From Heterocephalus glaber (taxonomy: Eukaryota > Chordata > Mammalia > Rodentia > Bathyergidae): 64,000 nt of DNA. The DNA lies in the NCBI RefSeq assembly GCF_000247695.1, contig NW_004624742.1, positions 6,579,049 through 6,643,048 of the forward strand, given 5' to 3'. The notes under the pieces were generated by a model. The model was not told where the DNA came from. It was given only the letters and a program-made list of their open reading frames with translations, and did no database searches. Positions 1 to 64,000 of this stretch are shown in pieces (the first letter of the stretch is position 1; every line of letters starts with the position of its first letter). The position numbers and the translations under genes were made by a program.

Positions 1-355
1 GTTCCTATTAACTGCACATTGTATAATATAATAAGAACCTCCTGACAAAATAGCAAGACTAGTGAGATGTCAAGTATGTCCTACAAAAAGACCAGGAAAA
101 AAAATACAACTGCTGTCAGTGTAAGTGATACATGTGTATGGAACATGCTGTTGTCATGTGTGAAGATTGCCTTAGTGTGATAATTGAAGTAAAGATTAGT
201 TTTTGTAGAATGTTATTGGTATTTTCATTGTAGTTCATATAGGAATTTATTTCTGTTGTTCTTTTATAGACTTTGTACACCAAAAAAGTCTGTTGAAAAT
301 TTTGATGCTTTTTTTATAAATACTCAATAAACATTAAAAATGCAAAAAAAAAAAA
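1..355 (+). pseudogene. 3' end of an unidentified processed retrocopy
   Basis: AT-rich sequence reads like an mRNA 3' untranslated region. A canonical AATAAA lies near 327 and a run of about 12 A residues follows at 343-355, where genomic sequence of a different kind begins. That order (signal, short gap, poly(A), new flank) is typical of a LINE-1-mediated cDNA insertion. The left part is outside the window, so no coding part is visible and I could not name the parent gene. It could instead be the end of an unknown retroelement. Confidence 0.45.
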
Positions 356-445
356 TCAAGATGTGTTATGTGCATGTATCAACTCCCCACAAGGAATGTA
401 ATCATTATGTACTACAACTATGTACTAATAAAAAATAAAAACTGA
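356..445 (+). mobile_element. LINE-1 3' end fragment
   Basis: The segment has the ...ATTATGTACTACAACTATG... and CTAATAAAAAATAAAA signature seen at rodent LINE-1 3' ends, closing in an A-rich tail. It is short and cut on the left by the preceding retrocopy tail. Confidence 0.4.
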
Positions 446-577
446 AGAAAAATAAAGCACCCAGAGATGTGGAGTGAGAGAGATCAGAAGTTGGAGAAAC
501 AGACTAAGTACAGAAAGGGGAAAAAATAGAAATATGGTTAATTTCTTAACAGAAGCAAGGGAAGCTAGAAGACAGAT
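446..577 (+). mobile_element. Old LINE-1, ORF1-end segment (part 1)
   Basis: Left part of a dispersed old LINE-1 whose pieces line up in order across the later insertions: here, 1141-1221, 3065-4749 and 5217-5310. The right end, 'gaagctagaagacag', matches the end of LINE-1 ORF1. It is interrupted at 577 by a solo LTR. The left boundary is uncertain. Confidence 0.5.
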
Positions 578-1134
578 TGTCAGGAGCAATGCTACATAAT
601 TTTAGGGTAAAATCATTTGGTTAGCGTAGTTCTCTCACCTACAGCCCAGCTATGGAATTCCGAGACATAACTCCATTTTGGCCTCTGGTCACAACTGAGA
701 CCTCAATGATCCGGTGATGCTGCGATTCTCCAGGACAAGAAACATCCTGGGAGCTGAAAACATCCTGGGAGGAATAAACATCTACTCAGTTCCTCATTGT
801 TCTTGGACTGTTACCATCTTGTTTTACCCGGATGTACTGAACTCTCTGCAAGTCATTTGTTACATTTGTTTCTCCCGATGTATGTACTGAACTCTCTGCA
901 AGTCATTTGTTACATTTGTTTCTCCCGATGTACTGAGTACTGAATGAAAGGTGCGGTAAGCTGGGGGATTTAGTCTTTGCCGCCCAGAGCAGCACTGATC
1001 AGACCCAAAGCTCAGCGTCTTCTCAGTCTCATTTTTCTACCTTTCCTGTAATTCGCCTTGTGCTGCAGTGGCTCGCAGGAGACTAGAACTTACTGCAGAG
1101 GTTCTAGTAACATCCCCTTTTCCTGTTCCCTACA
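578..1134 (+). mobile_element. Solo LTR, class II endogenous retrovirus
   Basis: The element starts TGTCAGG, ends CCTACA and is flanked by perfect 6-bp direct repeats ACAGAT (572-577 and 1135-1140). Six base pairs is the duplication length of class II (betaretrovirus-like) integrases. It shares recognisable blocks with the LTR at 15814-16403, for example 'acataactc' and 'gatgctgcg'. A 50-bp tandem duplication lies inside it (about 835-934). No internal retroviral sequence remains, so it is a recombined solo LTR inside LINE-1 DNA. Confidence 0.8.
835..934 (+). repeat. 50-bp tandem duplication inside the solo LTR
   Basis: Two near-identical copies of a 50-bp unit containing 'actctctgcaagtcatttgt' begin 50 bases apart. 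The position in the 5' half suggests the U3 region, where enhancer duplications are common in retroviruses; the regulatory role is inference. Confidence 0.8.
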
Positions 1135-1140
1135 ACAGAT

Positions 1141-1221
1141 AACTTCAAAGTACTGGAATAAAATATTGTAAACCTAGTATTCTATACCCAGAAAAAAATA
1201 TCTTTCAAAAATGAAAGAGGA
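1141..1221 (+). mobile_element. Old LINE-1 (part 2)
   Basis: Contains 'attctatacccag' and 'atatctttcaaaaatgaaag', characteristic of the end of LINE-1 ORF1. It continues the segment ending at 577 and resumes at 3065. Confidence 0.6.
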
Positions 1222-2061
1222 GGGGCAGTCACCTGGGGCCGGTGGTGCAGGTGCCTCACAGTGACCTTGTGGTGGGCCGGGTAGGGTCCCTGAGTGGGAC
1301 CTGGGACACGAGCTCTGTCCGGTGGTTTCTGCTGGCAGACTCTGGAGGAAGGTGCAGCCCGGAGCCCCGTGAGGAGCGCCAGTAACTCAACTTCCAGAGA
1401 TAACCCACACCAGCCAAGGATAGCTTATATAGCATTTTGGCACAGCAAAATGAAATGCAAGGAACCAACAGTGACATAATTGAAGGCAGCAAAATCAAAA
1501 TAAAATAGGATCACTGGTTAGGAAGACTCTATGGAGAGAATGGAAAATAAAGTGAAGCAGTTTTATTGTGTATTTTTCAACAGATCTTCTTGAAATTTAA
1601 AAATATGACATCTTTTTCTTCCGACAGCTGCTCTTTTCAGAACCAGTTACATCAAACAAATCAGCCTCCAGATGCTACTTTTCTGTTGTTCTTGATCATA
1701 CTTGGGAAAATATTACTAAATATCCTCACACTAGGAATGAGAAGAACAAACAGCCATCAAAATTTTATGGAATGTTTTTGTGTTTCATTAGCATTTGTTG
1801 ATTTTTTATTTTTGGTAAACATTTCCATTATATCCTATTTCAGGGATTTTGTACTTTTAGGTATTAGGTTTACTAAATATCATATCTGCCTCTTTGCTCA
1901 AATTACTTCCTTTACTTAGGGCTTTTTGCATTATCCAGTCTTCTTAATATCTTGTATAGATTATTGCCTGAATTTCTCTAAACTCACCAAGCTATCATCT
2001 AAATGTCAGAAGGCGTTTTACTTCTTTGCAGTAATTTTGATTTGGATTTCAGTCCTTGCTT

Positions 2062-2161
2062 NNNNNNNNNNNNNNNNNNNNNNNNNNNNNNNNNNNNNNN
2101 NNNNNNNNNNNNNNNNNNNNNNNNNNNNNNNNNNNNNNNNNNNNNNNNNNNNNNNNNNNNN
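2062..2161. other. Assembly gap, 100 N
   Basis: Exactly 100 N, the usual placeholder for a gap of unknown length. Homology to GPR160 on both sides suggests only about 40 bases are missing, so the frame relation across the gap means nothing. Confidence 0.95.
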
Positions 2162-2676
2162 ACAGAATATTTCTTACCAATGTCCTGTCTATGTCAGCAT
2201 TCAGAGTTACTGCCTGTCACTTTCCATGATGATAATTTTATTTATGGCTTTTATAACCTCTTGGTCAGAAGTTATTACCTTGGTACAGGCTATTCAAATA
2301 CTTCCTATATGAATGAGCTTATCTTGTATTTTCCTTCTTCATACCTCCCGAGTTGCATTGTAAACTCTAAAAAAATACTCTTGCCCAAGCTCATTGTCTG
2401 TTTTCTTGGTACCTGGTTACCATTTGTACTGCTTCAGGTATTCATTCTTTTACTTAAAGTACAGATTCTTGCATATATTGAATTGAACATTCCCTGGTTG
2501 TATTTTGTCAACAGTTTTCTCATTGCCACCATTTGTTGGTTTAATTGTCACAAGCTTTATTTAAGAAATACCTTATTACCCATAGACCCATTTGTCAACT
2601 GGAAATGCTGCTTCATTCCACTTACAATGTATAATTTTGGACAAATTGAAAAGCCTATATCAATAATAATTTGTAG

Positions 2677-2769
2677 GGGGCCGGTGATTTAGCTCAGTGG
2701 TTCCACCGCCTGCCTCACAAGCAAAAGGACCCAAGTTCGATATCCGGTACCAAAAATAATAATAATAAT
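2677..2769 (+). mobile_element. ID-like SINE at the GPR160 pseudogene stop codon
   Basis: Full tRNA-like body followed by an (AAT)n tail. The target repeat 'aataataatttgt' lies on both sides, and the downstream copy carries the TAA that would have ended the receptor frame. Confidence 0.9.
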
Positions 2770-3473
2770 AATAATAATAATTTGTTAATATGTTGCCATC
2801 TTAAAACTAAACCAGTTACAATAAAAATCATAATCTTAGAAACAGGAAAGAATGGTGAGTCAGGACATACCAAAAAGTGGCACTAAACTGAAGCTCTTTT
2901 TCCCCTCTAACCTTTTATACTCTTCCAGCATACTTTTGGGGTTATGATATAGTTTATTAAATAATGTTTTCTTTTAAAAACAAAATAATGCCAAGAAGTC
3001 CTTCTGCCTATTCAGGACTACAGTATAAATAAATTTGTTATTAATACAAAAACAAAAACAAAAGAGAGAGGAAAAAGAGAAAGCCATAGAAAATTTGTTG
3101 CCAACAGGCTAACACTATAAGCTTGATCCAGCTAATACCAGGTCATACAAGCTGATTTTTAAATATTTATGAATTTTGAAAACTAGCTGTTAAACTGTTG
3201 GTAGCTTGAAGTTGGTAACAGCGGCAGCATTTACACCAGGGAAATTGGCAAAGAGCAAATCAGAACTCTTTACTTCTCAGAGGGCAAGCGTAGCAGAGCA
3301 CATCACTGACAACACCATTACATCTTTCAAGCAGAAAGAAAGAGGCAACTGGTGGAAATTTAACACTCTGGGGAAATAACACTATGAAAAATAGTAAATA
3401 CATGAATAAATAAAAATATTTTTCTCAATTTTAAAATCCCTTTCAAAGATAACCATTTAAAGCAAGAGTGACA

Positions 3474-3570
3474 GGCCAGGGATTTAGCTTAGCGGTTCCA
3501 CCACCTGCCTCACAAGCAGAAGGACCCGAGTTCGATCCCGGGTACCAAAAATAAATAAATAAATAAAAAA
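3474..3570 (+). mobile_element. ID-like SINE
   Basis: A-box TAGCTTAGCGG, B-box GAGTTCGATCC, (AAAT)n tail. Target duplication 'aaagcaagagtgaca' on both sides. Confidence 0.92.
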
Positions 3571-4064
3571 TAAAGCAAGAGTGACAAGTTTAATAGGGTT
3601 TATTATATATGTAGAAGTAAAATATATGATGACAGTTGCACAAAGACAGGAAGAACAAAACATAAGAATACTTTTGGAAGAATCTTACACTGCATTCAGT
3701 GTGGTGTGACATTATTTGAAATTTGTTTGTGTTGAGTTCAAATTGGATGTTGCAAACTACTATAATCACTTCAAAAAAGAGATATAGCTAAATAGACAAA
3801 TAGTAGTGATAAAATTGAATCATTAAAGTAGTAAATTAATATCAAAGATGACCAAAAAAGGCAGGAACAGGGGAATCTAGAAGAGATGGAGCAAATAGAA
3901 AACAGTTGGCAAGATGATAGATTTAGACTCAGCTATATCATTGTTCCAATTAGACATGTGTGCTCTGCACATGTTAGTTAAAAGTCAGGACTTTTCAGAT
4001 TGAATTTAAGCTATATAGTGCCTATAAGTAACCCACTCTAGATAGAAAGACATGGATAATTTGA

Positions 4065-4157
4065 TAAGGTAAAGTTCAATGGTAGAGTGCTTGCTTAGCA
4101 AGCCTGAAGCTCTAGGCTCAATCTCCAGAATTGCAAAAAAAAAAAAAAAAAAAAAAG
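4065..4157 (+). mobile_element. Older ID-type SINE
   Basis: Keeps the classical ID core 'ggtagagtgcttgcttagcaa' followed by a degenerate B-box and a run of A residues. The first ~15 bases are mutated. Confidence 0.7.
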
Positions 4158-4371
4158 ATTAAGACTAATCATGCCAATACTAATCATAAGAAAGCTGGAT
4201 TAATTCTATTAATGTCAAAAAAAGTCAATTTTAAATCAAAAACATTGTACCAGGGATAAAAAGAATCTTTTTTGTAATGGTAAAGGAATAGAGGTATTAA
4301 AAAGACATAATAATCCTAAGTGTGTATGCATTAAAATGAGTTCATTCAAACACTTAAAAAACAAATAAACA

Positions 4372-4463
4372 GGGCCAGGGATTTAGCTCAGTGGCACCAT
4401 GCCTGCCTCACAAGTAAGTGCAAGGTCCTTAGTTGGATAAATGGTACCAAAAAAGAAAGAAAG
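4372..4463 (+). mobile_element. ID-like SINE, 'GGCACCATGCC' subtype
   Basis: Starts GGGCCAGGGATTTAGCTCAG. It carries a duplicated 'aagt' in the anticodon-arm region and a GAAA-rich tail. Confidence 0.88.
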
Positions 4464-4749
4464 AATATTAATTCAACAAAAATTCTTCCGGAAAAGAGGG
4501 ATATTTTTCTAATTTATTATCATATATGGTCAACATTAACTTGATATTAAAACCACACAAAGACATTATAAGAAGATAAAACTATAGACCTCTATCCCCC
4601 AGGATCACTGCTGTAAAAATCCTTAACAAAATGTTAGAAAATTTATCCATCAATATATAAAAAAGATCATGGCCAGGTGGGATTTATCTCAGAGATAGGT
4701 CCATTTTACATTAAAAATTCCAATCATTTAATTCATAATAGTAACAAGC

Positions 4750-5216
4750 TGTTATGGCTTGTGTCAGATGTTCCCCCAAAGCCTCTAAGGTCATAGGTGG
4801 GACTTTTCAAGCGTAGTTGGATCTATGGTGTGTAATACTAGAATTGTGTGATGCTTGGATTAAGGGTGTGTAATTACTAAAGTAACCCACTGATTGGTTT
4901 GTCATTGTTCTGTGTGTGGATATTGGGAAAGCCCACAATGGGTGTGGGTGGCACTACCCAAAGGCTCAGTAGCCTGGATGGATATAAAGGGATGGAAAGG
5001 AGGCAGGACTCTGCAGCTTCTTTGCTACTTTACTGCTTTGCTGTCTTTTGCCTTCCATGAACTGTTTCTCCTCTGTGGTGCCCCTCTGCCATGCCACCCT
5101 GCTTTGGAGGCAGCCAACTATGAACTAAAACCTCTACAAACTGAGCTACAATAAACCTTTCCTTCTTTAACTTTGAGTATCAGGTATTTTGTCTCAGCAA
5201 CAAGAAAACTAAAACA
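4750..5216 (+). mobile_element. MaLR-type LTR inserted in LINE-1
   Basis: Begins TGTTATGGCTTGTG..., with 'gatgttcccccaaagcc' as in mammalian MaLR (MST/MLT-like) LTRs, and ends ACTAAAACA. The flanking 5-mers caagc (4745-4749) and caggc (5217-5221) fit a 5-bp target duplication. 'aataaacctttcc' near 5150 supplies the polyadenylation signal. LINE-1 ORF2 continues on both sides. Confidence 0.75.
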
Positions 5217-5310
5217 CAGGCTAAAAAATACACATGATTATCACAATAGTAGCTGAAAAAGCCTTTGACAAAATTCAGCATCCACTCATGACTTTAAAAA
5301 TATGTACCTT
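5217..5310 (+). mobile_element. Old LINE-1 ORF2 fragment (part 4)
   Basis: Translates as a LINE-1 reverse-transcriptase segment containing AEKAFDKIQHP, the conserved stretch of mammalian L1 ORF2. It directly continues the sequence before the MaLR LTR. Confidence 0.85.
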
Positions 5311-6911
5311 ATGGGATGATATCAGTAAGATGGCAGAATCGGAGTTTCTAGCATTTGTCTCCCCACAAAAAATTACCAATACGAACAACCATCCATGCAC
5401 AAAATCACCTTCACAAGAGCTAAAGAATCCAGGTAAATGATTATAGTACCACAATGGAACACAAAAATTAAAAAAAAATTCACTGAAAAGGGTAGAAAAG
5501 GACAGTTTCATAACATCCATGTCACTCCTCCCTCAAATATATAGAATGCAGCTCAGAGATACCCTCTGGATAGTGAAGAATGAAGTGGGTACCTGATTTT
5601 ATCACAGACTCTAGCAACAGGCTGACCTCAATGAACCTTAATACTAAGCCAGACCCAGTGGCCTAGGGTCTAGATCGGTCCCCATGTCACATACACCAAG
5701 CCAGCACCCACATGGATGATCCCCATTGCCCCACATTCCAGGCCCAACTCAGGGCCAGGTAGACCGCCATGATCCTGGCCTCTTGATTGACTCCCATGGA
5801 CACAGGTTCCAGTTTTGCAACAGTGCCTGACTGGCCCCCATAGACTCCAGCTCCAGGCTAGTGCCCATGGACCTAGGTTTCAGATCCTCCCATGGACCCA
5901 TGCATCAGTCTAGGCTCCATCCCTGGTCCCAAAGACCCAAGTCACCAGGCCCACCCTTTTCAATCCAAGCTCAGGCCAGCCACTGTAGACTCGGGCACCA
6001 GACTCACCCACCTACTTAACCAGACACCAGGTTTGCCCACCAAAGGACTCCAACAGAAAGACCATCAGTAGGTTCTACCAGCTAGCCTACCTAGAATATC
6101 TAGATAGGCTGACTTGTGGAAGACTTTCCCTGCCAAAGTCAGAATATAAAGACTAGAGGGTTGCCTGTTTTCTTAAATAAGTAAATACCAGTGCAAGGCC
6201 ACCAGAATTGGAAATAATCATGTAAAAATGGCACCACCAAAAGAGTAAAAAGAAATGTCCAGTAACTGACACTAAAAAATGGAAATTTATGAACCGCATG
6301 ACAAAGAGATTCAAAACAATCATCTTCAAGAAGATCAGTGAGCTAAAAAAAAGAACAAATAGACTACTAAACAATATTGGGGAAACAAAACCTGAAACAA
6401 AATGAGAAATTCAATAAAGAAAAACTGTAAGAAAGAACAAAACAAATTTTAGAGTTGAAGAACATAATAATTGGAGGGAAAATTTTCAGACAGCTTTAGC
6501 AGCTGACTCAAACAGAATAAAGAGATTCAATAAGCTCAAAGATAGGTCATTTGAAATTATCTAGAGAAATAAAAAAAGGGGAAAAATGAGTTCAAAAAGC
6601 TAATGGGACCAAAGAGACACCATCAAGTGAACTAATAAACATGTTATGAGGGTCCAAGAAGGAACAGAGAAAAAGAAAGGAGTAGAAAAACTCAAAAAAG
6701 TAATAACACACTACTTTCCAAATATGAAGAAGAAAACACCCAGATCCATGAAACTCAAAGAACTTCAAATAGATTAAACTCAAAGAGCTCTTCACCAAGA
6801 TGCACTAAAATAAAAATCCTGAAAATAAAAGAATTTTGAAAGCCTCAAAAGCCACATGCAGGGAGACCCTCATGAAACTATCAACAATTTTCTGAGTATA
6901 AACCTTGTAGG

Positions 6912-7060
6912 GCAGGAGAGGGGGAGGGGAGGAAGGAGGAAGAAGAAGAAGAAAGAGAAGGAGAAGGAGGACAAGAAGAAGCAGAGGAGAGGGGAGGGGG
7001 AGAAGAAAAGAGAAGGGAAGAGAAGGGAAGGAAGGGAAGGAAGGGAAAGAGAGAGAAAAC
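6912..7060 (+). repeat. Purine-only (GGA/GAA)n tract
   Basis: About 150 bases of almost pure G and A inside HAL1. Lys/Arg/Glu-rich readings on + and Pro/Ser/Leu-rich readings on - are by-products, not genes. Confidence 0.9.
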
Positions 7061-7281
7061 AACCCTCTCAACCAAGATACCTAGCAAAACTGTTACCAGA
7101 AATGAAGAAATGATATAAAGCCTTTCCAGGCAAATAAAAGCTAAGGGATTTCATCACTACTGGACTTGCTTTACAGGACATGCTAAATGGAGTTCTTCAA
7201 GTTGAAATAGAAAGATGTTAACAACATACAAACATAGGAAAATATAAAGTTAACTGTAAGGTTAGAATATAGTGAATTTAT

Positions 7282-7380
7282 GGGGCCGGGGATTTAGCTC
7301 AGTGGTTCCGTCGCCTGCCCTGCAAGTGCAAGGACCCGAGTTCAATCCCTGGTACCAAAAAAAAAAAAAAAAAAGAAAGA
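7282..7380 (+). mobile_element. ID-like SINE in HAL1
   Basis: Near-consensus body with a long A tail. The 15-bp target 'agaatatagtgaatt' is repeated on both sides (7264-7278 and 7381-7395). Confidence 0.95.
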
Positions 7381-7929
7381 AGAATATAGTGAATTCATAA
7401 TACTCTAATATTGTAAAGAGGGCATGTATATCGCTTTTAACTCTAGTATAAAATTAAGTGACAAAATATTTTAAAAGATTATAGCTACAATAATTTGTTA
7501 ATTGGTGTATAATATAAAGATATAAATTGTGACATCAATAACATAAAATGTGGGGGGGGGTTGAAGTGTCAAATTCTGTTTGTGGTTGAAGGTAAGTTGT
7601 TATTAGCCTATGGTAATTATGCAGAAAAAGCCTATGGTAGATACACAAAAGATAGAGAAGGAATCAAAGCATATCATTACAAAAAGTCATCAGATCAGAA
7701 AGGAAGACAGCAGAATTCACCTTAGCCACCTGTAGATATTGCTGGGTTCACAGGGGAAGCAAGCCCCGCTCCCTGGAGCAAGAACACACATGTGACATTT
7801 CCTGGATGTGTATATCATCATCTGTTGGGATGCCCTTGACCAAAGATGCAGATTTCTAAGTAAAAATTTAAGGCAGATCCAGAAGATACTAAAGACAGAG
7901 CATCTCAGTTATTGGATGTTCCCGAAGTA

Positions 7930-8865
7930 GACGAAAGTGACAAAGGCTCAGGAGTCACTATCACTGGAGGATGTGGCTGTGAGGTTCACTTGGGAGGAGT
8001 GGCAGCTCCTGGACCCTGCTCAGAAGGACCTCTACTGAGATGTGATGCTGGAGAACTACAGCAACCTGGTGTCGGTGGGTGAGGACAGCTGCCCCATGTC
8101 ACTCGGAGGGTGCCCCATCAGTGGCCTTTTCTTTCTCAGCTTCTGGAAGCTTTGTATTTCAAGCCAGCAGGCCAGATGTCCTCTCCATGTTGGAACGAGG
8201 AGAGCCACTGTGGACATTAGAAGATGAAATCCACAATCAAGCCCATCTGGGACATACCGTTGACCGCCCTCTGCCATATGAGAACACAGCAAGAAGACAC
8301 CACAGATTCTCCCTGTTTAACAACAGAGTTCCATTTATGCAACTAGGTTGTTAAATGAATCGGTTGCTAAATGAGGAATTGTACATACTGTAGTATGTAC
8401 ATTACAGTATTCGGAACAAAGAATTACAAAGGCAAAGCTCATTACCCACCATAGAACTCATACAGGACAGAAACCCTATGGATGTGATGAGTGTAAAAAA
8501 GCCTACTCCTACATGTCTTGCCTTGTTAAACTTAAGAGAACACACAACAGGGAGAAATGCATTGATTCAATGAAGGTAGAAAATTCTACAGTGAGTCACA
8601 CCTTATGGGACAGTAGTACACTCCTGCAAAGGAGAAACCCTGTTGATGTAACTGTGCAAATACCTTCTGTGACCCCTGATAGGGCAAACATCAGTGGGCT
8701 CCTAGCAAATAGGAGTGTGGTTCCTGTGGGACAACCAATGGCCAGATATCCACCCTCAGGAGAAAATAGAGGATTTGCACCAGAGAGAAACCTTATGAAT
8801 GTAGTGAATGTGGTTGTGCCTCCAGTTGTTAATTATGTATTATTTTATGTCACAAACATGTAGGG
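7930..8865 (+). pseudogene. ZNF350: KRAB zinc-finger pseudogene, ZNF350-like
   Basis: A KRAB-A box (7937-8072) reads well apart from a TGA at 8036 in place of the Arg codon of the conserved DVMLENY segment; the start codon is GTG. A KRAB-B box follows at about 8150-8240 (RPDVLSMLERGEPLW). Nearly the whole finger array is missing. One final C2H2 finger remains (8483-8546), with its first zinc-binding His replaced by Leu. A tail of about 100 residues, ending at TAG 8861, matches the unusual C-terminal tail of human ZNF350 (ISGLLANR..., NYVLFYVT). About 75 bp starting GTGAGG and ending CTTTCTCAG separates the KRAB boxes like a short intron. ZNF350 is a nuclear KRAB repressor; this copy is dead. 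The assignment rests on remembered homology; another family member is possible. Confidence 0.7.
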
Positions 8866-9340
8866 GAAAAAACCCACCCGTATATTCAATGTGGAAAAGC
8901 CTTGCTGAATATTTGCTTAAGTGTCACCTTTGAAATCCTATGAATAGAGAAGCTAGGAAAGCTTCTTCTGAAATAATGGACCTTATTGTGAATAATCACC
9001 ATGGATTATCACGGAGCATGTAATGATGTAACGATTGTGAGGAAACCTCTGCCCTTAAGAGGTGGTGTTACATACTGGAGAGAATCTGGGAAGGTAGGAC
9101 CTGGCAGGGCCTAAAGTGGCATCTTCTGCCTTTCTCATTAGCAGATAAAATCATACAGAAAAAGCAGTGAACACACTAACTGTGGAGTGCCTTTAGTAAA
9201 AATATTACGGTAACTTTGAAGCAAACAAGTCCTGTGAAAGGAAGAATGTTTAAGCTTTCTGTTCATTTCCAACCTCATACTGGACAGGATACCTTGAAAC
9301 ATATCCCTATATACGATGTTAGTGATTCCATAATTAAAAG
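8866..9340 (+). pseudogene. Probable 3' continuation of the zinc-finger pseudogene
   Basis: Contains 'gggaaaaaacccacccgtatattcaatg' followed by 'tggaaaagcctt', a decayed TGEKP-linker and finger start, then short finger-like scraps to about 9300. No frame stays open. Whether this is the parent gene's 3' untranslated region or a second finger relic is unclear. Confidence 0.4.
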
Positions 9341-9440
9341 AGCCTCAGGGACTGGGAGTACAGCTCTAATGCAGCACTTGCCCTTGCCCACTATGCCCAA
9401 AGCCCTATATTTGATCCCCAGAACTGGAAAAATAAATAAG
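9341..9440 (+). mobile_element. Degenerate ID-type SINE
   Basis: 'ggactgggagtacagctctaa' and 'atttgatccccagaactgg' retain the two Pol III box regions of an ID element. An AAAAC-repeat tail follows. Confidence 0.5.
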
Positions 9441-9575
9441 CCTCTGCTTCATATTAAAACAAAACAAAACAAAAAATGAAAGGAAGATAGCAATAGGAGA
9501 AGTCCTTAACCTACCAATAGGTTTACCTTCATAGGTAAATGGATTAAATTCTCCAATCAAAAGACATGGAGGAGG

Positions 9576-9657
9576 GATCAGGGATTTAGCTCAGTGGTTC
9601 CAGAGCCTGCCTCGAAAGCACAAGGTCCTGAGTTCGATCCCTGGTACAAAAAAAAAA
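9576..9657 (+). mobile_element. ID-like SINE (first of a double insertion)
   Basis: Intact A and B boxes and an A tail. The target 'aaaagacatggagga' precedes it and 'aaaagacatggagaa' follows. Confidence 0.93.
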
Positions 9658-9668
9658 GACATGGAGAA

Positions 9669-9757
9669 AGGGCCAGGGGGTTAGCTCAGTGGTGCTGCCG
9701 CCTGCCTCACAATGCAAGGTTCCAAGCTTGATCCCCTGTACCAAAAAGAAAAAAAGA
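9669..9757 (+). mobile_element. ID-like SINE (second of a double insertion)
   Basis: Starts 11 bp after the first copy. It is followed by a third copy of the target ('aaagacacagagcag'), so it landed in the duplication made by its neighbour. Confidence 0.9.
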
Positions 9758-9789
9758 CACAGAGCAGTTGAATAGATTTTTTTAAAAGT

Positions 9790-9952
9790 CCAATTTTATA
9801 ATATCTAGAAGACACTTCAGCTTTAATAATACACATATGCTGAAAGTGAAGGATAGATTGTCAATTGTTAGTGTATAGAAACAATTGATTTTTGTATGTT
9901 GATTTTGTATCTTATAATTTTGCTGAATTTTTTATTAGTTTTAATAATTTTC
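9790..9952 (-). mobile_element. LINE-1 ORF2 fragment, antisense
   Basis: 'ttgatttttgtatgttgattttgtatctt' is the reverse complement of L1 ORF2. It continues at 10200 after B1 and SINE insertions. Confidence 0.8.
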
Positions 9953-10106
9953 TGTGGTGTTTTGAGACAGGGTCTCACACTATGCAGTTTAGGATGGCTG
10001 TGAACTCACTGTGTATCCCAGGCAGGTGTGGAACTCACAGTGATCCTCCTACCTCAGCCTCCTGAGTGCTAGGATTACAGGCATGCACCACTACACCCAG
10101 GTCTAG
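9953..10106 (-). mobile_element. B1 SINE
   Basis: 7SL-derived: 'tttgagacagggtctcac' at the left and 'gctaggattacaggcatgca' at the right, in reverse orientation. Confidence 0.85.
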
Positions 10107-10107
10107 T

Positions 10108-10199
10108 GTTTTTTTGGTTTTTTTCCAGTACCAAGGATCTAATTTAGGTCCTTGTGTTTTCAAGGCAGGAGCGTTGCCACTGAGCTAAATCCCCGGCCC
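10108..10199 (-). mobile_element. ID-like SINE in a B1
   Basis: Reverse orientation, ending 'gctaaatccccggccct'. The B1-derived target 'cacccaggtctag'/'cacccagctctag' flanks it, so it post-dates the B1. Confidence 0.93.
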
Positions 10200-10440
10200 T
10201 CACCCAGCTCTAGTTTTAACAATTCTTTGGTGGCATTTTTAGAGTTTTCTGCGTACAAGATCATGTTATCAAGAAGCAAAGATAATTTCACTTCTCTGTT
10301 TGGATTTGGATGTCTTTCAATTCCTTTTCCATTTAATTCCTAGGCTAGGACTTCCAGTGCTGTACTGAATAAAAGTGACCAGAACAGGCACCCTACTCTG
10401 ACTCTAGCTTTTTACTCTAGCTAACAACACTGTACAGTAT
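10200..10440 (-). mobile_element. LINE-1 ORF2 fragment, antisense (continued)
   Basis: 'ggatttggatgtctttcaattcc' and 'ctaggacttccagtgctgtactgaataaaag' are typical reverse-complement L1 ORF2 sequence. Confidence 0.85.
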
Positions 10441-10506
10441 AGCTAAACATTTGTTAAGAGGACAGATTTCATTTTATGTGGGGTATTTTTTTTTAACACA
10501 ATAAAA

Positions 10507-10577
10507 ACAGTGGCTGGAGTAGAGCACTTACCTACCATGTAAAAGGCTTGAGTTCAATCCCTAGTACTGGAAACGGG
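10507..10577 (+). mobile_element. Older ID-type SINE
   Basis: 'tagagcacttacctaccatg' and 'gagttcaatccctagtactg' preserve the ID core. Confidence 0.65.
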
Positions 10578-10584
10578 GGGAGGG

Positions 10585-11036
10585 AGAGGGAGAGTCTGAT
10601 GGTTTTGATATAAAAATAGACATATAGATAAAAAATAGAACAAAGAGTCTACAAATAGACCCACAAATACAAGCTCAATTGATTTTTTTAAATGTTCAGT
10701 TGATCTTTGACAGGGATACCAAAGTAATTCAATAAGGTAAGAAAAATTTTTTCAGTGAATGCTGCTGAAACAACTGGAGACCCACAATGAGAAAAAAATT
10801 TTTAAAGAATCCTGATCATTACATCATGCAACAAAAAAATAAAACTGGTAAAACATCTAAATATAAGAAATAAAACTATAAAAATTCTAAAAGAAAAGTT
10901 GGGATTAATTCTTAATGATCAAAGGCTTGGAAATATTTTTAAGTATGATCCCAAAAGCAAAACTTACTTTAAAAATTAACAAAATGGGCTTCACCAAAAT
11001 TAAAAACATTTGCTCTACAAAAAGCACTGCTAAGAA
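10585..11036 (+). mobile_element. LINE-1 ORF2 fragment
   Basis: 'aaaatagacatatagata', 'tgatctttgacagggatacca' and 'aaaacttactttaaaaatta' are in L1 ORF2 order. Frames are broken. It continues at 11188 beyond a B1. Confidence 0.8.
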
Positions 11037-11187
11037 AGCCAGGTGTGGTGGCACACACCTGTAGTTCCAGCACTCAGGAAGCTGAGGCAGGAGGATTATC
11101 ACAAGTTCAAGGCCAGCCTGGGCTACATAGTGAGTTCAAGTCCAGCCTGAGCTACATAGTGAGACCCTGTCTCAAAAGAAAAAAAAA
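11037..11187 (+). mobile_element. B1 SINE with internal duplication
   Basis: 'ccaggtgtggtggcacacac' start; the block 'gcctgggctacatagtgagttcaa' is repeated once inside, as in rodent B1; A-rich tail. Confidence 0.92.
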
Positions 11188-11300
11188 GTACTGCTAAGAA
11201 AATGAAAGGCAAGTCACAAACTGGGCAAAAATGTTTTTCAAACATATGTCCAACAAAAGACCTGTCATACCTGTGATACATAAAGAATGGCTATAATTCA
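11188..11300 (+). mobile_element. LINE-1 ORF2 fragment (continued)
   Basis: 'gcaagtcacaaactgggcaa' continues the L1 ORF2 order of the segment before the B1. Its last 18 bases are the target of the next insertion. Confidence 0.75.
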
Positions 11301-11471
11301 GCTGGGCACAGTGGCACAAGCTGTAATCTCAGCTACTTAGGAGGCTGAAGGCAGAGAATCATGAGTTGGAGGCCAGCCTGGGTAATTTAGCAAGACCTTG
11401 TCTCAAAAAATAAAAAGGGCTAGGGAGGTAGCTTGGTAGTAGAGCATTCCTGTGTGCCAACCTCAGTACAA
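11301..11471 (+). mobile_element. B1-dID composite SINE
   Basis: A B1-type left half ('gctgggcacagtggca' to 'gtctcaaaaaataaaaa') is fused to an ID-type right half ('ggctagggaggtagcttggtagtagagca'). Target duplication 'aagaatggctataattca'/'aagaattgctataattca'. B1-dID is known from squirrel-, dormouse- and beaver-related rodents. Confidence 0.9.
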
Positions 11472-11644
11472 AAGAATTGCTATAATTCAATATTAGGAAG
11501 ACAAACAACTCAATTAAAAAATGGGCTCCTGAGTCTATCTAATTATATGAACTATTAAATGCCTTTTTCTGTCTAAGAAAGTTTAGGTTGAATTTCTGTT
11601 CCTTATATTGAAATGAGTCCTGAGTAATACATATCTATACTGTG

Positions 11645-11790
11645 GGGTCATACTAGAAAAGCACTGGATTATACACCTATTAGCACACATATTAACTGGG
11701 TGCCTTTGGGACTTCTTTTAAAGCTCTGGGCCTAGGTTTCTTATCTTGTAAAAGTGATTGTATTGGAATGATAGTTTCCCAGGAGAGTTG
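11645..11790 (-). mobile_element. MIR fragment
   Basis: Reverse-orientation MIR core: 'ctgggtgcctttgggac' and 'tctgggcctaggtttcttatcttgtaaaa'. Confidence 0.6.
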
Positions 11791-11885
11791 CACAAAACTA
11801 AAGGCACCACAGTGACCTCAATAGGAAATGAAGAGGAAGTACAGCCCATTCCTTAACTAGACTGGAAGTAAACCCCCATAATGTG

Positions 11886-11973
11886 TTTTTTTTTGGGGGG
11901 GTACCGGGGATCGAACTCAGGTCCTTGCGTTTGCACAGCAGGTGGCGAAACCACTGAGCTAAATCCCCGGCCC
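11886..11973 (-). mobile_element. ID-like SINE, 'TTTCGCC...GCTGC' subtype
   Basis: Near-consensus, ending 'gctaaatccccggcccc'. Target 'ataatgtgtttt'/'ctaatgtatttt'. Confidence 0.93.
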
Positions 11974-12139
11974 CCCCTAATGTATTTTAAACACAGGAAT
12001 TACACATAGAGCTTGATGTGGAAAAAATAAAAATTCCTTTGCCTAAAGCAAGAAACTTCTGAGATATCCTCTATTTCCAAAATATCAATATTCAATGTTG
12101 ATTTCTAAGGGACAGCGTAGCATTGGGCTTTGTGTTACA

Positions 12140-12345
12140 ATTCATCAGACTGCCTGGGGTCTGGATGCAGTCCCACCTCTTACTAACTGTGTGACCGTGA
12201 GCAAGTTTCTCTGTTCTTCTCTGTTCTGTTTCTCTGTTCTTCATCAGTAAAATGGGAACGATAATAGTGTCTGCCTCAAAGGGTTGTAATGCAATATATG
12301 TGAATACCTAACAGCTTCTGGTACCTACTCAATAACTATTACCAG
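12140..12345 (-). mobile_element. MIR
   Basis: 'actgtgtgaccgtgagcaagtt' and 'catcagtaaaatgggaacgataatagtg' are the reverse-strand MIR core. 'tctctgttctt' is repeated locally. Confidence 0.8.
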
Positions 12346-12427
12346 GGGCCAGGGATTTAGCTCAGTGGCACCACGCCTGCTTCGCAAGCACAAGGCCCTG
12401 AGTTCAATCCCTGATACGGGGAAAAGA
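12346..12427 (+). mobile_element. ID-like SINE, 'GGCACCACGCC' subtype
   Basis: Starts GGGGCCAGGGATTTAGCTCA. Target 'aataactattacca'/'aataactgttagca', placed at the end of the MIR. Confidence 0.93.
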
Positions 12428-12809
12428 AATAACTGTTAGCAATGAGGAAGGTATTAAAAGACCTGCAGTGTTTCAGTAAGCCTGACTTGTGGTTTGCCTT
12501 TGTCTGCTCCCCCAAGAAGGGAGCTGGAAAAAGAATGGAAACTCAAACCAGGTTCCCTGTATTTGTATCAATAGGTTGAGGGCAGTGAAAACCTTGGTCT
12601 TTGTTCTTTGCTTTTTTAATATAATCATTCTTTCCACTAAAAAGTAACCTAAATAATAATAAATTGTTGAATGTAGTTGAAAAAGGCTTTTTTCCTGATT
12701 ATATTAATAGTATATATGCATTACTAAAAATTTAGAAAATTAATGAAAAAGAAAACATAAAACCACTTGTAAACCTGTTGCTAAGAAATACAAGATATTA
12801 ACATTCTGA
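12428..12809. other. No recognisable gene
   Basis: AT-rich non-coding sequence with no long reading frame; I see no assignable repeat. Confidence 0.6.
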
Positions 12810-13275
12810 TTACTTCATATTTTATTTTGGTGTTATTTTCTTACAAATTTTCTTTTAAAGCATTTAAAATGAATGTGGAAATGCACATTAAAAGCTTTAT
12901 TTTATATATATACCAGTTTGTGTGTAGTTTTATATCCTTTTCTCAAATAAGGTTGTGTTGTGGATAATTTTTCATTTCATCATATGGATCCACCATCATT
13001 TATTTGACAAATTACCAGTAATTGGACCTTTTATTTATTTTTAGGTTGGATCAGTATAAATAATGCCCTTATAAACATTGTTGGATGTCAATCTTGAAAG
13101 ATAATCTGATTAGGATGCCTTGGATGATATTCCTTAGAGGAAGAATTTTTAAGTTAAAGTACGTGATCATTTATAAGGCTCCTGATATACAGAAATAGTC
13201 TTCCAGAAGATTTGCGTCAATTTAAACACTGACCAGAAGGGTGGTGTCTATAATAGGTGTTGTTGGAAGTTATGA
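12810..13275 (+). mobile_element. Possible ancient LINE-1 3' region
   Basis: 'tttttaggttggatcagtataaataatgcccttataaaca' and 'ttccagaagatttgcgtcaattt' resemble the 3' region of old mammalian LINE-1 (L1M type). Strongly diverged. Confidence 0.4.
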
Positions 13276-15702
13276 ATGTTGATTTTTATTACAGGCTGTA
13301 CAATGAGGAGGCAACTTGCTGAATGTAATGTACTTGTTTGAGAAATTGGACTAAATTAATCATTTTTCTAGGAGTGTTTTTCTTTAAAGTTAATGAAACT
13401 AGGCTCTTAGGACCCAATACAGATCACAGATTCTTTTTGAGCCTTAAAGTTTACTAACTTTGTTTTAAAAATCACTCCCATAAGATCATAAAATGACAAG
13501 TCTGTCACATCACAGAGTGATTCAGACTCTATATATAAAGTCATGATGTTTACTAGCTAGAAAATAAGGAAAACATTTTATCAGTATTTTAATTCCCACA
13601 TACGACCTGGGTTTCATGCCATACTTTATGAAGGACTAACATCATCTAAATGGTGTGATCAAAAGAATTCTCTGCTGATTTTGCTCTGGTTGTAAAACAA
13701 TGCTCTCTGGTTCAGATCAGTGGTCTGTGATTTATCAAATACGAGCATTGAAATTTAAGAGTGAAAAATTTTAAAAATAATTTTTACTTGTCTATCATTC
13801 AAGCCCTGGAAACCCTTAAGTAGGAAAATGTTGCGAGGGTGCAAATCTGTGACTAGAACATCAAGGCATGAAAATGGCACCATCTAGAATTTCAAATCAT
13901 TTTTTAAGCCTCGGTGTAAATTTCCTGGAGCTATTGCTTGCCCTGACTGACATTCTGTTACTTCATGAGACCTTAATGTACAACTGATGTGATTGTTTCT
14001 TGGCTTCCTTCTTCATGTATTTTCACCAACATTACCTGTTTTTCCTAACCTGAAGGAAACTAGCAGAGAAATGAATCTGATCATTCTCCACCCTAACTAA
14101 GAATCTGGCTACTCTTCAACACAACGAGCAGACACCTGACAATCTAGACCTTGCTGTTCCATCCTGAGTGCTTCAACCTCCTTCATCCTTCTCTCTATTC
14201 ACATTGCTCTTCTCGCTATTCTCCAGACCCACTTGGACCTTCCAGTCTCTAGAGCTGCATCAGCTGTGTCCCCCAGAAGAGTCTTCCTCTTTTGTTCATC
14301 TGCTAAACTTTAGACATCAGTGAGATTTACCTACACAGTTCTGGTTCATAAATGCTAAGACCAAGATTCTCATTTTGTTAGGTTCTTTTGGTTGTAAGGA
14401 ATAGAAATTCTTTCAAGCTACTCACATAATACTGTTTGTTATTAGCATGTCCAAAGGAGTAACTCACAGGTAAAGAACCTCAAGGAAACATGGAGCAGTC
14501 CCTGATCAAGATTCAAGACAGGTCCAGGGACAGAATACTTTATCACCTACAATTATAAGACCTAAAGATCCCCATCCTTGTGCTCTGTTGTTACAGTGCA
14601 CCTTGTCTTGCTGGCTCTGTGCATTTTAGGGTATCATCATTTTCTTCTCCCTACCTACACATGGCTCTTTCTATGACCATCCCTTCAAACTTGCCTGATA
14701 TGGTTCCTGGGCAGTTTTCAGACCAGATCATCTCACAGATATGTACCCAACCCCTAGTTCAGTTATCTTTGGTGGCTGCCTATGCTAGTTCATTCCAGTG
14801 GCCACGTTGGTTCAACCTCTGCTTCCTACAACAGGAGAATGATGGAGTGGGGTGGGGGTGCCTTTATAAAGAGATAAAAAGTAAGCTGTGAATCTTGTCA
14901 GATAATTCTGGTGCACCAAGTTCCTAACTTTGGCCCTAAGAGTATTACTTTTGTGGACTACAGTTCTTTTTGGCTTTATATGTTGTGAGGGAGAGGATTT
15001 ACAATGATTCTCCAAACACTATCCTGAATCAATATCAGAGACATTTTTGAAACTTATTTTACCTATTTCCAGATCAATAGTCTGCTGCCCACAATCCACT
15101 CAATCCCCAGCCCATTAAATGGGCTGGTCTGCTTGCACAAACACATACAAAGCTGCATTAGGCCACAGAAATAAATAAAGCTTTCCAGCGACCCTTCCCT
15201 CCAGCTTGCCTTCCATAACCCCCTGACTGCATTCCCCAGCTCCTGCTACCTTCCCGGGACCAGCTTCCTCTTCCCCATGATCCAGTCTGCTGTGGCTCAG
15301 TGTGTGTAACGTAGGGGAAGCCACTGCTGCTAGCCATGACCCACATGTCCAGCACACTTTCAACTCCATTTCTTTCCCTCAGCCCTTACAGGAGGCAGTT
15401 CATAATGCAGGGAAAAGTAGAGGGTTGCCTTTAATGGGCTTTGGTTTGGACTATGGCCAAGGAGCCAATATAGTCTACTTATTTCAGAGATATGCTATGA
15501 GGACTAAATAAGATAACATATATAAGTGCTTTGAATAGTATCTGCACTTATTATCATATTTCAGAATTTGGAATCCTCTTGACAGTCTCCTGAGTTGCTC
15601 ATCCTTTCAGAGCAGAATCTATTCTGTCACATAGTCCAATTTATGCAGAGTAGTTACATTCCCAAGAGGTGAATGAGACGTTTCATTTAGAAAAAGCATT
15701 AC
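13276..15702. other. Unassigned non-coding stretch
   Basis: No feature is supported in this 2.4-kb AT-rich region. The reading frames at 14580-14891 (+) and 15115-15369 (-) carry no recognisable domain and no gene context. A 'tctctgttctt'-like pyrimidine bias near 14180-14230 is unremarkable. Confidence 0.6.
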
Positions 15703-15813
15703 TAATAATAGCTAGCATTTATTGAGTTTATTAAATATTACACACTATACCAAGTGCTTTGTAAATTTTACCTAAATTAGCTTCCATGAAGTAGGTACCA
15801 TCATTAGTCCTAC
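15703..15813 (+). mobile_element. MIR, left half
   Basis: 'aatagctagcatttattgag', 'taccaagtgctttgtaaa' and 'gaagtaggtaccatcatt' follow the MIR consensus. The element is cut at 'tcctac' and resumes without loss at 17174. Confidence 0.85.
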
Positions 15814-16403
15814 ATCAAGAGCAATTCTACATAAATTTGGGGGGAAAATCATTTTATAATTAAAGTATGACTATAGCTGACTAAGGTTCAACCTCACCTT
15901 GCATTCAGAAACATAACTCTGTTTTGCCTCCAGTCACAGCTGAGGCCTCAAGGGTCCCATGATGCTGCGGCACTCAATGGCAAGATGGCATCAGCTGAGA
16001 CATCCTGGTTCTTTGAGAACTGAGTAGTAATACAAAAGAGAAAGGATTCCCCTGGGGAGAGTCTAATTCCTTGTCAAACATAACTCATCCCACTCACCAT
16101 TGTAAGAATGCTCCCCGTATAGTCCTCCTCAACAGAAGAACCTCATGACTTAAGATTTTCATCAGCTCCTGATGTACTTTGACCACCACCCGCTACATCA
16201 TCTGGAGGGAGCACTCCAGTTATTGTGTGTACCCAATAAATAGTGGCTAGCCCGGATAGTCTTTGTCTTTGCCCACTTTGAGGCACTGACCTCCTGGCCC
16301 CCCATATACTTTGAAATTACTCAAGTTTCTGTTGTCTGTTTTTCTTTAGCCCTTGCTGTCCCCCCTTTCTAGGTAGTAGGAGGATTGATTGCTCTCTGAT
16401 ATT
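15814..16403 (+). mobile_element. LTR of a class II endogenous retrovirus
   Basis: Related to the solo LTR at 578-1134 (shared 'gagcaat.ctacataa.ttt', 'acataactc', 'gatgctgcgg'). AATAAA at 16235-16240 supplies the polyadenylation signal. The right end abuts a primer-binding site at 16404. The left end starts at a short target duplication inside a MIR; its terminal TG has mutated. No second LTR follows. Confidence 0.8.
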
Positions 16404-16421
16404 TGGCACCCAACCAGGGGC
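16404..16421 (+). promoter_or_regulatory. Retroviral primer-binding site for tRNA-Lys(CTT)
   Basis: TGGCACCCAACCAGGGGC, directly after the LTR. It is complementary, with three changes, to the 3' end including CCA of tRNA-Lys(CTT), the primer of several betaretroviruses. Confidence 0.85.
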
Positions 16422-16458
16422 TTGAACCCACGACCCTGGGATTAAGAGTTCCATGTTC

Positions 16459-16541
16459 AGGCTGAGGATTTAGCTCAGTGGTGCCACAGCCTGCCTCACA
16501 GGCCCAAGGTCCTGAGTTTGATCCCCGGTATCAAAAAAAAA
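16459..16541 (+). mobile_element. ID-like SINE splitting the tRNA copy
   Basis: Starts GGCTGAGGATTTAGCTCAG. Target 'agttccatgttc' (16447-16458) and 'agtcccatgctc' (16542-16553) are two copies of the tRNA anticodon-stem region. Confidence 0.92.
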
Positions 16542-16553
16542 AGTCCCATGCTC

Positions 16554-17173
16554 TACCAACTGAGCAATATATTCTCCAGGCTCAATTACCCAATATCCAT
16601 TGTCTGTACAAAGACCTGAATCTCATTCACATAATCTCTATCAATAATACTAGGCATAACAGTGAGACCTTTTAAATCTAAAGAAGCCTTTCCTATAATC
16701 AGTCCAATAGTATTTTTAGGTGGAGGTCCCCAAATCCCAGTGGGAATGGCAACTAGCTTGTTGCCCCCAATGAGATTTACCTTTTGAGTCACTGGTATAT
16801 CTAGTACTGCGCTCCCTGAAGTTCCTCGAGTGAGGGAGGCAATGTTCCTCCAGGGATCCAAGCCTGTTGTCAGGTCTGGACTGGGCAAGTCTGACTGAGG
16901 TTTTGACCAGCAGTCAGACTGAAGGCCTGATTCCTCTTTGGGGTCACCCTTAGTATTTAGGGGGCCTGGGGTTGAGCTCCCTTTCCATTTCCCAACAGAG
17001 GAGTCCCATCTCTATACTATTTAGATCAACAATGTTTAGCCCAATGCTTACCCCTTTCACATCTTGGGCAAAGACCTGGTTCAGCCTTATTATTTTCCAA
17101 ATTAGGATTAGTGGAAGTTCCAAAGGGTTAGAGCTATTACCTTGGCTTGCAGACATACATTGTCGGTGAAGAG
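16554..17173 (-). pseudogene. Inverted gag/pro fragment of the retrovirus (nucleocapsid knuckle, dUTPase)
   Basis: The minus strand reads in retroviral order. A nucleocapsid zinc knuckle of the form C-x2-C-x4-H-x4-C is at 17070-17029. A linker with stops follows, then a trimeric dUTPase domain at about 16850-16554, recognisable by IPTG, GLI and KGL segments and the IIDRDY motif. The frame slips by one base near 16592, after which the final dUTPase AQL motif is still readable. In betaretroviruses this domain sits at the start of pro, just after gag, so the order is right. The orientation is opposite to the LTR at 15814. Breaks: stop codons after the knuckle, the frameshift, truncation within gag on one side and within dUTPase on the other. 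Not functional. Confidence 0.8.
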
Positions 17174-17315
17174 CCCTACTTTAGTGATGAGAAAATAAGG
17201 CACAGAGAGAATAAGTAATTAACTCAAAGTCCCTTGGTCAGTAAATATTACACTCAGTGTTCAAACCAGGCAGTCTATTCTGGGGTCTTAACTTTTTCCC
17301 ACTAACCATGCTGTC
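17174..17315 (+). mobile_element. MIR, right half
   Basis: Continues the MIR cut at 15813: 'tgatgagaaaataaggcacagagaga' aligns without gap to the MIR consensus once one target copy is removed. Ends near 'aaccatgctgtctcc'. Confidence 0.85.
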
Positions 17316-17329
17316 TCCAATGAAAATAG

Positions 17330-17525
17330 CCATAATGTTTAAGCAGGAAACTACCTTGGAAATTCATGTACCTCACCTTATTACTTTGTAGATGGAGAAA
17401 CACAGGTCCAAGCAAGTGACTTGCCCTAAACTGTAAATTTGTTAGAAGCACAGGGCTAGAACCTAGGCCACTGCTTTCATTTCAAATCCCACATTGTAAG
17501 TTTACATCTCTTATACTACCTTTAT
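17330..17525 (+). mobile_element. MIR-type fragment
   Basis: 'gtagatggagaaacacaggtcc', 'aagtgacttgccc' and 'gctagaacctaggcc' match the MIR core and right arm. Confidence 0.65.
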
Positions 17526-17844
17526 TGGCATCTGCAGAAGTACCATCTTCAGATAATAATGAAAAAGCAGGTGCATTTTGTTTGAGGGGATTGTTTCTTC
17601 TTCTCATTTATCAAAGCAAGCTTCCACATTTAGATGTCTCTCAAAACTTGGAGAAATTACATAACCTCTTCCAAATGATTTCTAGATTTTGAACCTCAGG
17701 GAACAACAAAATTTCAAAAAAAAACTTAAGGGAGATGTAGAATTAATTGCTAACATTTTGGTTTTATGGGCAGAGCTTTTTAAAAATCTGTGGACAAAAA
17801 AATAGAAACTAAAAATAAACAACTGTCTAAAATGCTACCATCTG
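17526..17844. other. No recognisable gene
   Basis: Short AT-rich stretch without reading frames or identifiable repeats. Confidence 0.6.
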
Positions 17845-17919
17845 GGGCTCAGTGGTAGAGTGCATGGTTAGCATACACAAGGCCTTGGGTTTAATCCTCA
17901 GCACCAAAATATCAATAAA
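17845..17919 (+). mobile_element. Older ID-type SINE
   Basis: 'ggggctcagtggtagagtgca' and 'gggtttaatcctcagcacca' mark ID A- and B-box regions. Target-like 'gctaccatc'/'actaccatc' flanks. Confidence 0.8.
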
Positions 17920-17983
17920 ACACTACCATCATTCTATCAAAGAAAGACTAGTTCAACACCAAAATATTTAGAAGACTATAATC

Positions 17984-18065
17984 TTTTTTTTTTTTTTTTT
18001 TTTGGTGGTATCAGGGATTGAACTCAGGACCTTGAGATAAATCCACTGAGCTAAATCCCAGGCCT
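17984..18065 (-). mobile_element. ID-like SINE with internal deletion
   Basis: Poly(T) then 'ggtatcagggattgaactcaggaccttgag', then directly 'ataaatccactgagctaaat'; about 15 bases of the middle are missing. Target 'agaagactata' on both sides. Confidence 0.88.
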
Positions 18066-18555
18066 GAGAAGACTATATCTTAGAATAAAGGATAAGTAAT
18101 TTAAAACAAATAAAAGTTTTGTATGGAAAGACTAAAAACAACTGTCCAAATTGTTTCCATTTCATCATGAACCAGCAGAAATTTCCATCATGAATTGGCA
18201 TTTGAGAATCTCCTGCAGAAACTTTCTCTCCACCTCCAGCTCTTAAGCACTGTGACTTTAAGCATGATTTTCCCATTTGTAATTATTTTAGAGGTTTCTA
18301 GTTGTTGGATCTTTGTAAATTAATCCTTTCTAAGCTTATCTTTAAAGGCTTTGTTACACTGTGCATGGAATGAATATTGAAGATTTTACAGTGAGAATAG
18401 TAATCTGTGGACACAGAATTACAGTATCGGTACCGCCTCATAACACTTCGCAAGGCTCCAGTCTCCCTCACACCCACCCCTTGGAAACAGAACAGTGATT
18501 CTGATTTCTTCCCAGACTCTGTCAGATCATGGGGCTCAGGCTTAAGCTGCAGCTG
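18066..18555. other. No recognisable gene
   Basis: Unassigned sequence. The minus reading frame at 18073-18276 shows no domain. Confidence 0.6.
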
Positions 18556-19172
18556 GAGATTTGATTTTATTTTTTAAATTAGTTTTTATTGGTATATTTT
18601 TGACATATATAATGATCACATTCATCATAGGGAATGATATACATAGTATATATTAATTCTTTTTTTCCCATTCCCTTCCCACTCACAAAACTTTTTTCCA
18701 TTGTTTCCCTTCCATTCTTTTTTAGTTTTTAAATCCCTATTCCCTTCCTTCCCTCCTCCCTCCCTCTCCCTTGTTCTTCCCATTTGAACATTTTCTTCTT
18801 TTTTTTCATTTTTTAAATTTTATTGGTACATTTTAGATATACAATATAATGACATTCATCATTGGAAATTTGCACCTTTACATAATCTGAACATAATCTG
18901 AACATTTTCTTCTTACTTACCAATATCTACCCTCTATTTTGGTCCTTATTTACCCTTTGGTTTCTCATACAAGAGAAACAATGTGGTATTTAAACATGTG
19001 TATGTGATTTATTTCACTTAAAACGGTGCATCCATTTACCTAGAAGTGCCTTAAGTTTATCCTTCTTTACAGCAGAATAGTACTCCCTTGCATATACAAA
19101 ACACATTTTCTTTATCCATTCACAGGTTGATGGGCATATGGGCTGTTTTCAAGATTTAGCTATTATAAATCG
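18556..19172 (-). mobile_element. LINE-1 3' end, antisense
   Basis: Reverse complement of the 3' part of a LINE-1: end of ORF2 ('gcagaatagtactcccttgc', 'caggttgatgggcatatggg') and a 3' untranslated region with a pyrimidine tract (18690-18785). The same 3' end family occurs in + orientation at 57600-58187. Confidence 0.8.
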
Positions 19173-19564
19173 TGTGCAGCTGGAGATTTTATTTGTCTAC
19201 TGAGAGCCCTCTGAGATCTGAATCCTTCTCTGTAGGATCAAACTAGTGCATTTTTCAACCTTTCCACCTAGAAAAGATCATGAAGGAAGAAATATCTGAT
19301 CCTATGTCACCACCTGGAGGAGGGGCAGAAATCTTTAAAGGTGCTCTTTGCAGATTAAATTTCTTTGTTTTGTACTTCAGGCTGCGAGTCACACCTATGT
19401 GTGTGTTTGGGAGGGAGGTGGGGATAGAGAGGGAAGGTCAGAGGACAGCTGGACAAGAGCCTAAAAGCATTAAGGCCAGAGGTTTGTCCACTCGTTTGCC
19501 TCTGCATCTCTAGTAATTTGCTGGACCACAAGTGCTGTAGAATAGATAGAATTTTCAGCACACT
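19173..19564. other. No recognisable gene
   Basis: Mixed-composition unassigned DNA; no supported reading frame. Confidence 0.55.
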
Positions 19565-19785
19565 AGTTTAAAACAACAATCATTTATCCTGTGACCACTA
19601 GTGTCAGGCACTCTGATTGATGCTTTACCAAAATTCTAATTCTCGCTATGACTCCATTTGGTAAGTGCATCATTATATGAACAAGGAAACTGAGACACAA
19701 AGTAGTAAACTTGGCAAAAGTCACAGAACTAGTTCAAATGACTGAACCAAATAGTCTTTCCAGTGTGCTAAACTGTAGAATCTGC
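19565..19785 (+). mobile_element. MIR
   Basis: 'gtgtcaggcactctgattgatgcttta', 'acaaggaaactgagacacaaag' and 'aaaagtcacagaactag' follow the MIR order. Confidence 0.75.
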
Positions 19786-20667
19786 AGATTAACAAACTTC
19801 GGAAAAAAGAGGGGAGAGGCAGCTGGCATCTCCTCCCAGGGCTTCATATATTCTTATTTCCAGTTAAGTCTCTGCACAGGCAGAGAGGCCGAGGACAGAC
19901 TTGCCTCTTAGACTCTAGATATTTAAGAAATGAGAAGCAGAGTCCAGACCAAGATCAGCTCTCTGGACTGCTGTCCGGTGCTCTCTCAGCCTTAGAAACA
20001 AGCAAACATAGTGAAACTCACCGTACCAGTTATTTCAGGCAAGCTCTACAACCACGAGCACAACCACAAATATCAGCACCTTAGTAAGGAACTATTTCTC
20101 ACTTCAGCAATGTAGTGGATCTTCCTTCCTTCATCTCTTGGCTGCCTCCTTTGGTGTCCTTTGTGTCCTATTTCACCAGAAAATGAACAAAAACGAGCAA
20201 GAATTGTACCTGGGACCATTTAACATGCCAGACCTGGACATCATGCCTGGCTCTCTTCCATGTCCATTTCCCAGAACTCAACCAGGCAGGTGCCAAATTT
20301 AAATGCAAGGAAGGCCAAGAAACAGTCTACCATGTGCTTCAGCAGGAGAGCACTCGTGGACACTCCTTCATCTTAGATGCCTTTTCTGAGACCATTGGCC
20401 ATTTAGGGGACAGTTCCCAGACTACAGTTTTGTCTTGAAAGTTCTATGGGTACATGAACCAATAGGTCCCTATAACTTATTTATTTAAATATACATTTCT
20501 TTGAAGTTACTGCCATTAGCATGCTTGCAGATGAGTAGAAAGGAAGTGGACAGTCGCAGTTTCAAGTAGCTGAAAAATCTTATGTGGTTCTTCAGGGCTT
20601 CTTGTCCTATTCATGCCTCTTGTCCTATTCAATTGGTTGCGTTTTGTTTGCTAGTGTGTTTGTTTGT
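19786..20667. other. No recognisable gene
   Basis: Unassigned; the stretch 20180-20420 looks like a decayed repeat but I could not place it. Confidence 0.5.
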
Positions 20668-20885
20668 TTTGGTAACATTTATTGCATATTTATGAAGTGC
20701 CAAATACTGTTCTATGCATTTGATATGTATTATCCTTATTAATCCTCTTAGCAACTCTATGAGATAGGTACCATTTTACTGATATGAAAAGGTTAAGAGA
20801 TGGAATAAGGTCACAAAGCCAGGAAGTATGAGAGCTGAGATTTTTAACCTGGGTCTCTCCTATCCCATACTCCTTGCTGTTCAAT
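20668..20885 (+). mobile_element. MIR
   Basis: 'taacatttattgcatattta', 'tctatgagataggtaccatttta' and 'aaggtcacaaagccaggaag' match MIR in order, nearly full length. Confidence 0.85.
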
Positions 20886-21989
20886 GCCTTTTGTCCTCTG
20901 GCTGGAAAAATTCTGGCTGGGGCTGGAGCCCAATCAGCTTGGAAAAGTTCTCTGAAATCTATACCCCTTTGCTGTGTAAATTCCATGTGTTGACACTTTG
21001 AGGCAAAGGTCTACATGTGCCCCTCCACTAATGGAAACCACCAGGGAAATACAAGGTCTTGCAAGTAAGGGATGTCAGCATTGCCTCAACTCTTACAGGA
21101 GCATAAAACAAGTACTTCTATGTTGGTACATACATTTTTGGTCAGCATTTTAGAGACTTCACCCAGAATGAATTAATTTATGCTCAGTTCAATATCTTCT
21201 AAATAATTTTTAATTCAGTGAGATATTTCAAAAGGAATGGAGTAGCGGTTCTCTTAAACTATCATGGTTATAGGCTAGTCAGGGCTTTGTTCCATGCTTT
21301 TAGATCGTTAGAATGCCGTGGGAGTGAAGTGCAGGATCAATTAGGGCAAACCAACCAGAGGTTAATTTAACAGAGCCCTGAGCTGGTGCTCTGCCTGTCC
21401 TTGCATCTCCATGGTCTAACAAGCTGAGCTACTTTGACTGTGTAAACACTATTAAAGTTAGGGGTCATGTTCCCACCCCACCATTAGAGTAGTTTAAAGA
21501 ACCTTATTAGAGGAAGCCATTAAGCCATTGGGTGTGAGGGTGGGGAGCAGAAAGGAGAGAAGGGTCTTTGAGCTATTGAACTCTAAGTGAACTATAAACA
21601 AGGGCTTAGGACAAGGGGAGCGGCCAGCACACTCAGTATGTGACCCCCTTGGGGAGTTTCAGCATAAGCAGAATTTATTCATACACCTGTCTTTCTAGGC
21701 CATCATGCCACTCCACTTGCCTCTAGTTTAAATAACTGAAAGGTGTGAACAACAGACTTTGAAATCATGGTGCATTAAGGGTGGATTATGCAAAGAGCAC
21801 TCAAGTGGCACAAGGCTGAGACCACTCTGAGGTGGTCCCAAGGCTCAAGACACAGCTGGAAGCATTTCTGCAGCAGTGACAGCCATCATGGAGACAAGTT
21901 TCTATATATTAATTTCTCAGGGATTCATTACCTGGATCTCAGCTTATGCCCAGAGATGTATGGGGAGACCCATGAGCACCTGAGTTCTC
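20886..21989. other. No recognisable gene
   Basis: About 1.1 kb without supported feature. Confidence 0.55.
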
Positions 21990-22135
21990 CACTTTTTGGT
22001 TCTCTATCCTGGCTGCATGTCAGAATTTCCCAGGGAGTGCTTTAGAACACTGATGCCTGGGCACCTCCCTCAAGGTAAGATATTTTTCACAAGCTCCATG
22101 TGTGAACCTAATGTGCAGCCAAAGTTGGAACCACA
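21990..22135 (+). mobile_element. MER5A-like hAT MITE
   Basis: The left arm 'ctggctgcatgtcagaattt' and the right arm 'aacctaatgtgcagccaaag' are imperfect inverted repeats around 'gatgcctgggcacc', the palindromic layout of MER5A (nonautonomous hAT). Confidence 0.7.
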
Positions 22136-22974
22136 GTATGGTACCCACTCTTCTCCAGGTATTCGACATTCTATATATGGAAAACAGAAAAGAGGTGAAC
22201 CTGAGGGCTGATAACTGTAGACAACAGTGGTAATTAGGTGGGTTCCTTATGTCAGATCTTCATAATGAACAGGAAGAGGTAGTGTTGATAATCCTAGGTT
22301 AGTTCTTGTGGTGGATTAACTACTAGTCAATTTAAGTGGGAATGCCCAGCTGGAGTGCATGGTTCTAGGCATGGAAGAACCACCTGAGAATTATTGCCAA
22401 AATGACATAAAAGGAGAATGGGAGGGGAAGATTGCGTGTTACTGGTTTTCCAGGAGAAATTTTGTTGTGGCTAGTTTTCCTGATAGGAACTCAGCTGTTC
22501 TCGCTGTCACTGGGGATGGCTGCTATTCTTTTTGGGGGAGCCCTGGTCTTCACCATGAGCATAGCTTCCTGGCTCCAGGGCAGATCCCTTAGCCCTCTGG
22601 CACAGATCTTTCACCTGCCTGTGCAGACTTTCTAGCTTCCACCACCAGCCTTTGAGTCTTCCTGGTCCAGATCATCCATATGGACTTGGATGAGAAATTG
22701 CCATGGACTCTAGGCCTCCAGGTGGACTTGTGCAGGACATTACCATGGGATCCAGGCCGTTGGCTGAATTCTTTCAGTCTCCAGCATGCAGACAGATCTC
22801 TTGCACTCTTCTGCATTTGACTTTTTGGGTGAATATTATAAAACAATTCTATAAATTATGTGTCCTGTGTTAAATCTATTCCCTTCCAAATCCTGACTAC
22901 AACAGTTCTCAACACAGTCCTTATTTTGCCTTCTTCCTGCTACATTCCCTTACTTTCTGCCACATGACAACAGA
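22136..22974. other. No recognisable gene
   Basis: Unassigned. Overlapping frames at 22359-22635 have no recognisable domain and no conserved start context. Confidence 0.5.
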
Positions 22975-23110
22975 ATGAACATTTATTGAATGTTTTCTGT
23001 ATCCCAGGTACTGGGCGAGGCACCATAAAGAGAAAGGAAAGAAGTGAAACACATGGTCTTTATCCTCAAAACACCAACCTTTCTCAGGGAATCAAACACA
23101 AAGGGATAGA
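22975..23110 (+). mobile_element. L2 fragment
   Basis: 'aacatttattgaatgttttc' and 'ccaggtactgggcgaggcac' resemble the LINE-2 3' end. Confidence 0.55.
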
Positions 23111-23261
23111 AATTAGTTTCCTTTTATTAACCTCTCTTATTCAAGGTTTTATGGGGTAAGATAAAAGTGTAGAATTTTTTTAATGTTTTCAAGGATTATT
23201 GGTGCTTTTCTCCATTATGGAAGTAATTTATAGAATTGCCAATATTCCTTCTCCAGACCCA

Positions 23262-23314
23262 TTCACACACAGGCGTACACAAACACACACATGCACGCAC
23301 ACACAGGCACGCGT
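23262..23314 (+). repeat. (CA)n microsatellite, interrupted
   Basis: Runs of CA with G interruptions ('acacacatgcacgcacacac'). Confidence 0.85.
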
Positions 23315-23504
23315 GAGAGGGTGCCCCTTCTAAAACAGGAAAGGACTAAACATAGCTATTTTAGATACCAGTCACAGGCTTGTCATCTTTTTTCCTGTTG
23401 GTAACTGTTGAAACTCTGGAGTGAGGTAAGGTTCCTCTGGTTAGTTCTAAATTAACAAGTGTCTCCCCTCTAAGTTTGTTAGGCTTTTTTATATGTCTGC
23501 TTCA
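23315..23504. other. No recognisable gene
   Basis: Nothing identifiable between the microsatellite and the next L2. Confidence 0.5.
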
Positions 23505-23830
23505 GGCTCCTACATTCATTCATCCAACTATGTTTTGATTCCCATTCTGCATTAGGCACTATGCTAGACACTGGGGATGTACAGTACTAGTGAACCAAAA
23601 AGACCATCTATACTCATGCCTGAAATATAGCAAGGAAGACAAATGTGCATGTAAAACTACTGTTGTGATAGTCAAGACATACATAAAGCATATGAGAATG
23701 CTGAAGGGGGAGCATAGGAAGTCATGGAAGGACCTGGGCTCTAGGGTAGCAAATGTGATAGTGGGTGAAGAGGATGAGAGTAGGGTACAGACCAGCCAAA
23801 GAAAAAGTATGAGAGAGTTGGTGAGAATGG
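23505..23830 (+). mobile_element. L2 (LINE-2) 3' end
   Basis: 'cattcattcatccaactatg', 'attaggcactatgctagacac' and 'ggggatgtacagtactagtgaacc' follow the L2 3' region. Open frames here are accidental. Confidence 0.7.
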
Positions 23831-23837
23831 ACTAGAT

Positions 23838-25322
23838 TGGTGGCTCACATGTTCTCAGACCACTGGGAGTGCCAGAGACCTTTCCAGAAGTTCTGCGAGG
23901 TCAAAATCATTTTCATAATGACTGCACTGATGATGTAAAAGCACTGGTGGTTAAAACTTCTTGCACCTTAGCATAAATCAACACAATGGCACCAAACTGT
24001 GCTAGCAGCCACAGTGTTCAGATTCTTCACTCTACGCACTTGTGAGGAGTAGGGGGAGGGATGAAAAAAAAACCTGTTTCACTTAACAGTGCCTTTGATT
24101 AGGCAGGGAAAGTTATTTCTTTTATTAAATCATTGCCCTTGAGTACACGTCTTTCTAACATTCTGTGTGACAAATGGAAACATGGATAAAGCACTTCTGC
24201 ATACAGAGGCCTGAAGGTTGTTTTGAAGAAAAGCATAGTTTGATTTTTTGAGTTGCAAACAGCTGCTTTTATTGTAAAACATTGTTTTTCACTTGAAAAA
24301 AACTGACAAACTATGGTTATTCAAACTTGGGAAGTTGGCAGGCATTTTCCTGAAAATGAATAAATTGAACTTGTCACTTCAAGAAAAATAACTGACAGTG
24401 TTTGTTGCCAAAGATAAAACTCAGGGTTTCAAACAAAAAGTAGAATGTTAGAAAAACTGTGACCACCAACATGAGCTCAACAGCTTCCAAGCCCTTAAAA
24501 ACTTAAATAGGATTGATTGTGATATTAATTAATGTGATTTTTAAATATTGTGTAATGAAATAATGTCAACTTTTAGAAAATCTACACAACTCAGTGAACT
24601 AATCTTTTCTGTTTATTTATTCATTTTTTGGAACCAGGGATCGAACTCAGTACTTGCGAGGCAAGTGGCGGAACCACTGAGCTAAATCCCGAGCCCTATC
24701 TTTTCTAAGTAACTGATCATAAAGCTACAAGATCATGTGTGGGTAAAGGATTTGGTCAAAGTGTAAGAGAACCTGATGAATTTTAATATAAACAAGGAGG
24801 AAAAGTTCATTTACATGGTTTCGGATTCCCCATTTCAACTTACTTTTTAAAAACTACCATTTGTTTAATAGCCAAAAATAAATAAATAAATAAACAAAGC
24901 CACAATTATCAGAAAAGGGCATTAAAGCGCTCTTCTTTTCAGTCATATTTTCTATACAAGGCCTGATTTCTTCATATATCTCAATGAGAAAACAGATTGC
25001 AGTGGACTAAATTCAGAAACAGATAATGAGAATTCAGCTGTGTTCAATTAATCCAGAGAGTCTCAAAAATGTAACATATTGCCATTAGTTGGTTTGGAGA
25101 GCTAGCTGTTTTTCATAAAAATATTTATGTTAAGATGTAATGGTTTTATTATTGGTATTTTAAATAAATTAATAAATTCACATTTAAATTATTTTTTCAG
25201 TTTTAATTTCTGGTATAAAAATATTGGTGGAGATGACCCATATAAACACAAGCTCTTTGAGATTATCAATATTTTTTTAAGGGTTTAAAGGAGTCTTTTG
25301 ACCCAAATGTTTGAGAACTGCT
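23838..25322 (+). mobile_element. hAT-superfamily transposon with transposase relic
   Basis: Right end 'tttgagaactgctg' pairs with a decayed left end as hAT terminal inverted repeats. The interior reads, with many breaks, as the C-terminal half of a hAT transposase of the ZBED/FAM200-like kind. Recognisable phrases: a stretch around 'ctgacaaactatggttattc' (24303-24322), 'gacagtgtttgttgccaaagat' (24395-24416) and the dimerisation-domain region around 24810-25050. The 3' untranslated part before the right end is also preserved. It is interrupted by a SINE at 24622. Transposition would need an intact transposase; this copy is dead. I cannot assign the exact family. Confidence 0.7.
24622..24696 (-). 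mobile_element. ID-like SINE in the hAT relic
   Basis: 'ggaaccagggatcgaactca' to 'gctaaatcccgagccct'. Target 'atcttttct' on both sides. Confidence 0.9.
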
Positions 25323-27011
25323 GGGATATTTTATAATAATAAAATTGTCTTAAATTTCAGTGGCTAAACACAACAAATATTTATTTCCTCTCATGCATAA
25401 TCAGGCAGCCCAAGGACCGCTGTCTTCCAGGTGCTGACTCAGCGATTGATTTACTCCATTTTATGATTCTGGTGTCCCAACACATGGCCTCCAGGACTGC
25501 AGCTGCACAAGAGAAATCTGGAAGATGGCACACCCACTCTCAAATGTTCTGCTGTGTCACTGCTACTCACTGCTCACCCAGCAGAACTGGTCACTTGGCT
25601 TCACCTAACTGCAAGTGGGTTGGGCAATGTGAGAACACTTGTAAATATGTAGAGAGCAGCAAAAGGCTCTAAATGGTATGTGCAGAGAACTTTGGGTGAG
25701 AAACTAAAGTCTCATTGGAAGAACAGATGAGTACACCTCCTATCTAGTGAGATGAAGCACAAAACCAGAAACCTATAGGCTAGGGAAATGAATCTGTATC
25801 CATACCCTGGCCAGATCATGTAGGCTGGCCTCACAAGCTAGGGTAAAACTGGATGGTTTAAATAATAGGTGACAATAATCAGCTTTATCTTTTGATAAAT
25901 CATGGAGGCCTTGGAAGAAAATGAATACAGGGGGACAAGAGTGGGAGCAGAAAAGTGTTATGCTAATAAATCAGATCTTTGAGAAAAACAAAAGCTTCAA
26001 TTAGTGGTGTTTTCCAATTTCTACAGTGTCAGTTTTCCACCATGACTAATTTTATGCTTTGCCAATTGTAGGTCATTCAGTTCAGAGTTAAAAAGAAATG
26101 TACACAATCAACTCTTCTAAGCCATTTGAGCAGGATTCAGTGCCACCGAGGCAAGAATATTAATGAAGAGGCTTGTTCAGACATAGATGGCAATTGCCTG
26201 AATGTTCCTCTCCTTTGAGAATACACCTGGAACCAACCCCACATTCAGTGACTGAAACTCTTTGTCCTCATCATAAATATAGCCACCAGTGCCACTACAC
26301 ATCACCAAGATTTTTTTGCTACCACTATGACACATGAGCAGGAAGGACGGAGCCATCTCCCCACCTATCTATCCACAATCGGGTTCCAGTGTCAAAGCCT
26401 CAGCCTCTAGCCCCTAAGGATCAGTGATTACCTCCTTCACCACTAGCTCCTCTTCTCCTCTTCCCGGAGCCATGTTTGTAAACACCTTCAGATGTTCTGA
26501 CATCACATTCCTCCCCAACTGTCCCGAAGAAGGAGCAGCGCAGGAAGTTGCTAGAAAAGGCCATGCTTGGATTTTTAGCCACCTCTGATTTACATTAAAA
26601 AAATGATTTAAATGATTTTTTAAAACAATTTTTAAAAAATCAAAACACTTACAGACTCCACAAGTTACAAATAAACCTTTGCAGGCTCGTGCAGAGGGTG
26701 AGGTGGTGAAACCTCAGCTTCCTCTGGGCACTCCAAAGGGAACCAGATGACTCTGTGACAGGGATGAGGGGTAGAGTGAGAGTCTCCGCCCCAGGGTGCT
26801 CCTGCTGAAGTAACCTTAGGCTTCCAGCAGCAGGCTGCAAGCAGAGAGCATGCCCCTCCCCCAGCTAGCTCACCCCGGAGAGTTCTCATTCTTCCGGCTC
26901 CGGTTTACAGAGAGTAACAGCTTGTAGGTACCTGAACTGGTGCCTGGGGTGCTGCTATTTAAATAGCTCTGCTCTAAACACAACAGGTGTTGATCATATC
27001 TAGCTCCCGAA
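25323..27011. other. No recognisable gene
   Basis: 1.7 kb. The block 25360-25680 may be an old LTR or LINE piece ('tcagtggctaaacacaacaaatatttatttcc') but is too diverged. 26660-26960 is more GC-rich with antisense frames that show no domain. Confidence 0.5.
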
Positions 27012-27063
27012 TTGTGTGTGTATGTGTGTGTGTGTGTCTGTGTGTGTGTGTCTGTGTGTGTGT
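27012..27063 (+). repeat. (TG)n microsatellite
   Basis: About 25 TG units with a few TCTG interruptions. Confidence 0.95.
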
Positions 27064-27120
27064 TTCTCCAGCAAGCCATATGGATTTTTTATTTAAAGAG
27101 CTCACCTGGCTCAGATAATA

Positions 27121-27238
27121 ATCCCTCCCTTCCTTCTCTCACCTTCTTTCCTTCCCCCTTTTCTTTCTTCTCCCTCTCCCCTTCTTTCCCTCCCTCTTTC
27201 CCCTTCATTTCTTTCTCTTGCTTTCTCTTTTCTCATCC
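27121..27238 (+). repeat. Pyrimidine-rich (CCTT)n-like tract
   Basis: Over 100 bases of almost only C and T. Confidence 0.9.
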
Positions 27239-27347
27239 TATAAAGTCACAGGCTGCCGTCTTCCTCAGCTGCCTTGGCCACCGTCCTGCTAGATCTGGAA
27301 GTCACTGACCCTTAGGCAGAGTGGGACACTGCTCTGCTACCTTCAAA

Positions 27348-27503
27348 ATGCTCTTCCCCTTGCTCTGCCTGCTGGGCAAACCTCCTAAACAGAAGCTGGG
27401 CACCCAAGCCAGGTCCGATGGTTATGTCTACAACCCCATTCAAAGATCATATATATATGAATATTTAAAGAGACAGAGCAGAGGTCGGCACAGTAGCAGA
27501 TAA
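27348..27503 (+). other. Unassigned 51-codon open frame
   Basis: ATG with A at -3, then a hydrophobic start (MLFPLLCLLG) and a basic end (KRQSRGRHSSR). No homolog comes to mind; length and lack of context make chance the likeliest explanation. Confidence 0.12.
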
Positions 27504-27553
27504 GAAAGAAAATACTCCCCAAGTCTGGATGTCAACAAACACTAACATCCCGG

Positions 27554-27636
27554 TCTGGGGCATAGCTCAGTAGGAGAGCACTTGCCTGGCATGTACCAGG
27601 CTCTCTGCAGGTTTGAGTCCCAGCACTAGGGGTGGG
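27554..27636 (+). mobile_element. Older ID-type SINE
   Basis: 'ctggggcatagctcagtagg' and 'ggtttgagtcccagcactag' retain both promoter boxes. Confidence 0.75.
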
Positions 27637-27989
27637 AGTGGGGTGGTTAACATTTTATCTTGAGACAAGTCAGAAATATAAATATGAAACTGTATAGCAT
27701 GGGTTTAGAATGCATGTTTCTGGTTTTTGTTTGCTTGTTTGTTCTGTGGTATAGGAGAATGAACCCAGGATCTTTGCAGTGAGCGGTCTATTTTGTTTTA
27801 TTTTTTATTTTTGAGACAGTGTTTAGACATTTCAGGTTTTATTTCTAAATTCACTGACACCACTACCAAAAGAAGATCTAAAAACAAAAGAGAATTCAAG
27901 TCTTTCTATTGTTAAAGTTGCCTAATCGAAATATTCCTTGCATGGATGTATAGTCAATAGATAAGGAGACCAACTTTTATTTTAAAATA

Positions 27990-28072
27990 ATTTTGGGGGG
28001 GATTGGGGGTTGAACCCACAGCCTCATACAGGCTAGGCATATACTCTACCATGGAACTGCTCCCTGGCTTAA
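27990..28072 (-). mobile_element. Older ID-type SINE
   Basis: 'gggggttgaacccacagcct' and 'atatactctaccatggaact' in reverse orientation. Confidence 0.7.
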
Positions 28073-28087
28073 AAAGATGACTGCTTG

Positions 28088-28167
28088 GGCCGGAGATTTA
28101 GCTCAGTGGTTCTGGAGCCTGCCTCACAAGTGCAAGGTCCCAAGTTCGATCCCCGGTACCAAAAAAA
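28088..28167 (+). mobile_element. ID-like SINE (cluster 1 of 4)
   Basis: GGGCCGGAGATTTAGCTCAG start. Target 'aaaagatgactgctt' duplicated. Confidence 0.94.
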
Positions 28168-28248
28168 AAAGATGACTGCTTATCATCATCATTTGATGAA
28201 ATAAAGGACATTTTTAACATCAAATATTTTAATGAATTTAGCATAATA

Positions 28249-28328
28249 GCCTGGGATTTGGCTCAGTGGTTTCGCCGCCTGCTGCGCAAGCGCAAGGACC
28301 TGGGTTTGATCCCCGGTACCAAAAGAAA
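28249..28328 (+). mobile_element. ID-like SINE (cluster 2 of 4), 'GCTGCGCAAGCG' subtype
   Basis: Lacks the leading GGG. Target 'ttagcataata' duplicated. Confidence 0.93.
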
Positions 28329-28365
28329 ATAAGAAGCATTAGCATAATAAAAATTCACTAGATTA

Positions 28366-28450
28366 GGGGCTGGGGATTTAGCTCAGTGGTTTCGCTGCCT
28401 GCTTCGTAAGGGCAAGGACCTGGGTTTGATCCCCGGTACCAAAAAAAAAA
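28366..28450 (+). mobile_element. ID-like SINE (cluster 3 of 4)
   Basis: GGGGCTGGGGATTTAGCTCA start. Target 'aaaattcactagatt' duplicated. Confidence 0.94.
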
Positions 28451-28526
28451 AATTCACTAGATTGTGCCTGTTCACTAAGAAAGAAGTAAAAATTAGTCTT
28501 CTTAAGCATTTAAGAACCCGTACCTC

Positions 28527-28620
28527 GGGCCAGGGATTTAGCTCAGTGGTTCCAGTGCCGGCCTTGCAAGCACAAGGTCCCGAGTTTGATCCCTGGTATC
28601 AAAAAAAAAAAAAAAAAAAT
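28527..28620 (+). mobile_element. ID-like SINE (cluster 4 of 4)
   Basis: GGGCCAGGGATTTAGCTCAG start, 18-A tail. Confidence 0.92.
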
Positions 28621-29960
28621 AGATATTCACAGACCAAATGTTGAGTAAATTTTACTAGGCTTCTTCCTGTTGTATAATTCTCTGCCCATTAGGCCATCTT
28701 CCTATCATGCTTTTGATTTCACAAATAAGCTCACTACCAGGTAAAGAGATTCTGGAATAGACCACATGCCTGTTCTAAGTTATTAGCTTTGTTGTTTACA
28801 AATCAGCTCAGCAGAGTTTAGTTATCATAAGTCTATTTCCCAAAGCCTCTAAGGCACTACTGGGGAAATGAAAAATAGGTTGTGGGATATTTAGACTTGA
28901 AAAACCTGATTTTTCCAGCCCCAGAATTCAAGGCAACAAACATGCTGACAAGCACTGACAGGGCTGTACAGAACACTCTGGTCAGGTGGTGACTAAGTAG
29001 GATGGACCCTCCACCTGCCAGCCAGATGGCTGTCCAGCACGTATTCTCTGCAAGGTGATACCAGCACCTAACTGTGACCTTGGGCATGCCACCATACCCT
29101 CTAACTGAGCTGCAGTTTCTGTATCTGCAAACAGAAGGGATTTAAACAAAATGATCTTGAGGGCTTCTTGGAGGTTAGCAAACAAAGGTAATAACAGCCA
29201 ATAAAATCCTCAGGACATTTTCTGCTGCTAAACATAGGGACCAGGCATTTATCCTCCTTACATGGCATACAACATGAAAACCAAACAAGTCTTCTTTCCT
29301 TAATTTTTCCCCCAGTGTCATCTACTTCCACTAGTCCTCATCAAGACAAATATTGGCCCCTACCAAAGGTGTTTCCCTTTGAGGAATTCTTATGCATGGG
29401 TGAAATGAAAAGATTGTTATAGTTCATGTGGGGCAGGAGTATGCAGTTTCCTACAGCAAGCACTCACTAATTGGTCCTTGTTACTATCACAGGCCTGTGC
29501 CTACTGTTTGATTGCTTCCATTCATTTAAAAGTATGCCCTCAGCCCACACCCCAAAGTGTCCCCAGAGGGGACATGTTTCACACCCAGCAGGTCAGCTGC
29601 TGTTACTCCACTGCCTTTTCTTGGGTCTGGCTCTGGCAGTCACATGAGCTTTGGTTTTGAGGTGACTCAGAGACAAGGTAATGCCAAAGTTCATCAAGGC
29701 AGTGAACCCTGGACACTCCAAAAGCTTCTAGCCTAGTGTCAGGTCAAGGCTGGGTGTGCTCTAAGGTAGCAAAGCAGGGGGAAGGGCCCTAGCAGCCTGG
29801 CAGGCATCCAGGATCTTGCCCAGTGCCTTGCCAGTAGTTACGTCATCTGGCCTCTTACTTCTTGTTTCCTGAGGAGCCCAGTAGGGTCAATGCCATTTAC
29901 TTGATTGCCTCCATCATTCTTTTCCTCCCTCTCCCTTCCTCTGTGGAGACTTGCTCTCCA
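28621..29960. other. No recognisable gene
   Basis: 1.3 kb of unassigned DNA; the frames present have no recognisable domain. Confidence 0.55.
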
Positions 29961-30612
29961 TGTTAGTCAGGTCACTGTGACAAAATACCTGAGAATGACA
30001 GTTTAAAGGAGGAAAGGTTTATTTGTTTGGTTGTTTGGTTGTTTGTTGAGGTACTAAGTATTGAACCTAGGGCCTTTGTTCTGAGCTACCTCCTCAGCTC
30101 CTTTTTTACTTTTTATTGTGAGACAGAGTCTTTCTAAGTCATTAAATTGCCTATGCCTATGTTGGGTTTGAAATTGTGATCCTCCTGCCTCAGCCTTACT
30201 GAGTGCTGGTATTACAGGCGTGTGCCACCATGCCTTCTAGGAAAGGTTTATCTTGGCTCAGTATCAGAAGTTTCAGTCTATGAAACATCATGGTGGAAGG
30301 ATATAAAAGAGGAAATCTGCTCACCTCATGCCAGCCAGGAAGCAGAGAGAGGGGGAAACGGCGGAGAGGAAGGGGCTGGGGACAAGATACAGTCCCCAAG
30401 GTCACGTCCCCATGATCCACTCCCTTCAACTAGGTCCTACCCCCTGCTTCCATTATCTCTTAATAGTGCCATCAAATTATGACAGCATTAATGAATTAAT
30501 CCATTAGTGAAATTAGGACTCTCAGGATCCAATCACTTCCTTAAAGCCCGTCACCTGACAACCAAGCCTTCAACACAATGAGCCTTTCCGGGGACATTTT
30601 AGACTCCAATCA
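29961..30612 (-). mobile_element. MaLR-type LTR, antisense
   Basis: Starts TGTTAGTCAGG. Contains 'acaaaatacctgagaatgac', 'catcatggtggaagga', 'gccagccaggaagcagagag' and 'ccaagccttcaacacaatga', the reverse-complement signature of MST/THE1-like LTRs. Interrupted by a B1-dID. Confidence 0.75.
30020..30239 (-). mobile_element. B1-dID composite SINE
   Basis: Reverse orientation: a (TTTG)n tail and ID half ('ttgaacctagggcctttgtt', 'gagctacctcctcagctcc') followed by the B1 half ('gctggtattacaggcgtgtg'). Target 'aggaaaggttta' occurs before and after. Confidence 0.88.
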
Positions 30613-31044
30613 CCTCTTCTGCCTGTGGACTGGGGAGGTAAAGGGTGAGGAGCAGGCTAGGTACTCCCATGAACACAGCAGTTGTGTATACCTCCTGGGA
30701 GGGAATGGGCTAACAGAGGGATAGGAGAGAAGAGCTGTTGTTCACATATACCTTTTTGTGCAGTTTTAATGTTAGGCCATGAGCATGAAACACTTGTTAA
30801 TACAATACATTTTTTAAAAAGGATTTATGTAACTTTAAAATCAGCCCACAAGGGCCTAATTATAGCTTTTGTTTGGGCTGCCCAAACGTTAGGCTCTCAG
30901 GAAAACCCCTTTTTCAAACAATGTGTATCAGATACCATTGCTACACTTCTGGTCAAAATCGTTCTCTGTACCCACTTGCAGTTGCTTTGTGTGTTCCGCC
31001 TTAAAGCCACTGGGCATGTCTCAGGAGGAGAGTTAGAAGAGTTG
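30613..31044. other. No recognisable gene
   Basis: An open frame covers 30682-31113 but runs into a MIR and has no domain; taken as chance. Confidence 0.5.
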
Positions 31045-31160
31045 AAAAAAGGCCAGTATTTGAAACCAGGCAGACTTAGGTTTAAATTCTGGTTCTACCA
31101 CTTACTGACTTAAAGAAGATTCTTAAGATTAAGCCTTAGTTTCTTCATCTTTCTAAAAGA
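31045..31160 (-). mobile_element. MIR fragment
   Basis: 'tttaaattctggttctaccacttactgact' and 'cctTAGTTTCTTCATC'-like core in reverse orientation. Confidence 0.7.
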
Positions 31161-31344
31161 AAACCAAATCACTTACCTTACGATAAGCAACATCAGTTGA
31201 GAACATAGGCTCTAGCTAATAAAGTTGACCTGAAAATAGAATAGAAATTGGGAAGGGTATGTGTAAGGGATCTTGATCAGTGCACTTTGTATGCATGGTC
31301 GAAAATACCACACATCTACTTATTACTATGTGTTAATATTTAAA

Positions 31345-31515
31345 AAAAAGAACATAGGCTTTGGAATTAAATTTTATTCCTATAACAGTGACATCTCGTT
31401 TCATCACTCAAAACCTCAGTCTTCCTATATGCAAAATGGAAATGTTAATAGTGTTGACTTTAAAAGGTTGCAAAGTTTAAATGAGATATGTATGGGTAGG
31501 CCTCAGCAGTACAGC
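31345..31515 (-). mobile_element. MIR fragment
   Basis: 'catcactcaaaacctcagtcttcctatatg' and 'gcaaaatggaaatgttaata' correspond to the reverse-strand MIR core. Confidence 0.7.
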
Positions 31516-31611
31516 CTAAACAGAAAAATATTCTTTACATTGTGCTCTTTCTATTCTGATGTTTTTGTGAGAATAAAGATAAAGTGGCTGGTGCTTAAAA
31601 ATATGAATATA

Positions 31612-31699
31612 GGGCCGGGAATTTAGCTCAGTGGTTTCGCCACCTGCTGCCTGTTGCACAAGTGCAAGGACTCAAGTTCGATCCCTGGTACCAAAAAAT
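31612..31699 (+). mobile_element. ID-like SINE with internal 9-bp duplication
   Basis: The anticodon-arm region reads 'cacctgctgcctgttgcaca', a local duplication. The tail passes into the TA/TG repeat. Confidence 0.92.
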
Positions 31700-31758
31700 A
31701 TATATATATATATGTGTGTGTGTGTATATATATATATACATACATATATATATATTTT
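31696..31758 (+). repeat. (TA)n/(TG)n microsatellite
   Basis: Alternating TA, TG and TA runs growing from the SINE tail. Confidence 0.92.
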
Positions 31759-31835
31759 AACACTTCTTTTTCTCCAAATTCTTTTTCTTTGTGTAGACTA
31801 CAGAGAATTTGTTGCTATCTGGTTTTCTTTTGTTT

Positions 31836-31925
31836 TGTTTTTGCTCTTTGCAGTGCTAAGGATTGAAAACTAGGTCTCATACCTGCTAAGTAAGGGCTCT
31901 ATCACTGAGCTAACCCTCCAGGCCC
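31836..31925 (-). mobile_element. Older ID-type SINE
   Basis: 'cagtgctaaggattgaaaac' and 'ctctatcactgagctaaccc' in reverse orientation. Confidence 0.75.
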
Positions 31926-32046
31926 ATATGGTCTTTTTAACTGCTCTATACCAGGTCACGGAGTCCTTTGGCCTACTCATTACAATGCTCTTATGTGAAG
32001 AAATCAACTGGAAAGACAAAAGAGGGAGGGCTCAAAACTTCTATAA

Positions 32047-32131
32047 GGCTGGGGCTGTAGCTCAGTGGTAGAGTGCTTGACTAGCATGTATGAGGCCCTA
32101 GGTTCAATCCTAAGTATTTAAAAAAAAAACC
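32047..32131 (+). mobile_element. Older ID-type SINE
   Basis: Retains classical ID phrase 'ggtagagtgcttgactagca' and B-box 'ggttcaatcc', A tail. Confidence 0.85.
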
Positions 32132-32157
32132 ATACAGTGGGAAGATTCTTTGATGTT

Positions 32158-32190
32158 TCATCCATCCATCATCCATTCATCCATCCACAG
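32158..32190 (+). repeat. (CATC)n microsatellite
   Basis: Seven to eight CATC/CATT units. Confidence 0.85.
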
Positions 32191-32478
32191 AAAATCTTGG
32201 TCCTGGGATTTCAGGAGTAACCAAACAGACAGTTCTTCCCCTCAGGGAGTTCCAGTTGGGTATGAAGACAGTGTGAACCTGTGCCTGCGTTGAGCTGAAA
32301 CTGTTCTATATTCCCAGACCAAGAGGTTTATGAGAATCCTGCATTCTTGCTCCCCAGCTCCCCCTAAATTTTGGGTGAAGTATCTAGGGGAAAAAATCCA
32401 GTTTGATAAATTATTCTACCACAGATAACTGTGGGAAGGACAGCTCACTTAATGCCATGCATTTAAGAATCAATCTTA
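32191..32478. other. No recognisable gene
   Basis: Nothing identifiable. Confidence 0.5.
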
Positions 32479-32571
32479 GGGGCCAGGGATTTAGCTCAGT
32501 GGTTTTGCCACCTGCTGCGCAAGCGCAAGGACCCGAGTTCAATCCCTGATACCAAAAAAAAAAAAAAAAAA
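32479..32571 (+). mobile_element. ID-like SINE, 'GCTGCGCAAGCG' subtype
   Basis: Full length, 18-A tail. Target 'agaatcaatctta'/'agaattaatctta'. Confidence 0.95.
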
Positions 32572-33949
32572 GAATTAATCTTAGTTAGTACATGATAAAT
32601 GGTGTGATTATCTCTGTCAGCATAACACAGAGAAACTTACAGATTTTTTAGACCTAATGGGCCTGTATGAAAATGGCAAAGAAAAATCTAGAATTTTTTA
32701 GGTTCTCTTCACTCTCAGGCAAATGCCCACACCACAGGGATCCTTCAGATTGAATGTTGCCAAGGGCCGTGTGAATCAGCATGGAACTGCCACACTGGGA
32801 CTGCAGTTGCCCTGTGAGTGGGAAGGAGCCTGGAGCTTCTCTGGCCTCTGGCTGGGTTTATATGACTGGAGCTGGGTGGAGTTGTGTCTCATCTCCTCAA
32901 CCAGCCAACAGCCATAGGGCACACTCTGTCTGTCAGTGCTGGGAAACAGCCCTACAAGCAAAGTAGACAAAACTCTTCAGCCAAAAAGTAGTGGGAAGGA
33001 CTGGAGCAATTCTGAGGGGTCTGTTACAAAGCAAAGAGGCCTTGCCTGGGCGGCTGAACTCACCCAAAGTGGCCTGGGGCTAGGCCTCCTGTGTCTGCAC
33101 TGTGCTGCCCCAACTGCTCAGTCAGTCAGAAAGACAGCATTGTGGAAGGAAGAGAGGGTCCAGTCACAGCACCTGGGACACATCACTGCACTTCTGGAGC
33201 TCAGGCTTCGCAGCCATTAAAGGAAAGGCTTTGTGAAAAGAAAAAAATGATGTCTAAGGACACTCTAGTTCTGACAGCTGATTCAGGAGTCAAGAAACAC
33301 CGTCAGGTGGGCCTTCTTGCCTCTCTGAGGGTACTCAGAGGATTCTTGCTCTCCCTACCCTGCCCCAAGGTCACTTGGAGGCCACTTGCTTCCAGTCATG
33401 TGCTTCATTCCAGTATTCCTAGATATCAGCTGGAAATCTCCTTGGTCCTCAAAATCTAGGTGGTGTAGCCTCCATCACAACAGTCCCCAATTTCCATGAC
33501 TTGTAGACATTGAAAGCCCTCTTGTTTATTTCTTGAGGATTCAGGGGAGTGATGGGGTTATGCTCCTCTTCTTGGCTCTCAGGCTGCTGTACGCTCTTTA
33601 TTGCCCACATTTATCTTTGCCACTGCAAGTACCACACCCTATATTGCAGTCCCCCACCCCACCGCCTCCAGGGCAAGTGGCTATGTGTGTCTTCTTCCCT
33701 ACTCCAACACCAATCTGCTCATGAGAGCTGGTAGGCGTTCAACATCATTTGATGACTAAATAAAAGGAAGAAACAGGTGGTGTCAAAGGTGCCACTGAGA
33801 TTACTTTGAATGACAGGTCAAGGCAGCCCAGGAGAAAAATCTGTTAAAATCATAAATGATTGCTTCTTATCTAGGATCATCCCTACCCTGCCTGCTCTGG
33901 TACCTACCAGGACCCCAGTTCAACCACGAGCTACAGGGATGAACTGACC
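32572..33949. other. No recognisable gene
   Basis: 1.4 kb, more GC-rich than the surroundings at 32720-33220. Overlapping frames on both strands (32723-33459) show neither domains nor a consistent frame. Confidence 0.5.
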
Positions 33950-34312
33950 CCAGCTTTGTTCATAGAGGGCAAATGCACAGCTCCCTGACTCAGTCTATTT
34001 GCTTTAAGATCTTCTTCCACCTTTGCCTTTCTCTTCCAACTGGATCAAGGGATATGGTTGTAAAAAGCAATCCCCACTCAGGCTAATCCTTACTTATCCA
34101 GACCAGAGCTGACTTCATAGCTCTCTGGCTGGGCTCCCTTAGCCTTTGTACAGAACTTGCTTCCAGGATTGTTCTCTTTACAGCACATTTGTTTCTCTGC
34201 CACACCACTACATGAGAGTATTTTTTAAAATTCCTCCAATGACAGTGCCTAGCTCAGTGCTTGAAACATGGGAGGGCTTCGTAAATGATTGAAAAATGAT
34301 TACATAATGGGG
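33950..34312 (+). mobile_element. L2 3' end fragment
   Basis: 'gacagtgcctagctcagtgc' followed by 'ttcgtaaatgattgaaaaatga' is the closing signature of L2. The upstream part is weaker. Confidence 0.5.
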
Positions 34313-35206
34313 GGGGTGGATATGGCTGCAGTTATTCGGCGGGCCAATGAGCAAAAATAATTGAAATGTTTATAGCAAACTACAAGGGGTGGTGTCAAAT
34401 AACAGAGGAAGGATGTAACACTCAATCAGCATTATTAAACAGATTAGCCACTCAGCAAACATGTTGAGAGGGAACACTGGGTTTTCTACACCCCAACTCA
34501 GCGTTTCCTCACAGTGTCTTTATCAACTCTGCCACCTTCCTTTTGTTTGTGATTTGCAGCCTTTTGGGAATTACAACATTGATTCATTGCTGGATTTCAC
34601 AATTCATTGCTTTTTAAATGTCCAGGAATTTAAATTACATTTTGTTTTGCAAACTTCATGACATCCCTTCCCTTCCAGATAACTGGAAACTCCTGGAGAT
34701 GTTGTGAAAGTGAACCTAGGAACAGCCTCTTCACAGTGTGCTCAGCAGCCTCCACAGTTGAGGAAGCACACGTGATTCCCTGCTTTGCAGTCGTTTTCAC
34801 ATGTGCTGCTGCTCCTGTGCTTAGAATTCTCCATGTTTAGCTCACTTGGCACCTAGGGACAAGTGGTACCATGGTCAAATTCCTGAGGAGCTAACAGGCT
34901 GTGCAGGAATGATCCTCCAAAATAGTCTGGTGACTTAGGCAAGGATTTTTGACTTGAATTGCCGAACTTTTTGTTCTTAGCTTTGGGTAGTTCTATGCAG
35001 TCTGGTATAATAGCCATTGGTCACTTAGGGCCTGTAAATTTAAAATGTGCACTGAAACATGGTTAGTCTGGACAGTGAAGACTTTATACAAAAAGAAAAT
35101 GTAAAATATACATTGAAATTTGCATTTTAAAATATTTCAACTTATTGGTTAAACTATTAACATTAATTAACATACTATTAACATTCATTTATCCTGCTGT
35201 TTGTTC
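34313..35206. other. No recognisable gene
   Basis: No assignable repeat or frame. Confidence 0.5.
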
Positions 35207-35316
35207 AGATTTTGGAGACAGGGTCTCACTAGGTAGCTCAGGCTGGCTTTGAACACATTTTCTTCCTGCCTCCGCCTCACAGTGTGTTGGGATTACAAGC
35301 CTGTGCCACCATTTAA
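35207..35316 (-). mobile_element. B1 SINE, truncated
   Basis: 'ggagacagggtctcactagg' to 'gttgggattacaagcctgtgcc' in reverse orientation; no internal duplication. Confidence 0.85.
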
Positions 35317-35489
35317 AAAAAAAAACCAACTTTTTTAAGGCGGCTACTAGAAAATTTTATATTACATATATGGCTTGCATTATATTTCTGTAAAACAGTC
35401 CTTGTACAAACCATGGCCATTTCACACTTAGTAGACTACTGAAGCAAAAAAAAAAAAAAAAAAAATCATGAAGACTGTGTTACTAACAA

Positions 35490-36045
35490 TAAAAGTGAAG
35501 GGAGAATTTATTCTGGGGAAAAGGTTTATTTCAAATTTTCTTCCTGTTTGCTGCTAAGCAAGGCAGACACCTTTGGGGCCAAACTCCTGTACTTTCAGGG
35601 TAGAAATCTGCTGCCCCTTGGAAGGCTGTTAACTTGCCTTCAAATTTTTTCTTTCTTTTTGTTTCAACCAAGACTTCGGAGAAATCAACAAAGAACTTTT
35701 CTACCATCTTCTATTTTGAACATGAACTGAGCATGCTCGGAAATGTGTCTGCCATCTTTCCTTTTTGAACACTGTGATTTATGATCTTAAACAGGGCATG
35801 CTCCACAATGTCCCTGCCCCACAATGTCCCTGCCCCTACATGTGCTTCCCTATGTGAATATGTATAGGTTCTCTAATAAAAATCCCCATGCTTTCTTTAT
35901 TCCAGCATAGCATTGCTTTGCAAATGATTCCAGTGTTCTCCTTACTTGCTGCAAGTTATAAAGCTCTCTCCATTCTTTTATCAACTGATTGTACTTATTG
36001 GCTTTGCACTCACCAAAAGGAGAGCCCATTGTGTTCAGTCACATT
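35490..36045 (+). mobile_element. Possible LTR
   Basis: AATAAA at 35875-35880 is followed about 20 bases on by a T-rich U5-like stretch, and the whole is free of frames. An 18-bp unit 'ccacaatgtccctgcccc' is tandemly repeated at about 35800-35836. Ends and target duplication are not clear. Confidence 0.35.
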
Positions 36046-36566
36046 CCCGACTTAGGCTCATGGCTGAGGCATCTATGTAACAAAGACAGAGAAGAGCGTA
36101 CAAGTTTATTTAATATAAGGTCCATATGACACAGGTGTCTTCAGAAATGAAAACCTAAAGAAACAGAGAAACCTGTGTATTTTTGTGATAGGTTTGAGGA
36201 AAATATGAATAGTTGTCAAGAAGTGTGATTGGACAAAGAGAATATAATGGTAGTAAAGTGTGTGGGGAGGGGGTTAGCAAAGCCTGTTTGTTCAGATTCT
36301 TGTCTGGGTCCCTGTGTGATGTTCCTTTCCTCCCTGGTATAGGGTGGTTACCTCTGGATGGCCTTATGGCTTACCTCAGAAGAAGGTGAAATTCTTCTGT
36401 GTCCTGCTTCAGCGAAAAAGGGCAAGGGGAAAATGAGGGTGATCTTATTTCCATTGTACTTATTCTAAAGAGTAAATGAGCTGATGGATATAATGTGCTG
36501 AGTGCAGTTCCTCTCACATGGGAAGTACTGGATATAAAGTAGCAAGAATAACTATTTACTGTCTTC
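36046..36566. other. No recognisable gene
   Basis: Unassigned. Confidence 0.5.
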
Positions 36567-36650
36567 TTTTTTTTTTGGTACCAGGGATCTAACTCCGGAC
36601 TTCGTGCTTGCAAGGCAGGTGCCCACACCACTGAGTTAAATCCCCGGTCC
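36567..36650 (-). mobile_element. ID-like SINE
   Basis: Target 'tatttactgtcttctt' perfectly duplicated. Confidence 0.95.
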
Positions 36651-36689
36651 TATTTACTGTCTTCTTCAGGGTCAAGAGAGAAAGTTGGC

Positions 36690-36895
36690 ACAAAGGAAGA
36701 ATATGGGCTTTGGTCTCAGACATAGAAATATGTTGGTTCCAACCATGCCTTTGTGGTTTTAGACCAGTAATTTAATATCTCAGCTTTGGTTTACATATTT
36801 ATAAGGTAAGACTACACCTTGTAGGATTGTTATGAAAATTTTAAATGTGACATAATGAATACAGAGCTCAGCACATGATGGTTGCTATTAAGAAC
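36690..36895 (-). mobile_element. MIR
   Basis: Reverse-strand order: 'tgggctttggtctcagacat', 'gaccagtaatttaatatctcag' and 'cttgtaggattgttatgaaaatt'. Confidence 0.8.
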
Positions 36896-36903
36896 CTTCT
36901 GCA

Positions 36904-36990
36904 GGGCTGGGGATTTAGCTCAGTGGCACCATGCCTGCCTCATAAGCGCAAGGTCCTGAGTTCGATCCCCAGTACTGGGGGGGAAAAAAA
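36904..36990 (+). mobile_element. ID-like SINE, 'GGCACCATGCC' subtype
   Basis: GGGCTGGGGATTTAGCTCAG start. Target 'agaaccttctg' duplicated. Confidence 0.94.
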
Positions 36991-38690
36991 AGAACCTTCT
37001 GTATTCAGCTCGCCTCTCTCTCCAATCTAAGTTTGAGAGAACCATCAGATGTACTATGTTCCAGTGTTCAGTACACACCACACTCCCAGCTTTCATGCCT
37101 GGACTCCTGCTACCTCACCTCTGGAACAGACCTTGCAATGTTCAAATCTTCCCTTAGATTCAAGACACATCTTAAACCTACTTCCCCAAATCCCTTCCTC
37201 TCCCCAGACAGAGAAAGTGGCTCTCTCCATTGCTCATGACCTTCATATTCAATCCATTCCAACAAGTCAGGCTGCATTACCTTCGGATAAATTTAGTACT
37301 CTACATCAGTATTTCTTAGAAAATGGCAACACAGAGAAAAAATAGTGATAATACAGTTTAAGGAGTGTCATACATCAGTTTATATGTCCTTTCTCCTTTT
37401 AAAAAATTGGTGCAAAACTGTTTATTATATATGTGTGGTCTTAATACATAATTGTTGCTATTTTCAATGTACTCAGAAAAATAAAAATCAGGCTGCCCTA
37501 TATTGATCATCAAAGTATTTTGGTTTTGTTTCTTTTGCTATTTTATTCATATACTAGCAAACAAAGAGTCTAGAAACCACTCCTTTACAGTGTACAATAA
37601 GAGAGAAGAGAAATAAAGGAGATGAAGAAAGGAGAAATGTGTGCAGGCCTGGTCAGAAGCCAAAGCCTCGATATGGTGAGCTGCTAACTAAGAGGGGCCC
37701 CAGAGATTCTGTGTGGGTGCTCACCAGGCACAGGCAGGAAATAGGCCATGGTTAAGAGTACATTCATTTGCTAAACTCAATGACTCTAACTCCAAGTTGA
37801 AACAGGTAAGACTGGCTCCACCAGTTCTAAAACAATGATTTCCAAACTTCAATGTGAATGAGAAACATTACATTGGAAGGGTAGTTAAATACTAGAGTCT
37901 GGGGCCACTCCAGAGACCATTCAATAGATCTAGAGCATCTGCATTTTAAACAAGCCACCTGGGAGCTGATGCTGCAGGTGGTCCTCAAGCGGGCTAAACA
38001 TCATCAGAAACAGTGATGAATAACAAACACTGACCATTCTGCTCTCTCTTGTATATCCAAACATGTATCCACCCCTCCCCTGGCTTTGACCTGACATTGC
38101 ATCTGCTGTCACAGATGTGCAATCCTCAGATGTCCCTAATACTATGTTTTCCTGGAGCCTTAGTAATGAAAAGGCTGCAACAATTCTAGATAGCTAATTT
38201 CTTTTGAATCAAAGTGAGGTCTTACGTCAGTTCTTGGCAACTTATTTAAAAGTCACAAGTATCATATCTGTGAATGCAGAAATAAAACATCCCCCATTGC
38301 TTCTGCCTCCCCATTGCTGCATCCCATCCTCCTCCAGAGAGAGGCAAGTGTTTTTCCTCTGCATCACTGATTCTGTGCCAGAAGCAGTAAGTAGCATTCT
38401 GTTTCTTGGAGCAGATGTGTGCATGTTTGTTCCTGATCAACTCTCCGAGTCCAGTACCCAGGTGTCCAGATGCCACAGAAGAGAAAATGTGGGTAAAACA
38501 CTGAATCTGACCAATTTAGAACACACAGAGAAGCTAATGTAGAAAATAGCTCTTTTGTTTTATCAAAATCACTTAACTGCACTCACTTCACCTTCAGTTT
38601 AAGCTCATGACATCCATCCATTTTTTGTTTTAATCACCTCTTAGTATTGCTGTCAGATTTTAATCATCTCTTTAAAAAAAATCCTGACCA
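36991..38690. other. No recognisable gene
   Basis: 1.7 kb. 37130-37220 faintly resembles an L2 3' end. The frames at 37049-37345 and 38204-38542 have no domain. Confidence 0.5.
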
Positions 38691-38773
38691 GCTGGGGATT
38701 TAGTTCAGTGGTTCCTCCACCTACCTTGCAAGCACAGGGTCCCGAGTTCGATCCCCAGGACAAAAAAAAAAGG
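38691..38773 (+). mobile_element. ID-like SINE
   Basis: GCTGGGGATTTAGTTCAG start. 17-bp target 'aaaaaaaatcctgacca' duplicated. Confidence 0.95.
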
Positions 38774-39806
38774 AAAAAAAATCCTGACCACCCTTCACAA
38801 GAATAACCCAAAAGATGGGGTAAACAACCTTCTCTGGTGCTGCCTCTGGCAGTTTGTATCCTGGTGTTGATCCAGAATCATAAAGACTTTGGAAAAGACT
38901 TCACTGTTAGGGAAAGCTCTCAAAAAGATTGATTTACAAGATGCCAGCTAGTGGCCAACCACACTCCTCAAAGACCTGAGTTTGTGGAGGAATGAGTTTT
39001 AGGAGCATAGGAACAAAGCCCAGATTTGATAAGCTTAGGAAAGATAGCTGAAGTGAGAAATTTCTTTGCTTTACATACAAAATAATTGTACAAAAGGTGT
39101 GTGAGTGAAGAGTGGGGGGGAAGGGTATGCGTTCCTCTGTTAAAAGAACAAGAAAACGACCATATTATGCTTTTTAAATTTTTTTTTTTTTTTTTTGCTG
39201 TGAGGTAGATGGGCTGTTGGTTGACACTAAATAAATCCTTGAATAAATGAATCTCTCTAGCACGGGGGAAGAATGGTGATGAAGGGAGTTGGGGGAGGGT
39301 GGAAAGTCCCTGTGTGTATGGAACAGGATAACTTTTTAAAGGAAAGGGCAATTAAAAGCAATAACCTCGGGACATTTAATAATGGTGGCATTTTATTCTT
39401 GCTTCATGTGGATTACTGGGGATTATCTGGTAAAAGCAAGAGCCCAGTCTAATGTTACTGTTTGATTCACCCTTCCTTTTCTCTCATTTAAAATTGGTTT
39501 CTTCTATGATTTCCATTTGGTTATTGACTGACAAACTTGGAAAACAAATAAAATTTCCTTGATAAGTGGAAGGCTCTACACACTTCACTGAGGAACAGGA
39601 ATGAATTTTGCTGTCGAATTCAACCTTTCTAAAACCAAAAAGTCCAATTAGAAACAATGAACAATAGATACGGGAAACCTTTTGCAGCTGACTATAATGG
39701 CTTAGAGCATGAAGCTACCGAAGTTCCGTAGATTCAGCTGGCAAAAGACTGCGAGCTGTAACCCAGATATCTACAGCACAATGCCAGCTTTTTGTCTCAC
39801 CGTAAA
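38774..39806. other. No recognisable gene
   Basis: About 1 kb without features apart from a T run at 39180-39196. Confidence 0.55.
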
Positions 39807-39818
39807 CTCTGCAGTCTT

Positions 39819-39857
39819 CACACTTGATCTTGGCCAAAAGGCCGAGAAGCCATTAAT
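39819..39857 (-). pseudogene. RNU2: U2 snRNA 3'-truncated retrocopy
   Basis: The minus strand at 39853-39819 matches the first ~34 nucleotides of U2 snRNA (GCTTCTCGGCCTTTTGGC..AAGATCAAGTG) with about three differences, then stops. Perfect 12-bp direct repeats CTCTGCAGTCTT (39807-39818 and 39858-39869) flank it, so it was inserted as an RNA-derived copy lacking the 3' 80 percent. It lacks the branch-recognition region and Sm site, so it is a pseudogene. Confidence 0.85.
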
Positions 39858-40139
39858 CTCTGCAGTCTTGAGGTTACACATGCCTGTGGACCAGGCAAAT
39901 GCTTAAGCTTTGTCTCTCAAACACTACAAATCACCTGTATCTCAAAAACCAAAGTTTTTCCTTGGGCTTTGTGGAGCCAGAAAAAAAAGAAATTCCAAAT
40001 TGAAGTATAGCATGGAGAAGATTTAGTCACAAAATTTTCAGTTTGGGGATTCTAGACAAAGGAGGTATTCTAGCCAGATGGGGTAACTGAGAAGGTCATA
40101 AAAGATCATAGTAGAAACAGGAATTATGGAAAAAGCCAT

Positions 40140-40186
40140 GAGTTTTGGAGCCAATTTCTAACTATAGATTCTAGGCCTGGTTGTGT
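40140..40186 (-). mobile_element. MIR piece (left of an LTR)
   Basis: 'gagttttggagccaatttct' and 'ttctaggcctggttg' fit the reverse-strand MIR start. It continues at 40830. Confidence 0.5.
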
Positions 40187-40829
40187 TGATATAGGGGAAC
40201 TAATATAACTCCCAACCTGCTAGATGTCAGATATACCAAGTTCGTGTTCCCCAAAATAGAAGAATGAATAATTTTAAGGAACATCAGAGGTTAAGAGTAG
40301 AAAAAACTTATTGAAAGAGAGAGCTCCTGAGAGACAGGAGGGGATCCAAAAGTGGGTTGCCAATGACCTCACTTCTCAAAGAAAGTTTTATAGAGCAAAA
40401 TCAAGAGGTGAGTACAACATAGATCAAAACTATGATCAGTTGGTAAGATTACAAGTATAGCCACTTAGGTAATATTGATCCCATGGGGAAGGAGGTCACA
40501 CAGCAAGTATACACGGAAAAAACAAGGACCTTTTTTAGGAAGAGATGGATCAGGAGGTCCTGGTCACACACCTGGGTGACTGATTTCTAGCTAGATTTTA
40601 TTGGACTAGGTAATACCAATTATAGTATAATCTTCAATTTATTGCTTATCCCTGTGGAGTCATGTAGGCCCGGTCATTTGTTGTGAGGCTTGGCATTCAA
40701 CAGATGCACCTCCAGCCACAGTTGTAATGTGTTCTCTTCCTCTGCATTGACTCCCTTGAGGGCCAAGCCCTGTCTGACTACCTATAATATTTCTACTTAA
40801 CTTAACTATCTATAATTCTATCATTTACA
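40187..40829 (-). mobile_element. LTR, antisense, family unknown
   Basis: On the minus strand: a TATA-like TATAAAAC (complement near 40387), about 75 bases further CAATAAG (near 40307), then U5-like sequence ending near ATATCAACA. It separates two halves of a MIR, which supports an insertion of this size. No internal retroviral region. Confidence 0.5.
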
Positions 40830-40955
40830 TCTTGACCTGGGACAATGTTTTTAGGAGCTCTAAATCTCGGTGTCTTATTTATATAACAGGAATAACAATA
40901 TCTCTATCACAGGGCTGTTGGAAGCTTTATAATGTAATACATGGAAATCATTCCA
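40830..40955 (-). mobile_element. MIR, continued
   Basis: 'ttgacctgggacaatg', 'ctctaaatctcggtgtctta' and 'tcacagggctgttggaagct' in reverse-strand MIR order. Confidence 0.7.
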
Positions 40956-41944
40956 TCAATATTGAAATGCCATATATGATATATAGTAAATATTACAGTA
41001 CCTTATATATAAATATTACTTTTATTTTCCTACTCCCTCTGCCCTTTTCCCACCCACTCTCAAACTTCTTGGTCCAACCTAGATTTCTCAGTGCTGTGCC
41101 TACATGACTCAGGAATTTATTTCTGAATACCTTAGGGAGATAATTTGATAAAACCTGGTAACATAAAGGCATTTCTTCAACAAACATATCAACAGCATCT
41201 CCAAGCTTGAGGGCAGGTATTCCAGATGGTGACCATAATTTGTACTTGATTTGAAGTGTTTCACCATCAGAGAAACTGTCTCACCCTCTTGGTCCAGGTC
41301 CAGCCAGAAACAAGAGGAAAGTAGGTTCCCAGAGAAAATATACTCTGAGGGCAGAGAACCAGTCAAGAGATCAACAGATGAGGGACTACAGATAGTGGAA
41401 GAGTAAGGAATGTGCCAAAGCCGCAGAGGAGGAGGAGGAGGAGAATTGGAGAAGGAAGAAAACTAGGCCAAAGATGAGCCAAATGGAAGGACTATTGACT
41501 TTAAAGTCCACAAGAAAGTCAGAGGAAGAAAAGGATTGTAAGAACATCTCCATGGAATTTCTGTAGCAGAGGTTTGGGAACAGAAATCCTGTTAGAAGGG
41601 TACTTCAATGCTATGTTACACCAAGTATAAGTACACCTAGTACAATCAGTCAGACCTAACAAAGATGGTGGTAGAAGGAATGATGGAGTTTAAGAGGTTA
41701 GAGTGGCCCAGAGGCTGTAGCTCCTGCTCCCAAAGCTGTCCCTGGAAAGGAGGTGCCAAGTCAAGTGACTGCTGAGGTGGAGGCTTAGGAAAATGAGCTG
41801 ATCCAGGAGGGGTAGGAGCAAGGATAAGGCCTTGAGCACAGGGAGAATTCTGACCTAAGGATTGGTATTGTATAAAGCTTCCCAAAGGATTCAAAAATGC
41901 CTCTCAATTTAGGAGCTCTCTATAAGAGATCTTTTTTTGTTCTT
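40956..41944. other. No recognisable gene
   Basis: About 1 kb. A (GGA)n run at 41427-41445 is the only structure seen. Confidence 0.5.
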
Positions 41945-42040
41945 TTGTTTTTTGGGAGGGGGGCATTGGTACTGGGGAACGAACTCAAGACCTCACGGTT
42001 GCCAGGCAGGCACTGTGCCACTGAGCTAAATCCCCAGCCT
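41945..42040 (-). mobile_element. ID-like SINE
   Basis: 'ggtactggggaacgaactca' to 'gctaaatccccagcct', with a G-rich interruption in the T tail. Confidence 0.9.
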
Positions 42041-42320
42041 GTGATACCATGTTTTGTATGACAGCCAGCACAACCATCTGCCAGCATTATCATAGGGGAT
42101 AATTTGATGACACCAGCTAACAGAATAGAGGTTAGATTCCTGCCTGCATTCTTTCTCTTATTGTTATGTTAAGTCCAGGTTAATGCTCATGTTTTCTTTT
42201 CCACAGAAACATTTACACATCATTATAGGGTCTTAAAAACCTATAAAAAATGTTTTATACCTGAAAAAAATTGATTATTGTTGGTCACAAAACAATACCC
42301 CAACTTTGGCATACAGAGTA
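42041..42320. other. No recognisable gene
   Basis: Unassigned AT-rich sequence. Confidence 0.5.
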
Positions 42321-42733
42321 CAGATGCTTTGTGACTTAGGATGGAATTACACTCTAATAAACCCACCATAAATTGAAAATATCATGTCAAAAATTCATTT
42401 AGTATACCTAATCTACTGAACATCATAGGTTAACCTAGTCTATCTTAAACATATTCACTTACATTACCCTACATTTGGGCACCACAAGAAAGTATCATAC
42501 CATACATTTGGCCTGGGAATAGACTAAAATTCAAAATTTGAAGTATGGTTTCTATTGAATGTATATTGCTCTCTCATCATTGTAAAAAAATAATCATAGG
42601 GCCAGCGATTTAGCTCAGTGGTTTCGCCGCATGTTGTGCAAGCACAAGGACCCGAGTTCAATCCCCGATACCAAAAAACAAAACAAAACAAAAATAATCA
42701 TAACTCAAACCATCATAAGTTGGGGACTATCAG
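42321..42733. mobile_element. Tigger-like (mariner/pogo) nonautonomous DNA transposon
   Basis: Terminal inverted repeats 'cagatgctttgtgacttagg' and the complement of 'cataagttggggactatcag', flanked by TA on both sides (42319-42320 and 42734-42735), the hallmark of Tc1/mariner-class targets. The interior ('gaacatcataggttaaccta', 'ttcaaaatttgaagtatggt') resembles mammalian Tigger-derived MERs. A SINE sits inside. Confidence 0.75.
42599..42691 (+). mobile_element. ID-like SINE in the DNA transposon
   Basis: GGGCCAGCGATTTAGCTCAG start, AAAAC-repeat tail. Target 'aaaataatcata' duplicated. Confidence 0.94.
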
Positions 42734-42735
42734 TA

Positions 42736-43235
42736 CTTTAAAAGACATTGGCAGAGCCTCAAAAGCAACATCTCTTTCTGATCTCCTGTACTTCTCTCTC
42801 CTGCTCTCCTTTCTTCTCTCAGGCAGGACATAGAAACTAGAAATCCTCCTCCTCAATGTGGATCACAGAAACTAGAACTCCTCTCCCTGAAAGCCATTCG
42901 TAAAACCTAAAATTCTGGCCTTCTCCTGCCTTTCTGTGTAAGAGCTGGCCATAAAGAAATTCCCTGACCTATTGTGTCTGACAGTAGATCATAAGGTTCT
43001 CATTCTACAAGGGACCTTCCCCATTCCTAGGAAGAAGGAAAGCTACACAGAGAGGCCCTGAACAATTTGAACAGACAGGCCTTGCTGGATTTCTCCTTAG
43101 GTCATACCCTTTTTGTCCAATCACATTTCTGCACAGCTGTCCATGGTTCATCAAAGCTAAGCATAATAATGAAAAGTGTTCCTTTTGGATCTTCATTTCT
43201 GAAGTCTCTTGTGTCGCATAAAACTTTGATTAACA
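42736..43235. other. No recognisable gene
   Basis: Unassigned; no supported frame. Confidence 0.5.
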
Positions 43236-43325
43236 GGCTGGGGATTTAGTTCAGTGGCACTGCACCTGCCTCACAAGCACAAGGTCCTGAGTTCTATCCC
43301 TGGTACAAAAAAACCCCACAAAACA
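43236..43325 (+). mobile_element. ID-like SINE, 'GGCACTGCACC' subtype
   Basis: GGCTGGGGATTTAGTTCAG start. 'aaactttgatta'/'aacctttgatta' target. Confidence 0.92.
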
Positions 43326-43509
43326 ATAAACCTTTGATTAAATAAACTTGTTATGATTTTCTCTTAATTAGCTTGTCTTTTATTAAAGCAGTGTCATCCT
43401 TGGGCCTTACAAAGGGGAGGAGAGGTTTTTACACCTTTCCATACCTACTCTTTACAACAGGAAAAGAAAGTTTGCAAAATCAAAGTTAATAAATATTAGT
43501 GTAGTAGTG

Positions 43510-43577
43510 TGCTGCTCAATGGTAGAGAGTTTACCTGGAATGCATGAGGCCTTGAGTTCAATCCCCAGCACTACCAC
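43510..43577 (+). mobile_element. Older ID-type SINE
   Basis: 'ctcaatggtagagagtttac' and 'gagttcaatccccagcacta' preserved. Confidence 0.75.
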
Positions 43578-43647
43578 ATTTAAACTAAAAATGTTTAAAT
43601 GCCTGTAAATTTTAACTTTATATTAACTATTTAAAATTAAATCATAG

Positions 43648-43731
43648 GTCGGGGGATTTAACTCAGTGGTTCTGCCGCCTGCCTCACAAAGCTAAGGACC
43701 CAAGTTCGATCCCTGGTACCAAAAAAAAAAA
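43648..43731 (+). mobile_element. ID-like SINE
   Basis: GGTCGGGGGATTTAACTCAG start. Target 'aaaattaaatca' duplicated. Confidence 0.93.
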
Positions 43732-43847
43732 TTAAATCAGCTCATATTTTTTTATGTGTAAATTATAGTCAAAATGGTATATGCTTTGTGGTGAGGACTT
43801 TAAAGCCTTGGTAGGGACTTTCATAACCCTAACAGCCCTCAGCCAGA

Positions 43848-43985
43848 CATGACGGTGCATGCCTGTAATCCTAGGACTCAGGAGATTGAGGCAGTAGGAT
43901 CACTGTGAGTTTGAAGTCAGCCTGGGGTACATAGTGAGTTCAAGGCCAGTCTGAACTACATAGTGAGACCCTGTCTTGAAATACC
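43848..43985 (+). mobile_element. B1 SINE with internal duplication
   Basis: 'gccagacatgacggtgcatg' to 'gagaccctgtcttgaaat'; 'tacatagtgag' occurs twice. Confidence 0.9.
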
Positions 43986-44449
43986 CACTAAATAGAAGCT
44001 AGAGAGCAGGATGATACTAAGAGTCAGGTAGAATAGGTCAAATACTTCAGCTCTTTTCCTCAGTTTCTTCATCTATATACTGGAGAGACTAATAGTACTT
44101 TCTCATAGTTTTTGAATCCTCACTTGATATTGATGGGAATAGATATGATATTACATGTAAAGTAACTAACAAGGGCCCCAGTCTGTAGTATGCTAGGACG
44201 CTGTTATTAAGCTTAATAACAAAGATGATGATAAATGACAATGGTAATGAAAACATATTTTTCACATAATATATTGAAGAGTTCTCAGTATACTAAACAC
44301 ATGTGAATTTGAGTATTCTTCTCTTTAAAATACAGTGAATGGCATATCAGTCCAATGCCAAACTGTGACTCTCCATAAATAGACTTCTGCCTCTATGTTC
44401 TGGTTTGGCTTATAAAGATGTGGCATGGTGCTTTCCAATCACAAAGTGT

Positions 44450-44830
44450 ACCAGGAAGTTTCATATCCATAATCTCTTTTGGTCCTTATAGTTGCCCTTT
44501 GAGATAGATGGTGAACACTTAGCAACCTAGTACAGAGCAGTGGAGGAGTCAATATTGAGTTCCACGTTAGTCGAATGACTTTGAACAAATATTTTAACCA
44601 TTTTAATCCCTGCTTGCTCACCATGAACTAGGATAGAATTCCTGTTTTGTGAAATCCACATTCTTGTGGTAATCCAAAGGAAGACTGTATGTCAAAGTGC
44701 TAAATCACAATGCCCATATGCAAATATCTGGTCTGTCTTTATTTCAGGAGATAAAGAAACTAAAATTGGCAGAAATGACTTGACATGCACAAAATCTCTC
44801 AGCTAAGCAGAAGATGAGCGGGAGAACATT
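44450..44830 (+). mobile_element. MIR-type fragments
   Basis: 'gttgccctttgagatagatggt' near 44490 and 'aggagataaagaaactaaaattggc' near 44745 are MIR core matches. Between them the alignment is lost, so two copies are possible. Confidence 0.45.
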
Positions 44831-45204
44831 GGGTCAGTGTGTCTTCCTTCACACAGCACTGCTTCCTAAACTGCTGACCTTTCCCCCAGACCCTTCACCG
44901 CAGAAGCAGAGGAAAAGAGACGCAGGTCATGTGGGCCCGTGTGGTCAGGATTTTGCAGAGATCTGGCCAATAACCCACTGCACCATGTCACCATAGGCCA
45001 AGCCACCACCTCTGTAGGAAGTAGAAGTATGGCTTCCTGTGCCAGACCCTGCACCAAGCCAAAGCCCTTCAAGAGTAAGTTAACTCTTGGCTACACGTCA
45101 CTTTTTACTGGGCTGTGGAGGAAGATTGCAGGGTTTTAAATTTCTGCTGATGCATTTGCAGCCAGTGTGAGTTGTATAATTTATTTGTCTTAATCAAGGT
45201 AAAA

Positions 45205-45425
45205 ATAGTTATCCTTTCTTATGTGCTTCATATGGGTACTTTACCCATTAGTCAATCAATTCTCACCTCAGACCTCTAAGGATGTAGATGCTATTATTAT
45301 TATTACCAGCTCCTTAGGTGAGAACATGTAGGCCCTTATGGGTTATGTTCCATTTCCAAGGTCATACAACAAACTAGGCTGTCCTCAGAGGTCTGGGCTC
45401 TTAATTACTCCAGGGTTTCTCAAAG
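45205..45425 (+). mobile_element. MIR
   Basis: 'cttatgtgcttcatatgggt', 'ctaaggatgtagatgctatta' and 'ccaaggtcatacaacaaact' in MIR order. Confidence 0.75.
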
Positions 45426-45461
45426 AATGGGCTATAGGCCATGTGTGTCAAAATCATCAAA

Positions 45462-45664
45462 TATCAGCGGGGTCTGACACAGGCAGAGACCCATAGTCAG
45501 GCTGAGGCAGGAAAATGGCAAGTTCAAGGCCAGCCTGGGCAACTTAGAGACTTAGCTAGACCCTGTCTCAAGATAAAAAATACTACTACTAATAATAAAT
45601 GGGGTTGGGACATAGCTCAGTGAGAACGCTTTGGGATCAATCCCCAGAACCACAAAGACAAAAA
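45462..45664 (+). mobile_element. B1-dID composite SINE
   Basis: B1 half with 'ggctgaggcaggaaaatggc' and 'aaggccagcctgggcaactt'; ID half 'ggttgggacatagctcagtg' and 'gggatcaatccccagaacca'; AAAC tail. Confidence 0.88.
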
Positions 45665-46233
45665 ACAAACAAACAAAAAATAAGCGAATGTTTACTCCCT
45701 CACCTGACCTCCATCCTCATCAACTGAAGCAGATAAACGGTAGGGAGAGACAGTGGGAGTCCAGAAATTTCTATTTCGGCAAGGTTCACACTGACTCCCA
45801 TGAACCTCCAAATTTGAGAGCCACAGTGATGCACACTCTTCGTTCTCCCAGATGCATTGTCACATGACAGGTAAGGAAGGGAACAGTTTGACCTTCAACA
45901 CTGAATGCTTTGGCATTCTGTAGACAACAAAAGCCGAGTCGTTTCCCCCTTACAATTCACTGAATAACCTATACAGCTTCTCTTTCATAGATTTGAGTGG
46001 GAGAAAGTTGTTCCGTTGATTGGCAGGGATTTTAGCATGAATAATTAATGGATAGGGCAGCTAGTACATTTGACTAATGTAATATTTCAAGCTCTACTAT
46101 CATGCTGAAGGGATTTGCCCTCCCTTAATGCATGTCTACATCCTGTCCCAGTGCTTCCACAGCATTTCCCATACAGACAATGCCAGTTCAGAGAGCCTCT
46201 GTTTCCCAGCCCTCAGAGTAAGCCAGCACTTGC
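45665..46233. other. No recognisable gene
   Basis: Unassigned. Confidence 0.5.
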
Positions 46234-46330
46234 TTTTTTTTTGGCGGGGGGGGGGGGGCCCGGGGATCGAACTTGGGACCTTGCGCTTGCGAGGCAGGTA
46301 CCGGAATCACTGAGCTAAATCCTCTGCCCT
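46234..46330 (-). mobile_element. ID-like SINE with an expanded G run
   Basis: The usual 'ggtacc' start is replaced by a 13-G run and 'cccgg'. Ends 'gctaaatcctctgccct'. Target 'acttgctttt'/'actcgctttt'. Confidence 0.88.
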
Positions 46331-46582
46331 ACTCGCTTTTATCTTGAGATAAGGTCCTCCATGCTGATGGGATCCCACTGTCATTGTCTTGATTTTTATC
46401 ATTTCCTGTCCACACCTTCAATGCCCTCTTGGTTACAACCCACTGACATAATCAGTTTGGCTAATATCACTGAGATGAATCATTATTCCTCTCTCTCTCA
46501 TCTCTATCTTTATATCTCTATCCCTGTATCACTCCTTCTTCCAGCCTCTGCTGTTTCCCAACTTGAAAAATATTTACATTGA

Positions 46583-46667
46583 GGGCCAGGGATTTAGTTC
46601 AGTGGTTCCATCGCCTGCCTTGCAAGCGCAAGGACCCGAGTTCGATGCCTGGTACCAAAAAAAAAAG
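46583..46667 (+). mobile_element. ID-like SINE
   Basis: GGGCCAGGGATTTAGTTCAG start. Target 'tttacattga' duplicated. Confidence 0.93.
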
Positions 46668-47263
46668 TTTACATTGAATATTGTACTTGGAGCTTAATTT
46701 AAGCCAATTAGGACAAAGGACTCTATCATCAAGATGTATAGTTTTGTTTGCTGTGTTCCTGAAAATTTTTATGGAGCAATTTGATTCAACAAATGTTATA
46801 TGAAACATTAATGAAAGACTAAATACTTCCTCCCGACAGTCAAGGAACAAGACAAGGATATTTACTTTTATCCTTCTATAAGGCAAACAAATGCACTCTG
46901 ATTGAAAAAGAATAGGTAAAACTATCTGTATTCAGAGATCACACGATATTGTTAGTAGAAAATCTCAAAGAATCTGCAAGAAACTACTAGAAGTAATTAT
47001 GAGGGTGCAAAGTCATAAGATATAAGAACCATACACACAAAAACATTATTTTTCTATATTTTAGGAACAACAAGCCAAAAATAAATTAAGAAAACAATTT
47101 CATTTCTAACAGCACCAAAAATATATATAATAAGTTTAATAAAAGTGGAAAATGTATACTACAAACCACAAAATAAAGATGAGATACAATAAATAAAATC
47201 TAAATAAATGATAAGACATTTCATGTCAATGAACTAGAAAGACTCAATGTTATTGGTCTGTCA

Positions 47264-47368
47264 GTTTTGTTTTGTTTTGTTTTGTTTTGTTTTTGGTACT
47301 GGGGATCCAAATCAGGACCTTTTGGTTTTGAGGCAGCCACGGTACCACTGAGCTAAATCCCCGGCCCT
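47264..47368 (-). mobile_element. ID-like SINE in LINE-1
   Basis: (TTTTG)n tail and 'gctaaatccccggccct' end. Target 'agactcaatgttatt'/'agactcaatattatt'. Confidence 0.94.
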
Positions 47369-47948
47369 GAAGACTCAATATTATTAAAGTAGCAATTTCT
47401 CTCAAATAGACTTATAAATTCAACAGGACCCTATAAAAATCGCAGCAACCCACCCCTTTTAAAATAAATTGACAAATTAATTCTAAAATTTATATGGAAA
47501 AGCAAAGGACCGAGAAAAGCCAAAACAACTTTAAAAGGAGAACAAAGGTGGAAGACATATTAATCAATATACAAATTTATTATAAATCTACAGTACTCAA
47601 GACACTATTCTATTGATATAAGAATAGACATATAAATACAAGGAAGAGAACTGAGTCCAGAAATAAACCTTATACTTACAATGATTTGGTTTTCAACAAA
47701 GATGTCAAAACAATTCATTAAATAAAGTGTACCCCCCCCAACAAATGATGGTGAGACAATTTGGTATCCATATGCAGAAAAATGAACTTATAGTGAACAG
47801 AGATAATTTCATAGATCTAAGTATAGTAGCATAGACCTAAATGTAATAGCTAAAATTATAAAATGCCTAAGAGAAAATAACTATTTTGGATTAGGTCAAG
47901 AATTCTTAGATACAACATCAAAAGTAAACTCATTTTTAAAAAACCTTG

Positions 47949-48101
47949 ATCCAGGTGTGGTGGTGCACACCTGTTATCCCAGCACTCAGAAGGGTCAGGC
48001 AAGAGGATTACTGTGCGTTCAAGGCCAGCCTGGGCTACATAGTGAGTTCAAGGCCAGCATGAACTATACAGTGAGACCCTGTCTAAAAGAAACAAAAACA
48101 G
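47949..48101 (+). mobile_element. B1 SINE with internal duplication
   Basis: 'ccaggtgtggtggtgcacac' start; 'ttcaaggccagc' occurs twice. Confidence 0.92.
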
Positions 48102-48190
48102 GGCCAGGGATTTAGCTCAGTGGTTTCGCCGCCTGCTGCACAAGCACAAAGACCTGAGTTTGATCCCTGGTACAAAAAAAAAAAAAAAAA
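48102..48190 (+). mobile_element. ID-like SINE in a B1 tail
   Basis: Abuts the A-rich end of the B1; 'GCTGCACAAGCA' subtype. Together they look like a composite but are two separate full elements. Confidence 0.93.
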
Positions 48191-48477
48191 CAAGCGAAGA
48201 CTCCCAATAAATTGTACTTTATTGAATTTTAAAGTTTTGGCACTTCAAAATACTTTTTGAAAAGTCCTATTAATCTGATATGGTACTTATAACTACTATA
48301 ACCCAAAATAATTCTTATATCCATAATAAAAAATAAAATTGGAAAATGGGCAAAAGATTTGGATGGATATGTTCCTAAATATACATAGGTGGTGAACACA
48401 CACATGAAAAATATACACCAACATCACTAGTCAGTAGGGAAATGCAAATTAAAGCCATAATTACATACTAATTCATG

Positions 48478-48624
48478 CTGGGTATAGTGGAACACACCTA
48501 TAATCCTAGTACTAGGGAGGCAGAGGCAGGAGGATTGCCATGAGTTTAAGGCCAGCCTGAGCTACATAGTGAGCTCAAGGTCAGCCTGAACTACATAGTG
48601 AGACCCTATCTCAAAAAAAAAAAA
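48478..48624 (+). mobile_element. B1 SINE with internal duplication
   Basis: 'gctgggtatagtggaacaca' to 'gagaccctatctcaaaa'; 'ctacatagtgag' twice. Target-like 'actaattca'/'gctaattca'. Confidence 0.9.
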
Positions 48625-49357
48625 TGCTAATTCATATCTGCTAGAATGACCATAATAAAAATGAGATAATAGCATGTAGTAGTGAGGAAGTAGAAAAATT
48701 GGAACCCTCTTACACTGCTGGTGGAAATATAAGAGGTATAGCCACTTTGGAAAACTATTTGGTGGTTCTTCAAAACGTCAAATGTAGTGCTATCATATGA
48801 CCTGACATGTATTTTTCATTAATCCTGAGTAGGTATTTATTTACTCCTATCTATAAATTAAGATAAATGGAAATATATATCCACACAAAAACTTATGCAT
48901 GCATATTCATAGCACCATTATTTATAACAGCCAAAAAAGTAGAAATCACTCATATGTCTATAAACTAAAGAATATACAAAATATGATCTATCCATACAAT
49001 GCAATATTATCTTCAATAAAAAGAAAAAAGTACTGATATACACTACAATTGGATTTTTGTAACAAAAACATTATATTAAGTGAAGCCAGTCATAAAATAC
49101 CACATATAATATGATCTCTTTGATATGAAGTGTCCAATATAGACAAGTCTATAGAGATAAAAAGTTGATTAGTGATTTCTAGAAGCTAGAGGAAAATGAC
49201 TGCTAATAGACACCATGTTGCTCTTGCAAATGATAAAAATATTCTAAGATAATATGGTATCGCACAACTCTGCAAGTGATAAAAATCATTTATTTTTACA
49301 CTTTAAACATATTACATTTTAAGGTAAAAATAAAACTATTTTTATAAAAACTAACAA

Positions 49358-49441
49358 GGGGCCTGGGATTTAGCTCAGTGGTGCCACCGCCTGCCTTGCA
49401 AGCGCAAGGTCCTGAGTTCAATCCCCGGTTCAAAAAAAAAA
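49358..49441 (+). mobile_element. ID-like SINE
   Basis: GGGGCCTGGGATTTAGCTCA start. Target 'aaaaactaacaa' duplicated. Confidence 0.94.
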
Positions 49442-49593
49442 ACAAAAAAAACTAACAACAACAAAGGACACCATTAAGAAAATGAAAAGATAAGACACAG
49501 AATGGGAGAAAATATTTGCAAATCATATATATGATAAAGAAATTGTATCTAGAATATACAAAGAACATTTTCAACTCAATAAGAAGATAAATG

Positions 49594-49674
49594 AGGGCCA
49601 GGGATTTAGCTCAGTGGTTCCGGCGCCAGCCTGGCAAGCGTATGGTCCCAAGTTCAATCCCCGGTACCAAAAAA
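49594..49674 (+). mobile_element. ID-like SINE in LINE-1
   Basis: GGGCCAGGGATTTAGCTCAG start. Target 'aagaagataaatga' duplicated. Confidence 0.94.
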
Positions 49675-49926
49675 ATGAAGAAGATAAATGATCTTCACAG
49701 CAAGAGAAAGATTTAAATAGGTGACTCAACAAGTGAAATAAACACTCACTGAAATAAATGGCTAACGAGCATATGAAAATATGCTCAATGTTAGTCATTA
49801 CTCATTTGAGAAATGCAAATTAAAACTATAATGAGATTCCATTTTATATCTACTGGAAAGGCTTCTATCAAAAAGACAGATAATACTGTGTTGAAAAGTG
49901 TATGACGAAAGTGGAACATTCGTACT

Positions 49927-50297
49927 TGTTATGGCTTGTGTTTAGATGTCCCCCTAAAGCCTCATGTGAATGAGGTGGGGCTATTTTGGAGTGGCTGAAT
50001 CTAGAGTGTGTGATTGCTTCATGTGGCAACACTAGGCCCCAAGGCATATGATTAAAGGTGTGAGTGCTACCCACCCTAAATAGTCTGAATAAGGTAAAAG
50101 GGGTAGGAAGACACTGTTAAGGTCCCTTCTTGCTTTGTTACCTTCTGGCCACCATAAACTATTTCTCCTCTGCCAAGCCACTCTCCCCTAGAGCCAGCTG
50201 ATTAAGACAAACTGTAAGCCAAATAAACCTTTCCCCCTGTTAACTTTGGGTGTCAGGTATGTTGTCTCAGCAATGAGAGAAAAGTAACTAAGAGATA
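49927..50297 (+). mobile_element. MaLR-type LTR in LINE-1
   Basis: Related to 4750-5216: TGTTATGGCTTGTG start, 'gatgtccccctaaagcc', 'caaataaacctttcccc', 'tgtctcagcaatgag' near the end. Flanks gtact/atact are the 5-bp duplication within an L1 phrase. Confidence 0.78.
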
Positions 50298-50408
50298 ATA
50301 CTTTGTTGGTGGGAATGCAAAATAGTACAGCCAATTTGGAAAACAGTTGGGCAGTTTCTTGATACTTGATCCAGGGTAACCAGTTCCACTTTAAATAAAA
50401 ACACTCCT

Positions 50409-50496
50409 GGGCGGGGGATTTAGCTCAGTGGTTCTGCTGCCTGCCTCAAAAGCGCAAGGTCCTGAGTTTGATCCGTGGTACAAAAAAAAAAAAAAG
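50409..50496 (+). mobile_element. ID-like SINE
   Basis: GGGCGGGGGATTTAGCTCAG start. Target 'acactcctg' duplicated. Confidence 0.93.
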
Positions 50497-51528
50497 ACAC
50501 TCCTGTCAGGTATGATGGTGGAGTATCAAAGGCCAAATCTTCTCTTCAGGTAAATCCAATTTCTTTACTACACAGGCATTCAACCGATAGGGATCCAGCT
50601 AAGGTTTATTGTTAGGGTTGAGATAAATTGAGGTAGGCAGAAGAATCTGACAAAAACCATGCTAAATTGATTTATTACTGTTATTTTTATTTTGTAAAAA
50701 TAATTATATTTTATATATTTAAATAGCAATGGCAAGTAATTCTCATTCCTCAACATTTGTTTTATCCTGCCCATTTTCTTTTTCTTGTTCCCTCTTTATG
50801 AATAGTTCATATTTTCCAAAAATTAGAATGTTCTAAAAAGACTGTAAGAAAAACTGAAATGAAGGTTAAACACATATTTTACTTTTCAAAGAAGACAGTA
50901 AAAGAATGGCCAAAATCAAGTCTAGGGGTTTATCTGCTTTTAGCAAATCTTTGCTTCAGTCTATATCAATATAGATAATAGAATTATCTGAGGCTGGTTT
51001 TTGTAAATGCTTAATTTTACTTGATTTTTGCAAGATAATTCTTAGCAAAAAAAATTTCCAAATAATTTCTCATTTCAGCAATAATAGTAAGAGAAGAAGA
51101 TCAAATCCTTGAACTATTTGTTTAGATGAACAGAAATATTCCTTTTTGAAATAAAGGATATGCAAGATTTAGCCATGAAAGGGTTAGGGTAAAATGAAAA
51201 TCCTTTCAGTAGTAGTTGAAATCTAAGAAAATCTTTCATGGAAATTAAGCACTTGATCAAAAAGAGGAAAGGGCTATTGGCAAGAGCTGAGATTAAACAA
51301 CAATTGTCTGAGAACAATTATAAGAAGCAAGCAGTTAATAATAATATCCTCCCAGGGATCTGCTTTTCCTCAAGATGTCACTTTGGGAAAAGGCATTTGA
51401 GTTTCATTTTCTTTTAGCTCAGACAGGACAAGTGTAAAAACAAATCAAAAGTAAGACAGTTTGGATTCAAACTCACTGCTATGAAACTAACCACTTCTAC
51501 CATTTAAGCACTTTGGTTCACTGATTAT
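50497..51528. other. No recognisable gene
   Basis: AT-rich, about 1 kb, no supported feature. Confidence 0.55.
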
Positions 51529-51534
51529 GTGAAC

Positions 51535-51612
51535 CAGAAGGAGGAAGAAGAGAAAAAAGGGGAGGTGGAGGAAGATGAGGAGGAAGAAGAGGGGGAAGAA
51601 GAGGAAGAACGC
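51535..51612 (+). repeat. Purine-only (GAA/GGA)n tract
   Basis: The apparent glutamate-rich reading is low complexity, not a protein. Confidence 0.9.
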
Positions 51613-51730
51613 TCACAGAGAATCATTTTCCCATGCTGTGTTTCTCTAAAGGATAGCATGAGAATATTTTATAGTCAAAGCATTATCAATGGTATCATCA
51701 CCCACCGTGATAATTATCCTCACTACTACA

Positions 51731-51833
51731 TGACATGGTATCTTTGTTTGTTTTTTTTGGTACCCGGGATTGAACTTGGGTCCTTGCGCTTGCGTAGCAG
51801 GCGGTGAAACCACTGAGCTAAATTCCCAGCTCT
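51731..51833 (-). mobile_element. ID-like SINE, 'TTTCRCC...GCTRC' subtype
   Basis: Inserted between perfect copies of 'atcctcactactaca' (51716-51730 and 51836-51850). Confidence 0.92.
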
Positions 51834-51935
51834 TTATCCTCACTACTACATATTAACTGCCAAGTAGTACAGCCACTGTACTATGTACTTACCACAGTAA
51901 TTTAATTCTCATAGAAACACTAAAAGTTAAAATAC

Positions 51936-51936
<1 letters not shown>

Positions 51937-51966
<30 letters not shown>

Positions 51967-51970
51967 TTTT
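51937..51970 (+). repeat. (TTTA)n microsatellite
   Basis: Eight tandem units; it is the tail of the SINE that follows. Confidence 0.93.
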
Positions 51971-52047
51971 TGTGGTGCTGGAGATTGAACTCAAGGCCTT
52001 GATTGTGCAAGGAAAATGCTCTACCACTCGGGCTACACTCTGACCTC
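51971..52047 (-). mobile_element. Older ID-type SINE
   Basis: 'ggtgctggagattgaactca' and 'gctctaccactcgggctaca' in reverse orientation. Confidence 0.78.
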
Positions 52048-52206
52048 CTTTTTATTCTTACTTTAAAGATGAAAAAATCTGGTGCTTATAGAATTCACAC
52101 AGTTAGTAGAGAATAGCGTTAAATGATATTAAAACCTACTTCTGTGCGACTTTAAATCCCCTCAGATCTTCTCCCATTCCTATGGCTCAGTAGGTTAGCA
52201 TTTTCT

Positions 52207-52300
52207 TTTCTTTTCTTTCTTTTTGGTACCGGGGATTGAACTCATGTCCTTGCACTTGCGAGGCAGGCAGTGGAACCACTGAGCTAAATCCCTGGCCCAG
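52207..52300 (-). mobile_element. ID-like SINE
   Basis: 'ggtaccggggattgaactca' to 'gctaaatccctggccc'. Target 'ggttagcattttct' duplicated. Confidence 0.94.
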
Positions 52301-52580
52301 GTCCAGGTTAGCATTTTCTATAATTCCCTGAATTATAGAATTACTGTGACAGCTTCTGCCATCCTAGACAATCAAAGGGTTACATCTGAGTAAGGGTTAG
52401 GTTCTAAAGTCAGCCTGAGGGTGAAGCATTACATATATCACAATTATCCTTAAAAAAAACAACTCCAAAGTGAGTACATAGCCCTAAATTTTAGTCACAC
52501 TGAGGACTGACCACCATCAAGCTTTATTAAAGGAAAACACAAAGTAGAAGTTGACAAGCTGATGTTTGGAACAATGAGGT

Positions 52581-52746
52581 TGCTTTTTTTTTTTTTTTTT
52601 TGGTTTTTTGAGACAAAGTCTTCCAATGTTCAGGCTGGTCTTGAACTCACTGTGTAGCTCAGGCTGGTCTCAAACTCATGGCAATCCTCCTTGCCTCAGC
52701 CAATCTTGAGTGCAGGGATTACAAGCATGCATCACCACACCTGGCT
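52581..52746 (-). mobile_element. B1 SINE with internal duplication
   Basis: Poly(T), 'tttgagacaaagtcttccaa', two copies of 'aggctggtct', end 'tcaccacacctggctc'. Confidence 0.92.
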
Positions 52747-53179
52747 CAATGAGCTTGCTCGTAAATCAGCAATCACTTCCCTTTCCAAAAATAGGGGTGC
52801 ACAGAAAATTTCAAAAGTGCCCCTCCTTAACCACAGTGGGTGTTTCATTCTTCTTTGATATTTAACTTTTATTACCTTAATGTACATCAATAAAATAGTT
52901 GTAACACTAACAGAGATATGTGAGAACATATAGCACAGGATTTGGTCACAGAAGTTACTCAATAAATGTTTACTGGATTTAAATCCAAATCTACCTTGAA
53001 AATAACAAAAGTGTTCTATTTGGTTGACATTTTATGTTGCAGCTCCTTCAGACAGCAATCATTTCCTGCTTACTCTGGTTTGGTCTCCTGACCTTCAGTG
53101 GAGTCACATCTTAGCAATTTCTTCTAGTGTAGAGTTTTTTTCCCAGGAGGGACAGCTTGAGAATATGTAGTGTGCTGAT
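52747..53179. other. No recognisable gene
   Basis: Mostly unassigned; 'aagttactcaataaatgtttactgga' at about 52950 is a short L2/MIR-type 3' end. Confidence 0.5.
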
Positions 53180-53330
53180 GTAGTTTGAGGAGCCTGAGTT
53201 CTAATCTTGGCTCTGCCAATATGAGCCACAAAACTTTGGTAAATCTTTTCAGTTCTCTGGACCTCAGTTTCCTCACAGGTAAAACTGGGATGCTACTACC
53301 TCTTTACCAATAAGCCTGTTGGAGGGAGTT
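53180..53330 (-). mobile_element. MIR
   Basis: 'gttctaatcttggctctgcc' and 'ctctggacctcagtttcctcacaggtaaaac' are the reverse-strand MIR core. Confidence 0.8.
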
Positions 53331-53869
53331 CAACTTAGATAACTAACAAACTTGATCACATCAAACACTGAAATAATGTGAATTTATTTCCCTTCTAGGA
53401 AGGATAACATCATGCCAGGCCTCAGGACACCAAAGCCCAAAGACAGCCTGGGATGCCTCCTGACATATCTGGCAGGAATTGATTAAAGTGGAAGCTTCTG
53501 ACTCAAAGAGAAAGATAGCATGTAGTTCACTGGTGTTCTCTTGGGTGCCCAGGAGCTATTTCTATCAAGTTGTCAAATTATTATCTGTAAATATATTAAA
53601 TTATTCCTAATGAGGAAAAGATTTTTTAAAATTTGGATTTATGTGTGTGTATATGTGTGATGTGACCTTGGTGAAGATGTGCAGCTGTTGAACTCTGAAA
53701 GCCATTCTGAGCACATTGCTGACTGTTACATATATAAAACAGCTCATTCCAGAAATAAATTTTAAAAATATTTCACCGCTAGCAATGTGTATATATATAT
53801 GAAAAACAAACTCAGTTGCTCCTACTACATATACTCTCCCAACATAGCACATTTCCATGACTCCTAATG
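53331..53869. other. No recognisable gene
   Basis: Unassigned. A small (TG)/(TA) run lies at 53642-53658. Confidence 0.5.
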
Positions 53870-54645
53870 TGTGTCCCTACTCCCAAGCAATTCTACAGAT
53901 GATTCACCAGTGGATATCAATGGGTTGTCTTCTAATTTCATTCAGTTCTTATGCTATCTCCTGGAGTTTGCATCAAATCTTACAGGTTGAGGGTTCAGTC
54001 CCACATGACTGCCTCTGACATCAGACACCAGTCACAAGCACAGGTTGTGGCCTGTTCCATCTGATTGACCAGCTGTAAATTGGGGTTCGCCTGACCCACT
54101 CTTTGTATTGGGTTAGTTGGCTAGAGTGTCTTACAGAATTCAGAGGAACATACTTACTTACATTTACCCATTTGTTATAAAGGCTATTACAAAGAGTACA
54201 AATGCGCAGCCAGATGGAAGAGATGCACAGAGTAAGGTATGGGACAAGGGTGCAGAGTTTTCATGTCTTTTCTGAGCACACCTCTCTCCAGGAACCTCCA
54301 TGTGTTTAGCTATCTGGAGGCCCCCAGAACCCAGGCCTTTTGGCTATTTATGGAAACTTTATTATATAGGCACCATTGAGAGAATCATTGATCACTTTTT
54401 TATCAACTCAACCTTTATCCTCTCTGTCCAGCCCAAGGTCTGCCAGTGAGGTGGGACTGAAATTTCCAAACTTCTAATCACCTGTCTAGTCCTCTGGCAA
54501 CCAGCATGGATCCTTAGACTAGGGACCCTCAGCACAATCCTCTCATTAGGATTCAAAAAACATTTATCATTTCAAGAGATTCCGAGGATTTTAGAAGATT
54601 GATGTCAGGAGATTGGGATGAAGGTCAAATATACACTTCACACAC
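53870..54645. mobile_element. Possible ancient ERV LTR or internal piece
   Basis: Long stretch of even composition ending 'gaggattttagaag...gatgaaggtcaaatata', which recalls old ERVL/MLT LTRs. No ends or target repeats can be fixed. Confidence 0.3.
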
Positions 54646-55623
54646 ATTTGAAATTTTCCCCAATTGGTTGTTTCAAAATAGTTTACTATTATTCATGAAG
54701 TGTAGCTCTTATATGTATATTTAATTCATGTTATGCTCATAAGTGGCCCTTTTGGCCTGCAGAAAAACTCAGATGTGGTACAAATATTCATAATATATGG
54801 CCTCTAGAAATACTTAGCCTGGAGATCCAAGCAAACAAGGGAATAATTTGATGTAACCCACTCTCTTAGATTGTCTAATATAATTGCCTTAACATTATAC
54901 TTACTGATTGGTTAATTTGGATAGAAATTAGGATTTTTTTTCTTGAAAAGTGTGATTTAGAATCCCAGGCTGATTTTACAGAGGAGATTAGGTAAGTTAT
55001 TTGCTTTACTTTAATGGCCTTCTAGGACTCTAGTTCAGTTGTTGGTGAAATACAGTATTGCTTAGTAAGTTGACACCCAGATTTAATGAGTTTCTAGGGA
55101 GAATAATTACAGGATGACATAGACCAATGCAGCAAACTTCATTTTAAAAACATCTATCATGTGGTATTTATTTTCTTGGGTCCCTTCCATTGTATCTTAT
55201 CTCTGGGATACACATTTCTCTAGAATAAATAGAGCATTCATGATTATTACATATATTATAACACCTATACACTAGAACAGAGTGCAGCAGGAGCCTTCAA
55301 ACTATGCCTAGAAGATGGTTTAGCACATACTCATAAAATCAGTTATCCCACTTGATCATAGACCCAATGAGAACATATGCCAGAATGCAGGACAAGAGCA
55401 TGCAGATATATTGATAACTGTAGTAAATAAGAAATGAAAACTTTCACTAAAGCCAAGATCGAGCCATTCAATAATCTGGATCCTTCTACTTTCCTGTTTG
55501 TTTATGTTCCCAATCATAGGAGCACAAAACAATTCATTATTTATTTGTTTTTCACAATGACAGTGAGTACAGCATTCCAGAAAGAGAGAACACAGAGACC
55601 AAGAAATAAGAAATTGTGTGGGA
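54646..55623. other. No recognisable gene
   Basis: AT-rich, no supported feature. Confidence 0.5.
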
Positions 55624-55700
55624 GGGCCGGGGGACTTAGCTCAGTGGTTCCGCCACCTGCCTTACAAGCGCAAGGACCCGAGTTCGATCCCCAGTACCGA
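55624..55700 (+). mobile_element. ID-like SINE, tail lost
   Basis: GGGCCGGGGGACTTAGCTCA start, B-box GAGTTCGATCC. Almost no A tail remains. Confidence 0.9.
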
Positions 55701-56122
55701 AATAGCATGGGAAACTCATGGAAATAAGTCTAGGACTGCTGGGATATGTTGGCCCTAGAGAAGACTAATGAGAAGGGCAGTGGCTGGCGACAGCCTAAGA
55801 CTGCAGAGGTGTTTGCCTCGTTAGAAGGACAGCAGGAAGCTATTAAATAGTATTAAGTAAGGAAGTCACATGATCATATTTGTATTTTTATAAATTTTTG
55901 TCTAGCTGCAGAATAGAGAATGGAGGGTCAGAAGAATAGGAAGGAGGGAAAAGAAGGACTCTAAGGTTTTGATTTGAGCAACTAAGGGTCCGGGGCCATT
56001 TGTGGAGAGCAACACTGAAGCACTGGCAGGCTTTTTGTTTATTGTGGTATTTGTTTTGGGGGATGGAGGAGACTGATGATTTCAGTTTGAGATACACTAA
56101 ATTTGGGATGCCTAGGATACAC
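55701..56122. other. No recognisable gene
   Basis: 'ttagaaggacagcaggaagctattaaatag' resembles an L2 interior, too short to call. Confidence 0.45.
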
Positions 56123-56584
56123 TGTATTAGTCTGCTTGTGCAGCCATAATAAAAAAACACAGAGTTAAACAACAGAAGTGTATTTCTTGCAATGCTGCAG
56201 GATGTGGAGGCCAAGATCAAGGTGCTGGCAAGGCAGGTTTCATTTTTCTTTTCTATTGGCTTGTGACTGCCCGCAAGTTCTCACAGTTACAGAGAAAAAA
56301 AGGGTTGGAGCTTTTTGACTTTTTTTATAACTCTTTTCATAAGACACCAATCCTTTTTTTTTTTTTTTGTACCAGGGATCAAACTCGGGTCCTTATACTT
56401 GCAAGGCAGGTGGCGGAACCACTGAGCTAAACCCCTGGCCTGACGCTAATTCTATTAGGTCAGGGTCACAGCCTTAAAACTCATTAACCCCAGCTACTTG
56501 CTTAAAAGCCCCATTTCCAAATTCAGACACAGTGGGGTTGGACTTCAATATATGAATAGGGGAATAAATATTCAGTCCATAACA
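56123..56584 (-). mobile_element. MLT1-type MaLR LTR, antisense
   Basis: TGTATTAGTCTG start, 'ttaaacaacagaagtgtatt', 'gaggccaagatcaaggtgct', end 'attcagtccataaca': the reverse complement of MLT1. Interrupted by a SINE. Confidence 0.8.
56354..56440 (-). mobile_element. ID-like SINE in the MLT1 LTR
   Basis: 'gtaccagggatcaaactcgg' to 'gctaaacccctggcc'. Confidence 0.92.
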
Positions 56585-57084
56585 TACATACAATCAGAGA
56601 TATCATTTGGAGTCAGGAAGGGGGTGAAGCTCAGAGGCAGGGCTGGGAAGAAGGTCCTGATTTGATAATCATTGGCATAAAACTGTCCATTTGATACCCT
56701 GGGAGTGCGCTGAAATCTTCCAGAAAGCGAGAATGCCAAAGAGAGAAGGGAGGCTCTTTGGCATGTAACCTTAAGGCACAGGAAGAGAAGAGGGCAAAGA
56801 GGACTGAAAAGGAATAGCAAGAGTTGGCAAGAAAATGGGAGCGTGCGGAAACAGAGCAGCCAGGGGAGATCTTGAATACCATGTGACTAGGGAGCAGTAA
56901 ATAAGCAACTGATCCCACTGAGAGAGTATTTTTGGGTTCTCCCCTCTTTTGTTACTGTGAGCAGCAGGCTCAGAGGGGTTTATATCAGATTGGGACAGTG
57001 CCAGATATTGATGAGGCTGCAAAGCCGCTCATGAGAAATTTATTTTAAAAACTAAGAGGCAAAAACTAGAATATGAAAAACCGT
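56585..57084. other. No recognisable gene
   Basis: The antisense frames at 56572-57022 overlap each other in different frames and show no domain. Confidence 0.5.
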
Positions 57085-57400
57085 AATAGTTAACCTTTAA
57101 TGAAAACTTACTATGTGCTAGAGGCTTATTATTTTAAGCTCTTTATAAATATTAACTCATTCTATTCTCACAATAACCTAGTGAAATTATACCTAAGTTA
57201 ACATTTAAAGACCTAGTAAACTATGTGGGCATATAGAAAGCACTACATATACACATTGGCTATTTTTACTCTCATGATTATTTTACAGATGAGACACAAA
57301 GTGGCAGTGGGCATAACTATGTTGCAATTTGGCAGGTGGTAAAATTGAGATTTGAAGCCACCATATTGTTCAATCTCAGATCTCCTACTCTTAACCATGA
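57085..57400 (+). mobile_element. MIR with central insertion
   Basis: 'aaaacttactatgtgctagaggc' and 'attctcacaataacctagtg' on the left, 'ttttacagatgagacacaaag' on the right; about 60 unrelated bases lie between. Confidence 0.7.
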
Positions 57401-57599
57401 TGTTAGAAGATGATTGGATTCCCTTTTCCACTAAAGGTGAAGACAATTCAGCTATTTCATTTAAAATAAAATGATAATGCATACACAAAACAGCCTGTGA
57501 CAGTTTGGCATCCACACCAAAGTACTCCCAAGATGAAGCAGACACAGCAAGGTGGAAGGTGGGCTGTGGGCAGAGGAAACCAAACCATGGTTAAAAACA

Positions 57600-58187
57600 T
57601 TTATCTGCAAATGCTCTACCCCTGAGCGATATATGTGCACCCATAGTGGCACAGTTTGTAATAGCTAAAACTTGGAAACAGCCCAATTGCTCATCAACTA
57701 GAGACTGGATAAAGAAAATGTGGTTTTTTTATAAGATGGAGTACTACTCAGCCTTAAAGAATGAGAAACTAGAGACATTTATAGCTAAATGGATGCACAT
57801 TGAGGCCATCCTCTTAAGTGAAATAAATAGGACACACATGTGTAAATACTGAATAGTTTCTCTAGTGTGAGAAACTGAAAGTGTAAATAAGGACTAAAAG
57901 GTATAACAGATAATGTGAAATAGGAAGAAAAGGTCCAAAGGGGAAGGGGAAGTGGAAGGGGTAGGGAAAAGAGGGGGAAAAGGAAAAGGAATAAATATGA
58001 GAAAAGGAAAAAATGGAAACAAAGTCTTTGTAAATAGAGAGGGGTGGAGGGGTTGAGGGGAGGGCAGGGGAATGTGGAAAAAATAAGAACCAAGATATAT
58101 CATGTAAAGGTACATATTCCCAATAATGAATGTCAGCATATTGTATACCTAAAATGTGCCAATAAACTTAATGAATAAAAAAAAAAT
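57600..58187 (+). mobile_element. LINE-1 3' end, relatively recent
   Basis: The reading at 57646-57852 is a nearly open end of L1 ORF2 (MEYYSALKN, KWMHIEAILLSEI). It is followed by a lineage-type 3' untranslated region with a polypurine tract (57917-58080), AATAAA near 58141 and 58153, and an A tail ending at 58187. The ORF2 end has only the natural stop in this stretch, so it is younger than the other L1 pieces. Confidence 0.87.
57917..58080 (+). repeat. Polypurine tract of the LINE-1 3' untranslated region
   Basis: Mostly G and A over 160 bases, as in many mammalian L1 3' ends. Confidence 0.85.
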
Positions 58188-58447
58188 TGCCTGTGAGGTG
58201 CCTGTGTGGAACAGCGATCCCCAGACCAGAATACCTGGCACAGGTAAGGAAGGATGTGTGAGTGTGTCTAAAGGGATGGATTCTCCAACATAAAATTAAG
58301 TCAAGGTGTTAAATTATTACCATTTTCTACTGTTAACATTTTTAAAAAGGAAAGATAAGAGAAAGAGAAGAGATGAAAGCAAATACTATTGAGTGGTAGG
58401 AACTCTGCAAGATCTTAATATATTTTACCTCATAAAATCATCACGAC

Positions 58448-58541
58448 GGGCCAGGGATTTACCTCAGTGGTTCCACCACCTGCCTTGCAAGCGTAAGGTC
58501 CCAAGTTCGAACCCCCGGCACCAAAAAAAAAAAAAAAAAAA
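58448..58541 (+). mobile_element. ID-like SINE in MIR
   Basis: GGGCCAGGGATTTACCTCAG start. Target 'aaatcatcacgac'/'aaatcatcatgac'. Confidence 0.94.
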
Positions 58542-58580
58542 ATCATCATGACAAGCTGAGAAGTACATATCACCGTGCTT

Positions 58581-58656
58581 TTGGTACCGGGAATCGAACT
58601 CGGGTCCTTGAGCTTGCGCAGCAGGCGGCGAAACCACTGAGCTAAATCCCCAGCCC
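58581..58656 (-). mobile_element. ID-like SINE in MIR, opposite strand
   Basis: 'ggtaccgggaatcgaactcg' to 'gctaaatccccagccc'. Target 'atcaccgtgctttt'/'atcactgtgctttt'. 'TTTCGCC...GCTGC' subtype. Confidence 0.94.
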
Positions 58657-58869
58657 ATCACTGTGCTTTTGAAGAGAAGAAATCTGAAGCTCAGTAGTTC
58701 AGTGATTTGCCTAGGGGCTCCCAAATATAAGTGGCAGGGCAGGATTTGAACCTAAGCCAGCTGAGTCTTGAAAGTTACGTTCTCTCCATTATGCCAGACT
58801 GTACATAATCATAACTTTCCTCTCAATCCTATCCTTCCTGTCTTGAACCATGGGAAAGCCTGTTTTTTG

Positions 58870-58968
58870 GGGTTTTTTTGTTTTGTTTTTTTTTGGTACC
58901 AGGAATCGAACTTAGAGCCTTGCACTTGCAAGGCACACAGTGGCACCACTGAGCTAAATCTCCAGCTC
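58870..58968 (-). mobile_element. ID-like SINE
   Basis: T-rich tail, 'ggtaccaggaatcgaactta' to 'gctaaatctccagctc'. Confidence 0.92.
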
Positions 58969-59005
58969 AACCCTATTCTTACTTTTCAAAGAAAACCGTT
59001 TTCTA

Positions 59006-59093
59006 GGGCCAGGGGTTCAGCTCAGTGGTTCTGCTGCCTGCCTCGCAAGCGCAAGGTTCTGAGTTTGATCCCCAGTACCAAAAAACCCCCACA
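59006..59093 (+). mobile_element. ID-like SINE
   Basis: GGGCCAGGGGTTCAGCTCAG start. Target-like 'aaaaccgttttcta'/'aaaaccatctttta'. Confidence 0.93.
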
Positions 59094-59137
59094 AAAAACA
59101 AAAACCATCTTTTAAAACTACAAACTTAACATTGTCC

Positions 59138-59234
59138 CTTTTTTTCTTTTCTTTTCCTTCCTTCCTTTCTTCCTTTCTTCCTTCCTGCCTTCCTTCCTTC
59201 ATTTTTTTTCTTTCTTTTTCCTCTTCTTGGGTTT
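59138..59234 (+). repeat. Pyrimidine-rich (CTTT/CCTT)n tract
   Basis: Nearly uninterrupted C/T repeat. Confidence 0.92.
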
Positions 59235-60695
59235 TTTTGGGTAACAATATTATGATCTTATCAAAAAGATAAACAAATCACTAAATTTTTTAAAATCTCA
59301 AATATCAGTGTCCTACGATGGTTCGTAAGCTTTCACTAAGCTTTAAATGAGAAAAAAGCAACATGCTTAGGCTCCCCATAAACTAAGCATTTTCTTTTTA
59401 AAGGACATTTAGAATTCTCTGTTTGCTACCTATCTGGTGTTAAAATGTCTTTCTTTTATGAAATAATAATGACAGCAACCAGTAATTTCTTTTTAATGCT
59501 CTGACTTGACAACAGTACATTTGCCCTGCCCCTTGGTTCCTAGCTCTACACCTTTTTCCCTGCCCCCCATAACTGCTTTGCTCTAAAACTGCAACACCAA
59601 AAGATGCCATGTTTTGTGTTTGTCTATTTTCCCCTTAGTTCCTTCTCCTCCTTTTGTTACTACTTCTAATACCTGATCAAATATAAAGAAACTTCTAAAT
59701 GTCTTTGGAATTTCAACTGTAGCCTGAACAAGGATTTTTGCAAACAAGGAGACGTTGACAATACAGCTACTCTGAAATATTTTTCTCTGAGAAGAGTGAA
59801 GATGCTGCCTGCTGAGGTGTCTCTCACCAAACATGATTCTACATTACACACAATCATGATTATAAAAGCCAAACTGACTCCATTGCTTGCTCACTCTTTC
59901 GTAGAAAGCCACTTGCTTATATCAGAAGAGTGTATTGAATAGAATTGAAGTGAAATTATTCTTGTATTTATGCAAAGACCTTTAGACAAACAATTTTTTC
60001 TAGGTTTATTTAGTAAGCTTCTTTAAAGAAGAAACTTCATATAGCATTCATTCCTATAGAGTAATTTTAGAACCAAAAAGAGCTTCCATTCCCCAAGTGA
60101 CTTCCTGACAATTTATAACAAAACATACCTCAGAAAAAGTGAGATCAGCAAGATCCCCAGGTGATTTTACTTTGGCAGGGGGGACTTTTCTCCGACATTA
60201 TTCAGGGGACCCAACTCTTCTATCCCTGGCTCACAGTCCCTCTCCTTGACCTTGCAGTGCCCTTCCCCTCTCCATCTGTTTCCTCCTAAACCACTCCAAA
60301 GGACCTTTATAGACTATATTTAGTACAGTGAGCCAAAACACAGCCTCACGAAATGGATACAAACTTGGTAACTACCTTAATATTGATTGTTTGACAATTA
60401 ATCCATGTCCTACCTAACTTCTCTCCCTGCCACACATGCAGGGTTTTCTCAATCACTTCCAAATGCTCTTCCAAGTGAGCTTGGGATTCCTCTGCCAGGC
60501 CCTGGGAAAAGTTATCTTGTTATGTTTCAACTCCTTCTCACCCCCTCCATCCCTTAGTGTAGGCAGTTTCAATTTGGTTTCCTACAGCCAGTGGTACACA
60601 GGACCCAGCTTGTGCTATCTCTAGAGAGTTGAATGTAAAATTTTCAGAAATTTTGCCAGTCAGGTTTTTAAACAATTATTATTATTATTATTATT
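59235..60695. other. No recognisable gene
   Basis: 1.4 kb; no feature supported. An (ATT)n run at 60677-60695 belongs to the next insertion's target. Confidence 0.55.
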
Positions 60696-60784
60696 GTTTT
60701 GTTTTTTTTTGGTACCGGGGACCGAACTCAGGACCTTGCGCTTGAGAGGCAGGCTCCGGAACCACTGAGCTAAATCCCTCATCC
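60696..60784 (-). mobile_element. ID-like SINE
   Basis: 'ggtaccggggaccgaactca' to 'gctaaatccctcatcc'. Target 'taaacaattattattatta' duplicated. Confidence 0.95.
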
Positions 60785-62229
60785 TAAACAATTATTATTA
60801 AAAGTTCAATGAGACAAACCTAAAATTAATAAAATTATATCAAAACAAAAGTAATAAATAGTCGAAATGTATCACTTTCTAATTATTGTACTGCATTTTA
60901 CTACTTTTTATGAGTGGAAGACTTTTTCTGTCCATTGTGTCTGTATGGTGGGAACAGTATATAATTGAAGGTCACTGTGTAGCCCTTTCCCCATCTCTGT
61001 TCAGTGACATCACAATGATAGTTTGAAATCTGTCCTATGGGAGTATTTATGCCACTTCTATAAGTTAGGTCTCCCCATTACTTCCTAAAGCCAGTTTTGA
61101 AGTACTCATCAGCACATTATTGTGCACCATCGTGGGAAACCCAACTATCCTTTCTGCAATGCCTGAAGAAAACCAGAGCCTTGCATACTAGTGCCAGTGG
61201 AAATTCTGAGTCATCAGCTTCAGCTGGGCCCTCAGCTCTGCTCTGAAATCTTTCTGTGTTCCTCTGGTCAGTTCTTTCTTCCCACTCCAGTTGCCATTTT
61301 TTCTCACCTTCTCCATTTTTTTCCACCATTTAATCCTCTCTCTCTCTCTTACTCTTAGAAGGGAAACTCAATTCATACTTCACAGAAAAAACAGAAACCA
61401 CCCAAGGAGCACTCCCTTAACTTCCTGACTCCTAATCTATAAATGGACCTGAATAAGTACTCTGCCCTTCTTACTACAATGAAAGAGGGCCCCCCTGCTG
61501 AGGCTTGCATAAGCCCTGCTCCCAGACTCTTCTGCCCCTTCAGGAACTTCACTCTCATCCCTTATCTTGTCTTCTGTTTCCTCTACCTTTCCTTCTCAGT
61601 TGTCACCTCTCTATCCAGTATTTTAACTTATACAGTTTTTTTCCATCTAAACCGACAAACTTTCCCAATCCTACGTCTGTAGTTACTCTCCTACCTTCTC
61701 CCTTCCCTTCACAGCCAAATTTGAAAGCACCTGTCTGTACTCTTCTGTCTACTTCTTTTTCTCCAACTCCTTCTTCACACTGGTTTCCCACCCAGGGCCA
61801 CTGAAGCACACTTGCTAAAACCACTGATGGCCTTCGCCACACTAAATCCAGCAGATTCTCCTTGGGATTTATTTGATTTGACTTTTCTCCAATGTTTGAA
61901 CTGGTTTGAACCCCTACATTATGACAACTTCTTTGAAATTCCTTCTTCCCTTGACTTCTGGGGACATCACCTTCTATTATTTTTTCTCATATTTCTATGA
62001 CCACAACTTTTCAACATGTTATACAGTTGCCTTTCCTCTTTCTTTAGGGACAAGGGAAGAGCATAGAAAATCAAATTCCCTTGATAAAAGCTAGTACCAA
62101 TTTTTCTTTATCACTACTTTCCTTACTGTGACTATCATCAGCAGTACCCTGCCCACCAGCCCTTCCAGACAGGAACCTGCTAAGAAGAAGGGGGAAATGT
62201 TCTAAAATGTATCTGTAATATTAGAAGTA
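60785..62229. other. No recognisable gene
   Basis: 1.4 kb, pyrimidine-biased from 61330 to 61800. Several overlapping short frames (61443-61842) show no domain. Confidence 0.55.
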
Positions 62230-62520
62230 GTGGAAACAAGGAAAGAAAGTAACATGTATTATAAAATGTCAGGCATTATGTTAGACATATTTATATATGT
62301 TATTCCATCTAATCTTCATGATAATACTGTGAGGTAAATATTATCATTCCTATTTTGCAGATGATGAAATTTCTTTTGTTTTTTTTGGTACCGAGGATTG
62401 AACTCAGCACCTTGCGCTTGCAAGGCAGGTGGCAGAACCACTGAGCTGAATCCCTGGCCCCAGATGATGAAATTTCTAAACAGCCCATAAACACTGTCAC
62501 CAGCTAGAGTGGTGCATTAT
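62230..62520 (+). mobile_element. MIR interrupted by a SINE
   Basis: 'aatgtcaggcattatgttagaca', 'taatcttcatgataatactgtgaggtaaat' and 'tattttgcagatgatgaaat' follow MIR. Confidence 0.8.
62375..62460 (-). mobile_element. ID-like SINE in MIR
   Basis: Perfect 17-bp target CAGATGATGAAATTTCT at 62358-62374 and 62461-62477. Confidence 0.96.
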
Positions 62521-62699
62521 GTAACATGGAAATCAAATGTGGGCTGGTTCACAAACCTGCTGACAACTGTCACCATTGTTCACCCTCTTCTTCAGGGCCC
62601 TCCCAGCAAGGGGAAAAGTCCCAGTACTAATTTCCAAGATGTTACCAGTCAGCTCAGGATTCTTTCTCAACTCTTATAGAAATCATAAATTTATAAAAT

Positions 62700-64000
62700 G
62701 TAGATCTTTAGGGGTTAACAGCCCTGGGTTTTAAATGCCAGTGGCTATAACATCATTTAGTGCTAGTGGCCTTCCTTGCTGCTCAAAACTGGCAGCTAGG
62801 AGCTCTTCAGGCCACCAGAGATGGTGCCTTCTAACTATTCTTCATTGTACTCTATCATTCTCTACTGCTGGTGGCCTTCAGTGTTACCAGCTATAGCTGC
62901 TGGGCATTTTGATCACCAGTGGCCTTTGGTGTTACCAGCTCCTAATGTACCAGCTTCACATGCTCTCCTCAAGATAGAAATCATAAATAAGGAAGCCTAC
63001 ATCATTGAGAAGTTTCTCTTTAGGACTTAATGTTCCAACATAATGGGAACAGTGCAGGAGCTGTACCTATTAAGACTATAGGAAGAGCTGCAACCAGTGC
63101 CAAGCAGGAGCCTTCCAGGCCACCATACCACCACTCCCAGCACCGAGGAGCAGAGCTGCACCCAGCACCAAGGGTGCCAGAAGCACACAACCCTCCCCAC
63201 CTTGAAATGAGAAGACTTGTAAACTAGTCTCAAAACCAGACTTCCAGATCACCTGTAGCAAGCCCAAGGGAAATGAGATGGAACAATCTGACACTCTTCC
63301 ACCTGGACTCCCTGAACTGGCAACAAAAGACAATCTGGAAAAAAAGAAATAAAAAATAATTTCTTACATAAAAGCAGAGATTCCACCCAGAGTGCAAGAC
63401 ATGATTAATATATCTAGAGAGGACACAGATAAAAAATAGAAGAGCTGAAAAACATGATGGAATCCCAACACAGGAAACAAATGGAATCCATAAAACAGAT
63501 GCAGATTTCCAGGAGACTAAAAACTCCACTGAAAGTCTACACAGCAGAATGAGCCAATGTGAGGACAGATTTCACAGACAGAAGATGAGATTGCAATTAG
63601 TGACCAGGAAAAGATAAATTTCTTTAAAATAGTAAGGGACCATGAGAAATCAAGCCAGCAGCTGCTAGGCGATGCAAAGAAGAATAACATCAGACTGATT
63701 GGAGGCAATGAAGAAACAGGAGAGAGTGCAGATGACATAAAAAAAACTGTTCACAGAAGGGATGGCAGAAAACTTCCCAAGCAAGGGAAAAGAAATTGAC
63801 ATACAGATAGGTGAGGGATAGAGGACTCCAACTACCCTCGATCAAAAACAAATCTACACATAGGCATATAATTGTTAAGATTCCAGAAACACAACAGAAG
63901 AACGCAATTCTACAAGCAGTTAGAGAAAAGAAACAAATCACATACAAAGGAAAGCCCATCAGAATCACAGCAGACTTCTCAATGCAAACCCTCAAGGCAA
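62700..64000 (+). mobile_element. LINE-1 5' region and ORF1, running off the window
   Basis: From about 63370 the sequence follows L1 ORF1: 'gatgcagatttccaggagac', 'atggcagaaaacttcccaag', 'gaaattgacatacagatagg', 'aaatcacatacaaaggaaag' and 'atcagaatcacagcagactt'. The segment 62700-63360, with repeated 'ccagtggcctt' and 'accagct' phrases, is probably its 5' untranslated region. ORF1 is broken by stops and small indels. Reverse transcriptase would lie beyond 64000. Confidence 0.7.

Follow-up and report, generated by a model that had tools for sequence, protein, structure and literature searches.

Structure of the Window Element

How did a retroviral long terminal repeat (LTR) come to be followed by a long antisense copy of the tRNA that primes reverse transcription, and then by retroviral pro and gag in the opposite orientation? 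This arrangement lies in a 64,000-nucleotide stretch of the Heterocephalus glaber genome (hereafter, the window), and it very probably preserves in the germ line a retroviral reverse transcription event that failed by way of over-extended plus-strand strong-stop DNA. The features of the element are as follows.

15807-15812: candidate left target-site duplication, GTCCTA, matching 17173-17178 at 5/6 positions
15813-16401, + strand: LTR (U3-R-U5), first bases CA (for TG) and last bases TA, from genome copies and the ends of solo LTRs
16404-16421, + strand: Lys(CTT) primer-binding site, 18 nt, from relatives and tRNA alignment
16404-16458, + strand: complement of tRNA-Lys(CTT) nucleotides 76-22, 49/55 identical in the alignment
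16447-16458 and 16542-16553: 12-bp duplications of the SINE, AGTTCCATGTTC and AGTCCCATGCTC, read from the sequence
16459-16541, + strand: SINE with an A tail, inside the anti-tRNA, from the sequence and other copies found
16539-16565, + strand: complement of tRNA-Lys(CTT) nucleotides 36-10, 25/27 identical, counted on the alignment
16559-16565: junction microhomology, ACTGAGC / GCTCAGT, 7 bases at most
16559-17172, - strand: dUTPase-coding start of pro and zinc-finger end of gag, both inverted, from genome copies, Pfam, and PDB
17173-17178: candidate right target-site duplication, GCCCTA, 5/6, ambiguous

The U3-R-U5 sequence, the binding site, and the tRNA complement form one run, the composition of an over-extended plus-strand strong-stop product. 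The LTR starts with CATCAAGAGC, as against TGTYGGGAGC or nearly so in ordinary solo LTRs of the family, and is separated by the dinucleotide TT from the Lys site at 16404. The original prediction that this LTR and site run on into the complement of tRNA-Lys(CTT) was borne out: from the end of the 18-base site to 16458 the similarity scored 31, whereas none of 5000 shuffles scored above 12, and 16543-16566 scored 21 against a shuffle maximum of 13, the copy reaching nucleotide 10 of the tRNA. The tRNA-Lys(CTT) sequence used in the alignments is a presumed reference, with independent support from ARAGORN, which called tRNA-Lys(ctt) at seven sister loci (see below). Read from the alignment, the base opposite A58 is T, as in a faithful copy. 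The first bases of 16539-16565 are shared with the SINE tail and the last seven with pro, and ARAGORN called no tRNA in the window. The SINE at 16459-16541 splits the anti-tRNA and is the younger insertion. Insertion of a tRNA retropseudogene or SINE by LINE-1 was considered as the source of the tRNA copy and rejected, as the copy runs on from the LTR without a break and lacks a separate tail. Elsewhere in the window, a further SINE of the same type lies in the opposite orientation at 17997-18067, and two short pieces of a related LTR, the only other LTR matches in the window, occur on the forward strand at 580-740, 77% and 85% identical to parts of the window LTR.

The pro and gag sequences do run in the opposite orientation, as had been proposed: of four reverse-strand pieces searched in Pfam and PDB, two gave matches and two gave none. 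The matches were a dUTPase, at 1.9e-12 in Pfam and with entry 2d4l as its best PDB match (E 1.3e-16), and a zinc finger of gag (zf-CCHC_5, 2.7e-7 in Pfam). A dUTPase opening pro together with a gag zinc finger, and an LTR followed by a tRNA-Lys primer-binding site in the window and its relatives, place the element among betaretrovirus-like (class II) elements; the 6-bp target-site duplication expected of that class is a 5/6 candidate in the window and 6/6 at the sister loci L022, L024, and L029. It lacks the layout of a conventional provirus, having a single full LTR and an inverted interior; there is no second, inverted LTR at its right end and no inverted LTR match anywhere in the window.

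At the junction, the original prediction of an 11-base overlap between the tRNA and the end of the dUTPase reading stood in part, in that a shared stretch exists, with a length of at most seven bases (GCTCAGT), the remainder being tRNA-derived. The match between tRNA and pro is seven contiguous bases in the relatives L009 and L011, five in L010, L012, L013, and L014, and four, counted by eye, in L016. The junction letters are GCTCAGTTGATA on the reverse strand of L009 pro, GCTCAGTTGGTA in the window, and GCTCAGTCGGTA in tRNA-Lys; because L009, the closest relative, reads GCTCAGTTGATA there, the letters GGTA in the window derive from the tRNA. At the other side, the copy ends within gag, at a point that is ambiguous because the gag relatives and the host sequence, a repeat that we take to be MIR, are similar there, a likeness that may instead account for the 5/6 match of the flanks.

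Relatives of the Window Element

The 2.59-Gb genome to which the window belongs was searched for both halves of the element, and the best 40 of 5104 candidates were scored. Among these, the LTR half matched 31 other places at 74-82% identity and the gag/pro half matched eight at 79-85%, one of them split in two pieces; none of the 39 other matches had both halves in the arrangement of the window. Ten loci (L009-L018) were taken around window-type matches for comparison. Relatives carrying both halves were thus found (L009, L012, L013, L014, and L016), and in all five the LTR and gag/pro share one orientation and an ordinary leader directly follows the 18-nt site. The others carry gag/pro alone (L010, L011, and L015) or the LTR alone (L017 and L018). 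Another locus, L029, has the LTR type of the window and an anti-tRNA reaching nucleotide 28; apart from it, the anti-tRNA and inversion appear, in the loci seen, to be special to the window locus within the family.

Recurrence of LTR/Anti-tRNA Junctions

A search of the genome for further junctions of LTR and anti-tRNA, as the original prediction had recommended, was productive. The first pattern, 33 bases representing the binding site continued past A58, with at most three mismatches, matched 17 genome places, and the reversed control pattern matched none. Fourteen were kept, namely L019 (the window), L020-L022, and L024-L033. L034 and L035, which have neither TGG nor an LTR and are likely tRNA genes, were dropped, as was L023, in which no LTR was recognized; at ∼1501-1536, L023 has a reversed 3′ part of tRNA-Lys with TGG. 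A shorter Lys(CTT) pattern matched 53 places (control, 0), of which 30 were examined; 14 were already known and 16 were new. Three of the new places (L053, L061, and L063) were kept, and 13 in which the tRNA similarity stops at nucleotides 47-53 were dropped. Among the places examined, therefore, 17 loci with an LTR and a long anti-tRNA were kept, the window included, representing several LTR types. The anti-tRNA extends to nucleotides 1-6 in ten (L020, L021, L022, L028, L031, L032, L033, L053, L061, and L063), to nucleotides 8-18 in six (L019, L024, L025, L026, L027, and L030), and to nucleotide 28 in L029. ARAGORN, run on 13 fused sister loci, called tRNA-Lys(ctt) in seven (L020, L021, L022, L027, L028, L031, and L032) and tRNA-Met in L063, with no call at the other five. 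No published description of such loci was found among the titles and abstract openings listed from open-license literature.

Several of these and neighboring loci have features of their own. In L021 (1384-1573), the anti-tRNA is preceded by no more than the start of U3, as though the middle of the LTR had dropped out during copying, and in L030 the LTR has been lost. Direct duplications of ∼130 bp flank the insertions in L026 (701-834 and 1560-1689, 88% alike, around the LTR/anti-tRNA) and L030 (818-943 and 1567-1679, 80% alike); this length far exceeds the duplications usual for integrase or LINE-1. In L050, L052, L057, L059, L060, and L064, the genomic leader itself extends the Lys site to about nucleotides 47-53, a native over-extension. 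A Lys(TTT) pattern matched three places, one of which (L038) is a tRNA gene-like match. The other two, L036 and L037, have Lys(TTT)-primed LTRs with tRNA similarity at ∼1501-1540 that extends, by eye, to about nucleotide 38, beside the hypermodified A37; the last tRNA-like bases of L036 may be part of a target duplication, and a further copy of the LTR lies in L037 at ∼2036-2473, the piece between being env as identified by eye only.

The recurrence bears on whether the window could be a conventional provirus altered by genomic inversion, its likeness to tRNA being due to a tRNA gene or SINE in the vicinity. The inverted orientation of gag/pro and the abundance of SINEs nearby would fit such a history, but 12 of the 17 loci have an anti-tRNA that begins with TGG, complementary to the CCA end, which is absent from tRNA genes (one base is changed in the other five; the pattern asked for TGG with at most three mismatches), and these anti-tRNAs adjoin several types of LTR. 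This origin is very improbable, and the sister loci described next weigh further against it.

Inverted Interiors and Inverted LTR Pairs

In five of the 17 loci (the window, L020, L022, L024, and L053), the anti-tRNA leads into an inverted retroviral interior. That of L020 (1577-2258) is 82% identical to L062 reversed, and that of L053 (1574-1827) is 87% identical to the same region of L022. L022 consists, in order, of a forward LTR, a full anti-tRNA, inverted gag and leader, and an inverted LTR; L024 consists of a forward LTR, an anti-tRNA, inverted gag and leader with a further inverted piece of pol, and an inverted LTR that ends in AAAA rather than AACA. Four pieces of sister loci were searched in Pfam: the reverse strand of L022 gave Gag_p24 (8.9e-10) and Gag_p10 (5.9e-7), L024 gave a weak RNase_H below the Pfam curated cut-off, and the fourth piece had no match. 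In the remaining 12 loci, no retroviral interior was recognized when the first 424 bases after the anti-tRNA were compared with the loci examined; over that length ten matched nothing and two (L021 and L031) matched other repeats. Autointegration, in which an LTR end attacks the viral interior, makes inversions and could on that count yield an inverted segment; however, the LTR end and the interior would then abut, whereas here the binding site and the anti-tRNA, up to the 5′ end of the tRNA, intervene, and it is hardly to be credited as the source of these loci.

Both inverted LTR pairs are bounded by perfect target duplications. GGTGTT ends the left flank of L022 and begins its right flank after the inverted LTR, and ATCTCA stands on both sides of L024 (6/6 in each), so that an inverted LTR pair with a 6-bp duplication beside both U3 ends, the mark of integrase acting on two U3 ends, is present in each. 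Flanks were compared across 16 loci, L030 being left out and L026 and L027 having mis-set left flanks: 6/6 matches were found in three (L022, L024, and L029) versus 1/240 swapped pairs, matches of at least 5/6 in 7/16 versus 21/240, and matches of at least 4/6 in 9/16 versus 100/240. Perfect 6-bp duplications at two outward U3 ends indicate that the inverted form of L022 and L024 predates integration, and later genomic inversion, which these intact duplications contradict, is therefore excluded for these two loci. LTR pieces within one locus are 93-96% identical, whereas the whole LTRs of L022, L024, and L053 share 86-89% with one another; the short U5 piece of the inverted LTR of L022 is 94.7% identical (95 bases) to L053 versus 93.75% (96 bases) to its own forward LTR.

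The tRNA as Template and Junction Matches

Virus-type and tRNA-type binding sites were compared in L022, L024, and L053. The viral version of the site, in all seven ordinary L022-family proviruses (L072-L078), is ...TGGATGTGAAT; L075 and L076 differ from it by one base. L022 and L024 have ...TGGATGTGAAT beside the inverted LTR and the tRNA version, ...TGGGGCTCAAACC, beside the forward LTR, and thus the forward side was copied from the tRNA itself. The site adjoining the forward LTR of L053 is also the tRNA version, with one base changed.

Junction matches at the sister loci are short: two bases in six of seven ordinary copies and four in the seventh for L022, 1-4 bases in seven copies for L053, 0, 1, and 3 bases in three copies for L020, and about three bases, by eye, for L024. 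At 25,244 control positions, runs at the tRNA 5′ end of at least five bases occurred at a rate of 0.00004, of at least three at 0.013, and of at least two at 0.047; at these rates, the short matches at the sister loci are singly weak evidence. The interior of L022 was also used as a query, and among the best 40 of 153 candidates the alignments of 12 of the 39 other matches start at the first query base, which falls within the tRNA end. These 12 (L073, L074, and L084-L093) and five further copies (L072 and L075-L078) have ordinary gag at the place of the junction, and in 16 of the 17 that gag is D-arm-like, reading AACTGAGC or GACTGAGC. LTR and gag have the same orientation in L072-L078; L084-L093 were each seen over 151 bases.

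Two alternatives turn on these junctions. One is that anti-tRNA and antisense gag are standing components of an inherited, replicating family, for which the families that natively extend the binding site to about tRNA nucleotide 47 and the 12 matches beginning at query base 1 could be adduced. It is scarcely believable, since those matches proved, with the five further copies, to be ordinary, D-arm-like gag, and no further instance of the window junction came up among the best 40 of 5104 candidates or in two mismatch-limited pattern searches. The other is host end joining, in which reverse transcriptase did copy the tRNA, but the over-extended LTR/anti-tRNA end was fused head-to-head to broken viral DNA and the inversion is a repair product. 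The short matches at L020, L022, L024, and L053 are in its favor, as are the right ends of the window element and L053, which fall inside gag and lack a perfect duplication; the 5-7-base match at the window junction, the D-arm-like gag at the L022 junction (16/17 copies), and the LTR pairs of single loci, which are overall closer mutually than to other loci, speak against it, and we regard it as unlikely.

Proposed Mechanism

The modified A58 (m1A58) stop presumably protects second strand transfer. In the reading that we prefer, reverse transcriptase would not have halted at nucleotide 58 of the tRNA-Lys(CTT) primer but would have copied it as far as the D-arm, so that the plus-strand strong-stop DNA (U3-R-U5-PBS) acquired a long 3′ tail of anti-tRNA. 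Normal second strand transfer would then have failed, the over-extended tail not fitting, and the tail would have annealed through the tRNA D-arm sequence GCTCAGT to plus-sense viral sequence in pro; extension towards gag, the 5′ end, would yield the order forward LTR, anti-tRNA, inverted pro-gag. In L022 and L024, extension would have reached the 5′ end, so that the DNA had two outward U3 ends and was inserted by integrase; in the window element, the copy would have stopped inside gag and been joined to the host, the LTR end perhaps through integrase and the opposite end through repair. The structure, the junctions, the tRNA origin, the recurrence, and the 6-bp duplications of the sister loci are observed; we infer the order of these events, the type of template (RNA or plus-strand DNA), and the manner in which the right end of the window element was joined. 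Read-through followed by annealing in pro and extension towards gag, the course envisaged in the original prediction, explains the order, orientation, and junction of the window element and draws its stronger support from L022 and L024. Counting against it, no extra tRNA sequence was found in integrated proviruses in one laboratory study that used an A58U E. coli tRNALys,3 primer (PMC1785368).

More generally, over-extension into the primer probably opens a recurrent side path, in which the tail primes on plus-sense viral template to form a linear product, bounded by an inverted LTR pair and having two U3 ends, that integrase can insert in the germ line, the LTR-plus-tRNA insertions without interior being a shorter form. 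The recurrence of this path is supported by the sister loci, two of which were inserted by integrase with both LTRs retained, and is the main addition beyond the window. The loci are natural records of failure of the m1A58 stop, marking the tRNA positions passed and the sites at which tails re-primed, and they show that integration is open to DNA bearing two U3 ends. They may also be an annotation trap, since tRNA-finding programs may label copies of a retroviral primer as tRNA-Lys genes, as ARAGORN did at seven loci.

Comparison With Known Systems

Loci with an LTR and a full anti-tRNA resemble the structure postulated in the model of Okada and Ohshima, who reportedly derived SINEs from tRNA-primed strong-stop DNA; there is no sign that any of the present loci became a SINE. 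According to a review, the normal end of plus-strand strong-stop DNA is at m1A58; products that reach ms2t6A37, or the tRNA 5′ end where the tRNA is unmodified, have been reported in vitro, and extension past A58 has been reported in cells with mutated TRMT6-TRMT61A (PMC13191261). As in the over-extended HIV-1 products P1 and P5, reverse transcriptase passed m1A58 into the tRNA body at these loci; in the same review, however, just P2-P4 can act as active templates, whereas here long products were integrated in the germ line and some were apparently extended on a plus-sense template (PMC13191261). The primer over-extension sequence of lentiviruses and spumaviruses likewise provides tRNA complementarity past the 18-nt site, but that stretch is genome-encoded and lies next to the site, a form seen here in other families (to about nucleotides 47-53) and not in the relatives of the window element (PMC13191261). 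Copying of tRNA joined to minus-strand cDNA, the same reaction, has been carried out in the test tube with HIV-1 cDNA-attached tRNA; that work is a laboratory assay, whereas the present loci are integrated products (PMC10986323).

HIV-1 proviruses with inversions or asymmetric LTRs are also defective, the asymmetric LTRs being ascribed to misdirected strand transfer, but unlike the present loci they are not described, in the passages considered, as having an anti-tRNA junction or an inverted LTR pair (PMC9278108). The Helenus and Ajax LTR elements combine small-RNA-like sequence, derived from small-RNA genes, with an LTR, as do the loci reported here; those are presented as groups of non-autonomous elements, whereas these are separate insertions in which a copy of the tRNA stands beside the LTR (PMC10886601).
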